NCBI GenBank assembly: GCA_017510605.1
Contig: JAFWMQ010000006.1
Span: 1 to 64,000 of the forward strand
Source of the DNA: Clostridiales bacterium
GTDB taxonomy: Bacteria > Bacillota > Clostridia > Saccharofermentanales > Saccharofermentanaceae
DNA: 64,000 nucleotides
Reading direction: 5' to 3'
The translations under genes were made by a program, and so were the position numbers. Of this stretch, positions 1 to 64,000 are shown one piece after another. The notes under the pieces were generated by a model. That model did not search any database, was not told where the DNA came from, and saw nothing but the letters and a program-made list of their open reading frames with translations. The first letter of the stretch is position 1, and each line of letters opens with the position of its first letter.

Positions 1-446
1 GATCTTGGAATACGACTGTCGCTCTGTCTTGCCTTGTTTTACGGAATGGACCATTGTTAACGAATCACCTCACACAAAGCTTAAAAACACATGGTTTAAG
101 CGGTTTCTTGGTTGAAAAGCATTTTTATTTACCATAAAAATTCTCTTCCGTCAAGAGAAAAGGGCATAGTTGCCCAAACCCATTACGACGCAGTAAAGAA
201 TTATATAGGGGATGCCAACAAATGTCAACAACTTTTTTCGTGCGTCATAAGGCAATTACGTCTGACATGCCGGATCGTGTCTTTCCGGGGGTATCTTAAC
301 AGATCCGGTACAGAATTTGGGAATAAGGTGCTTGGGTGATACAATATGAGTCATAAATATATGATTATTCTAAATATAAGTGAAGGCAGCAGATCAATTG
401 CTTCAAAACAGAAACGCTGTCCGCCAGACTTACAGGAGGCCGGATT
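1..446. other. Intergenic region before the TIR gene
   Basis: No convincing gene is visible. A 75-codon frame at 112-339 would begin with TTG, has no clear ribosome binding site and shows no recognisable motif, so I do not call it. The right part holds a promoter candidate (317-345) and the AGGAGG ribosome binding site (434-439) of the following gene. The left edge may include the tail of an upstream intergenic region. Confidence 0.5.
317..345 (+). promoter_or_regulatory. Candidate sigma-A promoter for the TIR gene
   Basis: TTGGGA at 317-322 and TACAAT at 340-345 are separated by exactly 17 bases. The predicted transcript would start near 352 and carry a leader of about 95 bases before the gene at 447. 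It was found by eye from consensus and spacing only. Confidence 0.45.
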
Positions 447-449
447 ATA
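434..449 (+). promoter_or_regulatory. Strong RBS facing a non-AUG start
   Basis: AGGAGG lies at 434-439. The in-frame codon at the ideal distance (7 bases) is ATA at 447-449; ATT at 444-446 is the other option at 4 bases. No ATG, GTG or TTG occurs in this frame between the upstream stop at 381-383 and ATG at 942, which lies beyond the TIR domain. The RBS therefore decides the start. Confidence 0.6.
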
Positions 450-2192
450 AATAAAGTACATTACAACGCATTTATAAGTTACAGACACAGCGAGCTTGAC
501 TCTGAGATCGCATCCGGAATCCACAAGCGCCTGGAAGCTTTTTCGCTGCCTAAAAATCTTCGGGATAAATTTCCCAAAGAGCAGCACAAGATAAGAAGAG
601 TTTTCCGTGATACGGAGGAACTCCCTCTTGCGGATAATCTGTCAGATCCGATCAATGAGGCCCTGCAGAATTCCGACTGGCTTATCGTCATCTGTTCTCC
701 AAGATTAAAAGAGTCTTTATGGTGTGCAAAAGAGATCGACCTTTTCTCGAAATATAAGGGAAAGGACCATATCCTTGCCGTACTTGCAGAAGGCGAGCCC
801 GCAGACAGTTTCCCGCAGGCAATATGCTTCCGTGAAAAAACGGTCACCGATGCCAACGGGAATGCACAGGTAATTAGGGAGACGGTAGAACCTCTTGCAG
901 CAGATGTCAGGGGACCTTCGAAAAAAATAAGAAAAAAGAAGATGGATGATGCCATCCTCCGTATGGCCGCTCCCATGTACGGGCTGGGTTATGACGATCT
1001 CAAGCAGCGTCACAGGGAACAGCGCATAAGAAAGATGTCCTTGATCGCTTCAATTGTGGCTGGTGTCTTTTTGATATATGCGGTCACCAGCACAGCATTG
1101 TCAATACACATAAATAATCAAAGGAAGATCATAGCAGATCAGCATCTGCAGCTTGAGGAAGATTACCGCAAGCAGCAGATCAAATTTGCCCAGTCAATGT
1201 CTTTGGTGTCCGAAGAACTCCTTCAACGGGGACTGGGTCAGGCTGCGGTATATTCGGCAAGAATGGCTATGCCGGACAGTTTGGATGACACGGAGACGCC
1301 TTATGTACCGGAATGCCAATATGCCCTGTCCAATGCGCTCGGTATTTATGAAGTGGATGTATTTTTCCCTGAAGAAATAATCGATATGCCAAGCGAAAGC
1401 TTCTGGCAGGGGCCGGGTGATTATCTGTTCCTTGAAACCTATCTTGGCGGAGCGCAGGTTATTTGTGCCGCACCCTTCAAAAGCGGATATGAGCTGATCA
1501 TAACGTCGAATTCAGCAATTTATCTTTACGATGTTGAAGATGGTGTACTAAATGATTATTCGCTCTCGTTTTTCTCGGAAGTTCCGAAGGAGCATATAGA
1601 GGCTGCAGCATTCAAGGATGATAGTCTTTATATTCTGTTTTCCAAGTCGGATTCGGTGGTCCGCTATAAATACAGATCATATGACGGATATGAATCAGCC
1701 GGCAAAGGAAGTATTGAAGAGAGAACAGCATTGCGCGGGAAAATGACAGAAATCGGCGACGAGATCAAATCAAGTGACGGAAAATATATAGCTACCCGCG
1801 GAACAGACAACAACCTCCTGATCTATTCGGCATCTGACAAAAAGCATAAGCACTGCCTTAAAAAGATATATGACAAATCTGGTATTTTCTGCTCGATGAA
1901 AAAGCTTGAAGGCACGGATTATTATCTTTTGACATATACAGGAAAGTTCGCTTATCTTCTGGACGAAGATCTGAATGTTATCGCCCGTGTCAGCAATTTC
2001 TATGATTACTCTGCAAAGAAGCGGTCGTTTATTCTGTACCATACGGAATATAACGGTCTGGAATATGAGCTTTACTATATGCCTCTTATTGAATATGAAG
2101 ATATCATTGAGCAGGCTGATGATCTTCTGGCAGGTTTTGAACCGTCAGATGAGCTTATAGAACGCTATCAGATATTTAAAGACGGCGAGTGA
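447..2192 (+). CDS. TIR-domain membrane protein with C-terminal propeller-like region
   Basis: The reading frame from 447 encodes about 581 residues. Residues 5-150 form a bacterial TIR domain: YNAFISYRH begins the first strand, LIVICSPRLKESLWCAKE is the typical SPR...S.W...E segment, and EGEPADSFP follows. Glu96 sits where the catalytic glutamate of TIR NAD+ hydrolases lies, so NADase activity is possible by family knowledge. One membrane helix at about 198-222 (SLIASIVAGVFLIYAV) and a short coiled coil at about 225-250 follow. The last 300 residues are beta-rich, without a clear motif, and may be WD40/propeller-like. The TIR domain should face the cytoplasm and the tail the outside. The start is unusual: the RBS points to ATA at 447, and starting at ATG 942 would remove the whole TIR domain. 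A substituted or misread ATG is an alternative. The gene stands alone, with its own promoter and terminator. Confidence 0.8.
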   Translation: MNKVHYNAFISYRHSELDSEIASGIHKRLEAFSLPKNLRDKFPKEQHKIRRVFRDTEELPLADNLSDPINEALQNSDWLIVICSPRLKESLWCAKEIDLFSKYKGKDHILAVLAEGEPADSFPQAICFREKTVTDANGNAQVIRETVEPLAADVRGPSKKIRKKKMDDAILRMAAPMYGLGYDDLKQRHREQRIRKMSLIASIVAGVFLIYAVTSTALSIHINNQRKIIADQHLQLEEDYRKQQIKFAQSMSLVSEELLQRGLGQAAVYSARMAMPDSLDDTETPYVPECQYALSNALGIYEVDVFFPEEIIDMPSESFWQGPGDYLFLETYLGGAQVICAAPFKSGYELIITSNSAIYLYDVEDGVLNDYSLSFFSEVPKEHIEAAAFKDDSLYILFSKSDSVVRYKYRSYDGYESAGKGSIEERTALRGKMTEIGDEIKSSDGKYIATRGTDNNLLIYSASDKKHKHCLKKIYDKSGIFCSMKKLEGTDYYLLTYTGKFAYLLDEDLNVIARVSNFYDYSAKKRSFILYHTEYNGLEYELYYMPLIEYEDIIEQADDLLAGFEPSDELIERYQIFKDGE

Positions 2193-2220
2193 TCCATCAA
2201 TCCGCTTTATCAGATAAGTA

Positions 2221-2253
2221 ACAGGGCTATCTCATTTTTTGAGACAGCCCTGT
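2221..2253 (+). terminator. Rho-independent terminator of the TIR gene
   Basis: A 14-bp stem (2221-2234 with 2240-2253, one A-C mismatch) closes a TTTTT loop and is followed by TTTAATTAGTTT on the plus strand. It lies between convergent genes and may also stop pyrG transcripts coming from the right. Confidence 0.8.
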
Positions 2254-2262
2254 TTAATTAGT

Positions 2263-3864
<1,602 letters not shown>

Positions 3865-3908
3865 TCATCATCTCTTTTCTTAATATATTAAAAACTCTAA
3901 ACATAATT

Positions 3909-3950
3909 CTAAGTAATCCCCAGAGCTCGAAAGCTCCGGGGGTTACTTAG
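3909..3950 (-). terminator. Terminator after glnN
   Basis: Two 19-base arms (3909-3927 and 3932-3950) pair with one mismatch and one G-U around a CGAA tetraloop. Read on the minus strand, it follows the glnN stop codon and precedes a T-rich stretch (GAATTATGTTTAGAGTTTTT). Confidence 0.85.
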
Positions 3951-3972
3951 TTGGGTGGAATATGAGGATCTG

Positions 3973-6075
3973 TTATTTTACGCTGAAGAGCAGGTCACCA
4001 TATGAAGGAAGCGGCCAGCATTCCTTGGAGACATATGTCTCGGCTTCATCGGCAGCCTTACGGATAACATCCATCACAGGGATGACATTATCCTTGATCG
4101 AGCAGCTCTCTGCGATGATATCGCTTTCGCTGCTTGCCTCACCGATAACCTTCTCAAGATCGATAGCTCCGGCATAGACCTTGTCTGCAAGATCTGAGAG
4201 CTTTGTGATGATGTCGTTTTCATAAACACATGCAACAGAAGGAGAAACTGCTTTCTTGGCAGCGACTGCTCCGGAGAGCTTGTTCTCATAGCACTCGATC
4301 GCAGGAAGTATCATGCGTCTGCTCATCTCAAGCATTGTGTTGGCTTCGATAAGAACCTGCTTGCTGTAATTGTCGAGCATGATCTCTACTCTGGACTTGA
4401 GCTCTGCCTCAGTGAAGACCTTGTGTGATGTAAGCATCTTTACGTTCTTCTCATCGAGCAGGTGAGGCATACAGTCAGGTGTTGTCTTATAGTTGGACAA
4501 ACCTCTTACCTCTGTTGCTTCCTTGACCCATGCATCATCATAACCGTTACCGTTGAAGAGGATCCTCTTGTGATCCTTGATGGTCTTCTTGATCATGTCA
4601 TGCAATGCTATCTCGAAATCATCCGCGCCTTCAAGTCTGTCGGCATAGATCTTCAAAGACTCTGCAACAGCAGCATTGAGCATCATGTTAGCGCAAGCGA
4701 TGCTGTTAGAAGAACCGAGGCTTCTGAACTCGAACTTGTTGCCTGTGAAAGCAAACGGTGAAGTTCGGTTACGGTCTGTGGTATCACGGGCAAAGCGGGG
4801 AAGTACATCAACGCCGAGCTTCATGATCTTCTTCTCGGAACCTTCATAAGGTGTGTCATTTTCGATGGCGTCGAGGATAGCGGAGAGCTCATCGCCAAGG
4901 AAGATTGAGATGATTGCCGGAGGTGCCTCGTTAGCGCCCAATCTGTGATCGTTACCTGCAGTAGCTACCGCGAGTCTTAAAAGATCCTGGTAATCGTCGA
5001 CTGCCTTGATTACTGCGCAAAGGAAGAGCAGGAACTGGGCATTCTCATAAGGTGTAGCGCCGGGTGAGAGGAGGTTGATGCCTGTATCCGTCGACATTGA
5101 CCAGTTATTGTGCTTACCTGATCCGTTAACGCCTGCGAACGGCTTCTCATGTAAGAGACATACCAATCCGTGACGTGAAGCAACCTTTTGCATGATCTCC
5201 ATCATGAGCTGGTTCTGGTCTGTAGCGATATTCGTTGAAGAATAGATCGGAGCGAGCTCGTGCTGTGCGGGAGCAACTTCGTTATGTTCAGTCTTGGCAA
5301 GGATACCGAGCTTCCAGAGTTCCTGGTTAAGATCGTTCATGAATTCCTGAACCTTGGGCTTGATAACGCCAAAGTAATGGTCATCCATCTCTTGTCCCTT
5401 AGGAGCCTTGGCGCCGAAAAGTGTTCTTCCGGTGTACTTGATATCAGGACGCTTGTCATACATTTCCTTGGTAATGAGGAAGTACTCCTGCTCAGGACCT
5501 ACTGAAGTATGAACGTACTTGGCATCTTCATTTCCGAAAAGCTTCAGGATACGGAGAGCTTGCTTGTTCAAAGCTTCCATGGATCTCAATAAAGGTGTCT
5601 TCTTATCAAGTGCCTCGCCTGTGTATGAGCAGAAAGCTGTCGGGATGCAGAGTGTCTTATCCTTGATAAATGCATAAGATGTAGGATCCCACGCAGTATA
5701 TCCTCTTGCCTCGAAAGTAGCTCTGATTCCGCCTGTCGGGAATGACGAAGCGTCAGGCTCGCCCTGGATGAGTTCTTTACCGGAGAATTCCATTATGACT
5801 CCGCCGTCAGGAGAAGGCTCGATGAATGAATCGTGCTTCTCAGCTGTTACGCCTGTCAAAGGCTGGAACCAGTGTGTAAAGTGTGTTGCGCCCTTGGAAA
5901 GTGCCCAGTCACGCATAGCTGCTGCTACCTGATCCGCAACTTTTGTCTCAAGCTTGGCACCCTCATCAATGGTTTTTCTGAGTGATTGATAAACATCCTC
6001 GGATAAAACCGCTCTCATGTTTCTGTCGTCAAATACGTTTTCACCGAACATTTCCGGTACAGATCTCATTTCCAT
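3973..6075 (-). CDS. glnN: Glutamine synthetase type III
   Basis: The enzyme makes glutamine from glutamate, ammonia and ATP. At 700 residues it matches the type III family (about 700, against about 450 for type I). The N-terminus has [10 protein letters not shown] and KHDSFIEP, and the central region has [19 protein letters not shown] and [15 protein letters not shown], which carry metal and ATP ligands in this family. The ATG at 6075 has an AGGAGG RBS nine bases upstream. It lies 34 bases downstream of the amt-PII gene with no terminator between them, so both are probably cotranscribed, coupling ammonium entry to its assimilation. A strong terminator follows. Type III enzymes are typical of anaerobes such as Bacteroides and clostridia. 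Confidence 0.96.
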
Positions 6076-6109
6076 AATTTTATTCCTCCTAAAATTTAAT
6101 AACTGTTTG

Positions 6110-7879
6110 TTACTCTACGTCCTGCAGTGCAGCGTAGTCTTCTTCACCGGTACGGATCTTTACGACCTTGCCTACGTTGTAAACGAAGATCTTACCGTCA
6201 CCGATATGTCCTGTATAAAGAACTTCCTTAGCCTTCTCGATTACCTTATCTACAGGGATCTTGGATACGACGACTTCAACCTTGATCTTAGGAAGGAGCG
6301 TAGCGTCGACCTCGACACCTCTGTACTTCTCGCCTGCACCCTTCTGGATGCCGCAACCCATGACCTGGGTAACTGTCATACCGGTTACACCGAGATCGTT
6401 CATGGCCTTTCTCAATTTGTCGTAACGTGAGAGCTTGGCAATGATTACTACCTTATGCATTCCGGTATCGATCTCAGGTGCGACAGCAACCTTGATCGCT
6501 GCGTTCTTCTGAGCCTCAGAAGCTTCGGAATATTCGGGTGTGCCAAGATCGGTATTCTCGTTTTCTTCCATCATTGCGCCTGAAACGTCCATGAGTGAGA
6601 AACCGGAGTATGCGCTTGCGAGACCATGTTCTGTAACGTCAAGACCTGTAAGCTCTTCTTCCTCGGAAGCTCTGAGACCGAATATGGCCTTGATGATGAA
6701 GAATGTGATCGTAATAGTAACTGCTGTCCAGGCTGCCGTAGCACCCATGCCTAAAAGCTGGATTCCGAGGAGCTTTACGCCGCCGCCATAGAACAGACCT
6801 GTCATTGTATTGCCTGCTGCATCTGCGATTGAATAAGCAGGAGCTGTATCTGTTGCAAAGAGGCCTACAGCGATCGTACCCCAGATACCGTTGAACATAT
6901 GAACTGCAACTGCACCGACAGGGTCATCAACTCTGATTACATTATCAAGGAACCATACGCCGAATACTACGAGTACGCCGGAGACAGCACCGATGATCGT
7001 TGCACCGAGAGCGTCTGTTACGTCACAAGGAGCTGTGATTGCAACGAGGCCTGCGAGAGAAGCGTTTAAGCACATTGAAACGTCGGGCTTACCATACTTG
7101 ATCCATGTGAAAATCATGCAGACTACTGTAGCGATCGCAGGAGCGATTGTTGTTGTTACGAATACTGAACCGAGCTGTGCCATGTCTGTGCAGGCAGCGC
7201 CATTGAATCCGTACCAGCCGAGCCAGAGGATGAATACACCAAGAGCACCCATGGGGATGTTGTGGCCGGGGAATGCGTTAACTTTAGTGATCTTACCCTT
7301 CTTGTCTTTTACGAACTTACCGATACGGGGTCCCAAGATGGCAGCACCGATCAATGCAGAGATACCACCTACCATGTGGATACAGTTCGAACCTGCGAAA
7401 TCGTGGAATCCCATCTGTGCGAGCCAGCCGCCGCCCCATGTCCAGTGAGCTTCGATAGGATAGATGACTGCCGAGATAACTGCGGAATAAACGCAGTAAG
7501 ACAGGAATCTTGTTCTCTCTGCCATTGCACCTGAAACGATGGTAGCTGTCGTGGCACAGAATACGAGATTAAATACGAAGTTAGACCAGTCAAAACTTGC
7601 GTAATTCGTGATGATATCGATATTAGGCCTGCCCATGAATCCCAAAAGCATATCTTCGCCAAGGAAAAGGCCAAAACCTATTGCTATAAATACAACTGTA
7701 CCGATGCAGAAATCCATCAGGTTCTTCATGATGATGTTGCCGGCATTCTTTGCTCTTGCAAAGCCGCACTCGACCATCGCGAATCCTGCCTGCATCCAGA
7801 AGACCAGTGCCGCGCCGATCAGGAACCAGACGCCAAAGACCTTCTCGTCAATCAAGCTGCTGATTAAATTAGTGTCCAT
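6110..7879 (-). CDS. amt: Ammonium transporter fused to a PII regulatory domain
   Basis: Residues 1 to about 430 form an Amt/Rh channel with about 11 membrane helices; recognisable segments are [39 protein letters not shown] and [11 protein letters not shown]. After a linker of about 35 residues, the last 120 residues are a complete PII (GlnB/GlnK) domain: a T-loop with [15 protein letters not shown], including the tyrosine that is uridylylated in some PII proteins, and the C-terminal signature [14 protein letters not shown] domains sense 2-oxoglutarate and ATP/ADP, and free GlnK plugs AmtB, so the fusion probably gates its own channel. I chose ATG 7879 (589 residues) because GGAGGAG precedes it; the longer open frame to 8041 reads through the leader. 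It shares an upstream block with gltB. Confidence 0.95.
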
Positions 7880-7904
7880 AAACTCTCCTCCTTCAAAACA
7901 TTTC

Positions 7905-7997
7905 CAAAAGGTATTGTTTTTATCAATCAATGCTTTTTGGATATAATTTTTGATTTCATGTGCAATTGTATTCCTAACTCCGAAACAAATAAAATAC
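7905..7997 (-). promoter_or_regulatory. Conserved upstream block A (amt-PII), shared with gltB
   Basis: A 46-bp stretch at 7952-7997 aligns without gaps to 14774-14819 upstream of gltB, with about 37 identical positions by hand count. The end farthest from the gene reads CCGAAACAAATAAAATAC here and CCGAAATAAATAAAATAC there. Similarity continues toward the gene through GAAATC, GCATTGA and AATAC blocks with about one gap. The block ends 73 bases before the amt start codon. It could be a promoter with an operator or a leader RNA; no classical -35/-10 pair is clear. Confidence 0.65.
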
Positions 7998-8101
7998 GAA
8001 TAGTTTAAGCATAATGATACCTTTTGAATATGATTTGACATTTACCCGAAATCCCAAAAACCTAAACCCCCACTGTTTTAAGCATTTGCAGGCAAACAAA
8101 T

Positions 8102-8126
8102 GGCCCCGGAACGTCCGGAGCCTTTT
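8102..8126. terminator. Hairpin with T-run, possible terminator
   Basis: GGCCCCGGA at 8102-8110 pairs with TCCGGAGCC at 8114-8122 (one mismatch) and is followed by TTTT on the plus strand. On the minus strand it is followed by ATTTGTTTG. It lies between the small gene at 8360 and the amt upstream block and may insulate the two. Confidence 0.45.
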
Positions 8127-8242
8127 ACATAAATCAAATAAACTTAAGCAAAAACACGTGTTTTGCAGTCAAAAAACGATAACAAATAGTTCTTAAAATG
8201 GTTCTCTTCGAAGCGCAAACTTACAACAATGTACTGTGAACA

Positions 8243-8277
8243 AAAAAGAACGGCGATTGGATCAAACTCCAGTCGCC
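8243..8277 (-). terminator. Terminator downstream of the small gene at 8360
   Basis: A 10-bp stem (8252-8261 with 8268-8277, one G-U) closes a 6-base loop and, read on the minus strand, is followed by GTTCTTTTTTG. It supports the idea that the small frame at 8321-8557 lies on a real transcript. Confidence 0.7.
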
Positions 8278-8359
8278 ATATTTCAATTAAGTATCAGATT
8301 ATCGCTCAATAAATGCCATATTAACTGTAGAGAGGTCTCATATATCCATTTTCCAAAAG

Positions 8360-8557
8360 TCAAACCAGGTCATTCTGGAATCTTGACAGGTGCTCATATG
8401 GAAGGATCAATCTTCCTCTATATAATCCGCAGCCGTCATTGATCAAAGTATTATCAATAGCACCGAACATGTTAACATCTACTTTGCTTAAATCTAACTT
8501 CTGAAGCATTATTCCGCGTTCATATGCGTTATCAAAGAAAGAGTTAAGGGATATCAT
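8360..8557 (-). CDS. Small hypothetical protein, possibly ending at a premature TGA
   Basis: A 65-codon frame begins at ATG 8557 with a CGGAG RBS about 8 bases upstream. I recognise no family. It lies between the gltD terminator and its own T-run terminator (8243-8277), in the same direction as gltBD, so it may be expressed by read-through or from an unseen promoter. The stop is a TGA at 8360-8362; the frame stays open for 12 more codons (LLENGYMRPLYS) to TAA at 8321-8323. A single change from TGG to TGA would explain this, giving an original protein of about 78 residues. It could equally be a non-coding stretch, as there is no homology evidence. Confidence 0.35.
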   Translation of the reverse strand: MISLNSFFDNAYERGIMLQKLDLSKVDVNMFGAIDNTLINDGCGLYRGRLILPYEHLSRFQNDLV

Positions 8558-8586
8558 GTGAATTACTCCGTGATTGTTTCATACAA

Positions 8587-8619
8587 AACCCCCAAAGTCT
8601 TTGTCCAACTTTGGGGGTT
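8587..8619 (-). terminator. Terminator after gltD
   Basis: A perfect 12-bp stem (AACCCCCAAAGT at 8587-8598 with 8608-8619) closes a 9-base loop and, on the minus strand, runs into TTTTGTAT. It ends the gltB-gltD transcript. Confidence 0.85.
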
Positions 8620-8637
8620 CACTTCACTTTGCCCATT

Positions 8638-10104
8638 TTATATCAACGGGGTGTACCCCATTAAATACTTATCAATTGCTGCCGCGCAGTGCCTTCCTTC
8701 CGTGATGGCCCACACAACAAGCGATTGACCTCTGTGCATGTCTCCTGCCGTAAATACCTTGGGAATGGATGTCTGGTATTGTTCAGGTTCTGTCTTTACT
8801 GTTCCTCTTTGCGTCAGCTCCACTTTGCTTTCTTTCGCAATGTAGTCCTCTGCTCCGACAAAGCCTGCGGCGATTATCAGAAGATCACACTTCAATGTTT
8901 GCTCAGATCCTTCTACCTCAACAAGGTTCCTTCCCTCGAACCTGACCTTTACGGTCTTTATCTGAGTCAGCTTTCCCTTTTGCATCACGAGTTCTTTTAC
9001 TGTTGTCTCATAGATCCTCGGATCGGATCCGAATACTTTTATGGCCTCGAGCTGACCATAATCTGTCTTCTCAACCTTCGGCCACTCCGGCCACGGGTTG
9101 CCGGGTTGTCGCTCCTTCGGCGGCCTTGCCATCATCTCCAGCTGGATAATGGATCTGCAACCCTGTCTGATGCATGTACCGACACAATCATTTCCCGTAT
9201 CACCGCCTCCGACAACTACTACGTTCCTGTCCTTGGCACTTATCGTCCACTTGCCCTTTTTGCCTGCCAGCAGATCCTTGGTAGCGGACTTAAGGAAATC
9301 TACCGCAAGGTGCATATCCTTACATACGTCAGCACCCTTTGCATTGATCGTTCTGGCCTTTTTGGAGCCGCAGCAAAGCGAAACTGCATCGAACTCATTT
9401 ACTATCTTGTCGAAAGAAGCGCCGTTTCCGACATCAACACCGGTCTTGAAGATCACTCCTTCCGCTTCCATAAGCTTTCTTCTTCTTTCGATTACGCTCT
9501 TGTCGAGCTTCATGTTCGGAATACCGTACATCAGGAGTCCGCCGATCTGGTCTTCACGCTCGAAAACAGTTACTTCGTGTCCTCTGTGGTTGAGCTGGTC
9601 TGCAACTGCAAGACCTGCAGGGCCTGCTCCGATAACCGCAACCTTCTTACCTGATCTGGTCTTGGGGATCCTGGGCTTCATGTATCCCATCTCAAAACCT
9701 TTCTCGATAAGGAACAGTTCGTTATCGTGGATCGTAACCGCTCCCGAATTTATTCCGTTGATGCATGCCTTCTCACACAGCGCGGGGCATACCCTTCCCG
9801 TGAACTCCGGGAAATTACTTGTCTTCAAAAGTCTTGCAAGCGCATGCTCGTAATGACCTTTGTAGATCTCGTCATTCCACTCCGGGATGACGTTGTGCAG
9901 CGGACAGCCCGTTACCATTCCCTTGAGACATATAGCCGACTGGCACATAGGAACGCCGCAGTCCATGCATCTTGCTGCCTGGCAGCGTCTCTCTTCTTCA
10001 TTCAAATGATCGTGGAATTCCTCAAAGCCTGTGATCCTTGCTTCTTCAGCTACCCATGAATCTTCATGCCTGTCGTATTCCAAAAAACCTGTTGCTTTAC
10101 CCAT
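8638..10104 (-). CDS. gltD: Glutamate synthase (NADPH) small subunit
   Basis: This 488-residue flavoprotein passes electrons from NAD(P)H to the large subunit GltB for glutamate formation from glutamine and 2-oxoglutarate. The N-terminal part has the cysteine clusters for two 4Fe-4S centres (CQAARCMDCGVPMCQ, later CPALCEKAC). The FAD site is VAVIGAGPAGLAVADQL, and the NADPH site is VVVVGGGDTGNDCVG. ATG 10104 is chosen because GGGAGGATCTT lies directly upstream and the product begins MGKATGFLEY as in the family; the longer frame to 10179 overlaps gltB. It starts 16 bases after the gltB stop, so the two form an operon closed by the terminator at 8587-8619. Confidence 0.96.
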   Translation of the reverse strand: MGKATGFLEYDRHEDSWVAEEARITGFEEFHDHLNEEERRCQAARCMDCGVPMCQSAICLKGMVTGCPLHNVIPEWNDEIYKGHYEHALARLLKTSNFPEFTGRVCPALCEKACINGINSGAVTIHDNELFLIEKGFEMGYMKPRIPKTRSGKKVAVIGAGPAGLAVADQLNHRGHEVTVFEREDQIGGLLMYGIPNMKLDKSVIERRRKLMEAEGVIFKTGVDVGNGASFDKIVNEFDAVSLCCGSKKARTINAKGADVCKDMHLAVDFLKSATKDLLAGKKGKWTISAKDRNVVVVGGGDTGNDCVGTCIRQGCRSIIQLEMMARPPKERQPGNPWPEWPKVEKTDYGQLEAIKVFGSDPRIYETTVKELVMQKGKLTQIKTVKVRFEGRNLVEVEGSEQTLKCDLLIIAAGFVGAEDYIAKESKVELTQRGTVKTEPEQYQTSIPKVFTAGDMHRGQSLVVWAITEGRHCAAAIDKYLMGYTPLI

Positions 10105-10120
10105 AAGATCCTCCCGAATA

Positions 10121-13100
10121 TCAAGCGCCGACTTTTGTACTTTCTTTGAATGCTTCGTATACCGCCTGGTCGTGAGCAATACCCTGCTCCTCGTACTTGG
10201 CGATCAAAGTCAGCATATGACGGTAGTCTGTCGGTATGATCTTCTTAAAGCATGAGACCTTACTGTCGAACTCTTGAAGAAGTTGCTTTGCTTTGGAAGA
10301 TCCTGTTGCCTGCTCATAATCTGTGAGGATTTGTCTGAGCTCATTCTTATCTGCGTCTTCAGTAACCTCACTCATCTCTACAAGTGACTTATTGATCTTT
10401 GTATAGAGAGTGTGGTGTTCATCGAGTATGTAAGCGATTCCGCCGCTCATACCTGCTGCAAAGTTCTTTCCTACTTCACCCAGGATGACTGCTCTTCCGC
10501 CTGTCATATATTCGAGTCCGTGATCACCGACGCCTTCGCAAACGCCTGTCGCACCGGAGTTTCTAATCATGAAACGCTCGCCTGCGATACCGCAGATATA
10601 AGCTGTTCCTCTCGTAGCTCCATAGAGTGCAACGTTACCGATGATGACATTCCTGGAAGCGTCAAAGCCTGAATTCTCAGCGGGAGTGATGATTACCTTA
10701 CCGCCTGACAGGCCCTTACCGAAACCGTCGTTTGCATCACCTGTGAGCTTCAAGGTAAGTCCTTTCGGAATGAATGCGCCGAAACTCTGTCCGCCGCCGC
10801 CCGTAAGCTCTACGATGACACTGTCATCTGCGAGGTCTGTGCCGAACTTTTCTGTTATTTCCGAGCCTAAGATGGTTCCTACTGCCCTGTCGGTACTCGA
10901 TACCTTAACGTCGTTGATCCTGATCGTACCCTTCTTAAGGCCTTTCGCGAGGTCTGGTAGGAATACTCTCTCGTCGATCGTCTTCTCGAGTTCAAAGTCA
11001 AATACATGCTCAGGCTCGAAATGTCTTACCTCTGAATCCGCATAGGACGGATCAATGATCTGAGCGAGAGAGACCATCTCGGCTCTCTTGGTTATCTGCT
11101 TATCCTTTACCTTGAGGAGGTCAGTTCTTCCGACCATCTCATCAACTGTTCTGAATCCGAGGTCTGCCATGATCTCTCTTAACTCTTCTGCGATGAAGAG
11201 CATGAAGTTCATGACATGCTCCGGCTTACCCTTGAATCTCTTTCTGAGTTCCTCGTTCTGGCACGCAATACCGAAGGGGCATGTATCCTTGTTGCAGACT
11301 CTCATCATCATGCATCCCATGGATACCAGCGGTGCTGTTGCAAAACCGAATTCCTCAGCGCCGAGGAGTGCTGCGATCGCAACATCTCTGCCGCTCATGA
11401 GCTTACCGTCTGTCTCGACTGCGACTCTTCCTCTAAGGCCGCTCTCGATCAGCGCATGATGTGTCTCAGCCAGGCCTAATTCCCAGGGAAGACCAGCGTT
11501 GTGAATGGAACTTGCCGGAGCAGCGCCCGTACCGCCGTCGTAACCTGAAATGAGGATTACTTGTGCGCCTGCCTTTGCAACGCCGCATGCGATTGTTCCT
11601 ACGCCTGCTTCAGAAACGAGCTTTACGGAGATCCTTGCTTTTCTGTTTGCATTCTTAAGATCATAGATGAGCTGAGCCAGATCTTCGATCGAATAAATAT
11701 CGTGATGAGGCGGAGGTGAGATCAAGGCAACACCCGGTGTTGAATATCTTCTCTCTGCGATCCAGGGATAAACCTTCTTGCCCGGGAGGTGTCCTCCTTC
11801 ACCGGGCTTGGCTCCCTGAGCCATCTTGATCTGGATCTCTTCAGCGCTGTTTAAGTACTCACTTGTAACACCGAATCTTCCGGATGCTACCTGCTTGATC
11901 TTGGAGTTCTTCTCTGTGCCGAATCTCTCGGGGGACTCACCGCCCTCACCTGTATTGGACTTACCGCCCAAACGGTTCATAGCGATTGCCATGCACTCAT
12001 GTGCTTCCTTTGAGATCGAACCGTAGCTCATGGCACCGGTCTTGAATCTCTTGACGATCTCGGATGCAGGCTCTACTTCCTCGAGCGGGATCGAATTGCC
12101 TGTCTTCTTGAATGCGAGGAGTCCTCTTAATGTATGAGGCTTCTCGTTATCCACGATTGCAGTATATTCCTTAAAGAGTTCGTAAGAACCTTCTCTTACC
12201 GCCTTCTGGAGGGCAACGATAGTCTTCGGATTATATAAGTGGTCTTCTTTGTCGTCACCGCTTCTTAAGTTATGAAATCCTGTGCTGTCCAGAGTTGTCT
12301 CTGTCTCAAGCCCCATCGGATCGAAAGCCTTATCGTGTCTGAAGAGGATTCCCTCGGAAATCTCTTCCAAACCGATTCCGCCTACGCGGCTTACGATACC
12401 AGTGAAATACTTATCTACTACATCCTTGCAGATACCGACTGCCTCGAAGATCTTTGCTGACTGGTAAGACTGCAGTGTGGAGATACCCATCTTTGCAGAT
12501 GTCTTAACGATGCCGTGCAGGATCGCGTAATTGTAATCGTCGATTGCCGTGTGGTAATCCTTGTCGAGTATTCCCTTGTCGATCATCTCAGCGATGCACT
12601 CATGCGCAAGGTAAGGGTTGATGGCTCGGGCGCCAAAGCCCAGAAGAGTAGCCATCTGATGTACATCACGAGGCTCTCCGCTCTCGATGATGAGAGAGAC
12701 AGCTGTTCTCTTTCTGGTCTGGACTAAGTGCTGCTCGACTGCGGAAACAGCGAGCAAGGAAGGGATCGCAACATGGTTCTCGTCTATTCCTCTGTCTGAA
12801 AGGATGATGATGTTTGCGCCCTTGCTGCATGTTCTGTCGACCGTGATCAGGAGCTGGTCTAACGCTTTTTCTAATGAAGTATTCTTATAATATAGAATAG
12901 ATATAGTAGCGCTCTTGAATCCAGGCTGATCCAAAGACTTGATCTTGATGAGGTCAACGCCTGTGAGGATCGGGTTATTTACTTCAAGTACGCGGCAGTT
13001 TTCGCTCTTATCTTCTAAGAGGTTACCGTCGGAACCGATGTAAACCGTAGTATCTGTAACGATTTCTTCTCTGATGGAATCGATCGGCGGGTTTGTTACC

Positions 13101-14662
13101 TGTGCGAAGAGCTGCTTGAAAAATGAGAACAGGAGCTGATGCTTCTCGGACAGAACCGCAAGAGGGATGTCAGTACCCATGGAAGCCGTTGCTTCGACCT
13201 TGTTCATTGCCATGGGCAGGATCTCGTTCTTAACGTCCTCGAAAGTATATCCGAATACCTTATAGAGCTTGTTTCTCATCTCCTGCGTATGAACCGGGAT
13301 CTTCTTGTTAGGGATCTTAAGTTCAGCCAGGTGAAGAAGACTCAACGCGAGCCACTCACCATAAGGGTTCTTCTCTGAATAATACTTCTTGCAATCTTCG
13401 TCAGAGATGAGCCGGCCCTTCTCAGTATCGATCAAAAGAATACGGCCGGGCTGTAATCTCGACTTCTTTACGATGTGTTTGGGATCGATGTCGAGAACGC
13501 CAACCTCAGAAGAGAGGATCAGTCTGTTATCGTCTGTGATGTAATATCTGGAAGGTCTCAGACCGTTACGGTCGAGTGTGGCACCTGCGATTACGCCGTC
13601 CGTGAAAAGGATTGCCGCAGGACCGTCCCAGGGTTCCATCATGGTTGCATAGTAATGATAGAAGTCCTTTTTCTCCTGCTCCATATAAGGATCGTTCTTC
13701 CAGGGCTCGGGGATCGTCATCATGACAGCCAGAGGGAGCGGGATCCCGTTCATCATGAAGAACTCCAATGTGTTGTCCAGCATTGCGGAATCGGAACCTG
13801 TCTTATGGATGATCGGGAAGATCTTATCGACATCATTCTCGATTGAAGGGCTGTAAAGCGTCTCTTCACGGGCGAGCATTCTGTCAAAGTTACCTCTGAT
13901 CGTGTTGATCTCACCGTTGTGAGCGATCAGGCGGTAAGGATGCGCCCTCTCCCATGAAGGTGTTGTATTTGTGGAGAATCTGGAGTGGACCATTGCGATG
14001 GCGGTCTCATAGTGCCTGCTCTGGAGATCTTTATAGAACTTACGGAGCTGGCCTACCAGGAACATTCCCTTATATACGATGGTTCTTGAAGATAATGAAG
14101 TTATATATGTATCGTCTGTGCTCTGCTCGAATTCTCTTCTTGCCACATAGAGCATACGGTCAAAAGCCAGACCCTTGCTGCAGTCATCAGGTCTTTCGAT
14201 AAAGCACTGCATGATGACCGGCATTGCATCTCTTGCAACCTTGCCGAGAATATCAGGATCCGTGGGGACCTCTCGCCAGCCGAGAACATTAAGACCGTTC
14301 TTCTCAGAGATTACTTTGAACAAACGGATCGCAAGAGTACGCTTCTTTGTATCCTGGGGAAGGAAGAACATTCCTACGCCGTAGTCGCCTTCCTCTTTGA
14401 CTTCGATGCCTGCCTCTTTGGCAGCATCCTTAAAGAATCCGTGTGAGATCTGAACGAGGATTCCTACACCGTCACCGACTTCGCCGGTAGCATCCTTACC
14501 TGCTCTGTGCTCGAGCTTTTCGACGATGGACAGAGCATCATCAAGTGTACGGTATTCTTTTTTACCATCGATATTGACTACCAGACCGATACCGCATGCA
14601 TCGTGTTCTTCTTGCATTGCCCGGTAGCACTCGTCAACGTATTTCTTCTCATAAGGTCTCAT
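10121..14662 (-). CDS. gltB: Glutamate synthase large subunit
   Basis: At 1513 residues this is the standard length of the GOGAT large subunit. A short propeptide ends before Cys23 (EEHDACGIGLV), the N-terminal nucleophile of the glutaminase domain. Then come the central domain, the FMN-binding synthase domain (VKLVSEAGVGTIACGVAKAG, ISGYDGGTGAAP), the 3Fe-4S cysteines in CNKDTCPFGIACQ, and the C-terminal beta-helix rich in glycine (TGGGGQSFGAF, SGGKVIITP). ATG 14662 is preceded by GGAGGAGAAT; the longer open frame to 14839 is leader sequence. The gene is divergent from a LysR regulator, as gltAB is from gltC in Bacillus, and shares an upstream block with amt-PII. Confidence 0.97.
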   Translation of the reverse strand: MRPYEKKYVDECYRAMQEEHDACGIGLVVNIDGKKEYRTLDDALSIVEKLEHRAGKDATGEVGDGVGILVQISHGFFKDAAKEAGIEVKEEGDYGVGMFFLPQDTKKRTLAIRLFKVISEKNGLNVLGWREVPTDPDILGKVARDAMPVIMQCFIERPDDCSKGLAFDRMLYVARREFEQSTDDTYITSLSSRTIVYKGMFLVGQLRKFYKDLQSRHYETAIAMVHSRFSTNTTPSWERAHPYRLIAHNGEINTIRGNFDRMLAREETLYSPSIENDVDKIFPIIHKTGSDSAMLDNTLEFFMMNGIPLPLAVMMTIPEPWKNDPYMEQEKKDFYHYYATMMEPWDGPAAILFTDGVIAGATLDRNGLRPSRYYITDDNRLILSSEVGVLDIDPKHIVKKSRLQPGRILLIDTEKGRLISDEDCKKYYSEKNPYGEWLALSLLHLAELKIPNKKIPVHTQEMRNKLYKVFGYTFEDVKNEILPMAMNKVEATASMGTDIPLAVLSEKHQLLFSFFKQLFAQVTNPPIDSIREEIVTDTTVYIGSDGNLLEDKSENCRVLEVNNPILTGVDLIKIKSLDQPGFKSATISILYYKNTSLEKALDQLLITVDRTCSKGANIIILSDRGIDENHVAIPSLLAVSAVEQHLVQTRKRTAVSLIIESGEPRDVHQMATLLGFGARAINPYLAHECIAEMIDKGILDKDYHTAIDDYNYAILHGIVKTSAKMGISTLQSYQSAKIFEAVGICKDVVDKYFTGIVSRVGGIGLEEISEGILFRHDKAFDPMGLETETTLDSTGFHNLRSGDDKEDHLYNPKTIVALQKAVREGSYELFKEYTAIVDNEKPHTLRGLLAFKKTGNSIPLEEVEPASEIVKRFKTGAMSYGSISKEAHECMAIAMNRLGGKSNTGEGGESPERFGTEKNSKIKQVASGRFGVTSEYLNSAEEIQIKMAQGAKPGEGGHLPGKKVYPWIAERRYSTPGVALISPPPHHDIYSIEDLAQLIYDLKNANRKARISVKLVSEAGVGTIACGVAKAGAQVILISGYDGGTGAAPASSIHNAGLPWELGLAETHHALIESGLRGRVAVETDGKLMSGRDVAIAALLGAEEFGFATAPLVSMGCMMMRVCNKDTCPFGIACQNEELRKRFKGKPEHVMNFMLFIAEELREIMADLGFRTVDEMVGRTDLLKVKDKQITKRAEMVSLAQIIDPSYADSEVRHFEPEHVFDFELEKTIDERVFLPDLAKGLKKGTIRINDVKVSSTDRAVGTILGSEITEKFGTDLADDSVIVELTGGGGQSFGAFIPKGLTLKLTGDANDGFGKGLSGGKVIITPAENSGFDASRNVIIGNVALYGATRGTAYICGIAGERFMIRNSGATGVCEGVGDHGLEYMTGGRAVILGEVGKNFAAGMSGGIAYILDEHHTLYTKINKSLVEMSEVTEDADKNELRQILTDYEQATGSSKAKQLLQEFDSKVSCFKKIIPTDYRHMLTLIAKYEEQGIAHDQAVYEAFKESTKVGA

Positions 14663-14724
14663 ATTCTCCTCCAACCCTCCCGGCTTAATTTCCACCACTG
14701 TATATGCCGGGTTCAAAATCATAC

Positions 14725-14819
14725 TAAAAATGTATTGATATTCTTTTTCAATGCGTTTAGAATATCGTTGTAAGATTTCAAGTGAGATTTTATCTCCAAC
14801 GCCGAAATAAATAAAATAC
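14725..14819 (-). promoter_or_regulatory. Conserved upstream block B (gltB), shared with amt-PII
   Basis: Positions 14774-14819 match 7952-7997 without gaps at about 80 percent by hand count, and weaker collinear similarity runs to about 14725. The 46-bp block ends 112 bases before the gltB start codon, against 73 bases at amt. It occupies most of the gltB-LysR intergenic region, so a binding site, a promoter or an RNA leader are all possible. Confidence 0.65.
14784..14796. promoter_or_regulatory. Palindrome, candidate LysR/GltC-type box
   Basis: GAGAT-TTT-ATCTC is a perfect inverted repeat with a 3-base spacer in the region between divergent gltB and the LysR gene. LysR regulators commonly bind such dyads between divergent promoters. 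The dyad is not preserved in the amt copy of the block, so it may be specific to gltB. Confidence 0.45.
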
Positions 14820-14877
14820 ATATAATATTCGAATAACAATACCGATTAGGTATTATAAATCACAGGAGGCAAGACAT

Positions 14878-15762
14878 ATGGATCTACGACAGATACGTTA
14901 TTTCTTAACTGTTGCGGAAGAGCGTAATATCACCCGTGCAGCAGAGCGTCTTCACTTATCCCAGCCCCCGCTCTCAAGAGCCCTTATGGATCTTGAAGAA
15001 GAACTTGGCTGCACACTCATTATCCGCGGCAAACGCCATGTTACCCTCACACCCGAGGGACTTGCCCTGAAGCGCCGCGGCGAACAGATCCTTGCTCTTG
15101 CCGACATCGCGAAAACCGAGATCACCGATGTTAAGAAAGGTCTGAGCGGAACTCTTTACCTGGGCCACGTAGACAGCAACGGTCCTTCGCTCGCTGCAGA
15201 ATGGATATCTTCTTTTAAGAAAGAATATCCTAACGTTACTTATAACCTCTGGTGCGGCACCGTGGACGATCTTACTTACAGAATGAAGTCCGGACTGTTG
15301 GAGCTGGCCATTACGATGACTCCCCTTAATACGGAGCAGTTAGACGGCATTACGGTCTACAGCGACACATGGGCTGCAATAATCCCGGGCTCTCACCCGC
15401 TTTCCCGGAATAAAAAGCAGACCGTTTCCCTCAAAGAAATAGTAGATACGGATCTGATAATCTCATCGAGACATTCTAGAGAAGAAGAGATCAGGAGCTG
15501 GTTCGAACCTACCGGCAAAGAACCGCACTTCATTGTAAAGACGGCCCACTCATCCAATGCTTCCAAGCTCGTTGACCAGAACATCGGAATCGCTATCTTC
15601 CCTGCATCAGTCGCCAAGAATATCTCAGCAGATGCGAATGTAGTGGTTAAGACGATTACTCCTTCCGTCAATGTTGACTACATCCTGTCATGGGACAAAG
15701 AGAAGATCCCGAGCGCCCTGGCTTCGAAGTTCATAGAACATGTAAGAAATATGTACTCATAA
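14878..15762 (+). CDS. LysR-family regulator, probably of gltBD (GltC-like)
   Basis: The protein is 294 residues, typical for LysR regulators. Residues 1-60 form the winged helix-turn-helix: MDLRQIRYFLTVAEERNITR then LHLSQPPLSRALMDLEEELG. The rest is the two-lobed substrate-binding domain (for example GTLYLGHVDSNG and WAAIIPGSHPLS). An AGGAGG RBS lies nine bases before the ATG. Divergent placement next to gltB suggests that it controls gltBD in response to a nitrogen or carbon metabolite, as GltC does in Bacillus; this is inferred from position. The effector is unknown. A terminator follows at once. Confidence 0.9.
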   Translation: MDLRQIRYFLTVAEERNITRAAERLHLSQPPLSRALMDLEEELGCTLIIRGKRHVTLTPEGLALKRRGEQILALADIAKTEITDVKKGLSGTLYLGHVDSNGPSLAAEWISSFKKEYPNVTYNLWCGTVDDLTYRMKSGLLELAITMTPLNTEQLDGITVYSDTWAAIIPGSHPLSRNKKQTVSLKEIVDTDLIISSRHSREEEIRSWFEPTGKEPHFIVKTAHSSNASKLVDQNIGIAIFPASVAKNISADANVVVKTITPSVNVDYILSWDKEKIPSALASKFIEHVRNMYS

Positions 15763-15806
15763 ATAAGCGGGGCCGTCTCCTGAAGAGATGGCCCCTTATT
15801 TATTTT
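15762..15806 (+). terminator. Terminator after the LysR gene
   Basis: GGGGCCGTCTC (15769-15779) pairs with GAGATGGCCCC (15785-15795) with one G-U, extended by AATAAG/CTTATT arms, followed by TTATTTTAG. The next genes converge on it. Confidence 0.85.
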
Positions 15807-15814
15807 AGTTGTGT

Positions 15815-16240
15815 TTATTTGTCTTTTAGTGGTCTGAACACGCCGGAAAGATCATTTTGAGGCTGCCTGTCATCCCATAAGCTCTGATTCTTCTCCGGAC
15901 CTTTTAACATCTTCTCCCTTTTAGCAGCAGCATCTCCGTCCCCGGCAAGTTCCTTGCCGGACAGTCTTCTTACAAGATCCCTGCCCTCAGGCTCTGATGA
16001 AGGATCTTCATTCTTAACACAATATGTGCTGAGGAATTCCTTCTCCTCATTATTGGTTAATTTGTCCTTTCTGGCAGTAAAATGGATGTACGCCTTGTAA
16101 TCATCGTTTGTACCCCGGCTGTCACCGATGTTGTTTGTTTTATCGATTATCGTTCCCATGATCAGGCAGGTTAAGCCTAATCCTAATCCGAGAGCAAACA
16201 CTAATACAATTAAATAGATAATCAACATTGCAGTATCCAT
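15815..16240 (-). CDS. Small membrane protein, cassette copy 2
   Basis: This 141-residue protein has one N-terminal membrane helix (residues 5-30, LIIYLIVLVFALGLGLGL) and a polar, charged remainder without a known domain. It is a paralog of the product of 17511-17918: both have the helix, then a conserved DKTNNIGDSRG or DKSNNIGDSRG motif just after it, and a later VRRL segment. It starts four bases after the zinc-ribbon gene upstream, with a GGGGTGAT RBS placed in that gene's end, so the pair is translationally linked. Function is unknown; it is probably a partner subunit of the zinc-ribbon protein. Confidence 0.8.
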   Translation of the reverse strand: MDTAMLIIYLIVLVFALGLGLGLTCLIMGTIIDKTNNIGDSRGTNDDYKAYIHFTARKDKLTNNEEKEFLSTYCVKNEDPSSEPEGRDLVRRLSGKELAGDGDAAAKREKMLKGPEKNQSLWDDRQPQNDLSGVFRPLKDK

Positions 16241-16244
16241 ATGA

Positions 16245-17432
16245 TCACCCCTGTCTCTTCTTCATGAAGGTAAACATATCATTGTCCTGCGCCAGCTTTA
16301 TACTCCTCATTGCCCTTACTATTTTTCTGATCCCCATCGAAAACAGTACGATTATGCCTGCACCGAGGAAATAGGTCAGCAACGGGGCAATAGCCAGGAT
16401 AAAAAATGTGTAATAGAACAAGGCGAAAGCCGCAGCCGTCAGAAGGATCCCCAGACCAAAAAGGATCGGATAGAACCTTGACTTATCAAGGGGAATTCCA
16501 CAGACGACCTTTCCTGTATCACCATTGACCAAAATTGTAACGTGCTTTCTTTTATGCTTTAAAGTGATGAACCAGACAGGCATCATTGCATATACCATAT
16601 CGCTGTCGAGCTTCAAGGAAGGGCAGGAATGTAAGATCTTCGTTTTTTCGGCTCTTACATTATCCTGTACCTCTTCATCAAAGTATTTCTGAGCTCTCTT
16701 AAAGACTGCATTTTTAACATCGCCGTAGGTTACATCTGAGACATTCGAATAAAAGCCTGCGAGATAGTCTTCGTCAAAGGGCTTGAGATGCGAGAGATTG
16801 AACGGCTCGAGTTTTGAACTGCTCTCATCTGACAAAGCGCGTGATGCATCTACCGGGAAATTCTTCAGCTCAAGATCTCCGGCACGTCCGTAATGATTAA
16901 CTTCAGCATACTTTCCTCTGCCGGTCTTACCATAAACAATAACGGCATTCGAAAATGTTGCGTTTACTATCCAGTACGGGACATAGATTCCGCGTACGCA
17001 TTCAGGTGAGAATTCCTTGATCTGCTTAGGAATGAAAAAGCCCTTACTGATCTTCCCGCGGACAAGCTCAATGGCCTGTTCTTTGGTTACCGAGAATGGA
17101 AGAACATACTCCGGGCACTTCTGCCTTGCGATCCTGCTGAAAACGACGTTCGGGTTCCCGCAATAAACGCATGTAGTCGAAGCTTCCGTTCCGTTGACGA
17201 TGATCTCGCCACCGCATTCGCTGCATGAATAAACATAACAGTCCATGAACTTTTCGATCTCAGTACCATAGACTTCATTCATTGATTCGGCTTTCAGATC
17301 CTGCCTAAACTCCTTAGCCTCCGACTCGATCTCTTCGGGCCTGAAAGAACTGCCGCAGTATGAACATTCCAGCAGCTGTGACTCAGGATTGAAAACCAGT
17401 GCGTGACTGCAATTCTTACATAGTGTTGCCAT
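16245..17432 (-). CDS. Double zinc-ribbon membrane protein, cassette copy 2
   Basis: The 395-residue protein begins with two zinc ribbons: CKNC (residues 5-8) with CSYC, then CSECGG with CVYCGN. A central domain of about 200 residues (including LEPFNLSHLKPFDEDYLAGF and FSNVSDVTYGDV-like text) leads to a C-terminal pair of membrane helices and the end MKKRQG. Proteins of this build are annotated as TFIIB-type zinc-ribbon proteins, but their role is not established. It is a clear paralog of the product of 17923-19137, and each copy is followed by one small membrane protein. The start ATG 17432 is supported by the identical N-terminus MATLCKNCSHALVF in the paralog. Confidence 0.85.
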   Translation of the reverse strand: MATLCKNCSHALVFNPESQLLECSYCGSSFRPEEIESEAKEFRQDLKAESMNEVYGTEIEKFMDCYVYSCSECGGEIIVNGTEASTTCVYCGNPNVVFSRIARQKCPEYVLPFSVTKEQAIELVRGKISKGFFIPKQIKEFSPECVRGIYVPYWIVNATFSNAVIVYGKTGRGKYAEVNHYGRAGDLELKNFPVDASRALSDESSSKLEPFNLSHLKPFDEDYLAGFYSNVSDVTYGDVKNAVFKRAQKYFDEEVQDNVRAEKTKILHSCPSLKLDSDMVYAMMPVWFITLKHKRKHVTILVNGDTGKVVCGIPLDKSRFYPILFGLGILLTAAAFALFYYTFFILAIAPLLTYFLGAGIIVLFSMGIRKIVRAMRSIKLAQDNDMFTFMKKRQG

Positions 17433-17510
17433 GATCTACCCCCCCTATATACCCTTTTATTCCAATGAATATATTAAATTTTTTTGCGGGGCAAATCAAT
17501 AAAACACGTA

Positions 17511-17918
17511 TCAGTGTAAAAATTCCTCGGTGCGTTTCTCCCAATCCGGGACATCGTATTTGTCGGCAGCGGCACTTGTATTTTTCGAGACAAAAGCACC
17601 TTTCGGAACATTGGTCTTTTTCTCAGCTGTAGCCTTCTTTCTGCGCTCTTCTTCTGTCAGCCTTCTGACCTGATCCTGATCAGAGGGACCGGCGGTATCT
17701 TCTTTCCCTGTGGCATGCTGATTGAGATATTCCCTGCTCCAGGCTCTGTCCATCCTGTTGCATTTGGAGGTGAAAGTAGTCTCGGCATTGTAGGTCGTGC
17801 CGTCTCCGCGGCTGTCGCCGATATTATTGGATTTATCGAGCTGCGTTCCGCAGATCCAGAATGCCAGTCCGAATCCGAATCCCAGTGCTAAAAGGCCGGC
17901 GAGGAAATTTATGATCAT
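17511..17918 (-). CDS. Small membrane protein, cassette copy 1
   Basis: This 135-residue protein has a single N-terminal membrane helix (FLAGLLALGFGFGLAFWI) followed by DKSNNIGDSRG and a charged tail. It is the counterpart of the product of 15815-16240. It starts four bases after the zinc-ribbon gene with a GGGGTGATATC RBS. No domain is recognised, and the tail (residues 40-135) looks largely disordered and lysine-rich. Its constant pairing with the zinc-ribbon gene suggests that the two proteins work together at the membrane. Confidence 0.8.
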   Translation of the reverse strand: MIINFLAGLLALGFGFGLAFWICGTQLDKSNNIGDSRGDGTTYNAETTFTSKCNRMDRAWSREYLNQHATGKEDTAGPSDQDQVRRLTEEERRKKATAEKKTNVPKGAFVSKNTSAAADKYDVPDWEKRTEEFLH

Positions 17919-17922
17919 GATA

Positions 17923-19137
17923 TCACCCCTGCCTTTTCTTCATAAAGTTGAACATCGCCTTGTCCTGCGTAAGACGGATGTTTTCCATAACTCTCTTGAT
18001 CTTATTGACCCCTGTCGAGAAGAGCGTGACGATAGTGCTGATAATGAACACCCACAACAATATCTCGCCTTTGGAGATCTTCACTTCAGGCCCCGAGAAC
18101 ATTACCGTCAGAAATCCCTTAAATACAAAGAACGATAATACCGTCGCCGTTATGGCGATAGCAAAGAGCAGAATGTTGAACAGTGCTTTCTTCCACGGCA
18201 GAGCGCAAACGACTTTGCCCGTGTCGCCGTTAACAAGGATGGTGTGATGCTTTCCCTCGAAATCGAAAGAAATGAACCACGCAGGCAGCATTGCGTATTT
18301 CATATCGGTGTCGACATCAATGGACGGATATGAATCTACGACCGTTTTGTTATATGCGTCAACGTCTTTTACCGACGCTTCGGCAAAGAATTCCTTGCCC
18401 CTTTCCATGGCGACCTTCCTTACGTCGCTGTAAGTAACGTCAGATACGTTTGAATAGAAGCCGGCCAGATAATCCTCGTCAAACGGCTTTAAATGCTTCA
18501 GATCAAAAGGCTCCAGCTTCGAGCTGCTGTCATCTGAGAGTGCCCTGGATGCGTCGATCGGAAGATCCTTGAACTTTAGATATCCCGTGCGTCCGAAATA
18601 TCTGGTAACGGTCTTCTTGTCTTCGGTTACCGAACCCTCAACGATCACCGTGCCATAATACGTGGCATTAACGATCCAGTAAGGAAGATATATCCCCCTG
18701 CAGCAGTCGACGGAGAATTTCTTGATCGCCCCGGGAACAAAAGCCCCCTTATTTATCGCCTCTCTGGCCCGGATCATGGCGACCCCCTTAGAGATCCTGA
18801 AAGGCATTATGAATTCGGGCTGTCTCTGCCTTGCTATCCTGCTGAATACGACGTTCGGGTTTCCGCAAAAAATGCATGACGTCGATGCCTCGGTGCCGTT
18901 TATGATGATCTCGCCTCCGCATTCGCTGCATGAATAAACATAGCAGTCCATGTATTTCTCGTCTTCCATGCCATAGACTTCATTTATCGGTTCGGCCTTC
19001 AGATCCAGTCTGTAGTTTTTTGCTTCAGACTCGACTTCTTCAGGCGTGAAAGAGCTTCCGCAGTATGAGCATTCAAGCAGTTGTGATATCGGATCGAAGA
19101 CCAGTGCATGACTGCAATTCTTACATAGTGTTGCCAT
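17923..19137 (-). CDS. Double zinc-ribbon membrane protein, cassette copy 1
   Basis: The 404-residue protein shares the N-terminus MATLCKNCSHALVF, the CSYCGSSF, CSECGGEII and CIFCGNPNVVF cysteine motifs, the LEPFDLKHLKPFDEDYLAGF block and the MKKRQG end with the product of 16245-17432. Two membrane helices lie at about residues 310-385. The cysteine pairs predict two bound zinc ions on the cytoplasmic side. Function is unknown; the family appears in clostridia as a membrane-associated zinc-ribbon protein. Upstream is the trp operon with its terminator, so this cassette likely has its own promoter in 19138-19250. Confidence 0.85.
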   Translation of the reverse strand: MATLCKNCSHALVFDPISQLLECSYCGSSFTPEEVESEAKNYRLDLKAEPINEVYGMEDEKYMDCYVYSCSECGGEIIINGTEASTSCIFCGNPNVVFSRIARQRQPEFIMPFRISKGVAMIRAREAINKGAFVPGAIKKFSVDCCRGIYLPYWIVNATYYGTVIVEGSVTEDKKTVTRYFGRTGYLKFKDLPIDASRALSDDSSSKLEPFDLKHLKPFDEDYLAGFYSNVSDVTYSDVRKVAMERGKEFFAEASVKDVDAYNKTVVDSYPSIDVDTDMKYAMLPAWFISFDFEGKHHTILVNGDTGKVVCALPWKKALFNILLFAIAITATVLSFFVFKGFLTVMFSGPEVKISKGEILLWVFIISTIVTLFSTGVNKIKRVMENIRLTQDKAMFNFMKKRQG

Positions 19138-19249
19138 AACCTTATTCCCTTATTCTTTGGCAAAAAACTTCCGTACAAGAAAATATTACTATATGCGCAG
19201 ATACAAAAACAAGTTTTTTTGCACTGTCCGTCAGTTATATCGATCCGCG

Positions 19250-19282
19250 CAAAAAGACGGTGCTGAAAAACAACACCGTCTT
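19250..19282 (-). terminator. Terminator after trpG
   Basis: AAGACGGTG arms (19254-19262 with 19274-19282) form a hairpin that, on the minus strand, is followed by a T-run and closes the trpE-trpG transcript. Confidence 0.8.
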
Positions 19283-19311
19283 CTTAAGGAGAAGGTTATC
19301 ACCACGTTAAA

Positions 19312-19878
19312 TTACTTTATGTTAAGGAAGTTCTCGAGCATCTTCTTTCCGTCCGGCGTAAGGATCGATTCCGGATGGAACTGGACGCCGTAGATAGGAT
19401 ATTCTTTGTGCTGGACTCCCATGATCTCGCCGTCGTCGGCAACAGCGGTTATCTGCAGACATTCGGGGATGGTATCGCGGTCGGCAGCAAGTGAATGGTA
19501 TCGCGCAACCTTTGTGCGGTCACCGATGCCGCGGAACAGAGGACAATAAGAATAAAGTCCCACGTCAGACTGCTTTCCGTGCATAAGCTTTTCGGCATAT
19601 GTAATTACTGCTCCATAAGCCTTGCAGATCGCCTGGTGTCCCAAACAGACACCAAGTATCGGAATGTCATGTATCGATGCGGCGACATCGCAGATAACAC
19701 CGGCATCTTCCGGTCTTCCCGGACCGGGTGAAAGAATAATGCGGTCAGGTGCCAGCTCCTTTATTTCAGATACGGTCATCTCGTCATTGCGGATAACTTT
19801 GATATCGGGATCGATCTCTCCGATCAGCTGATAAAGGTTATAGGAAAAACTGTCGTAATTATCGATAAGAAGTATCAT
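19312..19878 (-). CDS. trpG: Anthranilate synthase component II (glutamine amidotransferase)
   Basis: This 188-residue class I amidotransferase releases ammonia from glutamine for TrpE. It starts MILLIDNYDSFSYNL, contains the oxyanion motif SPGPGRPEDAG, the nucleophile Cys in GVCLGHQAI and the His/Glu pair in VQFHPESILTPDG. It starts three bases after the trpE stop with GGAGG in the trpE end, so it is cotranslated. The same subunit may serve PabB in folate synthesis in some bacteria, but the trp T-box and neighbouring trpE favour tryptophan. No trpD, C, F, B or A follows. Confidence 0.95.
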   Translation of the reverse strand: MILLIDNYDSFSYNLYQLIGEIDPDIKVIRNDEMTVSEIKELAPDRIILSPGPGRPEDAGVICDVAASIHDIPILGVCLGHQAICKAYGAVITYAEKLMHGKQSDVGLYSYCPLFRGIGDRTKVARYHSLAADRDTIPECLQITAVADDGEIMGVQHKEYPIYGVQFHPESILTPDGKKMLENFLNIK

Positions 19879-19881
19879 CTT

Positions 19882-21342
19882 TTATACCTCCTGTGCGAGC
19901 GTCAGCGAGTTAAGGACTGCCTTTGCCTTGTTGAGACACTCTTCATATTCTTTCTCCGGATTGGAGTCAGCAACTATGCCGGCACCGCTTCTTACAAAGA
20001 CTTTTCCGTTTTTCTTGTAAGCAATGCGGATCGCAATGCAGGTGTCCATATTGCCTGTGAAGTCGATATAACCTATCGCGCCGCCATAGATTCCACGCTT
20101 GTTGTTCTCGAGTTCTCCGATAAGCTGGCAGGCACGGATCTTCGGAGCACCTGACAGGGTTCCCGCGGGCAGCACTGCTTCGATCGCATCGAGTGCATCG
20201 TGCTTCGAGTCTATCTTTCCGCGGACAGTAGAACCGATATGCATTACATGGGAATAACGCTCAATGCTTCTGAGCTTTTCGACTTCTACCGAACCGAATT
20301 CGCTGATCTTTCCAAGGTCGTTGCGTCCGAGATCAACAAGCATGTTATGCTCTGCAAGTTCTTTTTCATCAGCAAGAAGTTCCTCTTCGAGTTTCTTGTC
20401 CTCATCGTAAGTCTTTCCTCTTGGTCTCGTACCTGCGAGAGGAAACGTGTGAAGGATCCCGTCTTCAAGCTTGACCAGAGTCTCGGGAGAAGCTCCGGCA
20501 ACTTCAACATCGGTTCCTGCAAAATAGAACATATAAGGCGAAGGATTGATGGTCCTTAGTATTCTGTATGTATTAAGAAGGCTTCCCTCGAATGAAGCTG
20601 ACAGTCTGTTAGACAGAACGATCTGGAAAATATCGCCTTCAAATATATGGTGCTTGGCTTTTTCTACCATGGAACAGTACTCATCTTTTGTAAACAAAGG
20701 CGTTACTTCCGAGAGGAGCCTGCCTTCAGCTTCTTCGCTTTTCTCACCTGTCTTCAAGAGCGTGATCAGGGCTTCGAGCTCTTCTGAAGCTTCCTGATAA
20801 CCTTCATCAATATTATCCAGTGACATATTGGAGATAAGGATGAGTTTTTGCTTAACATGGTCAAATGCTATGACCTTATCGAAAAGCATCAGGTCAACAT
20901 CTTTGAACTCTTCAGTGTCAATTACATCGCACTTTGCGGCAGGCTCTGCATACCCGAGATAGTCGTATGAGAAATAACCGACAAGGCCGCCTGTAAAAGA
21001 CGGCAGATATGAGAATCCCGGGCTCCTGAAATGAGACATTATCTCTCTTATTATCTTAGAAGGATTATCAGTCTTCTCGGTCTTATCGCCATATGTGATC
21101 TCGCCGTTGATACAGGTGATCTCAAGTATAGGATCGAACCCCAGGAAAGTATATCTTCCCCACTTCTCGTCAGCCTGCGCGGATTCGAGCATATAGGCAT
21201 GAGCAGATGCATTTTTTAAAATGCGGATAGTCTCGATGGGGGTTGTGAAATCAGATAAAATCTCACAGCTTACAGGCACGACATCGTACTTGCCGGTCTT
21301 AGCCAGTTCCCTGACCTCATCAATTGACGGTACAACTTTCAC
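19882..21342 (-). CDS. trpE: Anthranilate synthase component I
   Basis: The 486-residue protein makes anthranilate from chorismate, the first step toward tryptophan. Typical motifs are FLGFDPILEI, SPYMFYFAG, ASPETLVKLEDG, the catalytic AGTRPRGKT, and GTLSGAPKIRACQLIGELE near the C-terminus. I chose the GTG at 21342, with GGAGG eight bases upstream; the first GTG in the frame, at 21351, overlaps that RBS. The N-terminal region near residues 30-40 has ESAQADEKWGRYTFLG, the usual feedback-site neighbourhood. The gene sits behind a complete tRNA-Trp T-box leader, so it is induced when tRNA-Trp is uncharged. Confidence 0.95.
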   Translation of the reverse strand: MKVVPSIDEVRELAKTGKYDVVPVSCEILSDFTTPIETIRILKNASAHAYMLESAQADEKWGRYTFLGFDPILEITCINGEITYGDKTEKTDNPSKIIREIMSHFRSPGFSYLPSFTGGLVGYFSYDYLGYAEPAAKCDVIDTEEFKDVDLMLFDKVIAFDHVKQKLILISNMSLDNIDEGYQEASEELEALITLLKTGEKSEEAEGRLLSEVTPLFTKDEYCSMVEKAKHHIFEGDIFQIVLSNRLSASFEGSLLNTYRILRTINPSPYMFYFAGTDVEVAGASPETLVKLEDGILHTFPLAGTRPRGKTYDEDKKLEEELLADEKELAEHNMLVDLGRNDLGKISEFGSVEVEKLRSIERYSHVMHIGSTVRGKIDSKHDALDAIEAVLPAGTLSGAPKIRACQLIGELENNKRGIYGGAIGYIDFTGNMDTCIAIRIAYKKNGKVFVRSGAGIVADSNPEKEYEECLNKAKAVLNSLTLAQEV

Positions 21343-21380
21343 TTCAGTCACCTCCGACTTTTCGATTTGTCACAGGGCAA

Positions 21381-21423
21381 TAAAAAAGCCCCCGACAAAA
21401 GATTTCTGTCTTCTGTCAAGGAC
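21381..21423 (-). terminator. T-box regulated terminator
   Basis: A 15-bp stem with G-U pairs (21409-21423 with 21388-21402), a 6-base loop and TTTTTT at 21382-21387 form the attenuator of the T-box leader. Confidence 0.9.
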
Positions 21424-21668
21424 GAATAAAACCTTTATCCGCGGTGCCACCTTGATTCACGGCATGACCCGTGCACTTGCAAGATACCAACATATCTCCG
21501 GCCTCTGACGCGTGCCCTGCGTCGCAACATACTTGGGGATAACCCTTTCCTTCGCGCCCTCCGGAGTCCATTCACTTCAGGTCCTTGTGTCCGGATCTCA
21601 CCATCCCGGGCTCTCTTTGACAGGTATTCCGTAAAGCTACTCACTCTCCGTCAACGGTTTGCTAAATT
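21381..21668 (-). promoter_or_regulatory. tRNA-Trp T-box leader of trpEG
   Basis: The minus-strand leader has the T-box core GGTGGCACCGCG (21440-21451), Stem I elements GAGAGCCCGGGATGGTGAG and, in the specifier loop, GAA-TGG-A, with the TGG (Trp) codon at 21568-21570. A terminator hairpin with T-run follows at 21381-21423. By family knowledge, uncharged tRNA-Trp pairs with the specifier and T-box and prevents termination. Confidence 0.95.
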
Positions 21669-21674
21669 GAGATA

Positions 21675-21703
21675 AAAATACTATATGGAATATCCGTTGT
21701 CAA
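21675..21703 (-). promoter_or_regulatory. trp operon promoter
   Basis: On the minus strand, TTGACA (21698-21703), a 17-base spacer and TATTTT (21675-21680) are properly placed just upstream of the T-box leader, giving a predicted start near 21668. Confidence 0.75.
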
Positions 21704-21718
21704 CATAATGCCCAAATA

Positions 21719-21751
21719 AAGAAGACTGCCTCTACATGTGAGACAGTCTTC
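21719..21751 (-). terminator. Terminator of the gat-prsA-like operon
   Basis: GAAGACTGCCTC (21721-21732) pairs with GAGACAGTCTTC (21740-21751) with one mismatch, followed on the minus strand by TTTATTTG. It lies 21 bases after the stop of the PrsA-like gene and overlaps nothing of the trp promoter. Confidence 0.8.
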
Positions 21752-21772
21752 AAGTAATTAGTAAATATATTA

Positions 21773-23302
21773 TTATGATTTATAAATCAGATACTTTACT
21801 AATCCTGCATTGATCGTATAACCGGGGTTATTGCTCTCGAGGCTTGCATTCCAGTTATTGAAGTTCTCGGAAATGATCTCATCTCTTACTGCATTGAACC
21901 AAGCCGGTTTAGAAGAATCGAAATAGTAAACATATACTGTCTTCTGGTCAGCAGATACCACGGTCTTGATATCACCCTGCTTACGGTCGCTCTCGAAAAG
22001 CCATGCATGTACTTCAACTGCTGCGGGATCCTGTCCCTCTCCTTCTGCAGGCTTAAGGCTCTCCTCTGTTGAATAAGGAGCATAACCACCGTTGATTATC
22101 TCGTCAGTCTTTGACGAATGCTCTTTAACAACATTGTAGAAAGAGAACGGATCCATTCCCTGTACGCAATAAGATGAAGCATCAGCAATTGTCTGGTTAA
22201 CAGCAGCGGTGATCTCCTCAGGTGTTGCGTCACTCTTGATGTCAGGAGTCAATGTTAGGACTCTGAATGAAACTGTCGGAGTCTCATCAAGCCTCTTGTC
22301 TGCAATATAGACAACGTAAACACCAAATTCACCCTCGATAGTCTTTACATCACCGGTAGAAGCATCATTACTGAAGATGAATGATTTAACGTCGGAAGCG
22401 ACATATGTAGTAGCATATTCCATGTTCTCAGAGAAAGTAGGATCTGCGCCGTCTTCATATGCCTTAAGAGTTTCCTCATCACCCTTTTCCTTAAGATAAT
22501 CCATAACAGCCTGTCTGAATGAAGCAGAATCTGTTGTGGCACCTGCTATTTTCTCAGCAGAAGCTTTGCACTTATCAAAATCAACTACCTTACCGTCAGC
22601 ATCCTTGTCAGCTGAAACAAAGAAATAGTTGTAATCACAAACGTAGTACTTATAAGGATCAGCGTCGAATCTTGCCTGAACCTGCTCATCCGTAGGAACG
22701 ACTGAAGGATCAAACTGCTGGAGATAGTATCCGTATTCCTCAACAAGGGCTTCACGTGCCTGGAACTCAATATATAATCTTCTTGTCATTCCTGTTCCGA
22801 AAAGAGCCTGAAGATACTGCTGGCCGGAACCGAAACCATACATCATTGCGTAAAGATCAAGTGTCTCAAGGTTCTTAGCAGCGATAGCACGTGCTTTGGA
22901 GTATTCCATAAAGCCGTTCTGCTGTGCAGCACGCTCAACCAAAGCCAAAGTCTTCATCTGAGTTGCTGTTTCTCTCAAGAGCCAGTCTCTGTAAGTCTCA
23001 CCTGTGCTTGTATCATAAACTTCATCCAAATGCTCTTCTGCGACCATACCATACTGGGAATATGAGTCATATACCTCTTGGAAATGGAAATTGGTCTCAA
23101 GAACAGAATAATTCTTTACGGTCTTAGTTGTTCCATCCGTGAGAGTCTCTGTAATAGAAACACCTGTCAAAGTCTTTGGAAGTATTCCGGAGATATAGAT
23201 GAAAAAGCCTGCAACAATAGCAAGAATAAGAGCTATAACAAATACTACTCCGCCTGTAGCAACCTTTCTGCTTGACTTTCCGGACTTGGAGGTCTTGGCC
23301 AT
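21773..23302 (-). CDS. Membrane-anchored PrsA/SurA-like foldase
   Basis: The 509-residue protein has a basic N-terminus, one membrane helix (residues 19-42, VVFVIALILAIVAGFFIYISG) and a long extracellular part. Residues 60-250 resemble the SurA/PrsA N-terminal chaperone region, with helical text such as YGYYLQQFDPSVVPTDEQVQ. A parvulin-like region follows (residues about 280-340, GDVKTIEGEFGVYVVYIADK), matching the end of a peptidyl-prolyl isomerase domain. A second such region may follow. No lipobox is seen, unlike classical PrsA. It is the last gene of a run from gatC, starts 44 bases after the HAD gene, and has its own terminator. The assignment rests on domain shape and is moderate. Confidence 0.7.
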   Translation of the reverse strand: MAKTSKSGKSSRKVATGGVVFVIALILAIVAGFFIYISGILPKTLTGVSITETLTDGTTKTVKNYSVLETNFHFQEVYDSYSQYGMVAEEHLDEVYDTSTGETYRDWLLRETATQMKTLALVERAAQQNGFMEYSKARAIAAKNLETLDLYAMMYGFGSGQQYLQALFGTGMTRRLYIEFQAREALVEEYGYYLQQFDPSVVPTDEQVQARFDADPYKYYVCDYNYFFVSADKDADGKVVDFDKCKASAEKIAGATTDSASFRQAVMDYLKEKGDEETLKAYEDGADPTFSENMEYATTYVASDVKSFIFSNDASTGDVKTIEGEFGVYVVYIADKRLDETPTVSFRVLTLTPDIKSDATPEEITAAVNQTIADASSYCVQGMDPFSFYNVVKEHSSKTDEIINGGYAPYSTEESLKPAEGEGQDPAAVEVHAWLFESDRKQGDIKTVVSADQKTVYVYYFDSSKPAWFNAVRDEIISENFNNWNASLESNNPGYTINAGLVKYLIYKS

Positions 23303-23346
23303 TTTGACTACCTTCCTTATATATTATTATTAAAAAGCACCAAACA

Positions 23347-24006
23347 TTATAATTCGGAGCCCTTGATAATGCAAGGAAGGAGTTCAGGAATATCAATAAA
23401 ATAGTCAGGTCCTAACTGTTCTAATTCATCTTTAGGCATCTTAGTCCATCCGACAAGAGCAAAATCAGCGCCTGCATCTTCAGCGGAAAGAATGTCCGGA
23501 ACAGCATCCCCGACGTAAAGAACGCGGCTCATATCGGTTATTCCCATTCTCTTTGCCGCTTCGATCAGAGGATCTCCGTGCGGCTTAGCGCGTTCCGTTG
23601 CCTCGCGGAAGACCATGGTGTCAAAGTATCCGCCCAGTTCCAAAAGATCTATGGTTATCATTGCAGAAGATTCGCGTTTCGAAGTCACAATGCCCTGTTT
23701 GACACCCATGGACCTTATTTTCGAGAGAAAATCATAAACACCGGGAAAGATCGGGACAGCATTTTCTTTGAGTCTGGAGCAATTATATTCAAGGTAAGCT
23801 GAGATCAGGCGCTCTTTTGTCCCGTCATCATGCATCGCAAAAGTATCGCCTAACGGCCTTCCGATATAGCTCATAAGATCATCACGGGTACGGTCAGTTC
23901 CCCCGAGAACGACTTCATAAGCTTTATAGAAACAATCCATTATCAGCGGAATCGAATCCCACAATGTTCCGTCGAGGTCATAAAGAACGAGATCGTATTT
24001 ACTCAT
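23347..24006 (-). CDS. HAD-family phosphatase (phosphoglycolate phosphatase-like)
   Basis: The 219-residue protein has all four HAD motifs: DLDGTL (motif I, with the nucleophile Asp), VTSK (motif II), the conserved Lys in ATERAKPHGDPL (motif III) and VLYVGDAVPD (motif IV). The helical cap between motifs I and II is of the C1 type. Gph-type enzymes hydrolyse 2-phosphoglycolate and others act on different phosphates, so the substrate cannot be named. It overlaps the CNNM-like gene by 8 bases at its start (ATG 24006), so they are coupled. Confidence 0.88.
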   Translation of the reverse strand: MSKYDLVLYDLDGTLWDSIPLIMDCFYKAYEVVLGGTDRTRDDLMSYIGRPLGDTFAMHDDGTKERLISAYLEYNCSRLKENAVPIFPGVYDFLSKIRSMGVKQGIVTSKRESSAMITIDLLELGGYFDTMVFREATERAKPHGDPLIEAAKRMGITDMSRVLYVGDAVPDILSAEDAGADFALVGWTKMPKDELEQLGPDYFIDIPELLPCIIKGSEL

Positions 24007-25345
24007 CGCTCTTGGTTCCTTCGTCCTTCTCGCCTTCCTCAGACAAAACGACGGGATTAATATGGATCAGGACCTTGGATATGGCATTCTCCTCGACTTT
24101 AAGGACCTTTATCCTCAGGTTCTTATAGTTGACGACAGGTTTTTCCTTCTCTTCCGGAACACGGTCAAGCTGGGAAATAACAAGACCTGCGATCGTATCA
24201 TATTCGTCATCCGTGAGCTCTATATCGATAACATCCTCAAGGTCACTCAGGGTCATATCGCCCCTGACGATATAATCTCCGTTGGACAGTCTTACAAACT
24301 CATCGGCTTCATCGTCAAATTCATCGGTGATATTTCCTACGAGCTCTTCAAGCATATCCTCGATAGTCGCAATGCCCATTGTTCCGCCGTACTCATCAAC
24401 GATAACAGCCATCTGCATTCCGCAGTTCTTCATCTCGCCGAAAAGCGATGAGATCTTACGCGTCTCGTGGACAATAAGAGGCTCTCTTATAAACTTCTCG
24501 AGTTTAAAAGGTTTGTCCTCCGTTGGCGGCATAATACCTATCAGGTCCTTGATGTGAAGGATTCCGATGATATCATCGATCGTGTCTTTATAAACAGGGA
24601 TCCTCGTAAACTTCTCTTCCCTTGCTACGTGCATTACTTCGTCATAGCCGGCATCAATAGGAAGTGATACGATCTTCTTCCTGTGAGTCATTATCTCCGA
24701 GACTTCCTTGTCATTAAACTCGAAAACATTCTCGATCATTTCTTTCTCAGTATCCTCAATGTTTCCGGATTCGGAGCCCACGTCGACCATCATACGGATC
24801 TCTTCCTCTGTTACAGGCTTATCCGTCTGGTTGGGATCGATCTTGAAAAGCTTTAAGACAAGATTCGTAGACTTGGTAAGGAACCATACGAAAGGCTTTA
24901 AGAGAGCGCCGAAGAATTTAACGATATTGGCAGCCGCAAAGGCCCATTTCTCAGGGTTATTCTGGGCAACGCGTTTAGGAACCAGCTCGCCTAAAACGAG
25001 CGAGAAATAAGACAGAAAGATAGTAATCAGAACCGTCCAGAGTGATTCCATCCAGGCATACTTGGAAGCAGGATCGACCAGAAGCGCGAGCTTGCTTGCG
25101 AAGCTGTTGGCAGCAAAAGCGGACGATAAGAATCCGGCCAGAGTTACGCCGACCTGGATCGTCGCCAGGAAGTTCCCGGGATTATCAAGGAATTTTATAA
25201 CACGCAAGGCTTTCCTGTCGCCATCTTCAGCGAGCTTATGCATTTTCGCATCGTTAAGCGAGATAACAGCCATCTCGGTGCCTGAGAAAAAGGCATTAAC
25301 GAGAACGAAGAATATTACCAGTAAAACGCTCAATAATGTGTCCAT
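23999..25345 (-). CDS. CNNM/CorC-type membrane protein (DUF21-CBS-CorC_HlyC)
   Basis: The 448-residue protein starts with a DUF21 domain of four hydrophobic helices (residues 5-180, with NAFFSGTEMAVISLNDAKM), then a pair of CBS domains (about 205-325, with MTHRKKIVSLPIDA and GILHIKDLIGI) and a CorC_HlyC domain (about 340-425, with VIVDEYGGTMGIATIEDMLEE just before it). Members are linked to Mg2+ or Co2+ export, and the older name hemolysin C is misleading. Its ATG shares the final A of the gatB stop (TAATG), and its end overlaps the HAD gene. Confidence 0.93.
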   Translation of the reverse strand: MDTLLSVLLVIFFVLVNAFFSGTEMAVISLNDAKMHKLAEDGDRKALRVIKFLDNPGNFLATIQVGVTLAGFLSSAFAANSFASKLALLVDPASKYAWMESLWTVLITIFLSYFSLVLGELVPKRVAQNNPEKWAFAAANIVKFFGALLKPFVWFLTKSTNLVLKLFKIDPNQTDKPVTEEEIRMMVDVGSESGNIEDTEKEMIENVFEFNDKEVSEIMTHRKKIVSLPIDAGYDEVMHVAREEKFTRIPVYKDTIDDIIGILHIKDLIGIMPPTEDKPFKLEKFIREPLIVHETRKISSLFGEMKNCGMQMAVIVDEYGGTMGIATIEDMLEELVGNITDEFDDEADEFVRLSNGDYIVRGDMTLSDLEDVIDIELTDDEYDTIAGLVISQLDRVPEEKEKPVVNYKNLRIKVLKVEENAISKVLIHINPVVLSEEGEKDEGTKSDE

Positions 25346-26784
25346 TATTTCATTCCGTTAAGAATATCGATCAGTGTCTGTCTTACTACCTGGTGGTCAG
25401 CCTTTCCCTTGAGAGCTCTCATGGACTGGCCGATAAGGAACGTGAGGTTCTTCTCTTCGCCTGCCAGATATCCGTTTACAGCCTTCTCATTAGCTGCGAT
25501 TATCTCTTTGATAACTGGTTCTATTGCGCCTGAATCAGATACAAGAGCAAGGCCGTTATCAGCGATATACTTCTCGGGGTCTGTGCCGTTAAGGAACGCT
25601 TCCTCAAGAGCCTTCTGACCCGATTTGCGGTTTATCTTACCCTCGTTTACAAGGTTAATGATCTTGCCCATGATCTTACCGTCGAAGTCGATGTCGCCGG
25701 CAAGGACCTTGGCATCCTTCGCTATCTTCAGGAGGTCTGTCATGAGCCAGTTAGAGCAGTCCTTAGGGCTTGACGTAACTTCGCACGCGCTCTCGAAAAC
25801 CTTTACCAGAGCCGGAGTTCCCGTGATGATATCGGCATCATATTCAGGAAGGCCCAGTTCCTTCACATATCTCTCGCGTTTTGCATCGGCAAACTCGGGG
25901 AGCCCGGATCTTATCTTATCCAGGAAATCATCGGAGATATTGATCGGCATAAGGTCAGGATCCGGGAAATACTTATAATCCTGGGCATTCTCCTTGGAAC
26001 GCATGGAATATGTGTATTCCTGCTCATCGTCCCAACGTCTTGTCTCCTGGATTACTTTGCCGCCTTCTTCGATCAGGTCGATCTGTCTGTCGCGCTCATA
26101 TTCTATTGCGCGCTCGATCGCCTTAAGGCTTGCGATATTCTTCATCTCGGTCCTGGTTCCGAACTCTTTCTGACCTCTGGGTCTTACGGAGAGATTGACG
26201 TCTGCTCTCATGGAGCCTTCCTGCATCTTGCAGTCGGAAATGCCGAGATACTGCATTGTGTCTCTCAGTTTTTCGAGATATGCAATGACCTCTTCTCCGC
26301 TTCTGAAATCAGGCTCTGAAACGATCTCGAGGAGCGGGACGCCGCAGCGGTTGAAGTCAACCATAGTCATTCCAGTAACAGGATCGTGGACAAGCTTGCC
26401 GGCATCTTCTTCCATATGTATCTCATGAATACCAATGGATTTAACACCCTGCGATGTCTTTATGTCTACATGACCGTTTCTGCATATCGGAAAGTAAAGC
26501 TGTGAAATCTGATATGCCTTAGGAAGATCAGGATAGAAATAATTCTTACGGTCAAATTTGTTATTTCTTGTTATCTCGCAGTTAAGTGCAAGTCCTGCCT
26601 TAACGGCATACTCTACGACCTGCTTGTTGAGCGTAGGAAGTGTACCGGGCATACCGGAGCAGACTTCGCATACATGTGTATTAGGCTCGCCTCCGAATTT
26701 GGCTGAGCATCCGCAGAAGATCTTCGATTCTGTCGAGAGCTCGCAGTGTACTTCAAGGCCTATAACCATCTCATAATCCTGCAT
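25345..26784 (-). CDS. gatB: Asp/Glu-tRNA amidotransferase subunit B
   Basis: The 479-residue protein opens with MVIGLEVHCELSTESKIFC and contains CEVCSGMPGTLP, HMEEDAGKLVH and EQEYTYSMRSKENAQDYKYFPDPDL, all GatB hallmarks. It phosphorylates the misacylated Glu-tRNA-Gln or Asp-tRNA-Asn using ATP and receives ammonia from GatA. The C-terminal Yqey-like tail is present (ending VVRQTLIDILNGMK). It starts five bases after gatA with its RBS in the gatA end, completing the order gatC-gatA-gatB. The length is normal. Confidence 0.97.
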   Translation of the reverse strand: MQDYEMVIGLEVHCELSTESKIFCGCSAKFGGEPNTHVCEVCSGMPGTLPTLNKQVVEYAVKAGLALNCEITRNNKFDRKNYFYPDLPKAYQISQLYFPICRNGHVDIKTSQGVKSIGIHEIHMEEDAGKLVHDPVTGMTMVDFNRCGVPLLEIVSEPDFRSGEEVIAYLEKLRDTMQYLGISDCKMQEGSMRADVNLSVRPRGQKEFGTRTEMKNIASLKAIERAIEYERDRQIDLIEEGGKVIQETRRWDDEQEYTYSMRSKENAQDYKYFPDPDLMPINISDDFLDKIRSGLPEFADAKRERYVKELGLPEYDADIITGTPALVKVFESACEVTSSPKDCSNWLMTDLLKIAKDAKVLAGDIDFDGKIMGKIINLVNEGKINRKSGQKALEEAFLNGTDPEKYIADNGLALVSDSGAIEPVIKEIIAANEKAVNGYLAGEEKNLTFLIGQSMRALKGKADHQVVRQTLIDILNGMK

Positions 26785-26789
26785 GATCT

Positions 26790-28286
26790 TTAGCCCTCCC
26801 CTCTTATTGCTTCTTCAGGGATCCTGTTCTCGAAGCCCTCGTCTGCGGTTGCTTTCTGATAAGCAGATGCAACGCCTATTACCGTCTCCTCGGCAAACCT
26901 GCCGCCCATGATCTGAAGACCTACGGGGAGTCCGTCTGATGTGAAGCCGCAAGGCACTGACATCGCGGGAATGCCTACGATATTTACAAGTACCGTGCAG
27001 ATATCACCAAGATACATCTTCAAGGGATCTGATAAACTCTCGCCTTTTTTCAGTGCGGCGGTCGGAGCAACAGGTCCCAGGATCGCATCGTATTTTGTAA
27101 ATGCCTGATCGAATGCCTGCTTGATAAGATTCTTAACTCTCAGCGCTTTATTGTAGTATGCATCGTAATAACCCGATGAGAGAACGAAGTTGCCGAGCAT
27201 GATCCTTCTCTTGACTTCAAGCCCGAATCCTTCGCTTCTGGATCTGATATAAAGCTGTCCAAGATCCTCAATGCCTTCAGGTCTGTAACCGTACTTTACG
27301 CCGTCGTACCTTGACAGGTTCGAGCAGGCTTCTGCCGTGCAGATGATGTAATAAGTCGGAATTGCATATTTAATGATAGGCATCGAAAATGTCTCGACTG
27401 AAGCGCCTTTGGACTTAAGCACTTCAACGGCATTTAGAACAGCCTTCTTAACATCTTCGTCGATACCGTCACCGATGTATTCTTCGGGTATACCGAACTT
27501 TTTACCCTCAAGACTGTAGTTACCGATTGCAGAAAGATCGAGTTTCTCTGACTCTAATGACGACTGGTCTTTCTGGTCTTTTCCGCTGATAACGTTGAAT
27601 ACAGCAGCGATATCCTCGGCTTTCCTTCCGATCGGGCCGATCTGGTCCAAAGAAGACGCGAAAGCAACAAGTCCGTATCTTGATACTGCGCCATATGTAG
27701 GCTTAAGACCAGTAACACCGCAGAATGATGCAGGCTGTCTTATCGAACCGCCCGTATCAGAACCTAATGCGACCGGTGCAAGTGCAGCTGCAACGCATGC
27801 CGCAGAACCGCCGGATGAACCGCCGGGAACCCTGTCCTTGTCCCATGGATTGGATGTGATCCCGAAGTAGCTCGTCTCTGTTGTAGAGCCCATTGCGAAC
27901 TCATCCATATTTGTCTTGCCGAGAATTACCATTCCGGCTTCTTCTATTTTCCGGATTACTTCTGCATCGTAAGGAGGCACAAAATTATCGAGCATCTTTG
28001 ATGCACATGTAGTTCTGATTCCCTTAGTGCAGATGTTATCCTTAATTGCGATCGGCACGCCTGCAAGAGGACCTGTAAGCGTTCCGGCCTTGATCGCTTC
28101 ATCTGCCTTGGCAGCCTTATCTAATGCTTCATCTCTGATAACGGTGACATAAGACTTATAATCACCGTCTTTTGCATCTATGGCATCAAGAAAAGCCTTT
28201 GTTGCCTGAACAGAGGTGATCTTTCCTTCCCTGATGGCTGAGCCTATTTCAAGAGCTCCTAATCTGCGAATCTCTGTATCTGTCAT
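26790..28286 (-). CDS. gatA: Asp/Glu-tRNA amidotransferase subunit A
   Basis: This 498-residue amidase releases ammonia from glutamine for tRNA transamidation. The Ser-cisSer-Lys triad is visible: Lys in PIAIKDNICTKGI, and the two serines in the segment GGSSGGSAACVAAALAPV and VALGSDTGGSIRQPA. The C-terminal half has the usual FGLEVKRRIMLGNFVLSSGY. It starts ten bases after gatC and overlaps nothing. Many Firmicutes lack glutaminyl- and asparaginyl-tRNA synthetase and need this complex to make Gln-tRNA and/or Asn-tRNA. Confidence 0.97.
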   Translation of the reverse strand: MTDTEIRRLGALEIGSAIREGKITSVQATKAFLDAIDAKDGDYKSYVTVIRDEALDKAAKADEAIKAGTLTGPLAGVPIAIKDNICTKGIRTTCASKMLDNFVPPYDAEVIRKIEEAGMVILGKTNMDEFAMGSTTETSYFGITSNPWDKDRVPGGSSGGSAACVAAALAPVALGSDTGGSIRQPASFCGVTGLKPTYGAVSRYGLVAFASSLDQIGPIGRKAEDIAAVFNVISGKDQKDQSSLESEKLDLSAIGNYSLEGKKFGIPEEYIGDGIDEDVKKAVLNAVEVLKSKGASVETFSMPIIKYAIPTYYIICTAEACSNLSRYDGVKYGYRPEGIEDLGQLYIRSRSEGFGLEVKRRIMLGNFVLSSGYYDAYYNKALRVKNLIKQAFDQAFTKYDAILGPVAPTAALKKGESLSDPLKMYLGDICTVLVNIVGIPAMSVPCGFTSDGLPVGLQIMGGRFAEETVIGVASAYQKATADEGFENRIPEEAIRGEG

Positions 28287-28295
28287 GCTGCCCCC

Positions 28296-28583
28296 TTAAT
28301 CAAAGGTCTTCGGCACGAGGATCGTACCGTCCTTTGTCTCGGGAGCGTTGCTCAGGACCGCATCCCTCATATCATCATTTGAAATTATATCCTCACGGGT
28401 AACATTGGCGATGCCTGCAGCATGGCTCAAAGGCTCTACGCCTTCCGTATCAAGCTCGCTCAACTGGTCAAAATAACCCAGAATATCGCCTAATGCCTTC
28501 TGTGTTTTCTCTTCATCTTCAGGGCTCAGTTCCAATCGTCCGAGGCTCTCAAGATACTGAACAAGGTCTTTGGTAATCTCCAT
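28296..28583 (-). CDS. gatC: Asp/Glu-tRNA amidotransferase subunit C
   Basis: The 95-residue subunit wraps GatA and stabilises the GatCAB complex. It shows the family pattern LGRLELSPEDEEKTQKALGD and ends with the conserved VEPLSHA and LVPKTFD segments. ATG 28583 follows AAGGAGCGTAATTTC. It is the first gene of the run gatC-gatA-gatB-CNNM-HAD-PrsA. The promoter lies in 28584-28719 but no clear hexamer pair was found. Confidence 0.94.
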   Translation of the reverse strand: MEITKDLVQYLESLGRLELSPEDEEKTQKALGDILGYFDQLSELDTEGVEPLSHAAGIANVTREDIISNDDMRDAVLSNAPETKDGTILVPKTFD

Positions 28584-28719
28584 GAAATTACGCTCCTTAT
28601 CTGCTGTTTTCTAAATGTCTATAACCTTAAAAGTGTAACATGATGCATATTTTAAGTAAATAAATAGAAGGAGCTCAAAAAGCATATTGACCGTAATGTC
28701 AAATCCTTTATTGAAACAG

Positions 28720-28750
28720 AATGGGGATGTCTTTGTAAGACACCCCCATT
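28720..28750 (-). terminator. Hairpin after the lipoprotein gene
   Basis: AATGGGGATGTCTT (28720-28733) pairs with 28737-28750 (one mismatch) around a TGT loop. On the minus strand it follows the lipoprotein stop at 28774; the following T-tract (CTGTTTCAATA) is weak. Confidence 0.6.
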
Positions 28751-28773
28751 TTGGATCAGTTTACAACAGAAGA

Positions 28774-30285
28774 TTATTCTTCAATGTCCTCCCCGGATCC
28801 TTCCGGATCGGGCTCTTCCACAATTACACCATTGTCAGCCGGATCCTCATCATCACCGGTATTGAACGGGTTCTCATCATCCTCATAATCGTCTTCTTCG
28901 TCACTGTAATACTTTTTCGAAGATCTGACGGAAGATCCGTTCTTGTTATTCTTAACTGCAGAAACAACCAGAATAACAATAACCGCTGCGATCGCGACGC
29001 CTGCAAGTGTAAGGAATACAACAATAAGAACATCCGTGGTCGTGGTATTGCCACCTGTAGAACCGTTATATTCAGTAGCAGTTGTAGAGTTAGGATCAAA
29101 AGTTACGCCTTCGGAAGGAATGGCATAATCCGGGAGCGGAGTAGCTGTAGGACCTTCTGGAGCAGGAAGGAATGCGTCATCCGTATGGAAATCATGCTTT
29201 CCTTCATCGATCTCGGCAAGGATCTCTTCGCTTAACTGCTGCATGGCATACTGGTCAAGAACATCTGAACTCTGCTCTTGCAAGCCGAGATAACCTACAA
29301 CGAAGTAACCGTATTCAGGTGCATAGATAATATCCAGTTCACCGACAGTCCTTCCTTCACCGTATGCCCATTCTTCGAACTTGGGAACCATCTGGCCCTT
29401 GGGGACAGCAATATCACCCTGATCATAAACCAAACCATTCTCCTGTGCGGTCTGGGCAAGGCCTGTAAGGTCATCAATGCTTGAGCAGGCATCCTTCATC
29501 GTCGTAGCTTCAGAAAGAGCCTGGTCCTTTGCTGACTGTTCAGCTGTCTCGGGGGCATAGAATAATGCATATCTTATATAGGGGATATTTTTCTCTTCAT
29601 CTGAGAACTCGTAGTTCTTGCAGTACTCCCTTGTATAAGCGTCCGCAAGATAATATCTCTCAAGAGTTGCCCTGAAATGAGCTTCATCGTTTCCGGGTCC
29701 GTAATAGAACTGAAGATATTCATCCAGACTCATGCCTGAATCTGCAGCCTTGGTGGTCTTGATATCTTCAAACATTGCATCTATGTCTTTCCTTGTATCG
29801 TCAGACAATGTGATATTTTCTGCTTTCGCACGCGCACACAGGATACAGGTGCTCTCGATGGAATTCTCCGCATACTCGATGAAATAATCTCCGAATGTAT
29901 TGTATCCGTCTCCGGAAAAATCAGCTGCCAGATCAATATAGCCCAAATTCGTTGCAGGGTAATAACCCATCTGTGCGTATCCGCTCAGATCCAGGAAAGA
30001 ATTGATGAAATAGAAATTCGACTCAGTTGTCGGAATTGCCTCACCGTCATAATAATACTGGTGATCAAGGAAAGTGACCAGCTGGTTTGCATAGAGTTCT
30101 TCGAACGACTGCGGTGTCTGGGGATCAGTTTCCGAAACTGAATTATCAGCTGAAGCAGAAGTTGCTGCGGCTGTAGAGTTTGTGCTTAAACCGGTAGGGT
30201 CAGTGTCGGTAATCTGCTTTGTGCAGCCCGCGATCATAGATGCGGCAACTGCGGTTGAGAGAATAATTGCGCCAATTCTTTTCAT
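28774..30285 (-). CDS. Lipoprotein with C-terminal membrane helix and acidic tail
   Basis: The 503-residue protein has a lipoprotein signal peptide (MKRIGAIILSTAVAASM then IAGC, with the lipidated cysteine at about residue 21). Residues 60-400 resemble SurA/PrsA-like foldases: helical N-terminal text, then a region with QDQGDIAVPKGQMVPKF-like wording and ELDIIYAPEYGYFVVGY, close to the end of a parvulin domain. A second membrane helix lies at about residues 420-445 (VLIVVFLTLAGVAIAAVIVI), followed by a very acidic, Asp/Glu-rich tail. It is therefore anchored at both ends. ATG 30285 was chosen because the glf stop overlaps it (ATGA); the open frame further upstream is glf. The role is probably in secretion, by analogy to PrsA, which is only an inference. 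Confidence 0.72.
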   Translation of the reverse strand: MKRIGAIILSTAVAASMIAGCTKQITDTDPTGLSTNSTAAATSASADNSVSETDPQTPQSFEELYANQLVTFLDHQYYYDGEAIPTTESNFYFINSFLDLSGYAQMGYYPATNLGYIDLAADFSGDGYNTFGDYFIEYAENSIESTCILCARAKAENITLSDDTRKDIDAMFEDIKTTKAADSGMSLDEYLQFYYGPGNDEAHFRATLERYYLADAYTREYCKNYEFSDEEKNIPYIRYALFYAPETAEQSAKDQALSEATTMKDACSSIDDLTGLAQTAQENGLVYDQGDIAVPKGQMVPKFEEWAYGEGRTVGELDIIYAPEYGYFVVGYLGLQEQSSDVLDQYAMQQLSEEILAEIDEGKHDFHTDDAFLPAPEGPTATPLPDYAIPSEGVTFDPNSTTATEYNGSTGGNTTTTDVLIVVFLTLAGVAIAAVIVILVVSAVKNNKNGSSVRSSKKYYSDEEDDYEDDENPFNTGDDEDPADNGVIVEEPDPEGSGEDIEE

Positions 30286-31394
30286 TTTTCTGTAGTTATC
30301 CTTTTGTAGTCTTGCATGCATGCTGCGATAGTATCGTCCATGTCATAGTATTTGTATTTCCCGAGCCTGCCTCCGAATATAATGTTATCGTCAGCTCCGG
30401 AAAGTGCTTCATACTTCTTGTAAAGTTCGTTGTTCCTCTCATTGTTAAGCGGATAATAAGGCTCGTCGCCCGGTTTCCACTCAGAAGGATATTCGTGAGT
30501 AATAACTGTTCCTTTGCCTTTCCCGAACTCGAAATGCTTGTGCTCCAAGATCCTCGTGAACGGTGTATCGGCATCAGTGTAATTTACTACTGCGTTGCCC
30601 TGGAAGTCATCAGTATCAGGCAGATATTCCGTCTCAAACCTCAGACTTCTGTACTCGAGTTTGCCCAGGGTGTAATTATAATACTCATCTATCATTCCCG
30701 TATAGATGGTTTTCGTGGCAATTTTATCCAAAGAATCCCTCTCTTTAAGGTAATCAATGTTCAATCTTACCTCAATGCCCTCAAGCATTTTCGCGATCCA
30801 CGCGGTGTAACCTCCGATAGGGATCCCCTGATAATCATCATTAAAATAGTTGTTGTCGTATGTAAGTCTTACCGGAAGACGCTTGATAATAAACGCTGGA
30901 AGTTCATTGGCTTTTCTTCCCCACTGCTTCTCCGTATAACCCTTTACGAGTTTATTGTAGATATCAGGACCAATAAGCGATATTGCCTGTTCTTCAAGAT
31001 TCTTCGGCTCGTCGACCTTCCCCAGAGAGATCTGCTCATCGAGTTTTGCCCTGGCCTCTTCAGGAGTTACAACACCCCACATCTTATTGAAGGTATACAT
31101 GTTAAAGGGCATAGAATACAGTTCACCTTTGTAATTGGCGATAACCATATTTGTATACCTGTTGAAAACCGCAAATCTGCCCGCAAATTCCCAAACTTCC
31201 CTGTCACTCGTATGAAAAATATGAGCTCCGTACTTATGAACATTGATCCCGTGAACATTCTCAGTATAGACATTGCCTGCAACATGAGGTCTTTTGTCGA
31301 TAACGAGACATTTATAACCACTGTCAGCTGCCAGGCGCGCAAAAGTTGCACCGTAGAGCCCTGCGCCTACAATGAGAAAGTCATATTCACTCAT
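30282..31394 (-). CDS. glf: UDP-galactopyranose mutase
   Basis: This 370-residue flavoenzyme converts UDP-galactopyranose to UDP-galactofuranose for cell-surface glycans. The FAD fold is at the start (DFLIVGAGLYGATFARLAAD), then KRPHVAGNVYTEN, HKYGAHIFHTSDREVW and NRYTNMVIANYKGELYSMPF, with EKQWGRKANELP and the late FGGRLGKYKYYDMDDTI. All are typical of bacterial Glf. ATG 31394 follows an AGG RBS. Its last bases overlap the lipoprotein start by four. It is about 26 kb from the exopolysaccharide cluster at the right edge, which could use its product, although the two are not contiguous. Confidence 0.96.
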   Translation of the reverse strand: MSEYDFLIVGAGLYGATFARLAADSGYKCLVIDKRPHVAGNVYTENVHGINVHKYGAHIFHTSDREVWEFAGRFAVFNRYTNMVIANYKGELYSMPFNMYTFNKMWGVVTPEEARAKLDEQISLGKVDEPKNLEEQAISLIGPDIYNKLVKGYTEKQWGRKANELPAFIIKRLPVRLTYDNNYFNDDYQGIPIGGYTAWIAKMLEGIEVRLNIDYLKERDSLDKIATKTIYTGMIDEYYNYTLGKLEYRSLRFETEYLPDTDDFQGNAVVNYTDADTPFTRILEHKHFEFGKGKGTVITHEYPSEWKPGDEPYYPLNNERNNELYKKYEALSGADDNIIFGGRLGKYKYYDMDDTIAACMQDYKRITTEK

Positions 31395-31407
31395 AAAAAT
31401 ACCTGCC

Positions 31408-31429
31408 ATTATCGAGAAGTCCCGATAAT
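31408..31429. promoter_or_regulatory. Hairpin before glf
   Basis: ATTATCG (31408-31414) pairs with CGATAAT (31423-31429) around an 8-base loop, immediately upstream of the glf RBS. It could be an operator or a leader hairpin affecting glf translation; its role is unknown. Confidence 0.35.
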
Positions 31430-31491
31430 AATACACTATTTTGACAGGATTGCCTAAACCGGAGGCATGATTGCCCTCTGATTGCCCGAAA

Positions 31492-33786
31492 TTATTCTTC
31501 TTTGTAATCAGCCGCTGCTGTTCCGAAGTTCACCAGCTTACCGGTATCTTCAAAGAGCTCGCACAATTTCATGGCAGGATCATACTGGAGGTTTATCTCA
31601 AAGGCCTTATAAGGAATTCCCAAAGCACTGCAGTCCTTGCCAAGTGCTTCAGTTAATTCCTTATGTCCGGATATCTGCTCCAATGTCCACGAAGGTCCGC
31701 ATTTCAATTCGGGAGAACCGTCAGCAATATAAATGCTTCCGGCAGGAATAAGATCCTCACATCCTTTCAGGCTTACAAACAGATCGTACCTGCCGCCTTC
31801 CACAAGGAACTTATCATATTCTTCGTCAAAATAAGCGAGTTCCTTTTTATCGAAAGAAACCGTTACTTTCGATTCGCTCCCGGCTCCGATCACCGGCTTT
31901 GCAAATCCGACAAGACGGAGATTTTCTCTTGGAATAAGTGGCTTATACTTCGAAGCATACAGCTGGACAACTGCCTTGCCGCCTATACTGCTTTCATTTG
32001 AAACAGTGAATGTAACGCTGAACTTATTTCCTTTTCTTGCTCCGGAATAATCTTTAACCGCAAACTTCGAATATGAAAGACCATAACCGAAAGGATACAG
32101 AGGCTTGATGCCTCTCTTCTGATATCCTCTGTAACCGGCATAGATGCCTTCACCATAACTGCAGGTCAATTTATCAGGATAACAAAGATACGCGGGGGTA
32201 TCTTTATATGACACAGGGAAAGTACAGGGCAGCGCTCCGGATGGATTAACTTTTCCTGTGAGTATATCAGCCATTGCCTTATCACCCATCATACCGGGAT
32301 AGAAGACCGCAAATACCGAATCAACTGTCTCTTCAAGTCCTTCAAGCTCAACAGGACCCGGAGTATTCAGTATCAGACATATCTTTCCCTTACCCCTGTT
32401 CTTTGCAAGTTTCCTGATCAGAGATACCGTCTTTCCGTTCATCTTCAGATCAGGTCTGTCATGGCCTTCGCCGGATTCGATAGTCTCGATTACGATCGCC
32501 GAGGCGCCTTTTCGAAATGCTTCAATATCATTCCTCAAAACATTTTTCTCACCCAGAATACTGCTTAATTCGGATAGCAGGTTCGTCGTTCTGTCCGTGC
32601 GTACCGCAGCGCTTCCCGTGCCGCAATCCAGTAATTGTTCAGGACCGAAGAATACAACTTTGGAAGTCTTCTTAAGCGGCAGATGACCTTTATTCTTCAG
32701 CATGACGATTCCTTCAGCGGCAGCATTATAAGCAGCCTTATCGCCGGTCTTTTTATATTTGGAAGCCGTCAGCTCCGCAGGAGCCGTTACATTGCTGAAT
32801 CTGTCTATCAGTCCGAGCACTCTTAATGCCGCTTCATCAAGATCTTTAACCGTCAGCCTTCCGTCTTCGACTGCCTTGATAATTTCCGACGGATCCCATG
32901 GACCCGGCATGAAAATATCCTGTCCGGCTGCGACTGAATCGCCGGTATCCCTGACCCGGCCCTCCCAGTCTGTTACGGTAACGCCCTCAAATCCCCACTC
33001 TTCTCTCAGAACATCTTTCAGAAGCCATGGATTTTCCATGCAGTGCGTTCCGTTAACTGCCGGATAGGCAGACATAAGGGTTGAAGCCACCTTGCTGCAT
33101 GCTTCAAAAGCAGGAAAATATATCTCCCTTAATGCACGGACCGCTATAAGCTCGTTGATCACTTTGCGGTTTATCTCAAGATTATTGCATGCAAAATGTT
33201 TTACATTAGAAGCAACACCGGTGCTCTCGACACCTTTACTCATCTCAGGGGCAAGTGTCTTAGCCAGGAACGGATCTTCTGAATACCCTTCAAAGAATCT
33301 CCCGTTAACAGGCTCTCTTAATATATTGCAGTTCGGCGTTCCCAAAAGAACTCCGACATGATAGACGCCCGCTTCCATTCCCAGTGCTTTTCCGGTATCG
33401 AAAACAACCTTAGGATTCCACGTTGAAGCCAATAAGATTCCCGGAGGATAGCATCCGGGGGCTATATCGATTCCTCCCCTGTATTCATTCAGCCGGTCAT
33501 TAAGTTTTGCCCTTATGATCTTCTCATTCTTCGTAAGTTTCTCGGGCTTGTAATAATATACGATCACATGGAAGATCTCTTCAGGAGTGTATTCCTTGGG
33601 AGGTTCCTTAAACATACGTGACAAAAGATGTTCAAGGTTTATTCCCGTGCCGCCGTCCTGCATCCCGAGTTCCGGAACAAAACCCGCTGAAGAATCGAAC
33701 CCTCCTATCGAGAACGGCGAAGTGCCGCAAAGAAGTCTAGCCTTATCTTCAATAGTCATCTGCTTCAGGAATTTCTTGATATTCAT
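31492..33786 (-). CDS. Glycoside hydrolase family 3 beta-glucosidase
   Basis: The 764-residue enzyme is a GH3 protein without a signal peptide, so it probably acts in the cytoplasm on imported oligosaccharides. Segments include DGGTGIN at the front, ILREPVNGRFFEGYSEDPFL, HFACNNLEINR, and the nucleophile Asp in VTVTDWEGRV (about residue 295). The GH3 C-terminal domain follows (SKVVFFGPEQLLDCGTGSA, then GYGLSYSKF) and a fibronectin III-like domain closes the protein (FTVSNESSIGGKAVVQLYAS). GH3 enzymes cleave terminal beta-D-glucosides or related sugars, and the substrate cannot be told. ATG 33786 follows GGGGTGACAAT; the frame upstream lacks a good RBS. A 16-bp palindrome lies 153 bases upstream. 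Confidence 0.94.
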   Translation of the reverse strand: MNIKKFLKQMTIEDKARLLCGTSPFSIGGFDSSAGFVPELGMQDGGTGINLEHLLSRMFKEPPKEYTPEEIFHVIVYYYKPEKLTKNEKIIRAKLNDRLNEYRGGIDIAPGCYPPGILLASTWNPKVVFDTGKALGMEAGVYHVGVLLGTPNCNILREPVNGRFFEGYSEDPFLAKTLAPEMSKGVESTGVASNVKHFACNNLEINRKVINELIAVRALREIYFPAFEACSKVASTLMSAYPAVNGTHCMENPWLLKDVLREEWGFEGVTVTDWEGRVRDTGDSVAAGQDIFMPGPWDPSEIIKAVEDGRLTVKDLDEAALRVLGLIDRFSNVTAPAELTASKYKKTGDKAAYNAAAEGIVMLKNKGHLPLKKTSKVVFFGPEQLLDCGTGSAAVRTDRTTNLLSELSSILGEKNVLRNDIEAFRKGASAIVIETIESGEGHDRPDLKMNGKTVSLIRKLAKNRGKGKICLILNTPGPVELEGLEETVDSVFAVFYPGMMGDKAMADILTGKVNPSGALPCTFPVSYKDTPAYLCYPDKLTCSYGEGIYAGYRGYQKRGIKPLYPFGYGLSYSKFAVKDYSGARKGNKFSVTFTVSNESSIGGKAVVQLYASKYKPLIPRENLRLVGFAKPVIGAGSESKVTVSFDKKELAYFDEEYDKFLVEGGRYDLFVSLKGCEDLIPAGSIYIADGSPELKCGPSWTLEQISGHKELTEALGKDCSALGIPYKAFEINLQYDPAMKLCELFEDTGKLVNFGTAAADYKEE

Positions 33787-33938
33787 ATTGTCACCCCTTT
33801 GCACTTTTTCACAGTATAACCGATGCCTGAAACACCTTCCATATAATCGCCGCATATCTTGTTGTTTGATGAAAAACTCGAAAATAAAGACTCTTCGGAA
33901 AAGAAGTGGGATATATACGTTGTATTCGCGGGGAATTT

Positions 33939-33954
33939 TGAGGGTGCACCCTCA
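33939..33954. promoter_or_regulatory. 16-bp perfect palindrome, candidate operator for GH3
   Basis: TGAGGGTGCACCCTCA is a perfect dyad. A further half-site-like CCCTCAAA lies a few bases to its right (33961-33968). Sugar-responsive repressors often bind such dyads upstream of glycosidase genes; the regulator is not in the window. Confidence 0.5.
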
Positions 33955-34020
33955 TGTTTGCCCTCAAATTCCATCTCTCAAATTTCCATCAAACGTGCGA
34001 AAAAGAGTTGTCCAACAAAA

Positions 34021-34074
34021 GCCCGAAAAAATCAAGGATTACGTCAGTTCATTCCAACTTGACGTAATCCTTGA
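34021..34074 (-). terminator. Terminator of the fab operon
   Basis: A perfect 15-bp stem (34032-34046 with 34060-34074) with a 13-base loop is followed on the minus strand by TTTTTTCGGGC. It lies 77 bases after the fabZ stop. Confidence 0.92.
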
Positions 34075-34151
34075 CGGATTAATTCAATAATCATCAGATT
34101 TCCATCAGATAACCTGGCGCAGGAAAAAATGCACCGGGCATTCCATGAGGA

Positions 34152-34586
34152 TCACTGCATTATCGCAAACTTCAGCGTAGCCTTAACTGCAACCTTGCCG
34201 TCAACAGTGGCAACTGCTTCTCCCAAGCCGACGGGGCCTTTAACGGCAATGATCTTTGTCTCGAGTCTTACCGTATCACCGGGATAAATGGCCGCCTTGA
34301 ATTTGCAGTTGTCGATACCTGCAAACACCGCGATCTTACCCTTGAAATCCTCTTTTGAAAGGATGGCAACAGCTCCGGCCTGGGCAAGTGCCTCAACCGT
34401 GATAACGCCCGGAACGATCGGATAATCAGGGAAGTGTCCTCTGAAAAAATACTCGTCATAAGTAAAATTCTTATAAGCGATACAATATTCACCCGGAACA
34501 TAGTCCTCTACCTTGTCTATAAGAAGGAAGGGGTGTCTGTGGGGAATGATCTTCATGATCTCGGTAGTGTTAAGAGCGTTTGCCAT
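34152..34586 (-). CDS. fabZ: 3-hydroxyacyl-ACP dehydratase
   Basis: The 144-residue hotdog-fold enzyme dehydrates 3-hydroxyacyl-ACP to trans-2-enoyl-ACP. The catalytic His51 lies in RGHFPDYPIVPGV and Glu65 in ITVEALAQAG, exactly as in FabZ. The N-terminal MKIIPHRHPFLLIDKV segment is also diagnostic. The start has AGGAGGATCCTTTCC upstream, and the gene follows fabF by 14 bases as the last gene of the operon before a strong terminator. In this order the clostridial operon runs H-K-D-G-F-Z. Confidence 0.96.
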   Translation of the reverse strand: MANALNTTEIMKIIPHRHPFLLIDKVEDYVPGEYCIAYKNFTYDEYFFRGHFPDYPIVPGVITVEALAQAGAVAILSKEDFKGKIAVFAGIDNCKFKAAIYPGDTVRLETKIIAVKGPVGLGEAVATVDGKVAVKATLKFAIMQ

Positions 34587-34600
34587 GGAAAGGATCCTCC

Positions 34601-35833
34601 TTATTCTTCAAACTTCTTGACTATCAGGGAAGCATTATGACCTCCGAAACCCAAGTTGTTTGTCATAGCATACACTATATTGCGGTTCTTAGGTTCAATA
34701 AATGTGTAATCGAGATCCATTTCACCTTCACTCTCTTTGGAACCGGCCGTAACATGAACGAATCCGTCCTGAATAGACTTGACGCAGGTGATGAGCTCAA
34801 CGCCGCCGGCACCGCCCAAAACATGGCCGATCATGGACTTGGTCGAGTTGATCGAGATATTCTTAATATCTTCTTTGAACGCATATTTCATCGCGCGTGT
34901 CTCGAAAAGATCGTTGTGATGAGTGGACGTTCCGTGTGCGTTGATATAATCGATGTCAGAAGGCTTGATTCCTGCTTCCTTCATGGCAATGATCATTGCT
35001 TCACCGGCGCCGCTTCCGTCCTCTGCAGGTGATGTGATGTGGAAAGCATCGCATGTTGCGCCGTATCCCACGATCTCTGCGAGAATGTTTGCGCCTCTTG
35101 CCTTTGCGTGCTCATAGTTCTCAAGTACAAGAACGCCTGAGCCTTCACCGATGACAAAACCGTCTCTGTCTTTATCGAACGGCCTTGAAGCCGTCTCGGG
35201 ATCATCGTTGGTCGAAAGAGCCGTAAGTGCCGCAAATCCCTGTACGCCTGTCTTACAGACAGCTGCCTCGCATCCGCCTGTGACCATAACATCCGCGTCA
35301 CCGTACTTAACAGCCTTGAAAGCATCACCAATGGAGTGAAGACCTGTAGCGCATGCCGTAACTACGCATGTGTTGATTCCCTTCATTCCATACATGATCG
35401 CAATATTAGCGGAAGCCATGTTTGCGATCATCATAGGGATATACATAGGTGCGATCTTACCGGATTTCTCGTATCTTACCTGCTCTCTCTCGTGAGCCTG
35501 CATCGAACCGATGCCGGAGCTGACGATAACGCCTACCCTGTAAGGGTTCTCTTTCTCCATATCAAGACCTGACTGTTCAATCGCTTCCTTTGCTGCAGCC
35601 ACTGCGAAATGAGCGAAGGGCTCCATACGCTTCATTGTCTTGAAATCCATGTAATTTGTAGCATCGAAGTCCTTTACTTCGCATGCGAGCTTTACCTTGG
35701 AATTGCTAGCATCAAACTTTGTGATCGGGCCTGTTGCAGCCTTACCTTTTTTAAGACCTTCCCAAAAAGCCTCAACACTGTTGCCCAGCGGGGTGATCGC
35801 ACCCATGCCGGTTACTACGACTCTGTTTGCCAT
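34601..35833 (-). CDS. fabF: 3-oxoacyl-ACP synthase II
   Basis: The 410-residue condensing enzyme elongates acyl-ACP with malonyl-ACP. The catalytic Cys161 sits in VTACATGLHSIG, and the two histidines in NAHGTSTHHND and SMIGHVLGGAGG. The start MANRVVVTGMGAITPLG is typical. The ATG at 35833 has a GGAG RBS. The gap to fabG is 54 bases, the widest between the last genes. The length and motifs indicate a working enzyme, in contrast to the dead second half of the KS-KSbeta fusion at 41356. Confidence 0.96.
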   Translation of the reverse strand: MANRVVVTGMGAITPLGNSVEAFWEGLKKGKAATGPITKFDASNSKVKLACEVKDFDATNYMDFKTMKRMEPFAHFAVAAAKEAIEQSGLDMEKENPYRVGVIVSSGIGSMQAHEREQVRYEKSGKIAPMYIPMMIANMASANIAIMYGMKGINTCVVTACATGLHSIGDAFKAVKYGDADVMVTGGCEAAVCKTGVQGFAALTALSTNDDPETASRPFDKDRDGFVIGEGSGVLVLENYEHAKARGANILAEIVGYGATCDAFHITSPAEDGSGAGEAMIIAMKEAGIKPSDIDYINAHGTSTHHNDLFETRAMKYAFKEDIKNISINSTKSMIGHVLGGAGGVELITCVKSIQDGFVHVTAGSKESEGEMDLDYTFIEPKNRNIVYAMTNNLGFGGHNASLIVKKFEE

Positions 35834-35887
35834 TTAATGATTTACTCCGTTGTTTTTATTTTCGAGGTGCTCCCCAAAGCACCTAAA

Positions 35888-36634
35888 TTACATATGCATT
35901 CCGCCGTCAACACTCAATACCTGGCCCGTGATGTATGAAGCATCATCGGAGCAGAGGAAATTGACCGCATTAGCGATATCTTCGGGCTGACCGTATCTCT
36001 TGAGCGGGATCATTGCGAAGATCGCTTCCTTCTGCTTGTCAGTGAGAACAGCTGTCATGGGTGTCTCGACATATCCGGGAGCGATTGCATTAAACGTGAT
36101 GTTTCTTGAAGCAAACTCTCTTGCGCAAGACTTTGTAACGCCGATGACGCCTGCCTTTGAAGCAGAGTAGTTGACCTGGCCTGCCTGGCCCTCGATACCT
36201 ACGATAGAGGAGATGCTTACAACTCTTCCCTCTCTCTTCTTCATCATGAAGGGTGTGCAGTGTTTGATAAAGTTGAATGTACCCTTAAGATTTACGGCGA
36301 TTACCGCATCGAAGTTCTCCTCAGTCATCTTGAGGAGCAGGCTGTCTCTTGTAATGCCTGCATTATTTACGAGGATATAGATGCCGCCGAAATCTTCATT
36401 GATCCGGTTTACTGTCTCGCCAACCTTCTCGAAATCAGCGACGTTGCACTGATAGGACTTTGCGTCAACGCCCAAAGCCTTGACCTCATCCTCACAATCC
36501 TTGCTCATCTCAAGGGGGCATGCGTCAACGATCGCGATGTTATAGCCGCTCTTTGCAAGTCTTACTGCGATTGCTCTTCCGATTCCTCTTGAAGCGCCTG
36601 TAACGATTGCTGTCTTTCTTATATTATCTGACAT
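35888..36634 (-). CDS. fabG: 3-oxoacyl-ACP reductase
   Basis: The 248-residue short-chain dehydrogenase reduces 3-oxoacyl-ACP with NADPH. The cofactor motif VTGASRGIGRAIA is at residues 10-24, the Asn in VNNAGITRD, and the catalytic Tyr and Lys in YSASKAGVIG. The C-terminus ends with VDGGMHM. GGAGGTAAGAATC precedes the ATG. It starts 18 bases after fabD. A second SDR (40606-41340) lies in the neighbouring cluster; this copy belongs to fatty acid synthesis. Confidence 0.95.
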   Translation of the reverse strand: MSDNIRKTAIVTGASRGIGRAIAVRLAKSGYNIAIVDACPLEMSKDCEDEVKALGVDAKSYQCNVADFEKVGETVNRINEDFGGIYILVNNAGITRDSLLLKMTEENFDAVIAVNLKGTFNFIKHCTPFMMKKREGRVVSISSIVGIEGQAGQVNYSASKAGVIGVTKSCAREFASRNITFNAIAPGYVETPMTAVLTDKQKEAIFAMIPLKRYGQPEDIANAVNFLCSDDASYITGQVLSVDGGMHM

Positions 36635-36652
36635 GATTCTTACCTCCTTTGA

Positions 36653-37570
36653 TCAGCCAAGATTCCCGAGTAATTTTTCTATATCTTCAGGTGAAGCAAC
36701 ACCGATAACCTTGATCGAGGGAACCGTTTTTCTCACAAAACCTGCGATGGTCTTTCCCGGACCGACTTCGATTATCGTATCTACGCCCATCTTCTCAAGC
36801 TCATAGAGTGTCTGTTCCCACCTGACGGGACTTGACACCTGGGCCATAAGAAGATCTTTTATCTGTGTTTTATCTGTTATTTTCGAAGCATTTGCATTTG
36901 CGAAATAAGGGATCTTCAGATCACCGAACTCAACGCTCTCAAGCTTTTTACCGAGTTCATCACCGGCACCCTTAAGAAGAGGTGAGTGGAAAGGACCGGA
37001 AACTTTGAGTTCGACTACCTTTTTCGCACCGGCTTCCCCGAGCTTTGTCATTGCCTCATGGACAGCTTCCTTCTTACCAGTGATGACGATCTGGCCGGGG
37101 CAGTTAAAGTTAGCGGGCCAGACACCTTCGATCTTGCTTGTAACTCCCTCAATAGTCTCAGCATCCAGACCGATTACCGCTGCCATTGTACCTTCGCCTG
37201 CGGGAACGGCATTTGACATAAGTCTTCCCCTGAGTCTTGTAAGCGCAACTGCATCCTTGAAGCTCAAAGCGCCTGCAACGTAAAGGCTGCAGTATTCTCC
37301 TAACGACAAACCTGCTGTTACATCAGGCTTGATCCCTGCGTTCAAAAGCGCATCGGTTATGATGCAGCATGCCGTGACCAGTGCGGGCTGAGTAAATTCC
37401 GTGATGTTGATGTCTTCGTTGGGCTCGAAAAGGAGCTTATTCATATCGACGTCAGCCGCCTCGGATGCCTCGTTGATCATTGCGGCATAGCGGCTGTCCG
37501 ACTTAACAAAATCTTCGGCCATTCCGACTTGCTGGACACCCTGGCCTGGGTAACAAAAAGCAATGCTCAT
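36653..37570 (-). CDS. fabD: Malonyl-CoA:ACP transacylase
   Basis: This 305-residue enzyme loads malonate onto ACP. It starts with the family pattern CYPGQGVQQVGM, and the nucleophile Ser89 is in TAGLSLGEYCSL. In most FabD proteins the residue before that Ser is His (GHSLGEY); here it is Leu. The second catalytic His is in SGPFHSPLLKGAG. The ATG shares one base with the fabK stop (TAATG), so translation is coupled. The enzyme may also charge the extra ACP encoded at 43620. Confidence 0.94.
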   Translation of the reverse strand: MSIAFCYPGQGVQQVGMAEDFVKSDSRYAAMINEASEAADVDMNKLLFEPNEDINITEFTQPALVTACCIITDALLNAGIKPDVTAGLSLGEYCSLYVAGALSFKDAVALTRLRGRLMSNAVPAGEGTMAAVIGLDAETIEGVTSKIEGVWPANFNCPGQIVITGKKEAVHEAMTKLGEAGAKKVVELKVSGPFHSPLLKGAGDELGKKLESVEFGDLKIPYFANANASKITDKTQIKDLLMAQVSSPVRWEQTLYELEKMGVDTIIEVGPGKTIAGFVRKTVPSIKVIGVASPEDIEKLLGNLG

Positions 37571-38502
37571 TATGCTTCGATCTTCCTTCCCAAAAGTTCA
37601 TCTGCCTGGGCAAACATCGATTCGATGATGACTTTGGCAGGTCTTACCTCATTTATAAGGCCTGCGATCTGTCCGGCCATAAATGTTCCTTCCTTCGTGT
37701 CTCCTTCAACAACAGCCTTACGGAGACTTCCTACCGTAAGTCCCTCAAGTTCTTCGAAAGTAACACCGTTCTGCTCCATCTCAAGATATCTGTTGGAAAG
37801 AGCATTTCTAATCTGTCTTACAGGGTGACCGTAGGATCTTCCCGTAACTCTTGTTGAGTTATCTCTTGCCCTGATGATCATATCCTTGTAGTTATCGTGA
37901 ACGTTAACTTCATCGCATGCACAGAAGACAGTTCCGCACTGAACGCCTTCGGCTCCGAGCATGAAAGCAGCTGCAACGCCTCTGCCGTCAGCGATTCCGC
38001 CTGCTGCGATAACAGGAATGGAAACCGCATCAACGACCTGCGGAACAAGAGTCATAGTTGTTGCTTCACCAATGTGTCCGCCTGATTCCGTACCCTCTGC
38101 GATTACCGCGTCCGCGCCGCACTGCTGCATTCTCTTTGCGAGAGCAACACCTGCAATTACAGGAACAACGATGATGCCGGCTTCTTTCCACATATCCATG
38201 AACTTTTCGGGTGATCCGGCGCCTGTGGTAACTACCTTTACTTTCTCTTCTGCTATAACTTTAGCAATCTCAGGAGCTCTCGGATTCATGAGCATGAGAT
38301 TAACGCCGAACGGCTTATCCGTTGCTTCACGGCACTTTTTTATCTGGTCACGAAGCCAGTTTTCATCTGCTCCGCCAACACCGATGATACCGAGTCCGCC
38401 GGCTTCAGATACTGCAGCTGCGATATGCCAGTCTGCTACCCAGGCCATACCGCCCTGGAAGATTGGATACTTGATGCCGACCAAATCTGTAATTCTTGTC
38501 AT
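37570..38502 (-). CDS. fabK: Enoyl-ACP reductase II (FMN-dependent)
   Basis: The 310-residue TIM-barrel flavoenzyme reduces enoyl-ACP; it is the FabK type, used by clostridia and streptococci instead of FabI. Diagnostic text: GIKYPIFQGGMAWVADW, EAGGLGIIGVGG, IPVIAAGGIADGRGVAAAF and LGAEGVQCGTVF. It is related to nitronate monooxygenase, but its place in the operon settles the role. GGAGAGTCAGATC lies before the ATG at 38502, 28 bases after fabH. Confidence 0.95.
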   Translation of the reverse strand: MTRITDLVGIKYPIFQGGMAWVADWHIAAAVSEAGGLGIIGVGGADENWLRDQIKKCREATDKPFGVNLMLMNPRAPEIAKVIAEEKVKVVTTGAGSPEKFMDMWKEAGIIVVPVIAGVALAKRMQQCGADAVIAEGTESGGHIGEATTMTLVPQVVDAVSIPVIAAGGIADGRGVAAAFMLGAEGVQCGTVFCACDEVNVHDNYKDMIIRARDNSTRVTGRSYGHPVRQIRNALSNRYLEMEQNGVTFEELEGLTVGSLRKAVVEGDTKEGTFMAGQIAGLINEVRPAKVIIESMFAQADELLGRKIEA

Positions 38503-38530
38503 GATCTGACTCTCCTTTGCTCTTATTTCA

Positions 38531-39511
38531 TTAATAAACTATATAATTCGCATCCCAGGTAAGTCCGGCGCCGAAGCTTGCCATAACAAGTTTCATGCCG
38601 GGTTTGATCTTTCCTTCCTGTTTCAATTGGGTAAGAAGCATCGGGATGCTTGCTGAAGATGCATTTCCGTAATTCATTATGTTCATGGGGAATCTGTCAC
38701 GGGGAATTCCCAATTTTTTCGCCGTAGCTTCAATGATCCTTGCATTTGCCTGGTGAAGGATAAAGAGATCGACATCATTTTCGAGGTCGAAACTGAACTT
38801 CTCAGAAAGATCCTTGATGATCTGGGGAACTTCAGTAACAGCAAACTTGAATACTTCTCTGCCCTGCATATAGAAGGAAGTAGCTGTCTTAAAGCCCTCT
38901 TCTTCCCATCTGTCAGGCTGTCTTGCAGCTTCGCAGCGAAGGCATCCGCCTCTTGCGCCTGAAGACCTCATGATGAACTGGTTCGGCTTGGCAGTCCCGT
39001 CAGCCTTAAGAACGGCTGCGCCGGCACCGTCACCAAACAGGATGCAGGTTCCTCTGTCCTGAAAATTCGCGAAATTGGAATTGCATTCTGAACCGATGCA
39101 AAGAGCATATTTTGAATTGCCGGTCTCGATGAAGCTCTGAACCGTATTCCATGCAGCGACAAATCCCGGACAAGCGGAATTGACATCGAAGCATCCGCAG
39201 TTCTCGGTGGCGCCTATTGCTTCCTGGACCACGCAGGACATCGAAGGAATGACAAGATCAGGAGTCGTGCACGCGGTTACGATAAGGTCGATCTGCGAAG
39301 GATCGATCCCCGCGTCCTCTATGGCCTTCTTAGCAGCTTCGACTGCCATTGTAGACGGCTTCTCGGTAATGTGATCTGCTATATGTCTTTCCTTTATTCC
39401 TGTACGCTCGGTTATCCACTCGTCACTGGTATCAAGGAATTTCGCGAAGTCGTCATTAGTAACGACTTTCTTCGGAATATATGATCCGAGCCCAATAATT
39501 CTGCCTGTCAT
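38531..39511 (-). CDS. fabH: 3-oxoacyl-ACP synthase III
   Basis: The 326-residue enzyme starts fatty acid chains by condensing an acyl-CoA with malonyl-ACP. The catalytic triad is Cys114 (NSACPGFVAA), His in ILHQANARI and Asn in NYGNASSASIP. It starts MTGRIIGLGSYIPKKVV. It is the first gene of the operon, so its promoter sets fab expression; that promoter carries FabT-like dyads and is preceded by 31-bp repeats. The ATG at 39511 is preceded by AGAGGTTGGAAG. Confidence 0.96.
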   Translation of the reverse strand: MTGRIIGLGSYIPKKVVTNDDFAKFLDTSDEWITERTGIKERHIADHITEKPSTMAVEAAKKAIEDAGIDPSQIDLIVTACTTPDLVIPSMSCVVQEAIGATENCGCFDVNSACPGFVAAWNTVQSFIETGNSKYALCIGSECNSNFANFQDRGTCILFGDGAGAAVLKADGTAKPNQFIMRSSGARGGCLRCEAARQPDRWEEEGFKTATSFYMQGREVFKFAVTEVPQIIKDLSEKFSFDLENDVDLFILHQANARIIEATAKKLGIPRDRFPMNIMNYGNASSASIPMLLTQLKQEGKIKPGMKLVMASFGAGLTWDANYIVY

Positions 39512-39582
39512 TTGACTTCCAACCTCTTATTTACATTCACACGGGTCTATGTGCAGACATAGTAGTCCCTTATTTCGAATAG

Positions 39583-39595
39583 TTTGATTGTCAAA
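39583..39595. promoter_or_regulatory. FabT-like site 1
   Basis: TTTGA-TTG-TCAAA matches the TTTGA-N3-TCAAA dyad bound by FabT-type MarR regulators of fab operons. It touches the -10 element of the fabH promoter. Confidence 0.65.
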
Positions 39596-39623
39596 GTATT
39601 CCACAGGCATGCTTGTTTGTCAA
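39595..39623 (-). promoter_or_regulatory. fabH promoter
   Basis: On the minus strand, TTGACA (39618-39623) and AATACT (39595-39600) are separated by 17 bases, about 80 bases before the fabH ATG. FabT-like sites lie at both ends. Confidence 0.65.
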
Positions 39624-39627
39624 GTGT

Positions 39628-39640
39628 TTTGATGCTCAAA
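39628..39640. promoter_or_regulatory. FabT-like site 2
   Basis: TTTGA-TGC-TCAAA lies directly upstream of the -35 element; its centre is 45 bases from site 1. Two sites suggest bridging or graded repression by an acyl-ACP-sensing FabT. No fabT gene is in the window. Confidence 0.6.
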
Positions 39641-39669
39641 GTATTTTGCGAAATGCGGGATTTATGCTG

Positions 39670-39805
39670 TTTTTGTCGGATGCGAAGTCTTTTTATGTGT
39701 TTCCGACATACCTTTAAGAAAAATGTTTATTTTCCGACACACTAAAGGGAATTTTGTTTAATTCCCGACACGCTAAAGAGATAATTCAATGATTTCCGAC
39801 AAAAA
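39670..39805. repeat. Inverted repeat enclosing the 31-bp array
   Basis: TTTTTGTCGGA (39670-39680) is the reverse complement of TCCGACAAAAA (39795-39805). It brackets the array and uses the same TCCGACA motif. Confidence 0.55.
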
Positions 39806-39823
39806 AGACCCGGAGAACCCCTC
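39700..39823. repeat. Four tandem 31-bp imperfect repeats upstream of the fab promoter
   Basis: Units start at 39700, 39731, 39762 and 39793. Their CCGACA cores lie at 39703, 39734, 39765 and 39796, exactly 31 bases apart. Units 1 and 2 agree in about 20 of 31 positions, and units 2 and 3 in about 21. Unit 4 keeps only the first nine bases (TTTCCGACA). The last unit runs into the terminator and stop of the flavodoxin gene. The constant period, about three turns of DNA, suggests binding sites on one face of the helix. Confidence 0.7.
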
Positions 39824-39830
39824 ATTCTCC
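39801..39830 (-). terminator. Terminator of the flavodoxin gene
   Basis: GGAGAA (39812-39817) and TTCTCC (39825-39830) form a short stem that spans the stop codon; on the minus strand it is followed by GGGTCTTTTTT. The stem is only 6 bp, so it may be leaky. Confidence 0.55.
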
Positions 39831-40565
39831 CTGCTTCTCAAACCTGCTCGCAGCCCAGCCGCCTTCATTCATGTGAGAGCTCGTCAGGGTCTCGAATCCT
39901 TCGGGAGATAAGATCGGTATAGATATTTTACGCATTGTCTCGGAACTGATCTTAAAACCGTTCGCGCAGTACTCGCTGCCGGCATCCTTAATGCTCTCGA
40001 GGTACATCTTGATCTGTCTTTTCGCTCTTCCGGTCATGAAGATCTCTCCCATGGCACAAAGGATTGCCGTATACCTGTCCCTGCCGCCGCAGATCAGATC
40101 GTATTGGGCGAGGAGTGCCGGATATACAGGTTCAAGTTCAACGTATCCGCATGAACTGATGATCACAAACTTCTTTTCGAAGATCGAAGGATCCCTCATC
40201 TTGTTGAAGGTCTGGCCGTCATCACTCCTGCCTCCCATATATGGCTCAGCAAGAGATAAACATCTGTCTGTTACTGCCTTGAGCTGTGAAGGCATTCCGT
40301 AAAAATACAGAGGGAAACTCTCGATAATGATGTCTGATTCTTTGATGGCGGCAATTATCTCAGCCATATCATCCCTGATGGCACAGGTTCCGTCAGGAGA
40401 AGCCCAGCATGCAAAACAGCCCCTGCAGGGCTTGATATCCTTTGCATAGATATTGATCCTTTTAACTTCCGTGCCTTCAGGAAAACCGGAAACAAATGCA
40501 TTGGTAACATTAAGGGTGTTGCTTTTTTCGAGCTTGGGACTGCCGTTAAGTATTAGTACTTTCAT
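39822..40565 (-). CDS. Flavodoxin-fold NAD(P)H oxidoreductase
   Basis: The 247-residue protein begins with the flavodoxin-like pattern MKVLILNGSPKLEKSNTL, followed by PCRGCFACWASPDGTC (three cysteines, typical of FMN reductase-type enzymes that may bind an Fe-S centre or use a disulfide) and DIIIESFPLYFYGMPSQLKA for FMN binding. It probably supplies reducing equivalents to a substrate that cannot be named. It is the last gene of the second acyl-carrier gene cluster, 40 bases after the SDR, and is followed by a weak terminator. Coupling with the SDR and KS genes suggests a reductive tailoring step, although that link is positional only. Confidence 0.82.
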   Translation of the reverse strand: MKVLILNGSPKLEKSNTLNVTNAFVSGFPEGTEVKRINIYAKDIKPCRGCFACWASPDGTCAIRDDMAEIIAAIKESDIIIESFPLYFYGMPSQLKAVTDRCLSLAEPYMGGRSDDGQTFNKMRDPSIFEKKFVIISSCGYVELEPVYPALLAQYDLICGGRDRYTAILCAMGEIFMTGRAKRQIKMYLESIKDAGSEYCANGFKISSETMRKISIPILSPEGFETLTSSHMNEGGWAASRFEKQGE

Positions 40566-40605
40566 AAATATATAGATATGCCTCGATATATTTTTTTATA
40601 TCAGA

Positions 40606-41340
40606 TCAGAGACTTAAGCCTCCGTCGAGAACGATGACCTGGCCAGTCATGTAGGAGAAAGCACCGGAAAGAAGACTTGCGACACAATCGGCAACATCTT
40701 CCGCCGTACCAAAACGCTTCATGGGGACCGCATCAAGATATTTCTCTGCAAGATCACCGGGAATCGATTTGATCATGTCTGTTCCGATGAATCCCGGAGC
40801 GACCGCATTGACCTGGATGCCATAGGGAGCAAGCTCCTTTGCCATGGTCTGTGTCATGGAATTGACGGCTCCCTTGGTGGCACTGTATACACTCTGGCCG
40901 GGGACTGCCAGGATCGAACTTACCGAAGATACGTTAATGATCTTGCCGCTCTTTTGAGAGCACATCTTAAGACTTGCTGCCTGGGCGCAGTTGATATATC
41001 CCTTGATGTTTATGGCAAGACTTCTCTCAAGTGACTCCTGCCTTATCATGAGAAGATAAGCGTCATCTACGACACCGGCATTGTTGACGAGGACATCAAT
41101 AGTCTCAAAGTTCTTCTTGATGGCTTTGAACATATCCTTGACCTGGATGATATCTGATGTGTCGGCTTTATAGATCTCGCAGCGGACGCCCAAAGCGGTG
41201 ATCTCATTTTGAGCAGTTTTGGCGGCTTCATCGTTGTTAGCATAGTTAAGCGCTATGTCATAGCCCTCTTTGGCAAGCTTTAATGCTATTGCCTTTCCTA
41301 TTCCTCTTGAGCCGCCCGTAACAACTGCTGTCTTACTCAT
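40606..41340 (-). CDS. SDR-family 3-oxoacyl-ACP reductase, second copy
   Basis: The 244-residue short-chain dehydrogenase has VTGGSRGIGKAIALKLAK, NNAGVVDDAYLLM, the catalytic Tyr and Lys in YSATKGAVNSM, and the end VLDGGLSL. It is FabG-like but lies in the second cluster between the KS-KSbeta fusion and the flavodoxin gene. By analogy with type II polyketide and fatty acid systems it should reduce the 3-oxo group of the ACP-bound chain made by the fusion protein. GAGGGTACATT precedes the ATG, 15 bases after the KS stop. Confidence 0.88.
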   Translation of the reverse strand: MSKTAVVTGGSRGIGKAIALKLAKEGYDIALNYANNDEAAKTAQNEITALGVRCEIYKADTSDIIQVKDMFKAIKKNFETIDVLVNNAGVVDDAYLLMIRQESLERSLAINIKGYINCAQAASLKMCSQKSGKIINVSSVSSILAVPGQSVYSATKGAVNSMTQTMAKELAPYGIQVNAVAPGFIGTDMIKSIPGDLAEKYLDAVPMKRFGTAEDVADCVASLLSGAFSYMTGQVIVLDGGLSL

Positions 41341-41355
41341 AATGTACCCTCTTTC

Positions 41356-43617
41356 TTATGCCTTGGTCAGCAATACTGCCGAATAAAGCGCACTGGTTCC
41401 GTATGAGACTGCTATTCCGTTCTCTGTCCTGCCTTCATAGATATCTTTTGCGAGCATCGCGAACTGCAGTGAAGATGATGCAGCTCTTGCTTCGCCGTAA
41501 TCCTTTTTGACAAGCTTAACTTCTATATCTTCTCCGAAAATCTCTTTATATACTTCCATCTCGAAATCATCGATTCTCTTTATGCCGTTTCCGAAGCCGT
41601 AGATGCAGGATATCTCAGAGGCCTTCATTCCGCCCTCTTCAAGAACACTCCCGATAGCCTTTTTAAGGGCTTTTGCGGACAATCTCACATTATCGGTTCT
41701 GTCGCCTGAAGTATCTCTTGCAGAAGAGAAACCCGCGATCTTAGCATAGCGCTTTGCGCCTCTTTCAGCAGCGCTTGAATCCTTCTCGATGATGCATGTT
41801 GACGAGCCTTCTCCGAGAGTCATCTTTCCTTCACCGGTAAGGCCAAGGTCACTGTAGATCTCATCATCTATTACCGTACATTCATCCGTTCCGGATGCGA
41901 GCATGATGCTCTCATAACCGAACATGATCGCACCTGCCGCCGCACATACGCTCTGAAGACCTGACTGGTAACCGTTTGCAATAGTGACGTTGTATCCCTT
42001 TATGCCTGTTGCGATACTCAGATATCCGCCTGCTGCATTGTAGACAGTGTTCGGGAATGCAAAAGCGCTTCCTTTCTCGATTCCGTCTCTGATGATGCCT
42101 TTCTGGAAATTTGCTATCTCAGTCATCGGTCCGTCATTGGTGCCAATGCAGATACCGATGATATTTTCGTTTTCTTCGGTAACGGTAATACCTGCATCTT
42201 CCAAAGCCCTGAGACCGCTCAGGAGCTGAAGCTGCGACAGTCTGTCAAGCTTTCTTAAAAATGCTGACTTAATACCGTAGTTTTTGAATTCTTCATTTTC
42301 GAGTTTTGCAATATAATCGCCTGAAGCCTCATCATAATCGCCGCTGACGATTCCGATGCCGGTAACATACAAACACTGCTTCGGGCATGTAAGATTCAAA
42401 ACATTAGGATCTTTAGCGAAAACGATGCTCGCATTATTGCCTCCGAAGGCAAAAGAATTGGACATCGCGTATTTGATCTCTTTTTCGGCAGGCTTATTGG
42501 CGATAAATCTGATACCGCCGGACTTTTCCTTCAAAACCTCGAGATCTTCTTCACTATAACCCGTCGTCGGAGGAAGTTTTCCTTCCTTAAGTGCCTTGAC
42601 CGTAAGTACGGCCTCAATGGCGCCTGCCGCACCTAAACAGTGACCGGTCATTGACTTTGTCGAACTTACATAAAGATCTTTATTCTCTCCGAAGATCGTT
42701 TTCAATGACAGGAACTCCGATTCATCATTCTTTGCAGTTCCCGTACCGTGTGCATTCACGTAATCGATGTCCGTAAACTTAAGTCCGGAGTTCTTTACCG
42801 CACGGGTAATAACGCTCATCTGGCCCTCGCCGTCGGGTCTTGGGGCAGTTATGTGATAAGCATCCGAGCTTACGCCTGAACCCAGCACATCACAGTAGAT
42901 CTTCGCACCGCGCTTAACGGCATGCTCATAACTTTCTACGACAAGTACTCCGGCACCTTCACCTAAAGTAATTCCGTCACTGTGATTGAACGGTGAGCAT
43001 TCTGAAGGAGACAATGCCCTTAACGCATGGAAACCTGCATAGGCAAGAGATGAGAACGAATCGCATCCTCCTGCAAGGAAGATCTCTCCTTTGCCTCCGC
43101 GGATAAGGTCTATCGCCAGAGCGAGACTTAATGTGCCTGCGGCACATGCATTAACAATATTTGCGGTTATTCCGCCTGCGTTGTAGTAATCTGCAACATT
43201 TCCGGCAATAACCGTGGCGGAGATGGACATAATGTCATTAGGATCGCCCTTCTCCCCTCTTTCCTTCTGGTTGTAATACTTATCGACACATGCCGCGCCG
43301 GCTATGCAGCTTCCAAGCAGAACACCGATCTCTGATGCATCTTCGGAATCCATATCGAGTCCTGCATCCCTGATCGCTTCGCCCGCTGCCTTGATTCCAA
43401 GGGCAGTTGTTCTGTCATATTTCCCGCCGGCAAGCTGCTCATCAGTAAGCTTAACCTCGGCACCCTTATGGGAATAGCATTCGGTAGTATCAAAACTTTT
43501 GGCATCTTCTATGCCGGACTTGCCGTCAAGAGCTGCCTGAAAACACTCATCTGTATTATCTCCGGTCGCGCAGACAAGTCCTAACCCTGTGATTACACAG
43601 CGCTTTTCATTAAGCAT
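41356..43617 (-). CDS. Fused ketosynthase and dead ketosynthase (KS-KSbeta, chain-length-factor-like)
   Basis: The 753-residue protein holds two ketosynthase modules. The first (residues 1-405) is intact: Cys158 in VNACAAG, His290 in NAHGTGTAKND, Lys321 and His326 in STKSMTGHCLGAAGA. The second (about 412-753) starts CLYVTGIGIVSG and ends SAVLLTKA but lacks all three residues: Tyr550 sits at the Cys position (ANGYQSG), and FGNGIKRIDDFE and KKDYGEARAA replace the His-bearing motifs. An inactive KS partner is the hallmark of KSbeta or chain length factor in type II polyketide and aryl-polyene systems, where it usually is a separate protein. Here both are one chain. The ATG follows the ACP gene by two bases with GAGG upstream. 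It could alternatively be a fatty acid-like enzyme. The product is unknown. Confidence 0.85.
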   Translation of the reverse strand: MLNEKRCVITGLGLVCATGDNTDECFQAALDGKSGIEDAKSFDTTECYSHKGAEVKLTDEQLAGGKYDRTTALGIKAAGEAIRDAGLDMDSEDASEIGVLLGSCIAGAACVDKYYNQKERGEKGDPNDIMSISATVIAGNVADYYNAGGITANIVNACAAGTLSLALAIDLIRGGKGEIFLAGGCDSFSSLAYAGFHALRALSPSECSPFNHSDGITLGEGAGVLVVESYEHAVKRGAKIYCDVLGSGVSSDAYHITAPRPDGEGQMSVITRAVKNSGLKFTDIDYVNAHGTGTAKNDESEFLSLKTIFGENKDLYVSSTKSMTGHCLGAAGAIEAVLTVKALKEGKLPPTTGYSEEDLEVLKEKSGGIRFIANKPAEKEIKYAMSNSFAFGGNNASIVFAKDPNVLNLTCPKQCLYVTGIGIVSGDYDEASGDYIAKLENEEFKNYGIKSAFLRKLDRLSQLQLLSGLRALEDAGITVTEENENIIGICIGTNDGPMTEIANFQKGIIRDGIEKGSAFAFPNTVYNAAGGYLSIATGIKGYNVTIANGYQSGLQSVCAAAGAIMFGYESIMLASGTDECTVIDDEIYSDLGLTGEGKMTLGEGSSTCIIEKDSSAAERGAKRYAKIAGFSSARDTSGDRTDNVRLSAKALKKAIGSVLEEGGMKASEISCIYGFGNGIKRIDDFEMEVYKEIFGEDIEVKLVKKDYGEARAASSSLQFAMLAKDIYEGRTENGIAVSYGTSALYSAVLLTKA

Positions 43618-43619
43618 CT

Positions 43620-43865
43620 TCAGTCCTCTTTGTGAGCTTCTACGTAAGCTGTAAGTGTTTCTATTGAACGGAAATCCTCTTTTGCAGCGCCTGAGAGATC
43701 AACTCCGAAAAGATTCTCGACTCCGACTACGATCTCGATAGAATCGATGGAATCAAGTCCTATATCTTCACCGAAAAGTTCAGAATCGTACTCTAGCTCA
43801 TCTGCCGGAATTCTCAGTCTTTCAACCAGCATGCCCTTGATCTGTTCGGCTATCTCTTTATTCAT
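43620..43865 (-). CDS. Acyl carrier protein (second system)
   Basis: The 81-residue protein is an ACP: the phosphopantetheine attachment Ser39 is in GLDSIDSIEIV, and the sequence is acidic and helical. An AGGAGGG RBS lies ten bases upstream. It is directly followed by the KS-KSbeta gene with two bases between, so translation is coupled, which suggests a dedicated carrier for that enzyme. No acpP lies within the fab operon here, so this ACP might also serve fatty acid synthesis, but its sequence near the site (DSID in place of the usual DSLD) hints at a specialised role. Confidence 0.93.
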   Translation of the reverse strand: MNKEIAEQIKGMLVERLRIPADELEYDSELFGEDIGLDSIDSIEIVVGVENLFGVDLSGAAKEDFRSIETLTAYVEAHKED

Positions 43866-43913
43866 TTATAAGACCCTCCTAAATATATAAAAGATAAATC
43901 TCCTCAAATAACC

Positions 43914-44546
43914 TTACACTATGTTGCTCGGTTTTTCCAACGAAACAGAATAAAAGTGCAAAATAACATTGAAGCGCCTTAATTCTTTTACCGACATTTT
44001 GCACTTATAACCCCAGGAAGAAACTGTAAGGGTATCACCGTCTATTTCAGTAATCGTCACCCAGTGAAAACCCAGCTTTCCCTTGGTTCCGGTCGGCATC
44101 TCGATGGAAACATTTTCGAACGGTGCCGTTACGAGCATTACCAGGGGATCACCGCTCTTAAGATATTCCGGGATCTTCTTCCACCATTTGAAGCGGAAAG
44201 GCTTGACCCGGATATTAAGGCCCTCCTTGACCGCAAGTTTTTTGACGCCTTTTTTGAACCTTCCGGCACTGACACCCAGTGAGCCCAGAAACTCTTTGCC
44301 GAACAGCTTTCTCGGCTCCCTGTTCTTACCGACCGTTATAGGTCTTATGTAGTCTTTTGCATCGAAAAACCTTTCAAAATACTCTTCCCTGGGCATGCGT
44401 TCCTCGCCCTTAAGACGCATGATGGCATCAAGACCGGCTATTATTCCGCATCCGCTATTAAGCAGCATCTTATCCGGAAGCCACATCTGGCTTCCTCCGA
44501 ATGACTCTAATCCGTATTTATCTATTATCTTCGGGGGAGAACTCAT
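43914..44546 (-). CDS. Papain-fold, C39-like cysteine protein
   Basis: The 210-residue protein has a papain-like arrangement: Cys33 in NSGCGIIAGLDAI and His161 in GFHWVTITEIDGDTLTVSSWG, with the third residue not certain. No signal peptide or membrane helix is seen, so it is cytoplasmic. C39-like proteins cleave peptides, and related papain folds move acyl groups from ACP (for example BtrH in butirosin synthesis). Its position directly before the ACP and after an asparaginase-like gene (overlapping it by four bases, ATGA) makes an acyl-transfer or peptidase role for this pathway plausible, but this is inference. A 48-base gap separates it from the ACP gene. Confidence 0.65.
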   Translation of the reverse strand: MSSPPKIIDKYGLESFGGSQMWLPDKMLLNSGCGIIAGLDAIMRLKGEERMPREEYFERFFDAKDYIRPITVGKNREPRKLFGKEFLGSLGVSAGRFKKGVKKLAVKEGLNIRVKPFRFKWWKKIPEYLKSGDPLVMLVTAPFENVSIEMPTGTKGKLGFHWVTITEIDGDTLTVSSWGYKCKMSVKELRRFNVILHFYSVSLEKPSNIV

Positions 44547-45385
44547 CTTAACAACACCTCACACCATGCTCCTTCTATGGGAACTCCGGATAATTCCAAA
44601 GCCCCGGCATCCCTTAATCTCTTTCTGCTCTCATATACGCCCGAATCAACGGGAATGGGTGCCATAAAGCACTGTATCCCTTTTGATGTCCAGTTTCTGA
44701 TGAGCGGCTCTAACTCTATGCTCGCTGTACCCGAATGATTACAGCAGATAAGCACCCTGTCAAAACCCGTATCAGGCACCACTGCTCCCGGAACAGCCGG
44801 AATAACCAATATCTCCGGGAGCTTATCTTTTGTCAGGAAATCCGTGCAGTCTCTTATTTCAGGTTCGGTGCCATCCTCATACTCGGAATAAATACCGTTT
44901 ATGTCCGGCGAGATAATGCCCCATGCTTTGTAAAGCACAGGTTCTCCGTTTCTGTCTCTGAATACGGCACCGCTCTTCTCATCTTCCAGACACCTGACCG
45001 CAAATGACAGATTGCCTGAGGCTTCATCAGGACAGGCATCGGGAGCTTTAACAGATCCGGTAATTACAAACGGAATATTTAAGCCTGATAAGACCCTGTA
45101 TGCGAGCTGTGCGAAAAAAGCACATGTATCGGTCCCGTGGGTTATTAAGATCCCGTCAAACGGAGAAAGCCCGGCCTCTCTGATAATATTCTTAAGTGCC
45201 TCACGGTATGTATAAGGAGTTGCATCTTCAGATGAGTATGTGGAAAACTCCGGGAAAACAAACTCGTGTTCCGGGTATTTATCCAAGAGGGAACTGCGGA
45301 CAAAAGAAGGCTCTCCAAGCTTGATCGTGCCGGAGGAATTATATGAAGAGATAGTGCCTCCGAGCATGGCGCCCATTATCCGCAT
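44543..45385 (-). CDS. L-asparaginase-like enzyme
   Basis: The 280-residue protein has the asparaginase I signatures: Thr11 in MLGGTISS, the second Thr in ITHGTDTCAFFAQ (about residues 85-97) and Lys in VITGSVKAPDA. It should hydrolyse asparagine to aspartate and ammonia, or a similar amide. I chose ATG 45385, preceded by AAAGGAAAG, because the open frame above it begins with TTG and has no better RBS. It is shorter than the typical 325-residue enzyme, with the C-terminal part reduced. It is the first gene of the second cluster and divergent from xth. It may have an unrelated nitrogen role despite the operon. Confidence 0.85.
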   Translation of the reverse strand: MRIMGAMLGGTISSYNSSGTIKLGEPSFVRSSLLDKYPEHEFVFPEFSTYSSEDATPYTYREALKNIIREAGLSPFDGILITHGTDTCAFFAQLAYRVLSGLNIPFVITGSVKAPDACPDEASGNLSFAVRCLEDEKSGAVFRDRNGEPVLYKAWGIISPDINGIYSEYEDGTEPEIRDCTDFLTKDKLPEILVIPAVPGAVVPDTGFDRVLICCNHSGTASIELEPLIRNWTSKGIQCFMAPIPVDSGVYESRKRLRDAGALELSGVPIEGAWCEVLLR

Positions 45386-45455
45386 AAGTCTCTTTCCTTT
45401 CAATGCGCAATTTAGAGTAAAATATACGCATCAATTATAATTCACGAGGTTATTT

Positions 45456-46217
45456 ATGAGAATAGCGAGCTGGAATGTCAACGGAATAAGAGCTGTAGCA
45501 AATAAAGGTTTTGCGGAAAGCCTCGAAAAGATCGGCGCGGACATCATAGGGATCCAGGAGATCAAGGCACTTCAGGAACAGCTGGGACCTGAGATAACGG
45601 ATATCCCGGGTTATAAGAGCTGGTTCTATTCGGCAGAACGCAAAGGCTATTCGGGAACAGCCCTTTATTCCAGGATCGATCCTGTCAGTATCGAATTCGG
45701 CTTCGGGGTCGAAGAATTCGACCATGAGGGACGTGTCATCAAAGCGGATTTCGGCGACTTTGTGCTCTTCAATATCTACTTCCCCAACGGCGGAAGAGGC
45801 GATGATTTCGTTAAGTTCAAACTCAGATTCTACGACTGCTTCCTGGATCAGGTGGATGCCCTCAAAGCAAAAGGCAGGGAGGTCATCTGCTGCGGGGACG
45901 TAAACACCGCTCATAAGGAGATCGACTTATCCAATCCCAAGGCAAATTCCAAGATCTCCGGTTTCCTTCCGGAGGAGCGTGCATATATGGACAAATTCAT
46001 AGAGAGAGGCCTCACGGACACTTTCCGCATGCTCCATCCCGACGATAAGGAATGTTATACCTGGTGGTCATACAAGACGGCGGCAAGAGAGCGTAATGTC
46101 GGCTGGAGGATCGATTATTTCTTTACGACAGACGGTCTCAATTCGCGCGTAAAAGAATCAAACATGATGACAGACATCATGGGTTCTGATCACTGTCCGA
46201 TTTATCTGGATATCTGA
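45456..46217 (+). CDS. xth: Exodeoxyribonuclease III / AP endonuclease
   Basis: The 253-residue enzyme cuts DNA at abasic sites and trims 3' ends. It starts MRIASWNVNGIRAVANKGF and has GIQEIKALQEQL, the catalytic YSGTALYSR, GDVNTAHKEIDLSNPKANSK, a WWSYKTAAR motif, WRIDYFFTT and GSDHCPIYLDI at the end (catalytic Asp and His). A GAGG RBS lies 7 bases upstream. It is alone on the plus strand, and its promoter probably includes TATAAT at 45436-45441, which would give a very short leader. Confidence 0.97.
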   Translation: MRIASWNVNGIRAVANKGFAESLEKIGADIIGIQEIKALQEQLGPEITDIPGYKSWFYSAERKGYSGTALYSRIDPVSIEFGFGVEEFDHEGRVIKADFGDFVLFNIYFPNGGRGDDFVKFKLRFYDCFLDQVDALKAKGREVICCGDVNTAHKEIDLSNPKANSKISGFLPEERAYMDKFIERGLTDTFRMLHPDDKECYTWWSYKTAARERNVGWRIDYFFTTDGLNSRVKESNMMTDIMGSDHCPIYLDI

Positions 46218-46241
46218 TACCGGGTCAGGACTTATCAGTCT

Positions 46242-49200
46242 TCACCCTTCACCGCGTTCACTCATGGTATTGTCGTTCATGACGGTGCCGTTGATATCAA
46301 GTTTTGTAAGGGAACCCGTAACCTTGAAATCCATGTCGTTTGCATGGGCGGGAATTTCAAGTCCGGTGAAGATGGATCCTTCGATCTTGGAATTGGATAC
46401 TCTTACCTTGACACGCTTATCCATGCCCCTGTATATACCGGCCTGCTTGCCGCCGAGATCGACTCTCAGTGAGACATGATCAATGGAAATGTTCGAAGGA
46501 GCGGCAGTACCGGAACCTATGGCAGTTATGTCATGCGCTTTGGACATCATGTTAATTGTCGCGCTGTAGATGCTGACCTGCAGCTTTTCGCTGTGCTTCG
46601 AACCGATCATGACGACTTCATTCCCGTTGAAATCCATCTTCAGGGATGAATGCTCGATCATCATGTCGCATCTTCCCATTATGGAGCCTATTCCGATGGC
46701 CGCAAGGGCAACACTCGTTACCTCAAGGTAGCAGTTGCTTATGATCGGATCGATATCACCTGATATTGAACCGATTCCGACAGACGACTGACCCATGAGA
46801 TTCAGCTTATACATGCCTCTTCTTACAGTCAGATGGCCTCCGAGACCGCTTCCGATAGCAACGCTCTTATTGGCATTGACTGAGATCTCGATCCTTCCGT
46901 CCTGGTCAAAGATGATATCTCCGTGATAGGAATCCATATCATTACCGATACCGAATGTCTCAACTCCGGTAGAACTGATAGACAGATTACCTGAGCCTTC
47001 AAATGTCAGTGACGATGTGGGCGATACCTTTATTCCGCCTCCGCTTAAGGAGTTCTCGCCTGTAAGTGACAATATGACTTCGCAATTATCACCTATGGTA
47101 ATCGCTGCATCATGCATCCTGCCTGTGAAAGAACAATTCTCGATAGCGATCTTTCCCTTGTATCCGCTCTCGATCTCCAGACTGATCACTGCATCATCTC
47201 CCGGTACACCCAGAATATGCAGATCCCTGTGGGTCACATGGCCTGATGTAACATGAATGGTGTTATAGCCGTCTTTCATAAGGAGCGGAAGCGAAATGCG
47301 TGCCTCTCTTCCGGCAACATAGTCTCTTCTTGTACGGTTCTTTGCCTTGCTCGAACTGTATCGTACGATCTCTTCCTTAATCTCGGGAGCAATCTCCTTG
47401 ATTATGTTCTCTGACGGGCGGGCAGTATAATAACCCTGGATCAGGTCAACGCCGAGATTGATAACGGTCTCAATCTCTTCTGTAGTCTCAATACCCTCAG
47501 CCAATGCCAGGATATTGTTATCATGTGAGAACTCGATGATATCCTTTACAAAATGCTGTTTTTGCGGTGAATCCTGAATATTTGCAAGAAGTGCCCTGTC
47601 GATCTTAACGTAATTCGGCATATAACGGAGAAGATTGCTTACATTGGAATAACCGGTACCGTAGTCGTCAACAGCGGTTTCAAAACCGAACTTCTGATAT
47701 TCTTTCTTCATCTCGGACAATTCCTTGTCATCGATCTCAGACTGCTCCGTAAACTCAACTACCAGCTTGCCTGAAAGGGATTTTGCCAGCTCATAGACCT
47801 TCTCCATGTCATCCTTCTTCAGGTGCTGTCCAGGAATCGAATTAAGGAATATCTTGGCATCGGAATTAAACTTATCCGTATTTTTCTTAACATAAGTCAA
47901 TACATTATTGAAAGTAGCAAATTCAATATCATAAAGTCTGTTGAAAAGCCCTGCATATTTTAAGACAAGCAAAGGCTGGATATAAGGGCTGGTATCAACT
48001 CTCATTAATGCCTCATATGCATAGATCTCGCCTGTATGTGCGTCAACAATAGGCTGGAAATGGTAATTGATCTTGTTCTTATCGATAATATCATTTACCA
48101 CCTTGGCTTCTTCTATCTGTGTATCATCCAAACCGCCGGCATTCATCTTCTGGAAGTTGAGCTTCTGACCGTTCTTTCTGGATAAAGCCACACTGACGAG
48201 ATTCTCATAATCGGCCTTTGTTCTCGGCATTCCTTCGGCAGTACCGTAATATACTTCGAGTTTTCTCGCTTCGGGACCTAAAGAATCGTTATAAGATTCG
48301 ATCTTGGCATAAAGCTCTTTGACTTTATCTTCCAGGAAACTCAGCGTGTCATCGCTTTCTTCAACAACTTCCAATGCAACCATCTCGCCATTACCCATAC
48401 AATAGATCCGGCCGTGCGAGAAAACATCTGCTAAATACCGGCCGATACTGATAATGGCATTGTCGCCTGCAATTCTTCCGTCATCGTTATTGATCTTAGC
48501 AAGGTTTTTGATGTCGACCGCAAGAACTCCGACCTTCTCACTTTCCCTGAGAGGATTCATGACGATTATGTCTTCCGTCTGCTGCAGGAAACCGTTGTAG
48601 TTATAAATACCGGTAAGCGGATCTCTTACGAGACTTGCTTCCAGTTTCTTATTAATTGAGATCAGCTCATCGTATCTTCTGTAATTCTCAAGGCCTCTCA
48701 TTATGCTGTGAAGCCAGAAACGGTAAGACCTCTTATAGGATCTGGGTTCTGTAAAAGACAAAACCGCATAACCGAAAGTCGATTCCTCAAAGTGCATACT
48801 GGTAAAGAAAAACGCTTCAGGCTTGACTCTTTCTGCATCCAGTCTCGGGATAAGAGTATTTCTGTCAAAGAAAACATCATCACTGACACGGTCACAAGCC
48901 AGACTCTCAGGTCTGCACGCAATGATATGCATCATCTTCTTAGTGAAATATTTATCCGTATCAGACAATCTCTCCGGAGAGATCCTTGAATCATCTATGG
49001 CACCGGCCAACAACTTGGCCTTCTCCTGCCAATTATCATTGAGGCATAAACTGAAGCTCTCAAAATCCCTTATTTGGAAAACATAGGAAAATGTTGTTTT
49101 TATAAGACTCTCGAAATCATTCTGGATGACAAGATCTTCGTCCAAATGGTTAAAAGAAGAGAAAACACTGTTGTGTGATGTATCTGTATCCCATACCTTG

Positions 49201-50096
49201 CGGAGCTTAGTCTCATATTGAACCTTCTCTTCAGCACACCCGCATGTCCTTCCGCAGAAGAATTCTCCTAAGTCTTCGAAAGGTCCTGTTTCGCGGCCTT
49301 CCATATCATTGAACAGCTTATCGGCTGCATAAGCACCCATTTCCCTGGCAGGGAGCTTTACCGATGTAACAGGCTTTGGAGAATACCTTCCCTCTTCAGT
49401 TGAATCATAGCCTGATACTGCAATTTGCTCAGGAATGCTGATCCCGTTCTCTTCTAAAACTTTGGATAGACCAATTGCCATGCAGTCATTCGCACATGCT
49501 ATCGCCTGGGGAAGCTTATCGCCTTTCTTTACCAGACGGGCACCCAGACTCTCACCGCTCGTGTACCAGAAGTCACCGTAAAATACCCTGTCTCTGCCAA
49601 CCGTCAGATTATGCTCGGACATAGCATCAATAAATGCCTGAAGTCTCTGCTTTGAATAATGGTGCCATGCCTTGCCTGTAAGATAAGCAATATCCGTATA
49701 TCCGTGATCTTCGATCAGGTGATTGATCAGTTGCTTTACTGCTCCATAGTGGTTCGGGAAGATCGACGGAAAATATTTGCTCTCCTTATCAATAAAGACC
49801 ACCGGACACTTGCATCTGTTGTGAATGATCTCTTCAAGACTGTCGGCCAGACCCGGGGACTGTAAAGTATCAGCCATAACCGCAATAGCATCAAACGTCT
49901 CAAAAGGCACAAGAGTAAAGATCGAAGTCTCTCCGACTTCTCTTCCCATATTATTCTGATATTTCAGATAACTGCTGAAAACCAGGACATCACAGTCTTT
50001 TTCGAATGCCCTGTCTATAAAGCCCTCAATGAACCTGGACTGATAATATTCATCAGCCTGAGCTACAAGTAAAGCTATTCTCTTACGGTCAGCCAT
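46242..50096 (-). CDS. c-di-GMP phosphodiesterase with sugar-sensor domain and C-terminal beta-solenoid
   Basis: The 1284-residue protein has four parts. Residues 1-290 are a LacI-type periplasmic-binding-like sensor without a DNA-binding head (ERPVVFIDKE-like text, IACANDCMAIGLSKVL). Residues about 490-640 are a GGDEF domain with a degraded site (GNGEM instead of GGDEF), so cyclase activity is unlikely. Residues about 650-900 are an EAL domain with its key residues intact: EALMR, LNSIP, VVEFTEQ, DDYGTGYS, VKIDR and LAEGIET, so it can hydrolyse c-di-GMP. From about 940 to the end it has repeated short segments with AIGIGSI-like turns, as in beta-helix carbohydrate-binding or adhesin folds, which is unusual in this family. 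There is no membrane helix, so the sensor is cytoplasmic. The RBS GGTGAGG supports ATG 50096. Confidence 0.88.
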   Translation of the reverse strand: MADRKRIALLVAQADEYYQSRFIEGFIDRAFEKDCDVLVFSSYLKYQNNMGREVGETSIFTLVPFETFDAIAVMADTLQSPGLADSLEEIIHNRCKCPVVFIDKESKYFPSIFPNHYGAVKQLINHLIEDHGYTDIAYLTGKAWHHYSKQRLQAFIDAMSEHNLTVGRDRVFYGDFWYTSGESLGARLVKKGDKLPQAIACANDCMAIGLSKVLEENGISIPEQIAVSGYDSTEEGRYSPKPVTSVKLPAREMGAYAADKLFNDMEGRETGPFEDLGEFFCGRTCGCAEEKVQYETKLRKVWDTDTSHNSVFSSFNHLDEDLVIQNDFESLIKTTFSYVFQIRDFESFSLCLNDNWQEKAKLLAGAIDDSRISPERLSDTDKYFTKKMMHIIACRPESLACDRVSDDVFFDRNTLIPRLDAERVKPEAFFFTSMHFEESTFGYAVLSFTEPRSYKRSYRFWLHSIMRGLENYRRYDELISINKKLEASLVRDPLTGIYNYNGFLQQTEDIIVMNPLRESEKVGVLAVDIKNLAKINNDDGRIAGDNAIISIGRYLADVFSHGRIYCMGNGEMVALEVVEESDDTLSFLEDKVKELYAKIESYNDSLGPEARKLEVYYGTAEGMPRTKADYENLVSVALSRKNGQKLNFQKMNAGGLDDTQIEEAKVVNDIIDKNKINYHFQPIVDAHTGEIYAYEALMRVDTSPYIQPLLVLKYAGLFNRLYDIEFATFNNVLTYVKKNTDKFNSDAKIFLNSIPGQHLKKDDMEKVYELAKSLSGKLVVEFTEQSEIDDKELSEMKKEYQKFGFETAVDDYGTGYSNVSNLLRYMPNYVKIDRALLANIQDSPQKQHFVKDIIEFSHDNNILALAEGIETTEEIETVINLGVDLIQGYYTARPSENIIKEIAPEIKEEIVRYSSSKAKNRTRRDYVAGREARISLPLLMKDGYNTIHVTSGHVTHRDLHILGVPGDDAVISLEIESGYKGKIAIENCSFTGRMHDAAITIGDNCEVILSLTGENSLSGGGIKVSPTSSLTFEGSGNLSISSTGVETFGIGNDMDSYHGDIIFDQDGRIEISVNANKSVAIGSGLGGHLTVRRGMYKLNLMGQSSVGIGSISGDIDPIISNCYLEVTSVALAAIGIGSIMGRCDMMIEHSSLKMDFNGNEVVMIGSKHSEKLQVSIYSATINMMSKAHDITAIGSGTAAPSNISIDHVSLRVDLGGKQAGIYRGMDKRVKVRVSNSKIEGSIFTGLEIPAHANDMDFKVTGSLTKLDINGTVMNDNTMSERGEG

Positions 50097-50244
50097 TAAC
50101 AAACCTCACCGTTAATCCAAAAAATCCAAATAAAGCACTTATGTTGTTAGTCTAATCGGCAGAATTGCTTAAATCAATAAACCTTGGCTTTTGTTATCAC
50201 GAAACAAAATGAAAGTTTACACTCTGTCAATAAAAGGAAGGTTT

Positions 50245-51255
50245 TCAAGCCAGAATTCTGTCAACCGGAGCGTATCCTGCCGTCTTTCTGAACTTAACAT
50301 TGCTCTCAAAGCTCTCCAGGCAGTCAGAAGGATCTATGCGTTCGAAATTCAGAGTAGCCATAGCATCTCTCTTGATCTTTACCGAGCATATCGTAACTTC
50401 CTCATCGTTGCCTGTCGCAGGATTCAATACCTTATCAACCGCATGGATTATAACCTGCTGGACAGGAAGGAGCGCGAAAGTATCCCTTGCAACCCTGAGC
50501 ATCGTGCTCGATACATAATCCTGAACGAGTTCATAATATGCTGATTTGCTGAAAGCCTTCATAACGATCTCCCCGCTGGCTTTCATATTGGGATATTCTG
50601 TCGGGATGATCTCACCGGACTTAACCTGGAATTCGATCTCCATCATCTTCGGATCATCGGTTCCTACTTCAAAACCGCTGCCGTATTCAAGAAGGTCATC
50701 AAAAGGATCGACCTGTTCGATAACCTTGAAATAAGCATCTATATCTCCTGCGAGAACGCTCTGCGCAAAAGGCTGGAGTGACTTAAACTGACCGGATACC
50801 GCGCCGTTTGCAATTGCCTCCCAGTCGATATATCCGTCAGACTGCTTATGGACGGACTTAAGAGCCTCGATCCCTGCTGCAAACTCTTCAAGTTTTGCCT
50901 TGGACTGGGCAATGAGTTCTTCATTGACCTGCTTTGCTGCGGGAGCTGCCTTTGCAGACTTGGCTGCTGCCTTGCCTGAAGTGCCCTTTGCGTCTGCAGC
51001 CTTGCCGGTTCCCTTCTTACCCTTTGCGGAAGTATCCTTATTTCCTGTCAGACCGCCAACCAGATTCTTTACGTTATTGGTCTTAGTGTAATAAATACCT
51101 GTTCCCGGAATGCCTACCGTGGTCCTTGCCTGTCCCTTCAGGTTAACAGACTGTCTGAATCCGCTCTTGCCGAACGATACACTGGGCCCTGACTTGCTCA
51201 GATTGAGCTTCAAACCCTTGCCCAAAGAGATAGATTTACGGAAATTAAGTCCCAT
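50245..51255 (-). CDS. DUF4236 protein with Ala/Lys-rich linker
   Basis: The 336-residue protein starts with MGLNFRKSISLGKGLKLNL, SFGKSGFRQSVNLKG and GIPGTGIYYTK, the DUF4236 pattern (residues 1-60). A low-complexity Ala/Lys/Gly linker (about 75-110) leads to a helical and mixed C-terminal domain of about 220 residues (QPFAQSVLAGDIDAYFKVI, SAYYELVQDYVSS). No membrane helix is seen and the function is unknown. It starts with a GGAGGAACCGCAT RBS, and the transcript likely begins in 51256-51339 after the terminator of sufCB. Confidence 0.8.
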   Translation of the reverse strand: MGLNFRKSISLGKGLKLNLSKSGPSVSFGKSGFRQSVNLKGQARTTVGIPGTGIYYTKTNNVKNLVGGLTGNKDTSAKGKKGTGKAADAKGTSGKAAAKSAKAAPAAKQVNEELIAQSKAKLEEFAAGIEALKSVHKQSDGYIDWEAIANGAVSGQFKSLQPFAQSVLAGDIDAYFKVIEQVDPFDDLLEYGSGFEVGTDDPKMMEIEFQVKSGEIIPTEYPNMKASGEIVMKAFSKSAYYELVQDYVSSTMLRVARDTFALLPVQQVIIHAVDKVLNPATGNDEEVTICSVKIKRDAMATLNFERIDPSDCLESFESNVKFRKTAGYAPVDRILA

Positions 51256-51330
51256 ATGCGGTTCCTCCGGAATAAATGTTAAAGTAATTTTACCACACTC
51301 ACAGATATTAGGATTAGTTTTCGGGAATAC

Positions 51331-51365
51331 AAAAAAAGAGAGGCTGTCTCATCTGAGTCAGCCCC
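51331..51365 (-). terminator. Terminator of sufCB
   Basis: A 12-bp stem with one mismatch and one G-U (51340-51351 with 51354-51365) is followed on the minus strand by TTTTTTT. It lies 23 bases after the sufB stop. Confidence 0.85.
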
Positions 51366-51388
51366 TTTGGTAAACGTATCAGTCCGGA

Positions 51389-52306
51389 TTATTTTAAGAA
51401 TCCCTCGATGATCTTCTGCTCTGCTTCCTGCTCGCTTAATCCGAGAGTCATGAGCTTTACGATCTGCTCTCCGGCGATCTTGCCGATCGCTGCTTCGTGG
51501 ATCAGAGATGCATCTACACAGGTAGCCTTGAGTTTTGGCGTTGCAACGATAACACCCTTATCCATAATGATGGAATCGCACTCGGCGTGGCCCTTGCAGC
51601 GGGCATTGCCGGAGATGTCGATGATGACGTCCTGCTCGGATTCGCCCTTGGCAACACCACGGCTTACGATGTCGCAGACAGAGCCGTCGCCGTTGAGATC
51701 TACCGTGATCTCAGCCTTGGCTGTCTGGTCGAAGTTTGTGAGGATCTTATCGTGCATGATGAGTGTCGCATCAGCTCCGATCTCAGCCTTTGTGATCCTG
51801 TAAGTGTCGTTGATTCCTGCAATTTGTGAGGTGTCCATATCCATAGTTGAACCCTCTTCGAGATAGACAACGGTTGTGGGGTTCATGAACCTCTTGCCCG
51901 TTCCGGTGCCCTCACCGTAGTGCTTCTCGATGTACTTTACCTTGGAATTCTTTCCGATATGGAAAGTATGGATTCCGTCATGCTGGCTGTCATGGCCGCC
52001 GCAGTTGCTGATTCCGCAGCCTGCAACTATGGTTACATTACAATCTTCACCGATGAAGAAATCGTTATAAACGCACTCTTTGTGGCCTGTCTTACTGATG
52101 ATTACAGGTATGTGGCATGACTCGTTCTTAGTGCCGTCCTTAAAATAGACATTGATGCCGTCGCCTGATTCCCTGGACTCGATCTGTATATTTGCAGTAG
52201 AATTGCGGCTCTCGCTCTTACCGTTGCTCCTGATATTAAAGGCTCCTACGGGAAGGCTGTCGAGTTCTGCAACTTCCTTGAGCATCCGCTTCTCTAATTC
52301 ATCCAT
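51389..52306 (-). CDS. sufB: SufB/SufD-family scaffold protein (minimal SUF system)
   Basis: The 305-residue protein is a beta-helix SufBD-type scaffold for Fe-S cluster assembly: CHIPVIISKTGHKECVYND, GGHDSQHDGIHTFHIGK, the late CKGHAECDSIIMD and VASPKLKATCVDASLIHEAA-like text. It is shorter than typical SufB (about 470). ATG 52306 is chosen because it overlaps the sufC stop by 8 bases and has GGAGG upstream; the longer open frame lies inside sufC. Only sufC and this sufB are present, without sufD, sufS or sufU, as in the minimal SufBC-type systems of anaerobes and archaea. Confidence 0.9.
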   Translation of the reverse strand: MDELEKRMLKEVAELDSLPVGAFNIRSNGKSESRNSTANIQIESRESGDGINVYFKDGTKNESCHIPVIISKTGHKECVYNDFFIGEDCNVTIVAGCGISNCGGHDSQHDGIHTFHIGKNSKVKYIEKHYGEGTGTGKRFMNPTTVVYLEEGSTMDMDTSQIAGINDTYRITKAEIGADATLIMHDKILTNFDQTAKAEITVDLNGDGSVCDIVSRGVAKGESEQDVIIDISGNARCKGHAECDSIIMDKGVIVATPKLKATCVDASLIHEAAIGKIAGEQIVKLMTLGLSEQEAEQKIIEGFLK

Positions 52307-53030
52307 TGCAAGTAATTCCTCCCTGTCCGTGAGCGCAATCACAACCGCCCCTGCGTCTCATGTTGAGTTCATCCATGACCTTGGCAGAATCGTCATATCT
52401 GTCGACAACGCCTTCTTTCAGATAGATGATCTTATCGGCGATCTCAAGGATCCTCTCCTGGTGGCTGATTATAAGGATATTCCCGTTTGTGACGTTTCTT
52501 AAGTTCTCGAAAACTTCGATCAGGCTTTGGAAACTCCAGAGATCGATCCCTGCCTCAGGCTCATCGAAAAGGCTCATCTTTCCGCCTCTCGCGGCAGCCA
52601 TGGCAATCTCTATTCTCTTCATCTCGCCGCCCGAAAGGGTGTCATTGATCTCTCTGTTGAGATAATCCATCGGACAGAGACCGACAGCCTTGAGGTATGA
52701 ACGGATCTTGGAAGCACTGCCCTCTTCGCCGGCAGCTATCTTCAGCAGGTCTATGACCTTAAGTCCCTTGAACCTTACAGGCTGCTGGAAAGCAAAACTC
52801 AATCCCAGGTTTGCGCGCTCATTGACCGCAAGGCTTGTTATATCCTGACCGTCAAAGATTATCTTTCCCGAAGTAGGGGTGATAATACCCATGATCACTT
52901 TGAGCAGCGTGGATTTTCCGCTTCCGTTAGGTCCGGTTATTGCGACAAATTTGTCATCTATCTTGAGATTTATATCTTTAAGTATGTCTTTGTCATCAGC
53001 ATGAAAGCTGACATTCTGCAGTTCGAGCAT
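52299..53030 (-). CDS. sufC: SufC ATPase of Fe-S cluster assembly
   Basis: The 243-residue ABC ATPase has Walker A GPNGSGKSTL, the signature LSGGEMKRIEIAMA and Walker B SLFDEPEAGID. It pairs with the SufB scaffold to build Fe-S clusters. It ends with a Cys/His-rich tail (RRGGCDCAHGQGGITCNG), which may bind metal or be unique to this branch. ATG 53030 is preceded by GGAAGGGC, within a run of eight Gs upstream. It is the first gene of the pair and is followed by sufB with an overlap of 8 bases. Confidence 0.94.
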   Translation of the reverse strand: MLELQNVSFHADDKDILKDINLKIDDKFVAITGPNGSGKSTLLKVIMGIITPTSGKIIFDGQDITSLAVNERANLGLSFAFQQPVRFKGLKVIDLLKIAAGEEGSASKIRSYLKAVGLCPMDYLNREINDTLSGGEMKRIEIAMAAARGGKMSLFDEPEAGIDLWSFQSLIEVFENLRNVTNGNILIISHQERILEIADKIIYLKEGVVDRYDDSAKVMDELNMRRRGGCDCAHGQGGITCNG

Positions 53031-53227
53031 ATGCCCTTCCCCCCCCGTTCAGGTTATAGGTTGTGCTTATGAAAACTTAATTACTATAAATGAGTAAGTC
53101 TCAATTAACAATAGACATTTTCGATATAAAGCTAAAGATTTCGGAATGATCATCATGCTTAAAGAGTATAATACGGCATTTTTCCTATGATAAAATATAT
53201 GAATTAAAAATAGGAGAATGCTTACTT

Positions 53228-55078
53228 ATGTGCGGAATAGTCGGTTACACAGGAAAGAAAAAAGCAGCTCCCATCCTATTGGACGGTCTTGCTAAGCTCG
53301 AATACAGAGGTTATGACTCTGCAGGTCTCTCGGTCAGAGACGGTGACAAGAACCCTGTTGTCGTAAAAGCAAAGGGCAGACTTAAGGTTCTTTCCGAGAA
53401 GACTGACGGCGGTGCAGCTCTTAAGGGCACCTGCGGTATCGGTCACACGAGATGGGCAACACATGGCGAGCCCACCGAGAACAATGCCCACCCTCACATC
53501 GTCGACGACTACAACGTAGTAGGCGTACATAACGGAATCATCGAGAACTATCAGGAACTCCGTGACAAGATGATCCGCAAGGGATACAAATTCTACTCTG
53601 AAACTGATACAGAAGTAGCAATTAAGACGATCGATTACTACTACAAAAAATATACACACGATCCCATCGAAGCTCTTGCTAAGACAATGGTCCGTGTAAG
53701 AGGTTCTTATGCTCTTGCCGTAATGTTCAAGGATCATCCGGGCAAGATCTTCGTTGCGCGCAAGGATTCCCCGATGATCATCGGTTACGACAAGGATGCC
53801 GCATACGTAGCTTCCGATGTCCCTGCGATCCTCAAGTACACAAGAACCGTTTATTACATCAACGATCTTGAGATGGCATGCCTCGAAGCAGGTAACGTAA
53901 CTTTCTATAACTTAGACGGTGACGCGATCGAGAAGACTCCCACGGAGATCGAATGGGATGCCGAGTCTGCCGAGAAGGGCGGATTCGAGCACTTCATGAT
54001 GAAAGAGATACACGAGCAGCCCAAGGCAGTATCCGATACATTGAATTCTGTCATGGTACCTGACGGAGATAACTATAAGATCGATCTTTCTTCATCTAAT
54101 CTTACCGATGAAGATATCAAGAGCTTCAACCAGATCTACATAGTTGCATGCGGTTCCGCTTATCATGTCGGCTGCTGCACACAATACATAATGGAATCAC
54201 TTGCCGGCATTCCGGTAAGATGTGAGCTTGCATCAGAATTCAGATACAGGACGATCCCGTTTGCAGATAAATCTCTCTGCATAATTATCAGCCAGTCGGG
54301 CGAGACCGCAGATTCTCTTGCTGCATTAAGAGATGCCAAGACTAAGGGTATCAAGACTCTTGCTATCGTTAACGTCATCGGCTCTTCCATTGCCCGTGAG
54401 GCAGACTATGTCCTTTACACTCTTGCAGGTCCTGAGATATCTGTTGCCACGACCAAAGCATATTCTGCCCAGCTTGCGGTATGCTACGTTCTTGCCATCA
54501 AGTTCGCACTTGCAAGAGGCACCATTTCGGAGGAGACAGCCGGCGAGCTTTGTGCTGAGGTCATGACTATTCCCGCCAAGATCAATAAAGTACTTGATGA
54601 TAAGGAACGTCTCCAGTGGTTTGCTTCCAAGCTTGCCGCACAGAAGGACATCTTCTTCATCGGCCGTGGCATTGACTATGCCATTACCCTTGAAGGAAGT
54701 CTCAAGATGAAGGAGATCTCCTATATCCACAGCGAAGCTTATGCCGCAGGTGAACTCAAGCACGGCACGATAAGCCTCATCGAAGAAGGCACATTCGTTA
54801 TCGGTGTTCTCACGCAGAGCGCTCTTTACGAGAAGACATTAAGCAACCTGGTAGAGACCAAAGCGCGCGGTGCTTATCTTATGGCTCTCACTTCTTTCGG
54901 CAATTATGCGATCGAAGATTCAGCAGACTTCGTAGTCTATGTTCCAAAGATCAATGAGCTCTTCGCAGCTTCACTTGCCGTAGTCCCGCTCCAGCTTATG
55001 GGCTACTACGTATCCTGCGCAAGAGGTCTTGATGTTGATAAGCCGCGTAATCTCGCGAAAAGCGTTACTGTAGAGTAA
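53228..55078 (+). CDS. glmS: Glutamine-fructose-6-phosphate aminotransferase
   Basis: The 616-residue enzyme makes glucosamine-6-phosphate from fructose-6-phosphate and glutamine, at the head of peptidoglycan precursor synthesis. Cys2 (MCGIVGYTG) is the N-terminal nucleophile of the glutaminase domain; GHTRWATHG and GVHNGIIENY follow. The two SIS domains contain ACGSAYH, SQSGETADSL and IGRGIDYAI-like text, and the C-terminus ends PRNLAKSVTVE. The RBS is GGAGAATG-like. No glmS ribozyme core was seen in the 197-base upstream region; only a TATAAT (53167-53172) without a good -35 stands out. Confidence 0.97.
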   Translation: MCGIVGYTGKKKAAPILLDGLAKLEYRGYDSAGLSVRDGDKNPVVVKAKGRLKVLSEKTDGGAALKGTCGIGHTRWATHGEPTENNAHPHIVDDYNVVGVHNGIIENYQELRDKMIRKGYKFYSETDTEVAIKTIDYYYKKYTHDPIEALAKTMVRVRGSYALAVMFKDHPGKIFVARKDSPMIIGYDKDAAYVASDVPAILKYTRTVYYINDLEMACLEAGNVTFYNLDGDAIEKTPTEIEWDAESAEKGGFEHFMMKEIHEQPKAVSDTLNSVMVPDGDNYKIDLSSSNLTDEDIKSFNQIYIVACGSAYHVGCCTQYIMESLAGIPVRCELASEFRYRTIPFADKSLCIIISQSGETADSLAALRDAKTKGIKTLAIVNVIGSSIAREADYVLYTLAGPEISVATTKAYSAQLAVCYVLAIKFALARGTISEETAGELCAEVMTIPAKINKVLDDKERLQWFASKLAAQKDIFFIGRGIDYAITLEGSLKMKEISYIHSEAYAAGELKHGTISLIEEGTFVIGVLTQSALYEKTLSNLVETKARGAYLMALTSFGNYAIEDSADFVVYVPKINELFAASLAVVPLQLMGYYVSCARGLDVDKPRNLAKSVTVE

Positions 55079-55116
55079 TCCCGCCGCACAAAAACAAATC
55101 AAAAGATTATTGTACG

Positions 55117-55144
55117 ACCCCGGTTTCTGTCCCATTATCGGGGT
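55117..55144 (+). terminator. Weak terminator after glmS
   Basis: ACCCCG (55117-55122) and CGGGGT (55139-55144) form a 6-bp stem around a 16-base loop, with no strong T-run afterwards. Confidence 0.4.
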
Positions 55145-55153
55145 TGTCAAGTC

Positions 55154-55182
55154 TTTAATACCATCATGTGCGCGTTTATAAT
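55154..55182 (+). promoter_or_regulatory. Promoter giving a leaderless transcript
   Basis: TTTAAT (55154-55159) and TATAAT (55177-55182) are separated by 17 bases. Transcription would start near 55189, the first base of the ATG. No RBS is seen between the -10 and the start codon. Confidence 0.55.
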
Positions 55183-55188
55183 ATATGC

Positions 55189-56841
55189 ATGAGTAAACGT
55201 AAACCTTTTATCTTTATGACACAGGATAAACTGATCGATCTCTGCCGGTATGATGTCGGCTGGATCGAGACCGTCGGAGGCACCGATATAGATGCCTATC
55301 CCGAATCAGGCTTTGATGTCCAGTGTGAGAATGAGTATCCGATACTTTTATCGGATCTTAAGACTGCGCTTCAGCATTTTGAAGATGAAAAGACTTCGTT
55401 CAAGGATTTTTCCTTTGACTGGTGGTGTCCGATTACCACTTATTTCTATGAGGACCTCTGTCTGGATGAGCTTTTAGGACCTGATCCTGACAATATTTGT
55501 GATTTCCCGCTTCCTCCCCTGCCTGAGACTGATGAGGACATGATAGCAACTGTCATGATCAGGATCGCAAGGATTGCGGACACAATAGATGAAGATGATA
55601 AGTTCCCCACAGGAACAGCCTCCGAGATCATCGGTATCCCCGGACTTTTGAACCTTATAGACAACTATGAAGAGAACAAAGAGCTCCCTCCCGAAGAGAG
55701 AACATATACCAGAGACCAGATGCTCGTTTTCCTTAACCACTGGGACAACGACCTGCTCCTGTCCGATTCATCCTCCGATGTTATCGCGCACTTTGCCGAG
55801 TTTACCAACATATTGTGCGAACAGCACGTTTTCGAAGCTTTGAAGATAAAGGCATTTGCATGCAATGGCGGCAACTCGGTCTTCAAATGCGACTACGAAG
55901 AAGCCGTAAGACTCCTTACTATCCTTCTCAAAGAGTTCGGATTCGGCTATGCTGCCAATGCTTTAGGCTTTATCTATTACGACGGCAAGCTTACGGGAAA
56001 GCCCGACTTCGATAAGGCATTCGCTTATTTTGCTATTGCCTCCAATTACAACGTAACGGAAGCAAAGCTCAAGTTTGCAGACATGCTGCTTATCGGAGAT
56101 GCCGGCAATCCGGATCCCATCCTTGCCTACAATATGTACCTTCAGGTATACCACGATGCAAGGATCAGATTTGAATCCGGTGATTACAATGCCCACCTTC
56201 CCGAGAGTTCGATAAGGATAGCCAGAGCGCTTAAGCTCTTTCCTGAGCAGAAGGTCAAGAGGCTCAAGCTTCTTCTTGAAGCGGCTTATTCTTCATTCGT
56301 GCGTTATCAGACGAACAAGCTTTACACGGATCTTGAGTTCTCCAAGGGCGTTCAGGAAGAAGTTGACAAGGCGATCAATGAGTTTACCGCCAAGGATCCC
56401 GTTAAGATCAATTCCGGCTGGCAGATGCTCGGGATCGATGACATAACCGATGTTTTTGATGATTTTACCGGTCCTCCGTTCCCGGCTTATTACACTGTCA
56501 ATGTAAAGAAGCTGAAGAGTAACAGATACAAGGTGACGCTCAAACGTCATTCGATCTTCCCCGGCGTTAATGCACCGCTGTCACTTTCCGTCCAGCCCTG
56601 GCTGCTCAGGGCAGGCCTTTGTGACAGGCTTGATTTCTCTATCCCGGGAGAATCCGGTAACGATACATTGGATTATCTTGCGAAGTCCGGAGAAGCCGGA
56701 ACCTTCGATAAGCTCCTGGTAAGGAATGACCGGGACAAGTCATCATCAGTCTTCTCATTCTTCAGGAACGGCAGTGTCGTTCTGGGCTTTACTGCCGGAA
56801 AGATCTTCTTTAATAAACCCTCCGGCAATATTCTCAGGTGA
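55189..56841 (+). CDS. Sel1-repeat-containing hypothetical protein
   Basis: The 550-residue protein starts at ATG 55189 (MSKRKPFIFMTQDKLI); the frame upstream begins at a GTG that lies within the promoter and is rejected. Residues about 235-330 hold Sel1-like TPR repeats: ANALGFIYYDGKLTGKPDFDKAFAYFAIASN then AEAKLKFADMLLIG-like text. The C-terminal 150 residues (KLKSNRYKVTLKRHS and the SSVFSFFRNGSVVLGF end) look beta-rich. No signal peptide. Function is unknown; Sel1 repeats usually mediate protein binding. The gene may be leaderless, which is unusual in this group. Confidence 0.75.
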   Translation: MSKRKPFIFMTQDKLIDLCRYDVGWIETVGGTDIDAYPESGFDVQCENEYPILLSDLKTALQHFEDEKTSFKDFSFDWWCPITTYFYEDLCLDELLGPDPDNICDFPLPPLPETDEDMIATVMIRIARIADTIDEDDKFPTGTASEIIGIPGLLNLIDNYEENKELPPEERTYTRDQMLVFLNHWDNDLLLSDSSSDVIAHFAEFTNILCEQHVFEALKIKAFACNGGNSVFKCDYEEAVRLLTILLKEFGFGYAANALGFIYYDGKLTGKPDFDKAFAYFAIASNYNVTEAKLKFADMLLIGDAGNPDPILAYNMYLQVYHDARIRFESGDYNAHLPESSIRIARALKLFPEQKVKRLKLLLEAAYSSFVRYQTNKLYTDLEFSKGVQEEVDKAINEFTAKDPVKINSGWQMLGIDDITDVFDDFTGPPFPAYYTVNVKKLKSNRYKVTLKRHSIFPGVNAPLSLSVQPWLLRAGLCDRLDFSIPGESGNDTLDYLAKSGEAGTFDKLLVRNDRDKSSSVFSFFRNGSVVLGFTAGKIFFNKPSGNILR

Positions 56842-56848
56842 TCCGAAC

Positions 56849-56876
56849 TGGACTATCCTTTACGATGGTATATAAT
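56849..56876 (+). promoter_or_regulatory. Candidate promoter for the lipoprotein gene
   Basis: TGGACT (56849-56854) and TATAAT (56871-56876) are separated by 16 bases. The start codon lies about 38 bases after the -10. Confidence 0.5.
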
Positions 56877-56913
56877 TGCACATGTTTTTGGTAACAGGAC
56901 AGGAATGTGCTTT

Positions 56914-57723
56914 ATGAACCGCAGGAAAAGTCATTTAAAACTTAAATCTGTTATGACCCTGATAATCTTATCAGGCTTATTGATCAGTGCCTGCAGCGCC
57001 ATTCCTTCTGACACAGCTTCACCAGGCACGGAAGGATCTTCAGAGACTACTACTGTTTCTGAGACAACAATTGAGACATCCGCAAGTTCTGAAACTTCAG
57101 CGACAACTGTCGCAGCCACAACTGTGACATCCGAAACTGATGTTACGGACAGTTCTGATCCTGACATTTTATCTTCCGGTGAATCATCTGAAGAGACTGA
57201 CTCTGATATCGGTTACGGCTCATATGGTTTCCAGAAGGGAGATAAAATACTGCATTCCCAAAATGACATCTCTATGTTGGTAGCACCCGAGGATACGACC
57301 ATTTACGACCAGGAAGCAAGAAATATACCTTGTTACTGGATAGATATCTTTTATGTTGAAGATTCCTTTGATATGACGGTCTATGATTATACGTACCGTT
57401 TTCTGAGTTTCTATAATATGGACACTTCACTTGCTTTTTCGGGTCATACGAAAATCGGCACCTGGAAGACTCCCAAAGGTTCAAACTTAGATCTTTATAT
57501 TGCTGAGATCTCCATTATCTCCGACAATCTCGAGATAAAACTCCTGCCGAAAGAACCGGGCAAGCCCGAGAACTACAAGGTGTCGGTTAACGGCAGAGGC
57601 TACTATGTATCTGAAGAACAGCTTCAGATGGCAGATTTTGTCTTAAGCTCACTCAAGGAAAACCCGGGCGTTGATCCCCTTGAAGGTATCATACCAGGTG
57701 TAGATCACACTTATTATTTCTGA
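56914..57723 (+). CDS. Ser/Thr-rich lipoprotein
   Basis: The 269-residue protein has a lipoprotein signal peptide (RRKSHLKLKSVMTLIILSG, then LLISAC with the lipobox Cys). Residues 30-105 are a Ser/Thr/Glu-rich spacer of TTTVSETT type, likely extended and perhaps glycosylated. Residues 110-269 form a beta-rich domain of unknown fold (GYGSYGFQKGDKILHSQ, DGRGYYVSEEQLQ-like text). An alternative start, ATG 56905, adds three residues and has an RBS at 5 bases; ATG 56914 with AGGA at 9 bases fits better. Its stop codon overlaps that of the following convergent gene: TGATCA holds both. Function is unknown. Confidence 0.82.
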   Translation: MNRRKSHLKLKSVMTLIILSGLLISACSAIPSDTASPGTEGSSETTTVSETTIETSASSETSATTVAATTVTSETDVTDSSDPDILSSGESSEETDSDIGYGSYGFQKGDKILHSQNDISMLVAPEDTTIYDQEARNIPCYWIDIFYVEDSFDMTVYDYTYRFLSFYNMDTSLAFSGHTKIGTWKTPKGSNLDLYIAEISIISDNLEIKLLPKEPGKPENYKVSVNGRGYYVSEEQLQMADFVLSSLKENPGVDPLEGIIPGVDHTYYF

Positions 57724-59112
57724 TCAGACCAGGCAGATGCCGCCGATAACGGGGCAGTTATAACAGTTGCAAAGTTCGTAAACTTTTGCAATATCTTTGT
57801 GATCAGTAACATCTTTTTCGACACAGAATACCGCTGCTTCGATATTCTCAAGATCCTTGTCTGCAACCTCTCCGCTGATAAGCTTAACTGAGATCAAATT
57901 CTCCTTCTCAAGCTTTTCCGCAAACTGCTTTACTCTCTTGTCATCTTTACTGCCTACAGAAATAAGAACGATCCTGCTCAGATTATTATGCTTGCAGCTC
58001 TGGACGATCGACTCCGAGATCGAATCTACTGTCGTATCACCCTGATAACGTTTGTTATGTAAGTTATAGAAGATCTTGCTGTGAGCCAGTTTCTTTATTC
58101 CCTTATATCCGTACTGACTGTTCTTTCCGAGAAGGCGGATGCCGTATGACTTATTAAGGTGGTCTCCACTCTGAAGTTTTGAATTAAAGAGAACATACAT
58201 AAGGCTTGCAAAGACGTAGATAACGATTCCGATTATAAAACCGATCACCAGTCTGCCCTTTGTAAAAGCAGGTGTTATCGAAACCGCAGATCCTGTCACA
58301 GCAGCATTATCCTCTGCGCCTGAAATAAGGCTGTTCAGGACGTTAAGCTGCAGATCTGAGAACGTAAGAAGATTAGCTTCGTATGTTTCTCTCAATAATT
58401 GGAGCGCATTATTTCTCTCAAGTATCTGTTCTGTCAGTTCGAGATTATTAGTATATATGATCTCGTTTTCAACAATGACCATATTGTGATCTCCGAGTGA
58501 TGATGCGAATGAATCACCGACAGAAGCGACATTTCCTTCGACCGCATTTCTCAATCCTTCATCGTCAGCACCCTGGGGGATAAGCACGAAAACATCAAGA
58601 GCATTATCAGCTGTTACGGTTGTAACAAGTTCTCTTATATAAACTTCTTTCACATCCGAATAATCTGTTCCGAGCCCATTCCTGATCGAATCGACAGTAA
58701 CCGAATCGTGAAGGATTGCATCGTAAGCTGATGTTATCCCTGAAGCATTTTCAGAACCTGTAATGATCCATTTGATGTGAAGGGTTTTCGCATTATTGAG
58801 ATTAATGTGTGCCAGTAAAGTATTGGCATTATAATCGTCCATGTTCGATATGACATTTGCCTGGTAAGCAGCGGTCAATACGGCCTGACGTGAACTGTCA
58901 TCTAATTTGTTGAGGATCTCATCTCTGGAAAGGCCTGCATACTGCGCCTCAGAAGCAGCACGTTCTGCAGCAGCTTTTTTATCCTTCTGAACAAGGATAA
59001 GCGGAAAGATAACGGCAAATGCCAATCCAACTAAAAGCATAAGTTTCCACTGCTCGAGAAGAGACCATAAAAACTCCTTAATGCTTACATTTATGACGTT
59101 GTCAGACTGCAT
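57724..59112 (-). CDS. Polysaccharide chain-length determinant (Wzz-like)
   Basis: The 462-residue protein has two membrane helices, near residues 22-40 (LMLLVGLAFAVIFPLILV) and about 285-310 (VIGFIIGIVIYVFASLMYVLF), with a coiled-coil-rich extracellular region between. The conserved Wzz layout and the C-terminal cytoplasmic extension (about 150 residues, with VVDSISESIVQSC and VLISVGSKDDKRVKQFAEKL-like text) suggest a chain-length regulator fused to a CapB/BY-kinase-like domain without a clear Walker A. It is the last gene of the exopolysaccharide cluster and overlaps the Wzy gene by 11 bases. Confidence 0.85.
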   Translation of the reverse strand: MQSDNVINVSIKEFLWSLLEQWKLMLLVGLAFAVIFPLILVQKDKKAAAERAASEAQYAGLSRDEILNKLDDSSRQAVLTAAYQANVISNMDDYNANTLLAHINLNNAKTLHIKWIITGSENASGITSAYDAILHDSVTVDSIRNGLGTDYSDVKEVYIRELVTTVTADNALDVFVLIPQGADDEGLRNAVEGNVASVGDSFASSLGDHNMVIVENEIIYTNNLELTEQILERNNALQLLRETYEANLLTFSDLQLNVLNSLISGAEDNAAVTGSAVSITPAFTKGRLVIGFIIGIVIYVFASLMYVLFNSKLQSGDHLNKSYGIRLLGKNSQYGYKGIKKLAHSKIFYNLHNKRYQGDTTVDSISESIVQSCKHNNLSRIVLISVGSKDDKRVKQFAEKLEKENLISVKLISGEVADKDLENIEAAVFCVEKDVTDHKDIAKVYELCNCYNCPVIGGICLV

Positions 59113-60310
59113 CTTTCCGTCCTCCTATCTGATTGAAAAGTATAACACATTTTCCATTCATTTCATTCTTCACCAAAAACGCCAAAACTATTGCTATTGC
59201 GAACGTTCTGTATACCTGCGCATCAAGGCTGAAGCCCTCTGTCAGAAAACCCGCAAGCGCCATCATGCCCAAAGGATTCTTCACCCTTACAGAGTGGATG
59301 AATAAAGATATAAATCCAGTGATCATCAACGCTAATCCGGTAACTCCTCCTTCGATCAATGCGTTAATAAACATATTGTGAGACATATAAGTATCGCCGT
59401 GACCTATTGCGACATATCTGACAGCTGTACCGAAGCTTCCGTGTCCGTATCCGAAAAGTATATGAAGCGGGTCAGATGCCAGGAATGATTTGATCGCAGC
59501 TCCCCAGATCAGTGTTCTTCCGGCACCGCCTTCAGACAAGATATGAGAAATGCTGAACCTTCCCAGGATCTTCGGGTCGATCCCGCTCTCGGCAAGAACA
59601 AGAAATGCAGCAATAAATGCTCCCATGATGATCAGGATCCTGTGCTTTTCGATGCCTGCGATATTCAGGATAAAAATGAAAGCAACAACCAGCAAAGTGA
59701 GAAGGCCTCCGCGTGATCCTGTGCAATAGATCAGGAAGGCTACAACGCCTATCAGGCATACATTCAGTATCATCTGTTTTTTCTTCAGGATGTTGTCGAA
59801 AAACAAAGCAGACAGTATTGCAAGACCGTTGGCAAAATCATTAGGATCCATATAACTGGTTCCGTAAATGACTAAGCGGTGCCCCTTCTCCGGGATATTC
59901 AGGATTGCCGCAACAACAGCTACTGCGATACTGAGATAGATAGCCGTCTTGTACAGTTTTATCTTCTCATCTGTCATATGTCTCATAGCTGTACAGACAA
60001 CGATCGCAGCCGTAAGGCAGAACTGCTGGAAATACCAGTCGAACGTAAAAGACTGATACCAGATACTGCTGATGATCGTGTAAATGAAATAGACCATGAT
60101 CAGTATGATCGAACGGTCGATCTGAAGATCATCATCCTTGATCATCTCGATAACCGATACTCCCACGTATATTATTCCCAGGACTGAGACGATCGATGTG
60201 CTGATAAGAAAACCTGCTATGGCAGTGCTGATGGGCAACAGCAAAAGATACATGGCAAACAGCCATGAACTTAAACTGATCTTACGCAAATACGACAACT
60301 GACCATTCAT
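59102..60310 (-). CDS. O-antigen polymerase/ligase family protein (Wzy-like)
   Basis: The 402-residue membrane protein has about 11-12 hydrophobic helices, for example IYVGVSVIEMI and IAVAVVAAILNI. A large loop holds RGGLLTLLVVAF and GHGDTYMSHNMFINALIEGG, the pattern of O-antigen ligase and polymerase proteins; the MSHNMF part is the conserved His-containing loop. It would polymerise or attach the exopolysaccharide repeat unit outside the membrane. It overlaps its neighbours by four (GT2) and eleven (Wzz) bases. Confidence 0.88.
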   Translation of the reverse strand: MNGQLSYLRKISLSSWLFAMYLLLLPISTAIAGFLISTSIVSVLGIIYVGVSVIEMIKDDDLQIDRSIILIMVYFIYTIISSIWYQSFTFDWYFQQFCLTAAIVVCTAMRHMTDEKIKLYKTAIYLSIAVAVVAAILNIPEKGHRLVIYGTSYMDPNDFANGLAILSALFFDNILKKKQMILNVCLIGVVAFLIYCTGSRGGLLTLLVVAFIFILNIAGIEKHRILIIMGAFIAAFLVLAESGIDPKILGRFSISHILSEGGAGRTLIWGAAIKSFLASDPLHILFGYGHGSFGTAVRYVAIGHGDTYMSHNMFINALIEGGVTGLALMITGFISLFIHSVRVKNPLGMMALAGFLTEGFSLDAQVYRTFAIAIVLAFLVKNEMNGKCVILFNQIGGRKDAV

Positions 60311-61284
60311 ATCTTCTTCGCAGATCTCCTTGCAAGTCCGGGCAGCAACGCGATCAAGAGACCATACATTTTGCTTTTGAACCTGTATCTTGAGAAGAGA
60401 TATTTGAAGATACCTTTTCTCACCGTCTTAATAACATATTTAACGTCTTCACTGTCATTATAATCGCTGATCCCTATATCTTTGAAATACGATATGGATT
60501 GTCTTGTGACCCTGTTCCTGATAACGGGAAGCAGATCAGGATAGGTTTTCCGGATATCAGATGCAACCTGTGAAGTTACATCGTAAAACTGCATTCTCTT
60601 ATGAGTGAAAGCCGCCTTTGTTATGCTGTTTGGATTAGGTCTGTAGTAATAGTTGTAATCCGCAAAAGATACTATCTTTTTCTCAGAAGCCATTATCACC
60701 TTATATATGGTCGCGAAATCTTCAAATATCCTGTCAGTAGGAAAGCGTATGCTTTTCCAAAGCTCCGCAGAATACATTTTCCCGCTGGATGAGGTTACGA
60801 CCGGACCATCGGAGAAAATGCTTTTCAGCGCTTCATAAGGAGTAAACAGTTCAACGTCTTCCCTGTTGCCTGTCTCAAGGAGCGAAATATCTTCGGTTAT
60901 CAGTGATGAAACAATATCCGTTTCATACTCTTTGGTCTTACTGACCATGGATTCCACCATGGAAGGTGAGATAACATCATCGCTGTCGACAAAGATATAG
61001 TAATCTCCGGTTGCTTTCGCGATTCCGGCATTACGGGCAGATGAGAGGCCCCCGTTCTCCTTATGGATGACAACGATCCTGTCATCATTAAGGCTCATAT
61101 CATCACACATCTTTCCGGAACTGTCCTTAGAGCCGTCATCAACAAGAACGATCTCTATATTCTGATATGTCTGGGACAAAATGCTCTGGACGCACTCTTC
61201 CAGATACTGCTCAACATTATAAACAGGCACGATGACCGAGACCTTGATATCATTTGCCTTCAGATTGGTTTCTTCCTTATTCAT
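60307..61284 (-). CDS. Family 2 glycosyltransferase (EPS)
   Basis: The 325-residue enzyme starts VKVSVIVPVYNVEQYLEECV-like and has the GT2 metal motif DSDD (FVDSDDVIS), with GLSSARNAGIAKATGDYY just before it. The C-terminal part has membrane-associated basic helices (KYLFSRYRFKSKMYGLL). It adds a sugar from a nucleotide donor to the repeat unit. It overlaps DUF1919 and Wzy genes by four bases each. Confidence 0.93.
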   Translation of the reverse strand: MNKEETNLKANDIKVSVIVPVYNVEQYLEECVQSILSQTYQNIEIVLVDDGSKDSSGKMCDDMSLNDDRIVVIHKENGGLSSARNAGIAKATGDYYIFVDSDDVISPSMVESMVSKTKEYETDIVSSLITEDISLLETGNREDVELFTPYEALKSIFSDGPVVTSSSGKMYSAELWKSIRFPTDRIFEDFATIYKVIMASEKKIVSFADYNYYYRPNPNSITKAAFTHKRMQFYDVTSQVASDIRKTYPDLLPVIRNRVTRQSISYFKDIGISDYNDSEDVKYVIKTVRKGIFKYLFSRYRFKSKMYGLLIALLPGLARRSAKKI

Positions 61285-61931
61285 AAGCCGTTTATCATTC
61301 CGGTTATATCAATATATTTGCTTCCTACAAACGGTTCATGTGATGTAGTAACAAAATCTTCTCCGGTACGTTGTCTGACCAGTATCAGTCCGTCCCATTT
61401 ATCTAAGGACCAGTCGTGTACGGTAAAGAATAATTTGTGCTCAAAAGGAAGCTTTGCATATTTTTTTGCATGTTCTTCAGTGCATCCGTTCTGGTCATTA
61501 AACTTAACTATCAGTTTATCCCAGTTTATCCTTTTGCATCTGCGCTCCCACTTTTCTTTTGCTTCCTGTTCCGAATGACCATGTAAGAACATGATCTCAA
61601 CATCGCCGATCTTTCCTATCGGATAAGATCCGAATCTGGAATCTTTACGGAGTTCATCGGCATAGCGGGAAGTCTCAGGATCTATAAATGTCAGTTCTTT
61701 GGATGTATATCCCCTGAGGTCACTTAAAAACTCGATATAATCATCAGCCATAAAGAAAAGGCCTGCGGTCGGAGTGTTCTTCCTCAATCCGTAACTCTCA
61801 TAGATCATACCGCCCCAACAATTATTGGAGATGATAGTGAAGTCTTTATTTACCAGTTTCTTATTACGGCTTTTGCGGAAGAGCATTCTGTCCAATGACA
61901 AAAGACGTAATCTGAATCCTTCGTATGTCAT
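61281..61931 (-). CDS. DUF1919 exopolysaccharide protein
   Basis: The 216-residue protein has the DUF1919 pattern: TIISNNCWGGMIYESYGL, TPTAGLFFMADDYIEFL, IGKIGDVEIMFLHGHSEQEA and PFEHKLFFTVHD. DUF1919 genes occur in capsule and exopolysaccharide clusters, but their exact reaction is not known. The overlap with both neighbours (TGATG with GT4, ATGA with GT2) shows operon coupling. Confidence 0.9.
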   Translation of the reverse strand: MTYEGFRLRLLSLDRMLFRKSRNKKLVNKDFTIISNNCWGGMIYESYGLRKNTPTAGLFFMADDYIEFLSDLRGYTSKELTFIDPETSRYADELRKDSRFGSYPIGKIGDVEIMFLHGHSEQEAKEKWERRCKRINWDKLIVKFNDQNGCTEEHAKKYAKLPFEHKLFFTVHDWSLDKWDGLILVRQRTGEDFVTTSHEPFVGSKYIDITGMINGL

Positions 61932-62983
61932 CAGTTCTCCCTCAAGAGTTCAGAATATTTGCTGACAGCTTCCTGGGCTACCGCACTCCATGAGAAGTTG
62001 TCCTCTACAAATCTTATACCATTTTCCGACATTTCTTTGAAACGGTCCTTGCTGTCGATCATGCTGATCATTTTCGCAGCAACACTTTCCGCATCAGTCT
62101 CGGCCATGAATCCGCAGTCGCTTTCTTCGATCTTCTCGCCTAATGTGGTGCCGCGCGTAACAAGACAGGGAATACCGTAACTTAAAGCTTCAAGAATGCC
62201 CAGCGGCATGCCCTCGAAGCGCGAAGTCTGAATAAAGATATCCGCATTCAAAAGCACTTCTTCCTTATCTTTACCCGACACAGGATCATGGACTTTGACC
62301 ACATCACCGACGCCTGCCTCTTTGATCAGTTCATTCAGGTGCGCAAGCCTTCCTTCAAAATCAGGTCCGTATATATCAATGACCGAATTGCTTGAGACTA
62401 ATTTGTCATGCGCGATCCTGGCCGCATCGACCAGAATATCAAGGCCTTTATGAAAAGCATCAAGACGGCCGATATAGGCAATTACCGTCTTATCGTTGTT
62501 GAAAGTTTCCTTGCGTCTTTGGGGAACGGAAACACCATTGGTGGCGATGATCTTCTTTTTCCCGAAATTCGTATTATCAAATTCGCGCCCGGACAGACAC
62601 TGTATCGCAGCGGCATTATCCGTAAATCTGTTGAAAAGAAGGATATTGGCAACAACTTTTTTGAGATGCTTTTTCTTTTGGGCATCATTGCTTAATTCGC
62701 CGTGCGGGATCACCACATAAGGGATCCCCTGTGATACAAATCTCTTGCCGAGATCAAGATAATCCTTCCTGTAGCATTCATGGAAAATAACGATGTCGGG
62801 CTTTGCAAAATCATCAGGTTTTTCTATCTGGCAATTTATCGTTTCAGGCTTGAATCCGTCGAAAATATTATAAAAAGCCACTTCATGACCAAGCTCCTGC
62901 TGGGCCCTGATATGCTGGGGAACAACCACGCAGACACCATTAAACGGATCATCTTCAAGATATGCTATATGAAGTATTCTCAT
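61931..62983 (-). CDS. Family 4 glycosyltransferase (EPS)
   Basis: The 350-residue protein has a GT-B fold. The N-terminal half has NGVCVVVPQHIRAQQELGHE, and the C-terminal half has IAYIGRLDAFHKGLDILVDA and the conserved E-x7-E motif in SRFEGMPLGILEALSYGIPCL. It overlaps the next gene by four bases. It transfers a sugar to the growing repeat unit in the cytoplasm. Confidence 0.94.
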   Translation of the reverse strand: MRILHIAYLEDDPFNGVCVVVPQHIRAQQELGHEVAFYNIFDGFKPETINCQIEKPDDFAKPDIVIFHECYRKDYLDLGKRFVSQGIPYVVIPHGELSNDAQKKKHLKKVVANILLFNRFTDNAAAIQCLSGREFDNTNFGKKKIIATNGVSVPQRRKETFNNDKTVIAYIGRLDAFHKGLDILVDAARIAHDKLVSSNSVIDIYGPDFEGRLAHLNELIKEAGVGDVVKVHDPVSGKDKEEVLLNADIFIQTSRFEGMPLGILEALSYGIPCLVTRGTTLGEKIEESDCGFMAETDAESVAAKMISMIDSKDRFKEMSENGIRFVEDNFSWSAVAQEAVSKYSELLREN

Positions 62984-63810
62984 GATTTTTTCTTCCCGTG
63001 TAACATCTTCTTAAATATCCAGCCGCGAAGTTTCCTCGGAACCAGGGCAACAATGAACTGAACCGTTATAACAGAAAAATAGTCAAACCGGGATATATAT
63101 CCGGTGGCATATACCCTCTTAAAAGCAGCCTTGTACTTTTTGAAATAAGACCAGCCGCCTCTTCTGTTGAACATATCTTTTCCGATCCTGGCATATACCA
63201 GCGGCTCACCAATGTTCTTACATTTTACCCCGTTCTTCATCATGCGGACCCAGAGATATGTATCTTCCATCAGCGGGCAGGGCTGGTAATTGCCTGCTCC
63301 GAGGACCGCACTCTTTTTGTACATGACGGTCATATGATTAAATCCGTCACGTCTCTTCTGGTATTTCTTTATCTCCGCATCTGTCAGCGGAACATTCCTG
63401 CTTGCAACGATATCTTCAGGAGTATCTTCAAACTCATCGATATTGCTTCCGATGATGTCGAGGTCAGGATCTTTCTCAAATTCGGCAAGTTGTTTCTCGA
63501 ATCTGTCTTCCCTGCAGATATCATCAGTATCCATTCTGGCGATCAGTTCGTTGGAGCACTCGGGAACACCTGCCTGAAGTGCTATGCCCAGTCCCTGGTT
63601 CTCCGGTCTGGGGATCCTTTTTATCAGCCCGGGATATTCTTTCCCGTATTTATCCAAAACAGCATACAGACCGTCAGTAAGAGGGCCGTCTTCCACGACC
63701 ACCCACTCGTTTGCCTGAACAGTCTGCCTCAAGAGGCTTTGGAAGCACTCTTCGACGTACTCAGGTTTCTCCTTTATATAAAGCGACATCAATACACTAA
63801 GGTCAGCCAT
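62980..63810 (-). CDS. Family 2 glycosyltransferase (EPS), second
   Basis: The 276-residue enzyme has SVLMSLYIKEKPEYVEECF, WVVVEDGPLTDGL, NQGLGIALQAG, and the DTDD motif in MDTDDICREDRF. The open frame continues to 63846, but ATG 63810 has GGAGAAG upstream and overlaps the preceding gene by 8 bases. It is the type often called a rhamnosyl- or galactosyltransferase in EPS clusters, but the donor is unknown. Confidence 0.93.
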   Translation of the reverse strand: MADLSVLMSLYIKEKPEYVEECFQSLLRQTVQANEWVVVEDGPLTDGLYAVLDKYGKEYPGLIKRIPRPENQGLGIALQAGVPECSNELIARMDTDDICREDRFEKQLAEFEKDPDLDIIGSNIDEFEDTPEDIVASRNVPLTDAEIKKYQKRRDGFNHMTVMYKKSAVLGAGNYQPCPLMEDTYLWVRMMKNGVKCKNIGEPLVYARIGKDMFNRRGGWSYFKKYKAAFKRVYATGYISRFDYFSVITVQFIVALVPRKLRGWIFKKMLHGKKKS

Positions 63811-64000
63811 ACTGCTTCTCCCCGGTATCCAGCACTTTATTAACAAATGATCCGTTGAATTCCATCGTGGAACTTCTCGGGAACTTATCCTGCTTTATTC
63901 TTTTAAACATCAATGACGGGTGCTTTAAAAAGAACTTTCTCGTCCTTTTGCTGTCACCGCTGAACCGTTCTTCAAATGCCTGTTTCAGTAATCTGTTGAA
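63803..64000 (-). CDS. EPS cluster protein, C-terminal fragment (partial at window edge)
   Basis: The frame runs from the window edge to TGA at 63803-63805; 65 residues are present and the start lies beyond 64000. The text is basic and helical (RLLKQAFEERFSG, KFFLKHPSLMFKRIKQDKF) and ends LDTGEKQYG. No family was recognised. Its overlap with the GT2 gene (8 bases) marks it as part of the same exopolysaccharide operon. Confidence 0.7.
   Translation of the reverse strand, partial: FNRLLKQAFEERFSGDSKRTRKFFLKHPSLMFKRIKQDKFPRSSTMEFNGSFVNKVLDTGEKQYG

Follow-up and report, generated by a model that had tools for sequence, protein, structure and literature searches.

The length of the chains made by polyketide and polyene systems is determined by pairs of an active ketosynthase (KS) and a catalytically dead partner (KSβ or CLF). 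To our knowledge, the two are joined in one chain only in the PUFA synthases of type I. KS-CLF didomains occur in PUFA synthases of the PfaC type, for which intramolecular dimers have been proposed (PMC13311796). In the aryl polyene (ApeO-ApeC) and ishigamide (Iga11-Iga12) systems, a KS and a dead CLF are accompanied by a free ACP, a KR and a DH, as in the locus described here (PMC8358021), but the two ketosynthases are separate chains, unlike the fusion that is our subject, and ApeC is half-sized. In this article, we analyze a KS-KSβ protein encoded in a stretch of 64,000 nucleotides, referred to below as the window; its named relatives belong to Saccharofermentans and to allied MAGs from the rumen and gut. 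The features of the locus are collected in Table 1.

Table 1. Coordinates of the fused gene, its cassette and the flanking features in the window
Feature	Position	Strand	Characteristics and basis
Fused KS-KSβ	41356..43617	minus	753 aa, no stops; ORF and translation
Active half, aa 1-403	42409..43617	minus	FabF-like KS: Cys158, His290, Lys321, His326
Inactive half, aa 404-753	41359..42408	minus	KSβ/CLF-like, without the Cys and both His
Dedicated acyl carrier protein, 81 aa	43620..43865	minus	PF00550; phosphopantetheine site DSIDSIEI
FabG-type ketoreductase (FabG2), 244 aa	40606..41340	minus	TIGR01830 252 bits, under cut-off
Flavodoxin-fold flavoprotein	39822..40565	minus	PF02525/PF03358; compact CX2CX2CX7C motif
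Papain/C39-like cysteine enzyme	43914..44546	minus	Cys33, His161, SSWG motif; without Pfam match
Asparaginase-like protein, locus neighbor	44543..45403	minus	PF00710; kept at empty site too
Housekeeping FAS operon fabH-fabK-fabD-fabG-fabF-fabZ	34152..39511	minus	ORFs, families, gene order
Terminator-like hairpin, cassette end	39812..39830	minus	consensus match
Two perfect TTTGATNNTCAAAG palindromes, FabT-like, before fabH	39583..39641	plus	sole perfect matches in 64 kb
Promoter-like site before fabH	39623-39595	minus	consensus match

The fused protein and its gene cassette

The fused open reading frame contains two copies each of the Pfam domains ketoacyl-synt (PF00109) and Ketoacyl-synt_C (PF02801), and the whole fused protein scores 463.6 bits against the FabF model TIGR03150. 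A preliminary description of this DNA had stated that the first half keeps Cys158, His290 and His326 and that the second half has lost all three, and it had allowed that the second half might not be a ketosynthase at all. The positions proved exact, and together with Lys321 these residues show no substitution in 51 aligned relatives, one gap apart, when homologues covering each position are considered. In the second half the catalytic Cys is replaced by Tyr550, at a position where relatives vary among Phe, Tyr, Ser and Asn, the first His by Phe675, and the second His by Glu709, which lies inside an invariant GEAR motif. All 15 diverse fused proteins have the triad intact in the first half and absent from the second. 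As judged by profile comparison, the inactive half is a genuine ketosynthase fold: hhalign against FabF gives a probability of 99.7% (E 9.5e-27, 296 columns), the FabF model matches with E 4.5e-31, and PDB FabF chains match with E as low as 5e-33.

Estimates of dN/dS, for which several dS values are close to saturation, range from 0.03 to 0.08 in the active half and from 0.05 to 0.13 in the inactive half. Because the ratio is low in both, i.e., both are under strong purifying selection, the inactive half is maintained and neither half is decaying. The KSβ half of Saccharofermentans is short, about 350 aa compared to 376-415 aa in other fused relatives. The best PDB match of the KSα half is 9s5h, which holds two different KS chains. 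The AlphaFold model of the fused protein is of low confidence (pLDDT 40.8), probably owing to insufficient alignment depth, and for this reason the α/β pairing within the protein is one that we infer.

The fused gene belongs to a four-gene cassette consisting of an ACP, KS-KSβ, a FabG-type reductase and a flavoprotein with an FeS motif, located between a cysteine-peptidase-like (C39-like) gene and the fabH-led FAS operon. The preliminary description of a small operon with a dedicated ACP and an SDR is borne out by Pfam, which identifies the ACP (PF00550) and the FabG-type SDR. The cassette ACP differs from the housekeeping AcpP, which adjoins rnc on another contig, and can be aligned with the ACPs of related clusters; FabG2 is a second FabG in addition to the fabG of the FAS operon. 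The product once labeled a flavodoxin reductase is indeed flavodoxin-like, but a more apt name would be flavodoxin-fold protein, with a CX2CX2CX7C motif. This four-cysteine motif is common to the flavoproteins of the Saccharofermentans, Lachnospira eligens, L108 and L161 clusters, and we take its compact form to resemble that of iron-sulfur flavoproteins. No starter-unit, release or export gene specific to the cassette was found.

The C39-like neighbor has a papain-like fold in its AlphaFold model (pLDDT 84.8; VIA Z up to 13.7), and at the loci read its gene always has the asparaginase-like gene on one side and the cassette or fabH on the other. We considered it as a candidate chain-release enzyme and rejected it: it is present in 10 cassette-free genomes and sits beside fabH in all six of those inspected. 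Because it is also present in genomes without the cassette, the gene is not cassette-specific. On the other side of the cassette, several TTTCCGACA-like repeats at 39677-39800 follow the TTTGATNNTCAAAG palindromes. Because these FabT-like palindromes and the promoter-like site precede fabH, the FAS operon probably begins a transcript of its own, separate from that of the cassette; the promoter and terminator matches in the region are consensus matches only and no commoner than chance. Elsewhere in the window, the segment 46242-50102 encodes a 1286-aa protein which, by reading, appears to combine a LacI-type sensor, GGDEF and EAL domains and a repetitive β-rich tail.

Distribution and phylogeny of the fused family

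Of 85 Saccharofermentans genomes, 35 carry the fused gene (intact in 34, split in one), which forms two clades with 61-62% identity between them. It was not found in other genera of the order, and no free-standing KSβ orthologue turned up when the whole order was searched with the KSβ half. Lone KS matches (38-42%) in relatives and in a sister genus were considered as unfused KSα and rejected as FabF-type genes; most are in FAS operons, with no KSβ adjoining those examined. The gene order is nearly constant, namely asparaginase-like, C39-like, ACP, KS-KSβ, FabG2, flavoprotein and then fabH-K-D-G-F-Z, and at the empty site of cassette-free genomes the asparaginase-like and C39-like genes are followed by fabH-K-D-G-F-Z directly. 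Since the C39-like gene runs straight into fabH in those genomes, the unit that is gained or lost consists of exactly four genes. The MAG Tb.RUG.504 carries two cassette copies on different contigs (L039, L040), possibly a strain mixture.

A wider search, first with a profile built on the inactive half and next with one covering the entire protein, detected fused relatives of 789-847 aa in other Clostridia and in Bacilli, usually inside type II gene clusters. The view in the preliminary description that the fused architecture is peculiar to an anaerobe does not survive this genome search, which finds the fusion in L. eligens, Priestia megaterium and other Bacillota. Its "uncharted chain-building pathway" stands in part: we found no paper describing the stand-alone fused KS-KSβ family, which is unstudied and scattered through Bacillota, and the pathway is uncharted in that sense, while its chain product is putative. 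The L. eligens protein (WP_041688922; 47-49% identity) is encoded on megaplasmid NC_012780 and that of P. megaterium (WP_013060151) on pBM500, and both are annotated only as KS family proteins.

The L. eligens operon comprises genes for an α/β hydrolase, ACP, KS-KSβ, KR, FabZ, FabD, AccD, a probable AccA (the unannotated ORF 17379-18287), a flavodoxin-family protein and PlsX, with no FabK/FabI-type reductase. The P. megaterium and L120/L151 clusters contain a thioesterase, MAT, KR, ACP, DH and a GcvT-like protein, and that of P. megaterium also holds a PPTase gene; the clostridial L108/L160 clusters add ABC transporters and glycosyltransferases. Common to the related clusters are KS-KSβ, ACP and KR, several having DH and MAT as well. 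Neighboring unfused KSα and KSβ genes also occur in Bacillota (L157, L158, L161). In several distant clusters, a conserved GcvT-like aminomethyltransferase is encoded directly beside the fused KS (L108:10966-12084, L120:11459-12595, L170:10904-11986), and a Bacilli fused-KS cluster includes a 1066-aa protein without Pfam match (L151:12256-15456).

In a tree of all halves, the KSα of the fused proteins are placed outside FabF, which forms a separate clade (support 99-100/98). The preliminary description had left room for a grouping with FabF-type proteins of primary metabolism; a constraint joining the window's clade to FabF is rejected, only just (p-AU 0.041), which places the first half outside the FabF clade by a marginal test. 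When KSα sequences alone are used, those of the fused proteins cluster together (91/98), and a constraint uniting all of them in one clade is compatible with the data (p-AU 0.477). Groupings by lineage among the KSβ halves mirror those among the corresponding KSα halves: Saccharofermentans groups with L. eligens (100/100 and 100/99 for the α and β halves, respectively), and matching groupings are found for L155/L156/L159, L108/L160 and L120/L151. The KS of the E. coli aryl polyene system falls among the fused KSα on a very long branch, so its placement is unsure. The simplest reading of these trees is one ancient fusion with joint divergence of the halves, and there may instead have been several fusions.

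Proposed function and competing explanations

We consider it likely that the protein works as a single-chain KS–CLF which iteratively builds a dedicated acyl chain with its own ACP and KR. Three of the features expected of a KS–CLF system are present, i.e., an active Cys-His-His KS, a partner with the KS fold that lacks the catalytic Cys and His residues, and a discrete dedicated ACP. The proposal builds on what can be read directly from the sequences, namely the fusion, the kept and lost residues, the selection, the limits of the cassette, the separate ACP and the gene sets of relatives. The active N-terminal KS and the dead C-terminal KS would fold as an intramolecular pseudo-heterodimer, where the dead half would help form the tunnel for the chain and the surface for the ACP and may give chain-length control. 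FabD for malonyl loading and FabZ for dehydration would be borrowed from the neighboring FAS operon, their probable source. Synthesis would start de novo with a malonate-derived chain rather than extend a finished fatty acid, and the chain would probably either stay partly unreduced, as a β-hydroxy, enoyl or polyene-like product, or be reduced by the FeS-motif flavoprotein, before being handed to a lipid or small-molecule acceptor. The flavoprotein may act in enoyl reduction, product tailoring or electron transfer. The cassette as a whole would probably make a dedicated lipid-like chain, apart from the normal fatty acids. The shortness of the Saccharofermentans KSβ half and the absence of starter-unit, release or export genes specific to the cassette count against this proposal.

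A reduced FAS locus in the genome Horse_feces246 bears on this proposal. At the contiguous locus L049:11056-15022, fabD, fabZ and a gene for a fused AccDA-like protein come immediately after the cassette, and fabH, fabK, fabG1 and fabF are gone. L049 and the assembly G050 agree in the lengths of the cassette and of a lone KS match, from which we infer that they represent one genome. FabF, FabH and FabK were not found in the G050 assembly, and since this assembly is 64% complete their genome-wide loss is tentative. The retained set (ACP, KS-KSβ, KR, flavoprotein, FabD, FabZ and AccDA) almost matches the operon of L. eligens. This suggests that the cassette can do without FabH, FabF and FabK, whereas it requires MAT, DH and a supply of malonyl units. 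We therefore favor a single-chain KS–CLF that builds its chain iteratively and de novo.

The other explanations that we weighed overlap with the single-chain KS–CLF at the level of the product, since one and the same KS–CLF mechanism would yield either a polyene or a lipid-bound acyl chain, and the confidences given to them need not add up to one. A polyene-type pathway, similar to aryl polyene or highly reducing type II PKS systems, where KS–CLF, KR and DH make a conjugated polyene with no enoyl reductase, is a product-level version of our reading rather than its opposite, and we entertain it as a tentative possibility. The L120, L151 and P. megaterium clusters have the KS–CLF, KR, DH, MAT and ACP with no enoyl reductase, and the aryl polyene KS of E. 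coli falls among the fused KSα; however, that KS has the long branch and unsure placement described above, the aryl polyene CLFs are half-sized (PMC8358021), and the window is without aryl starter genes and encodes FabK next door.

It is unlikely, in our judgment, that the KS–CLF and its ACP form an alternative fatty acid synthase supplying membrane lipids with ordinary or modified fatty acids, with the flavoprotein as enoyl reductase. The L. eligens operon would suit such a role, as it encodes AccD, PlsX and a flavodoxin-family protein and has no reductase of the FabK/FabI type, and so would the L049/G050 locus, where the cassette persists with fabD, fabZ and accDA and without fabH, fabK, fabG1 and fabF. 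In contrast, a full FAS operon is also present in the window and in nearly all relatives, the window's genome has a housekeeping AcpP, KSα lies outside FabF, and the relatives in Bacilli are without the flavoprotein and resemble specialized-metabolite clusters. We also know of no flavodoxin-fold enoyl-ACP reductase, which counts against this role. Decidedly unlikely is a self-standing second type II FAS-like synthase of gut anaerobes, in which the single-chain KS–CLF would have a private ACP, the iron-sulfur flavoprotein would be a new kind of enoyl reductase and unusual acyl chains would pass to membrane lipids via PlsX, and which would persist without FabH, FabF and FabK. The position next to the FAS operon and the good FabF score of the first half could also indicate a second FabF with a duplicated, degenerate structural tail that serves housekeeping fatty acid synthesis. 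We regard this as very improbable given the cassette's own ACP, KR and flavoprotein, its apparently separate transcript, the all-or-none insertion of four genes, the α/β co-divergence across distant lineages and the placement of KSα outside FabF.

Comparison with known systems

If the single-chain KS–CLF reading is true, the protein would offer structural and engineering studies a compact KS–CLF that is naturally a single chain, and it would point to acyl products of an unrecognized class made by bacteria of the rumen and gut, including L. eligens of the human gut. The PfaC/PfaB PUFA synthases resemble the fused KS-KSβ in having an active KS and a CLF in one chain (PMC13311796). However, they are large type I megasynthases, whereas the fused KS-KSβ is a stand-alone two-domain protein with discrete ACP, KR and accessory enzymes. 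It has two domains only, without the DH domains and the PfaA/B/D partners of those large type I proteins, and it scores 99.8 bits against TIGR02813, where the cut-off is 1010. The aryl or other starter machinery of ApeO-ApeC and Iga11-Iga12 is not seen at the window locus, and in a comparison with E. coli CFT073 the aryl starter genes, two ACPs, ApeR and the exporter are absent from the window neighborhood. Type II aromatic PKS of the actinorhodin type have the KSα/KSβ/ACP minimal set in common with our locus, but their ketosynthases are separate chains and distant in the tree, and no cyclase or aromatase is seen at the window locus. FabF (KASII) is like the first half in sequence and active site but is a single-domain homodimer in a separate clade. 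The fused KS proteins of L. eligens and P. megaterium have the same architecture as that of Saccharofermentans; the L. eligens operon is similar but has its own FabZ, FabD, AccD and PlsX, and P. megaterium differs in its GcvT-like protein, thioesterase and PPTase. The mode of action suggested here, a KS–CLF pair, is thus a known one, and what appears to be new is its stand-alone, single-chain form outside a type I protein.
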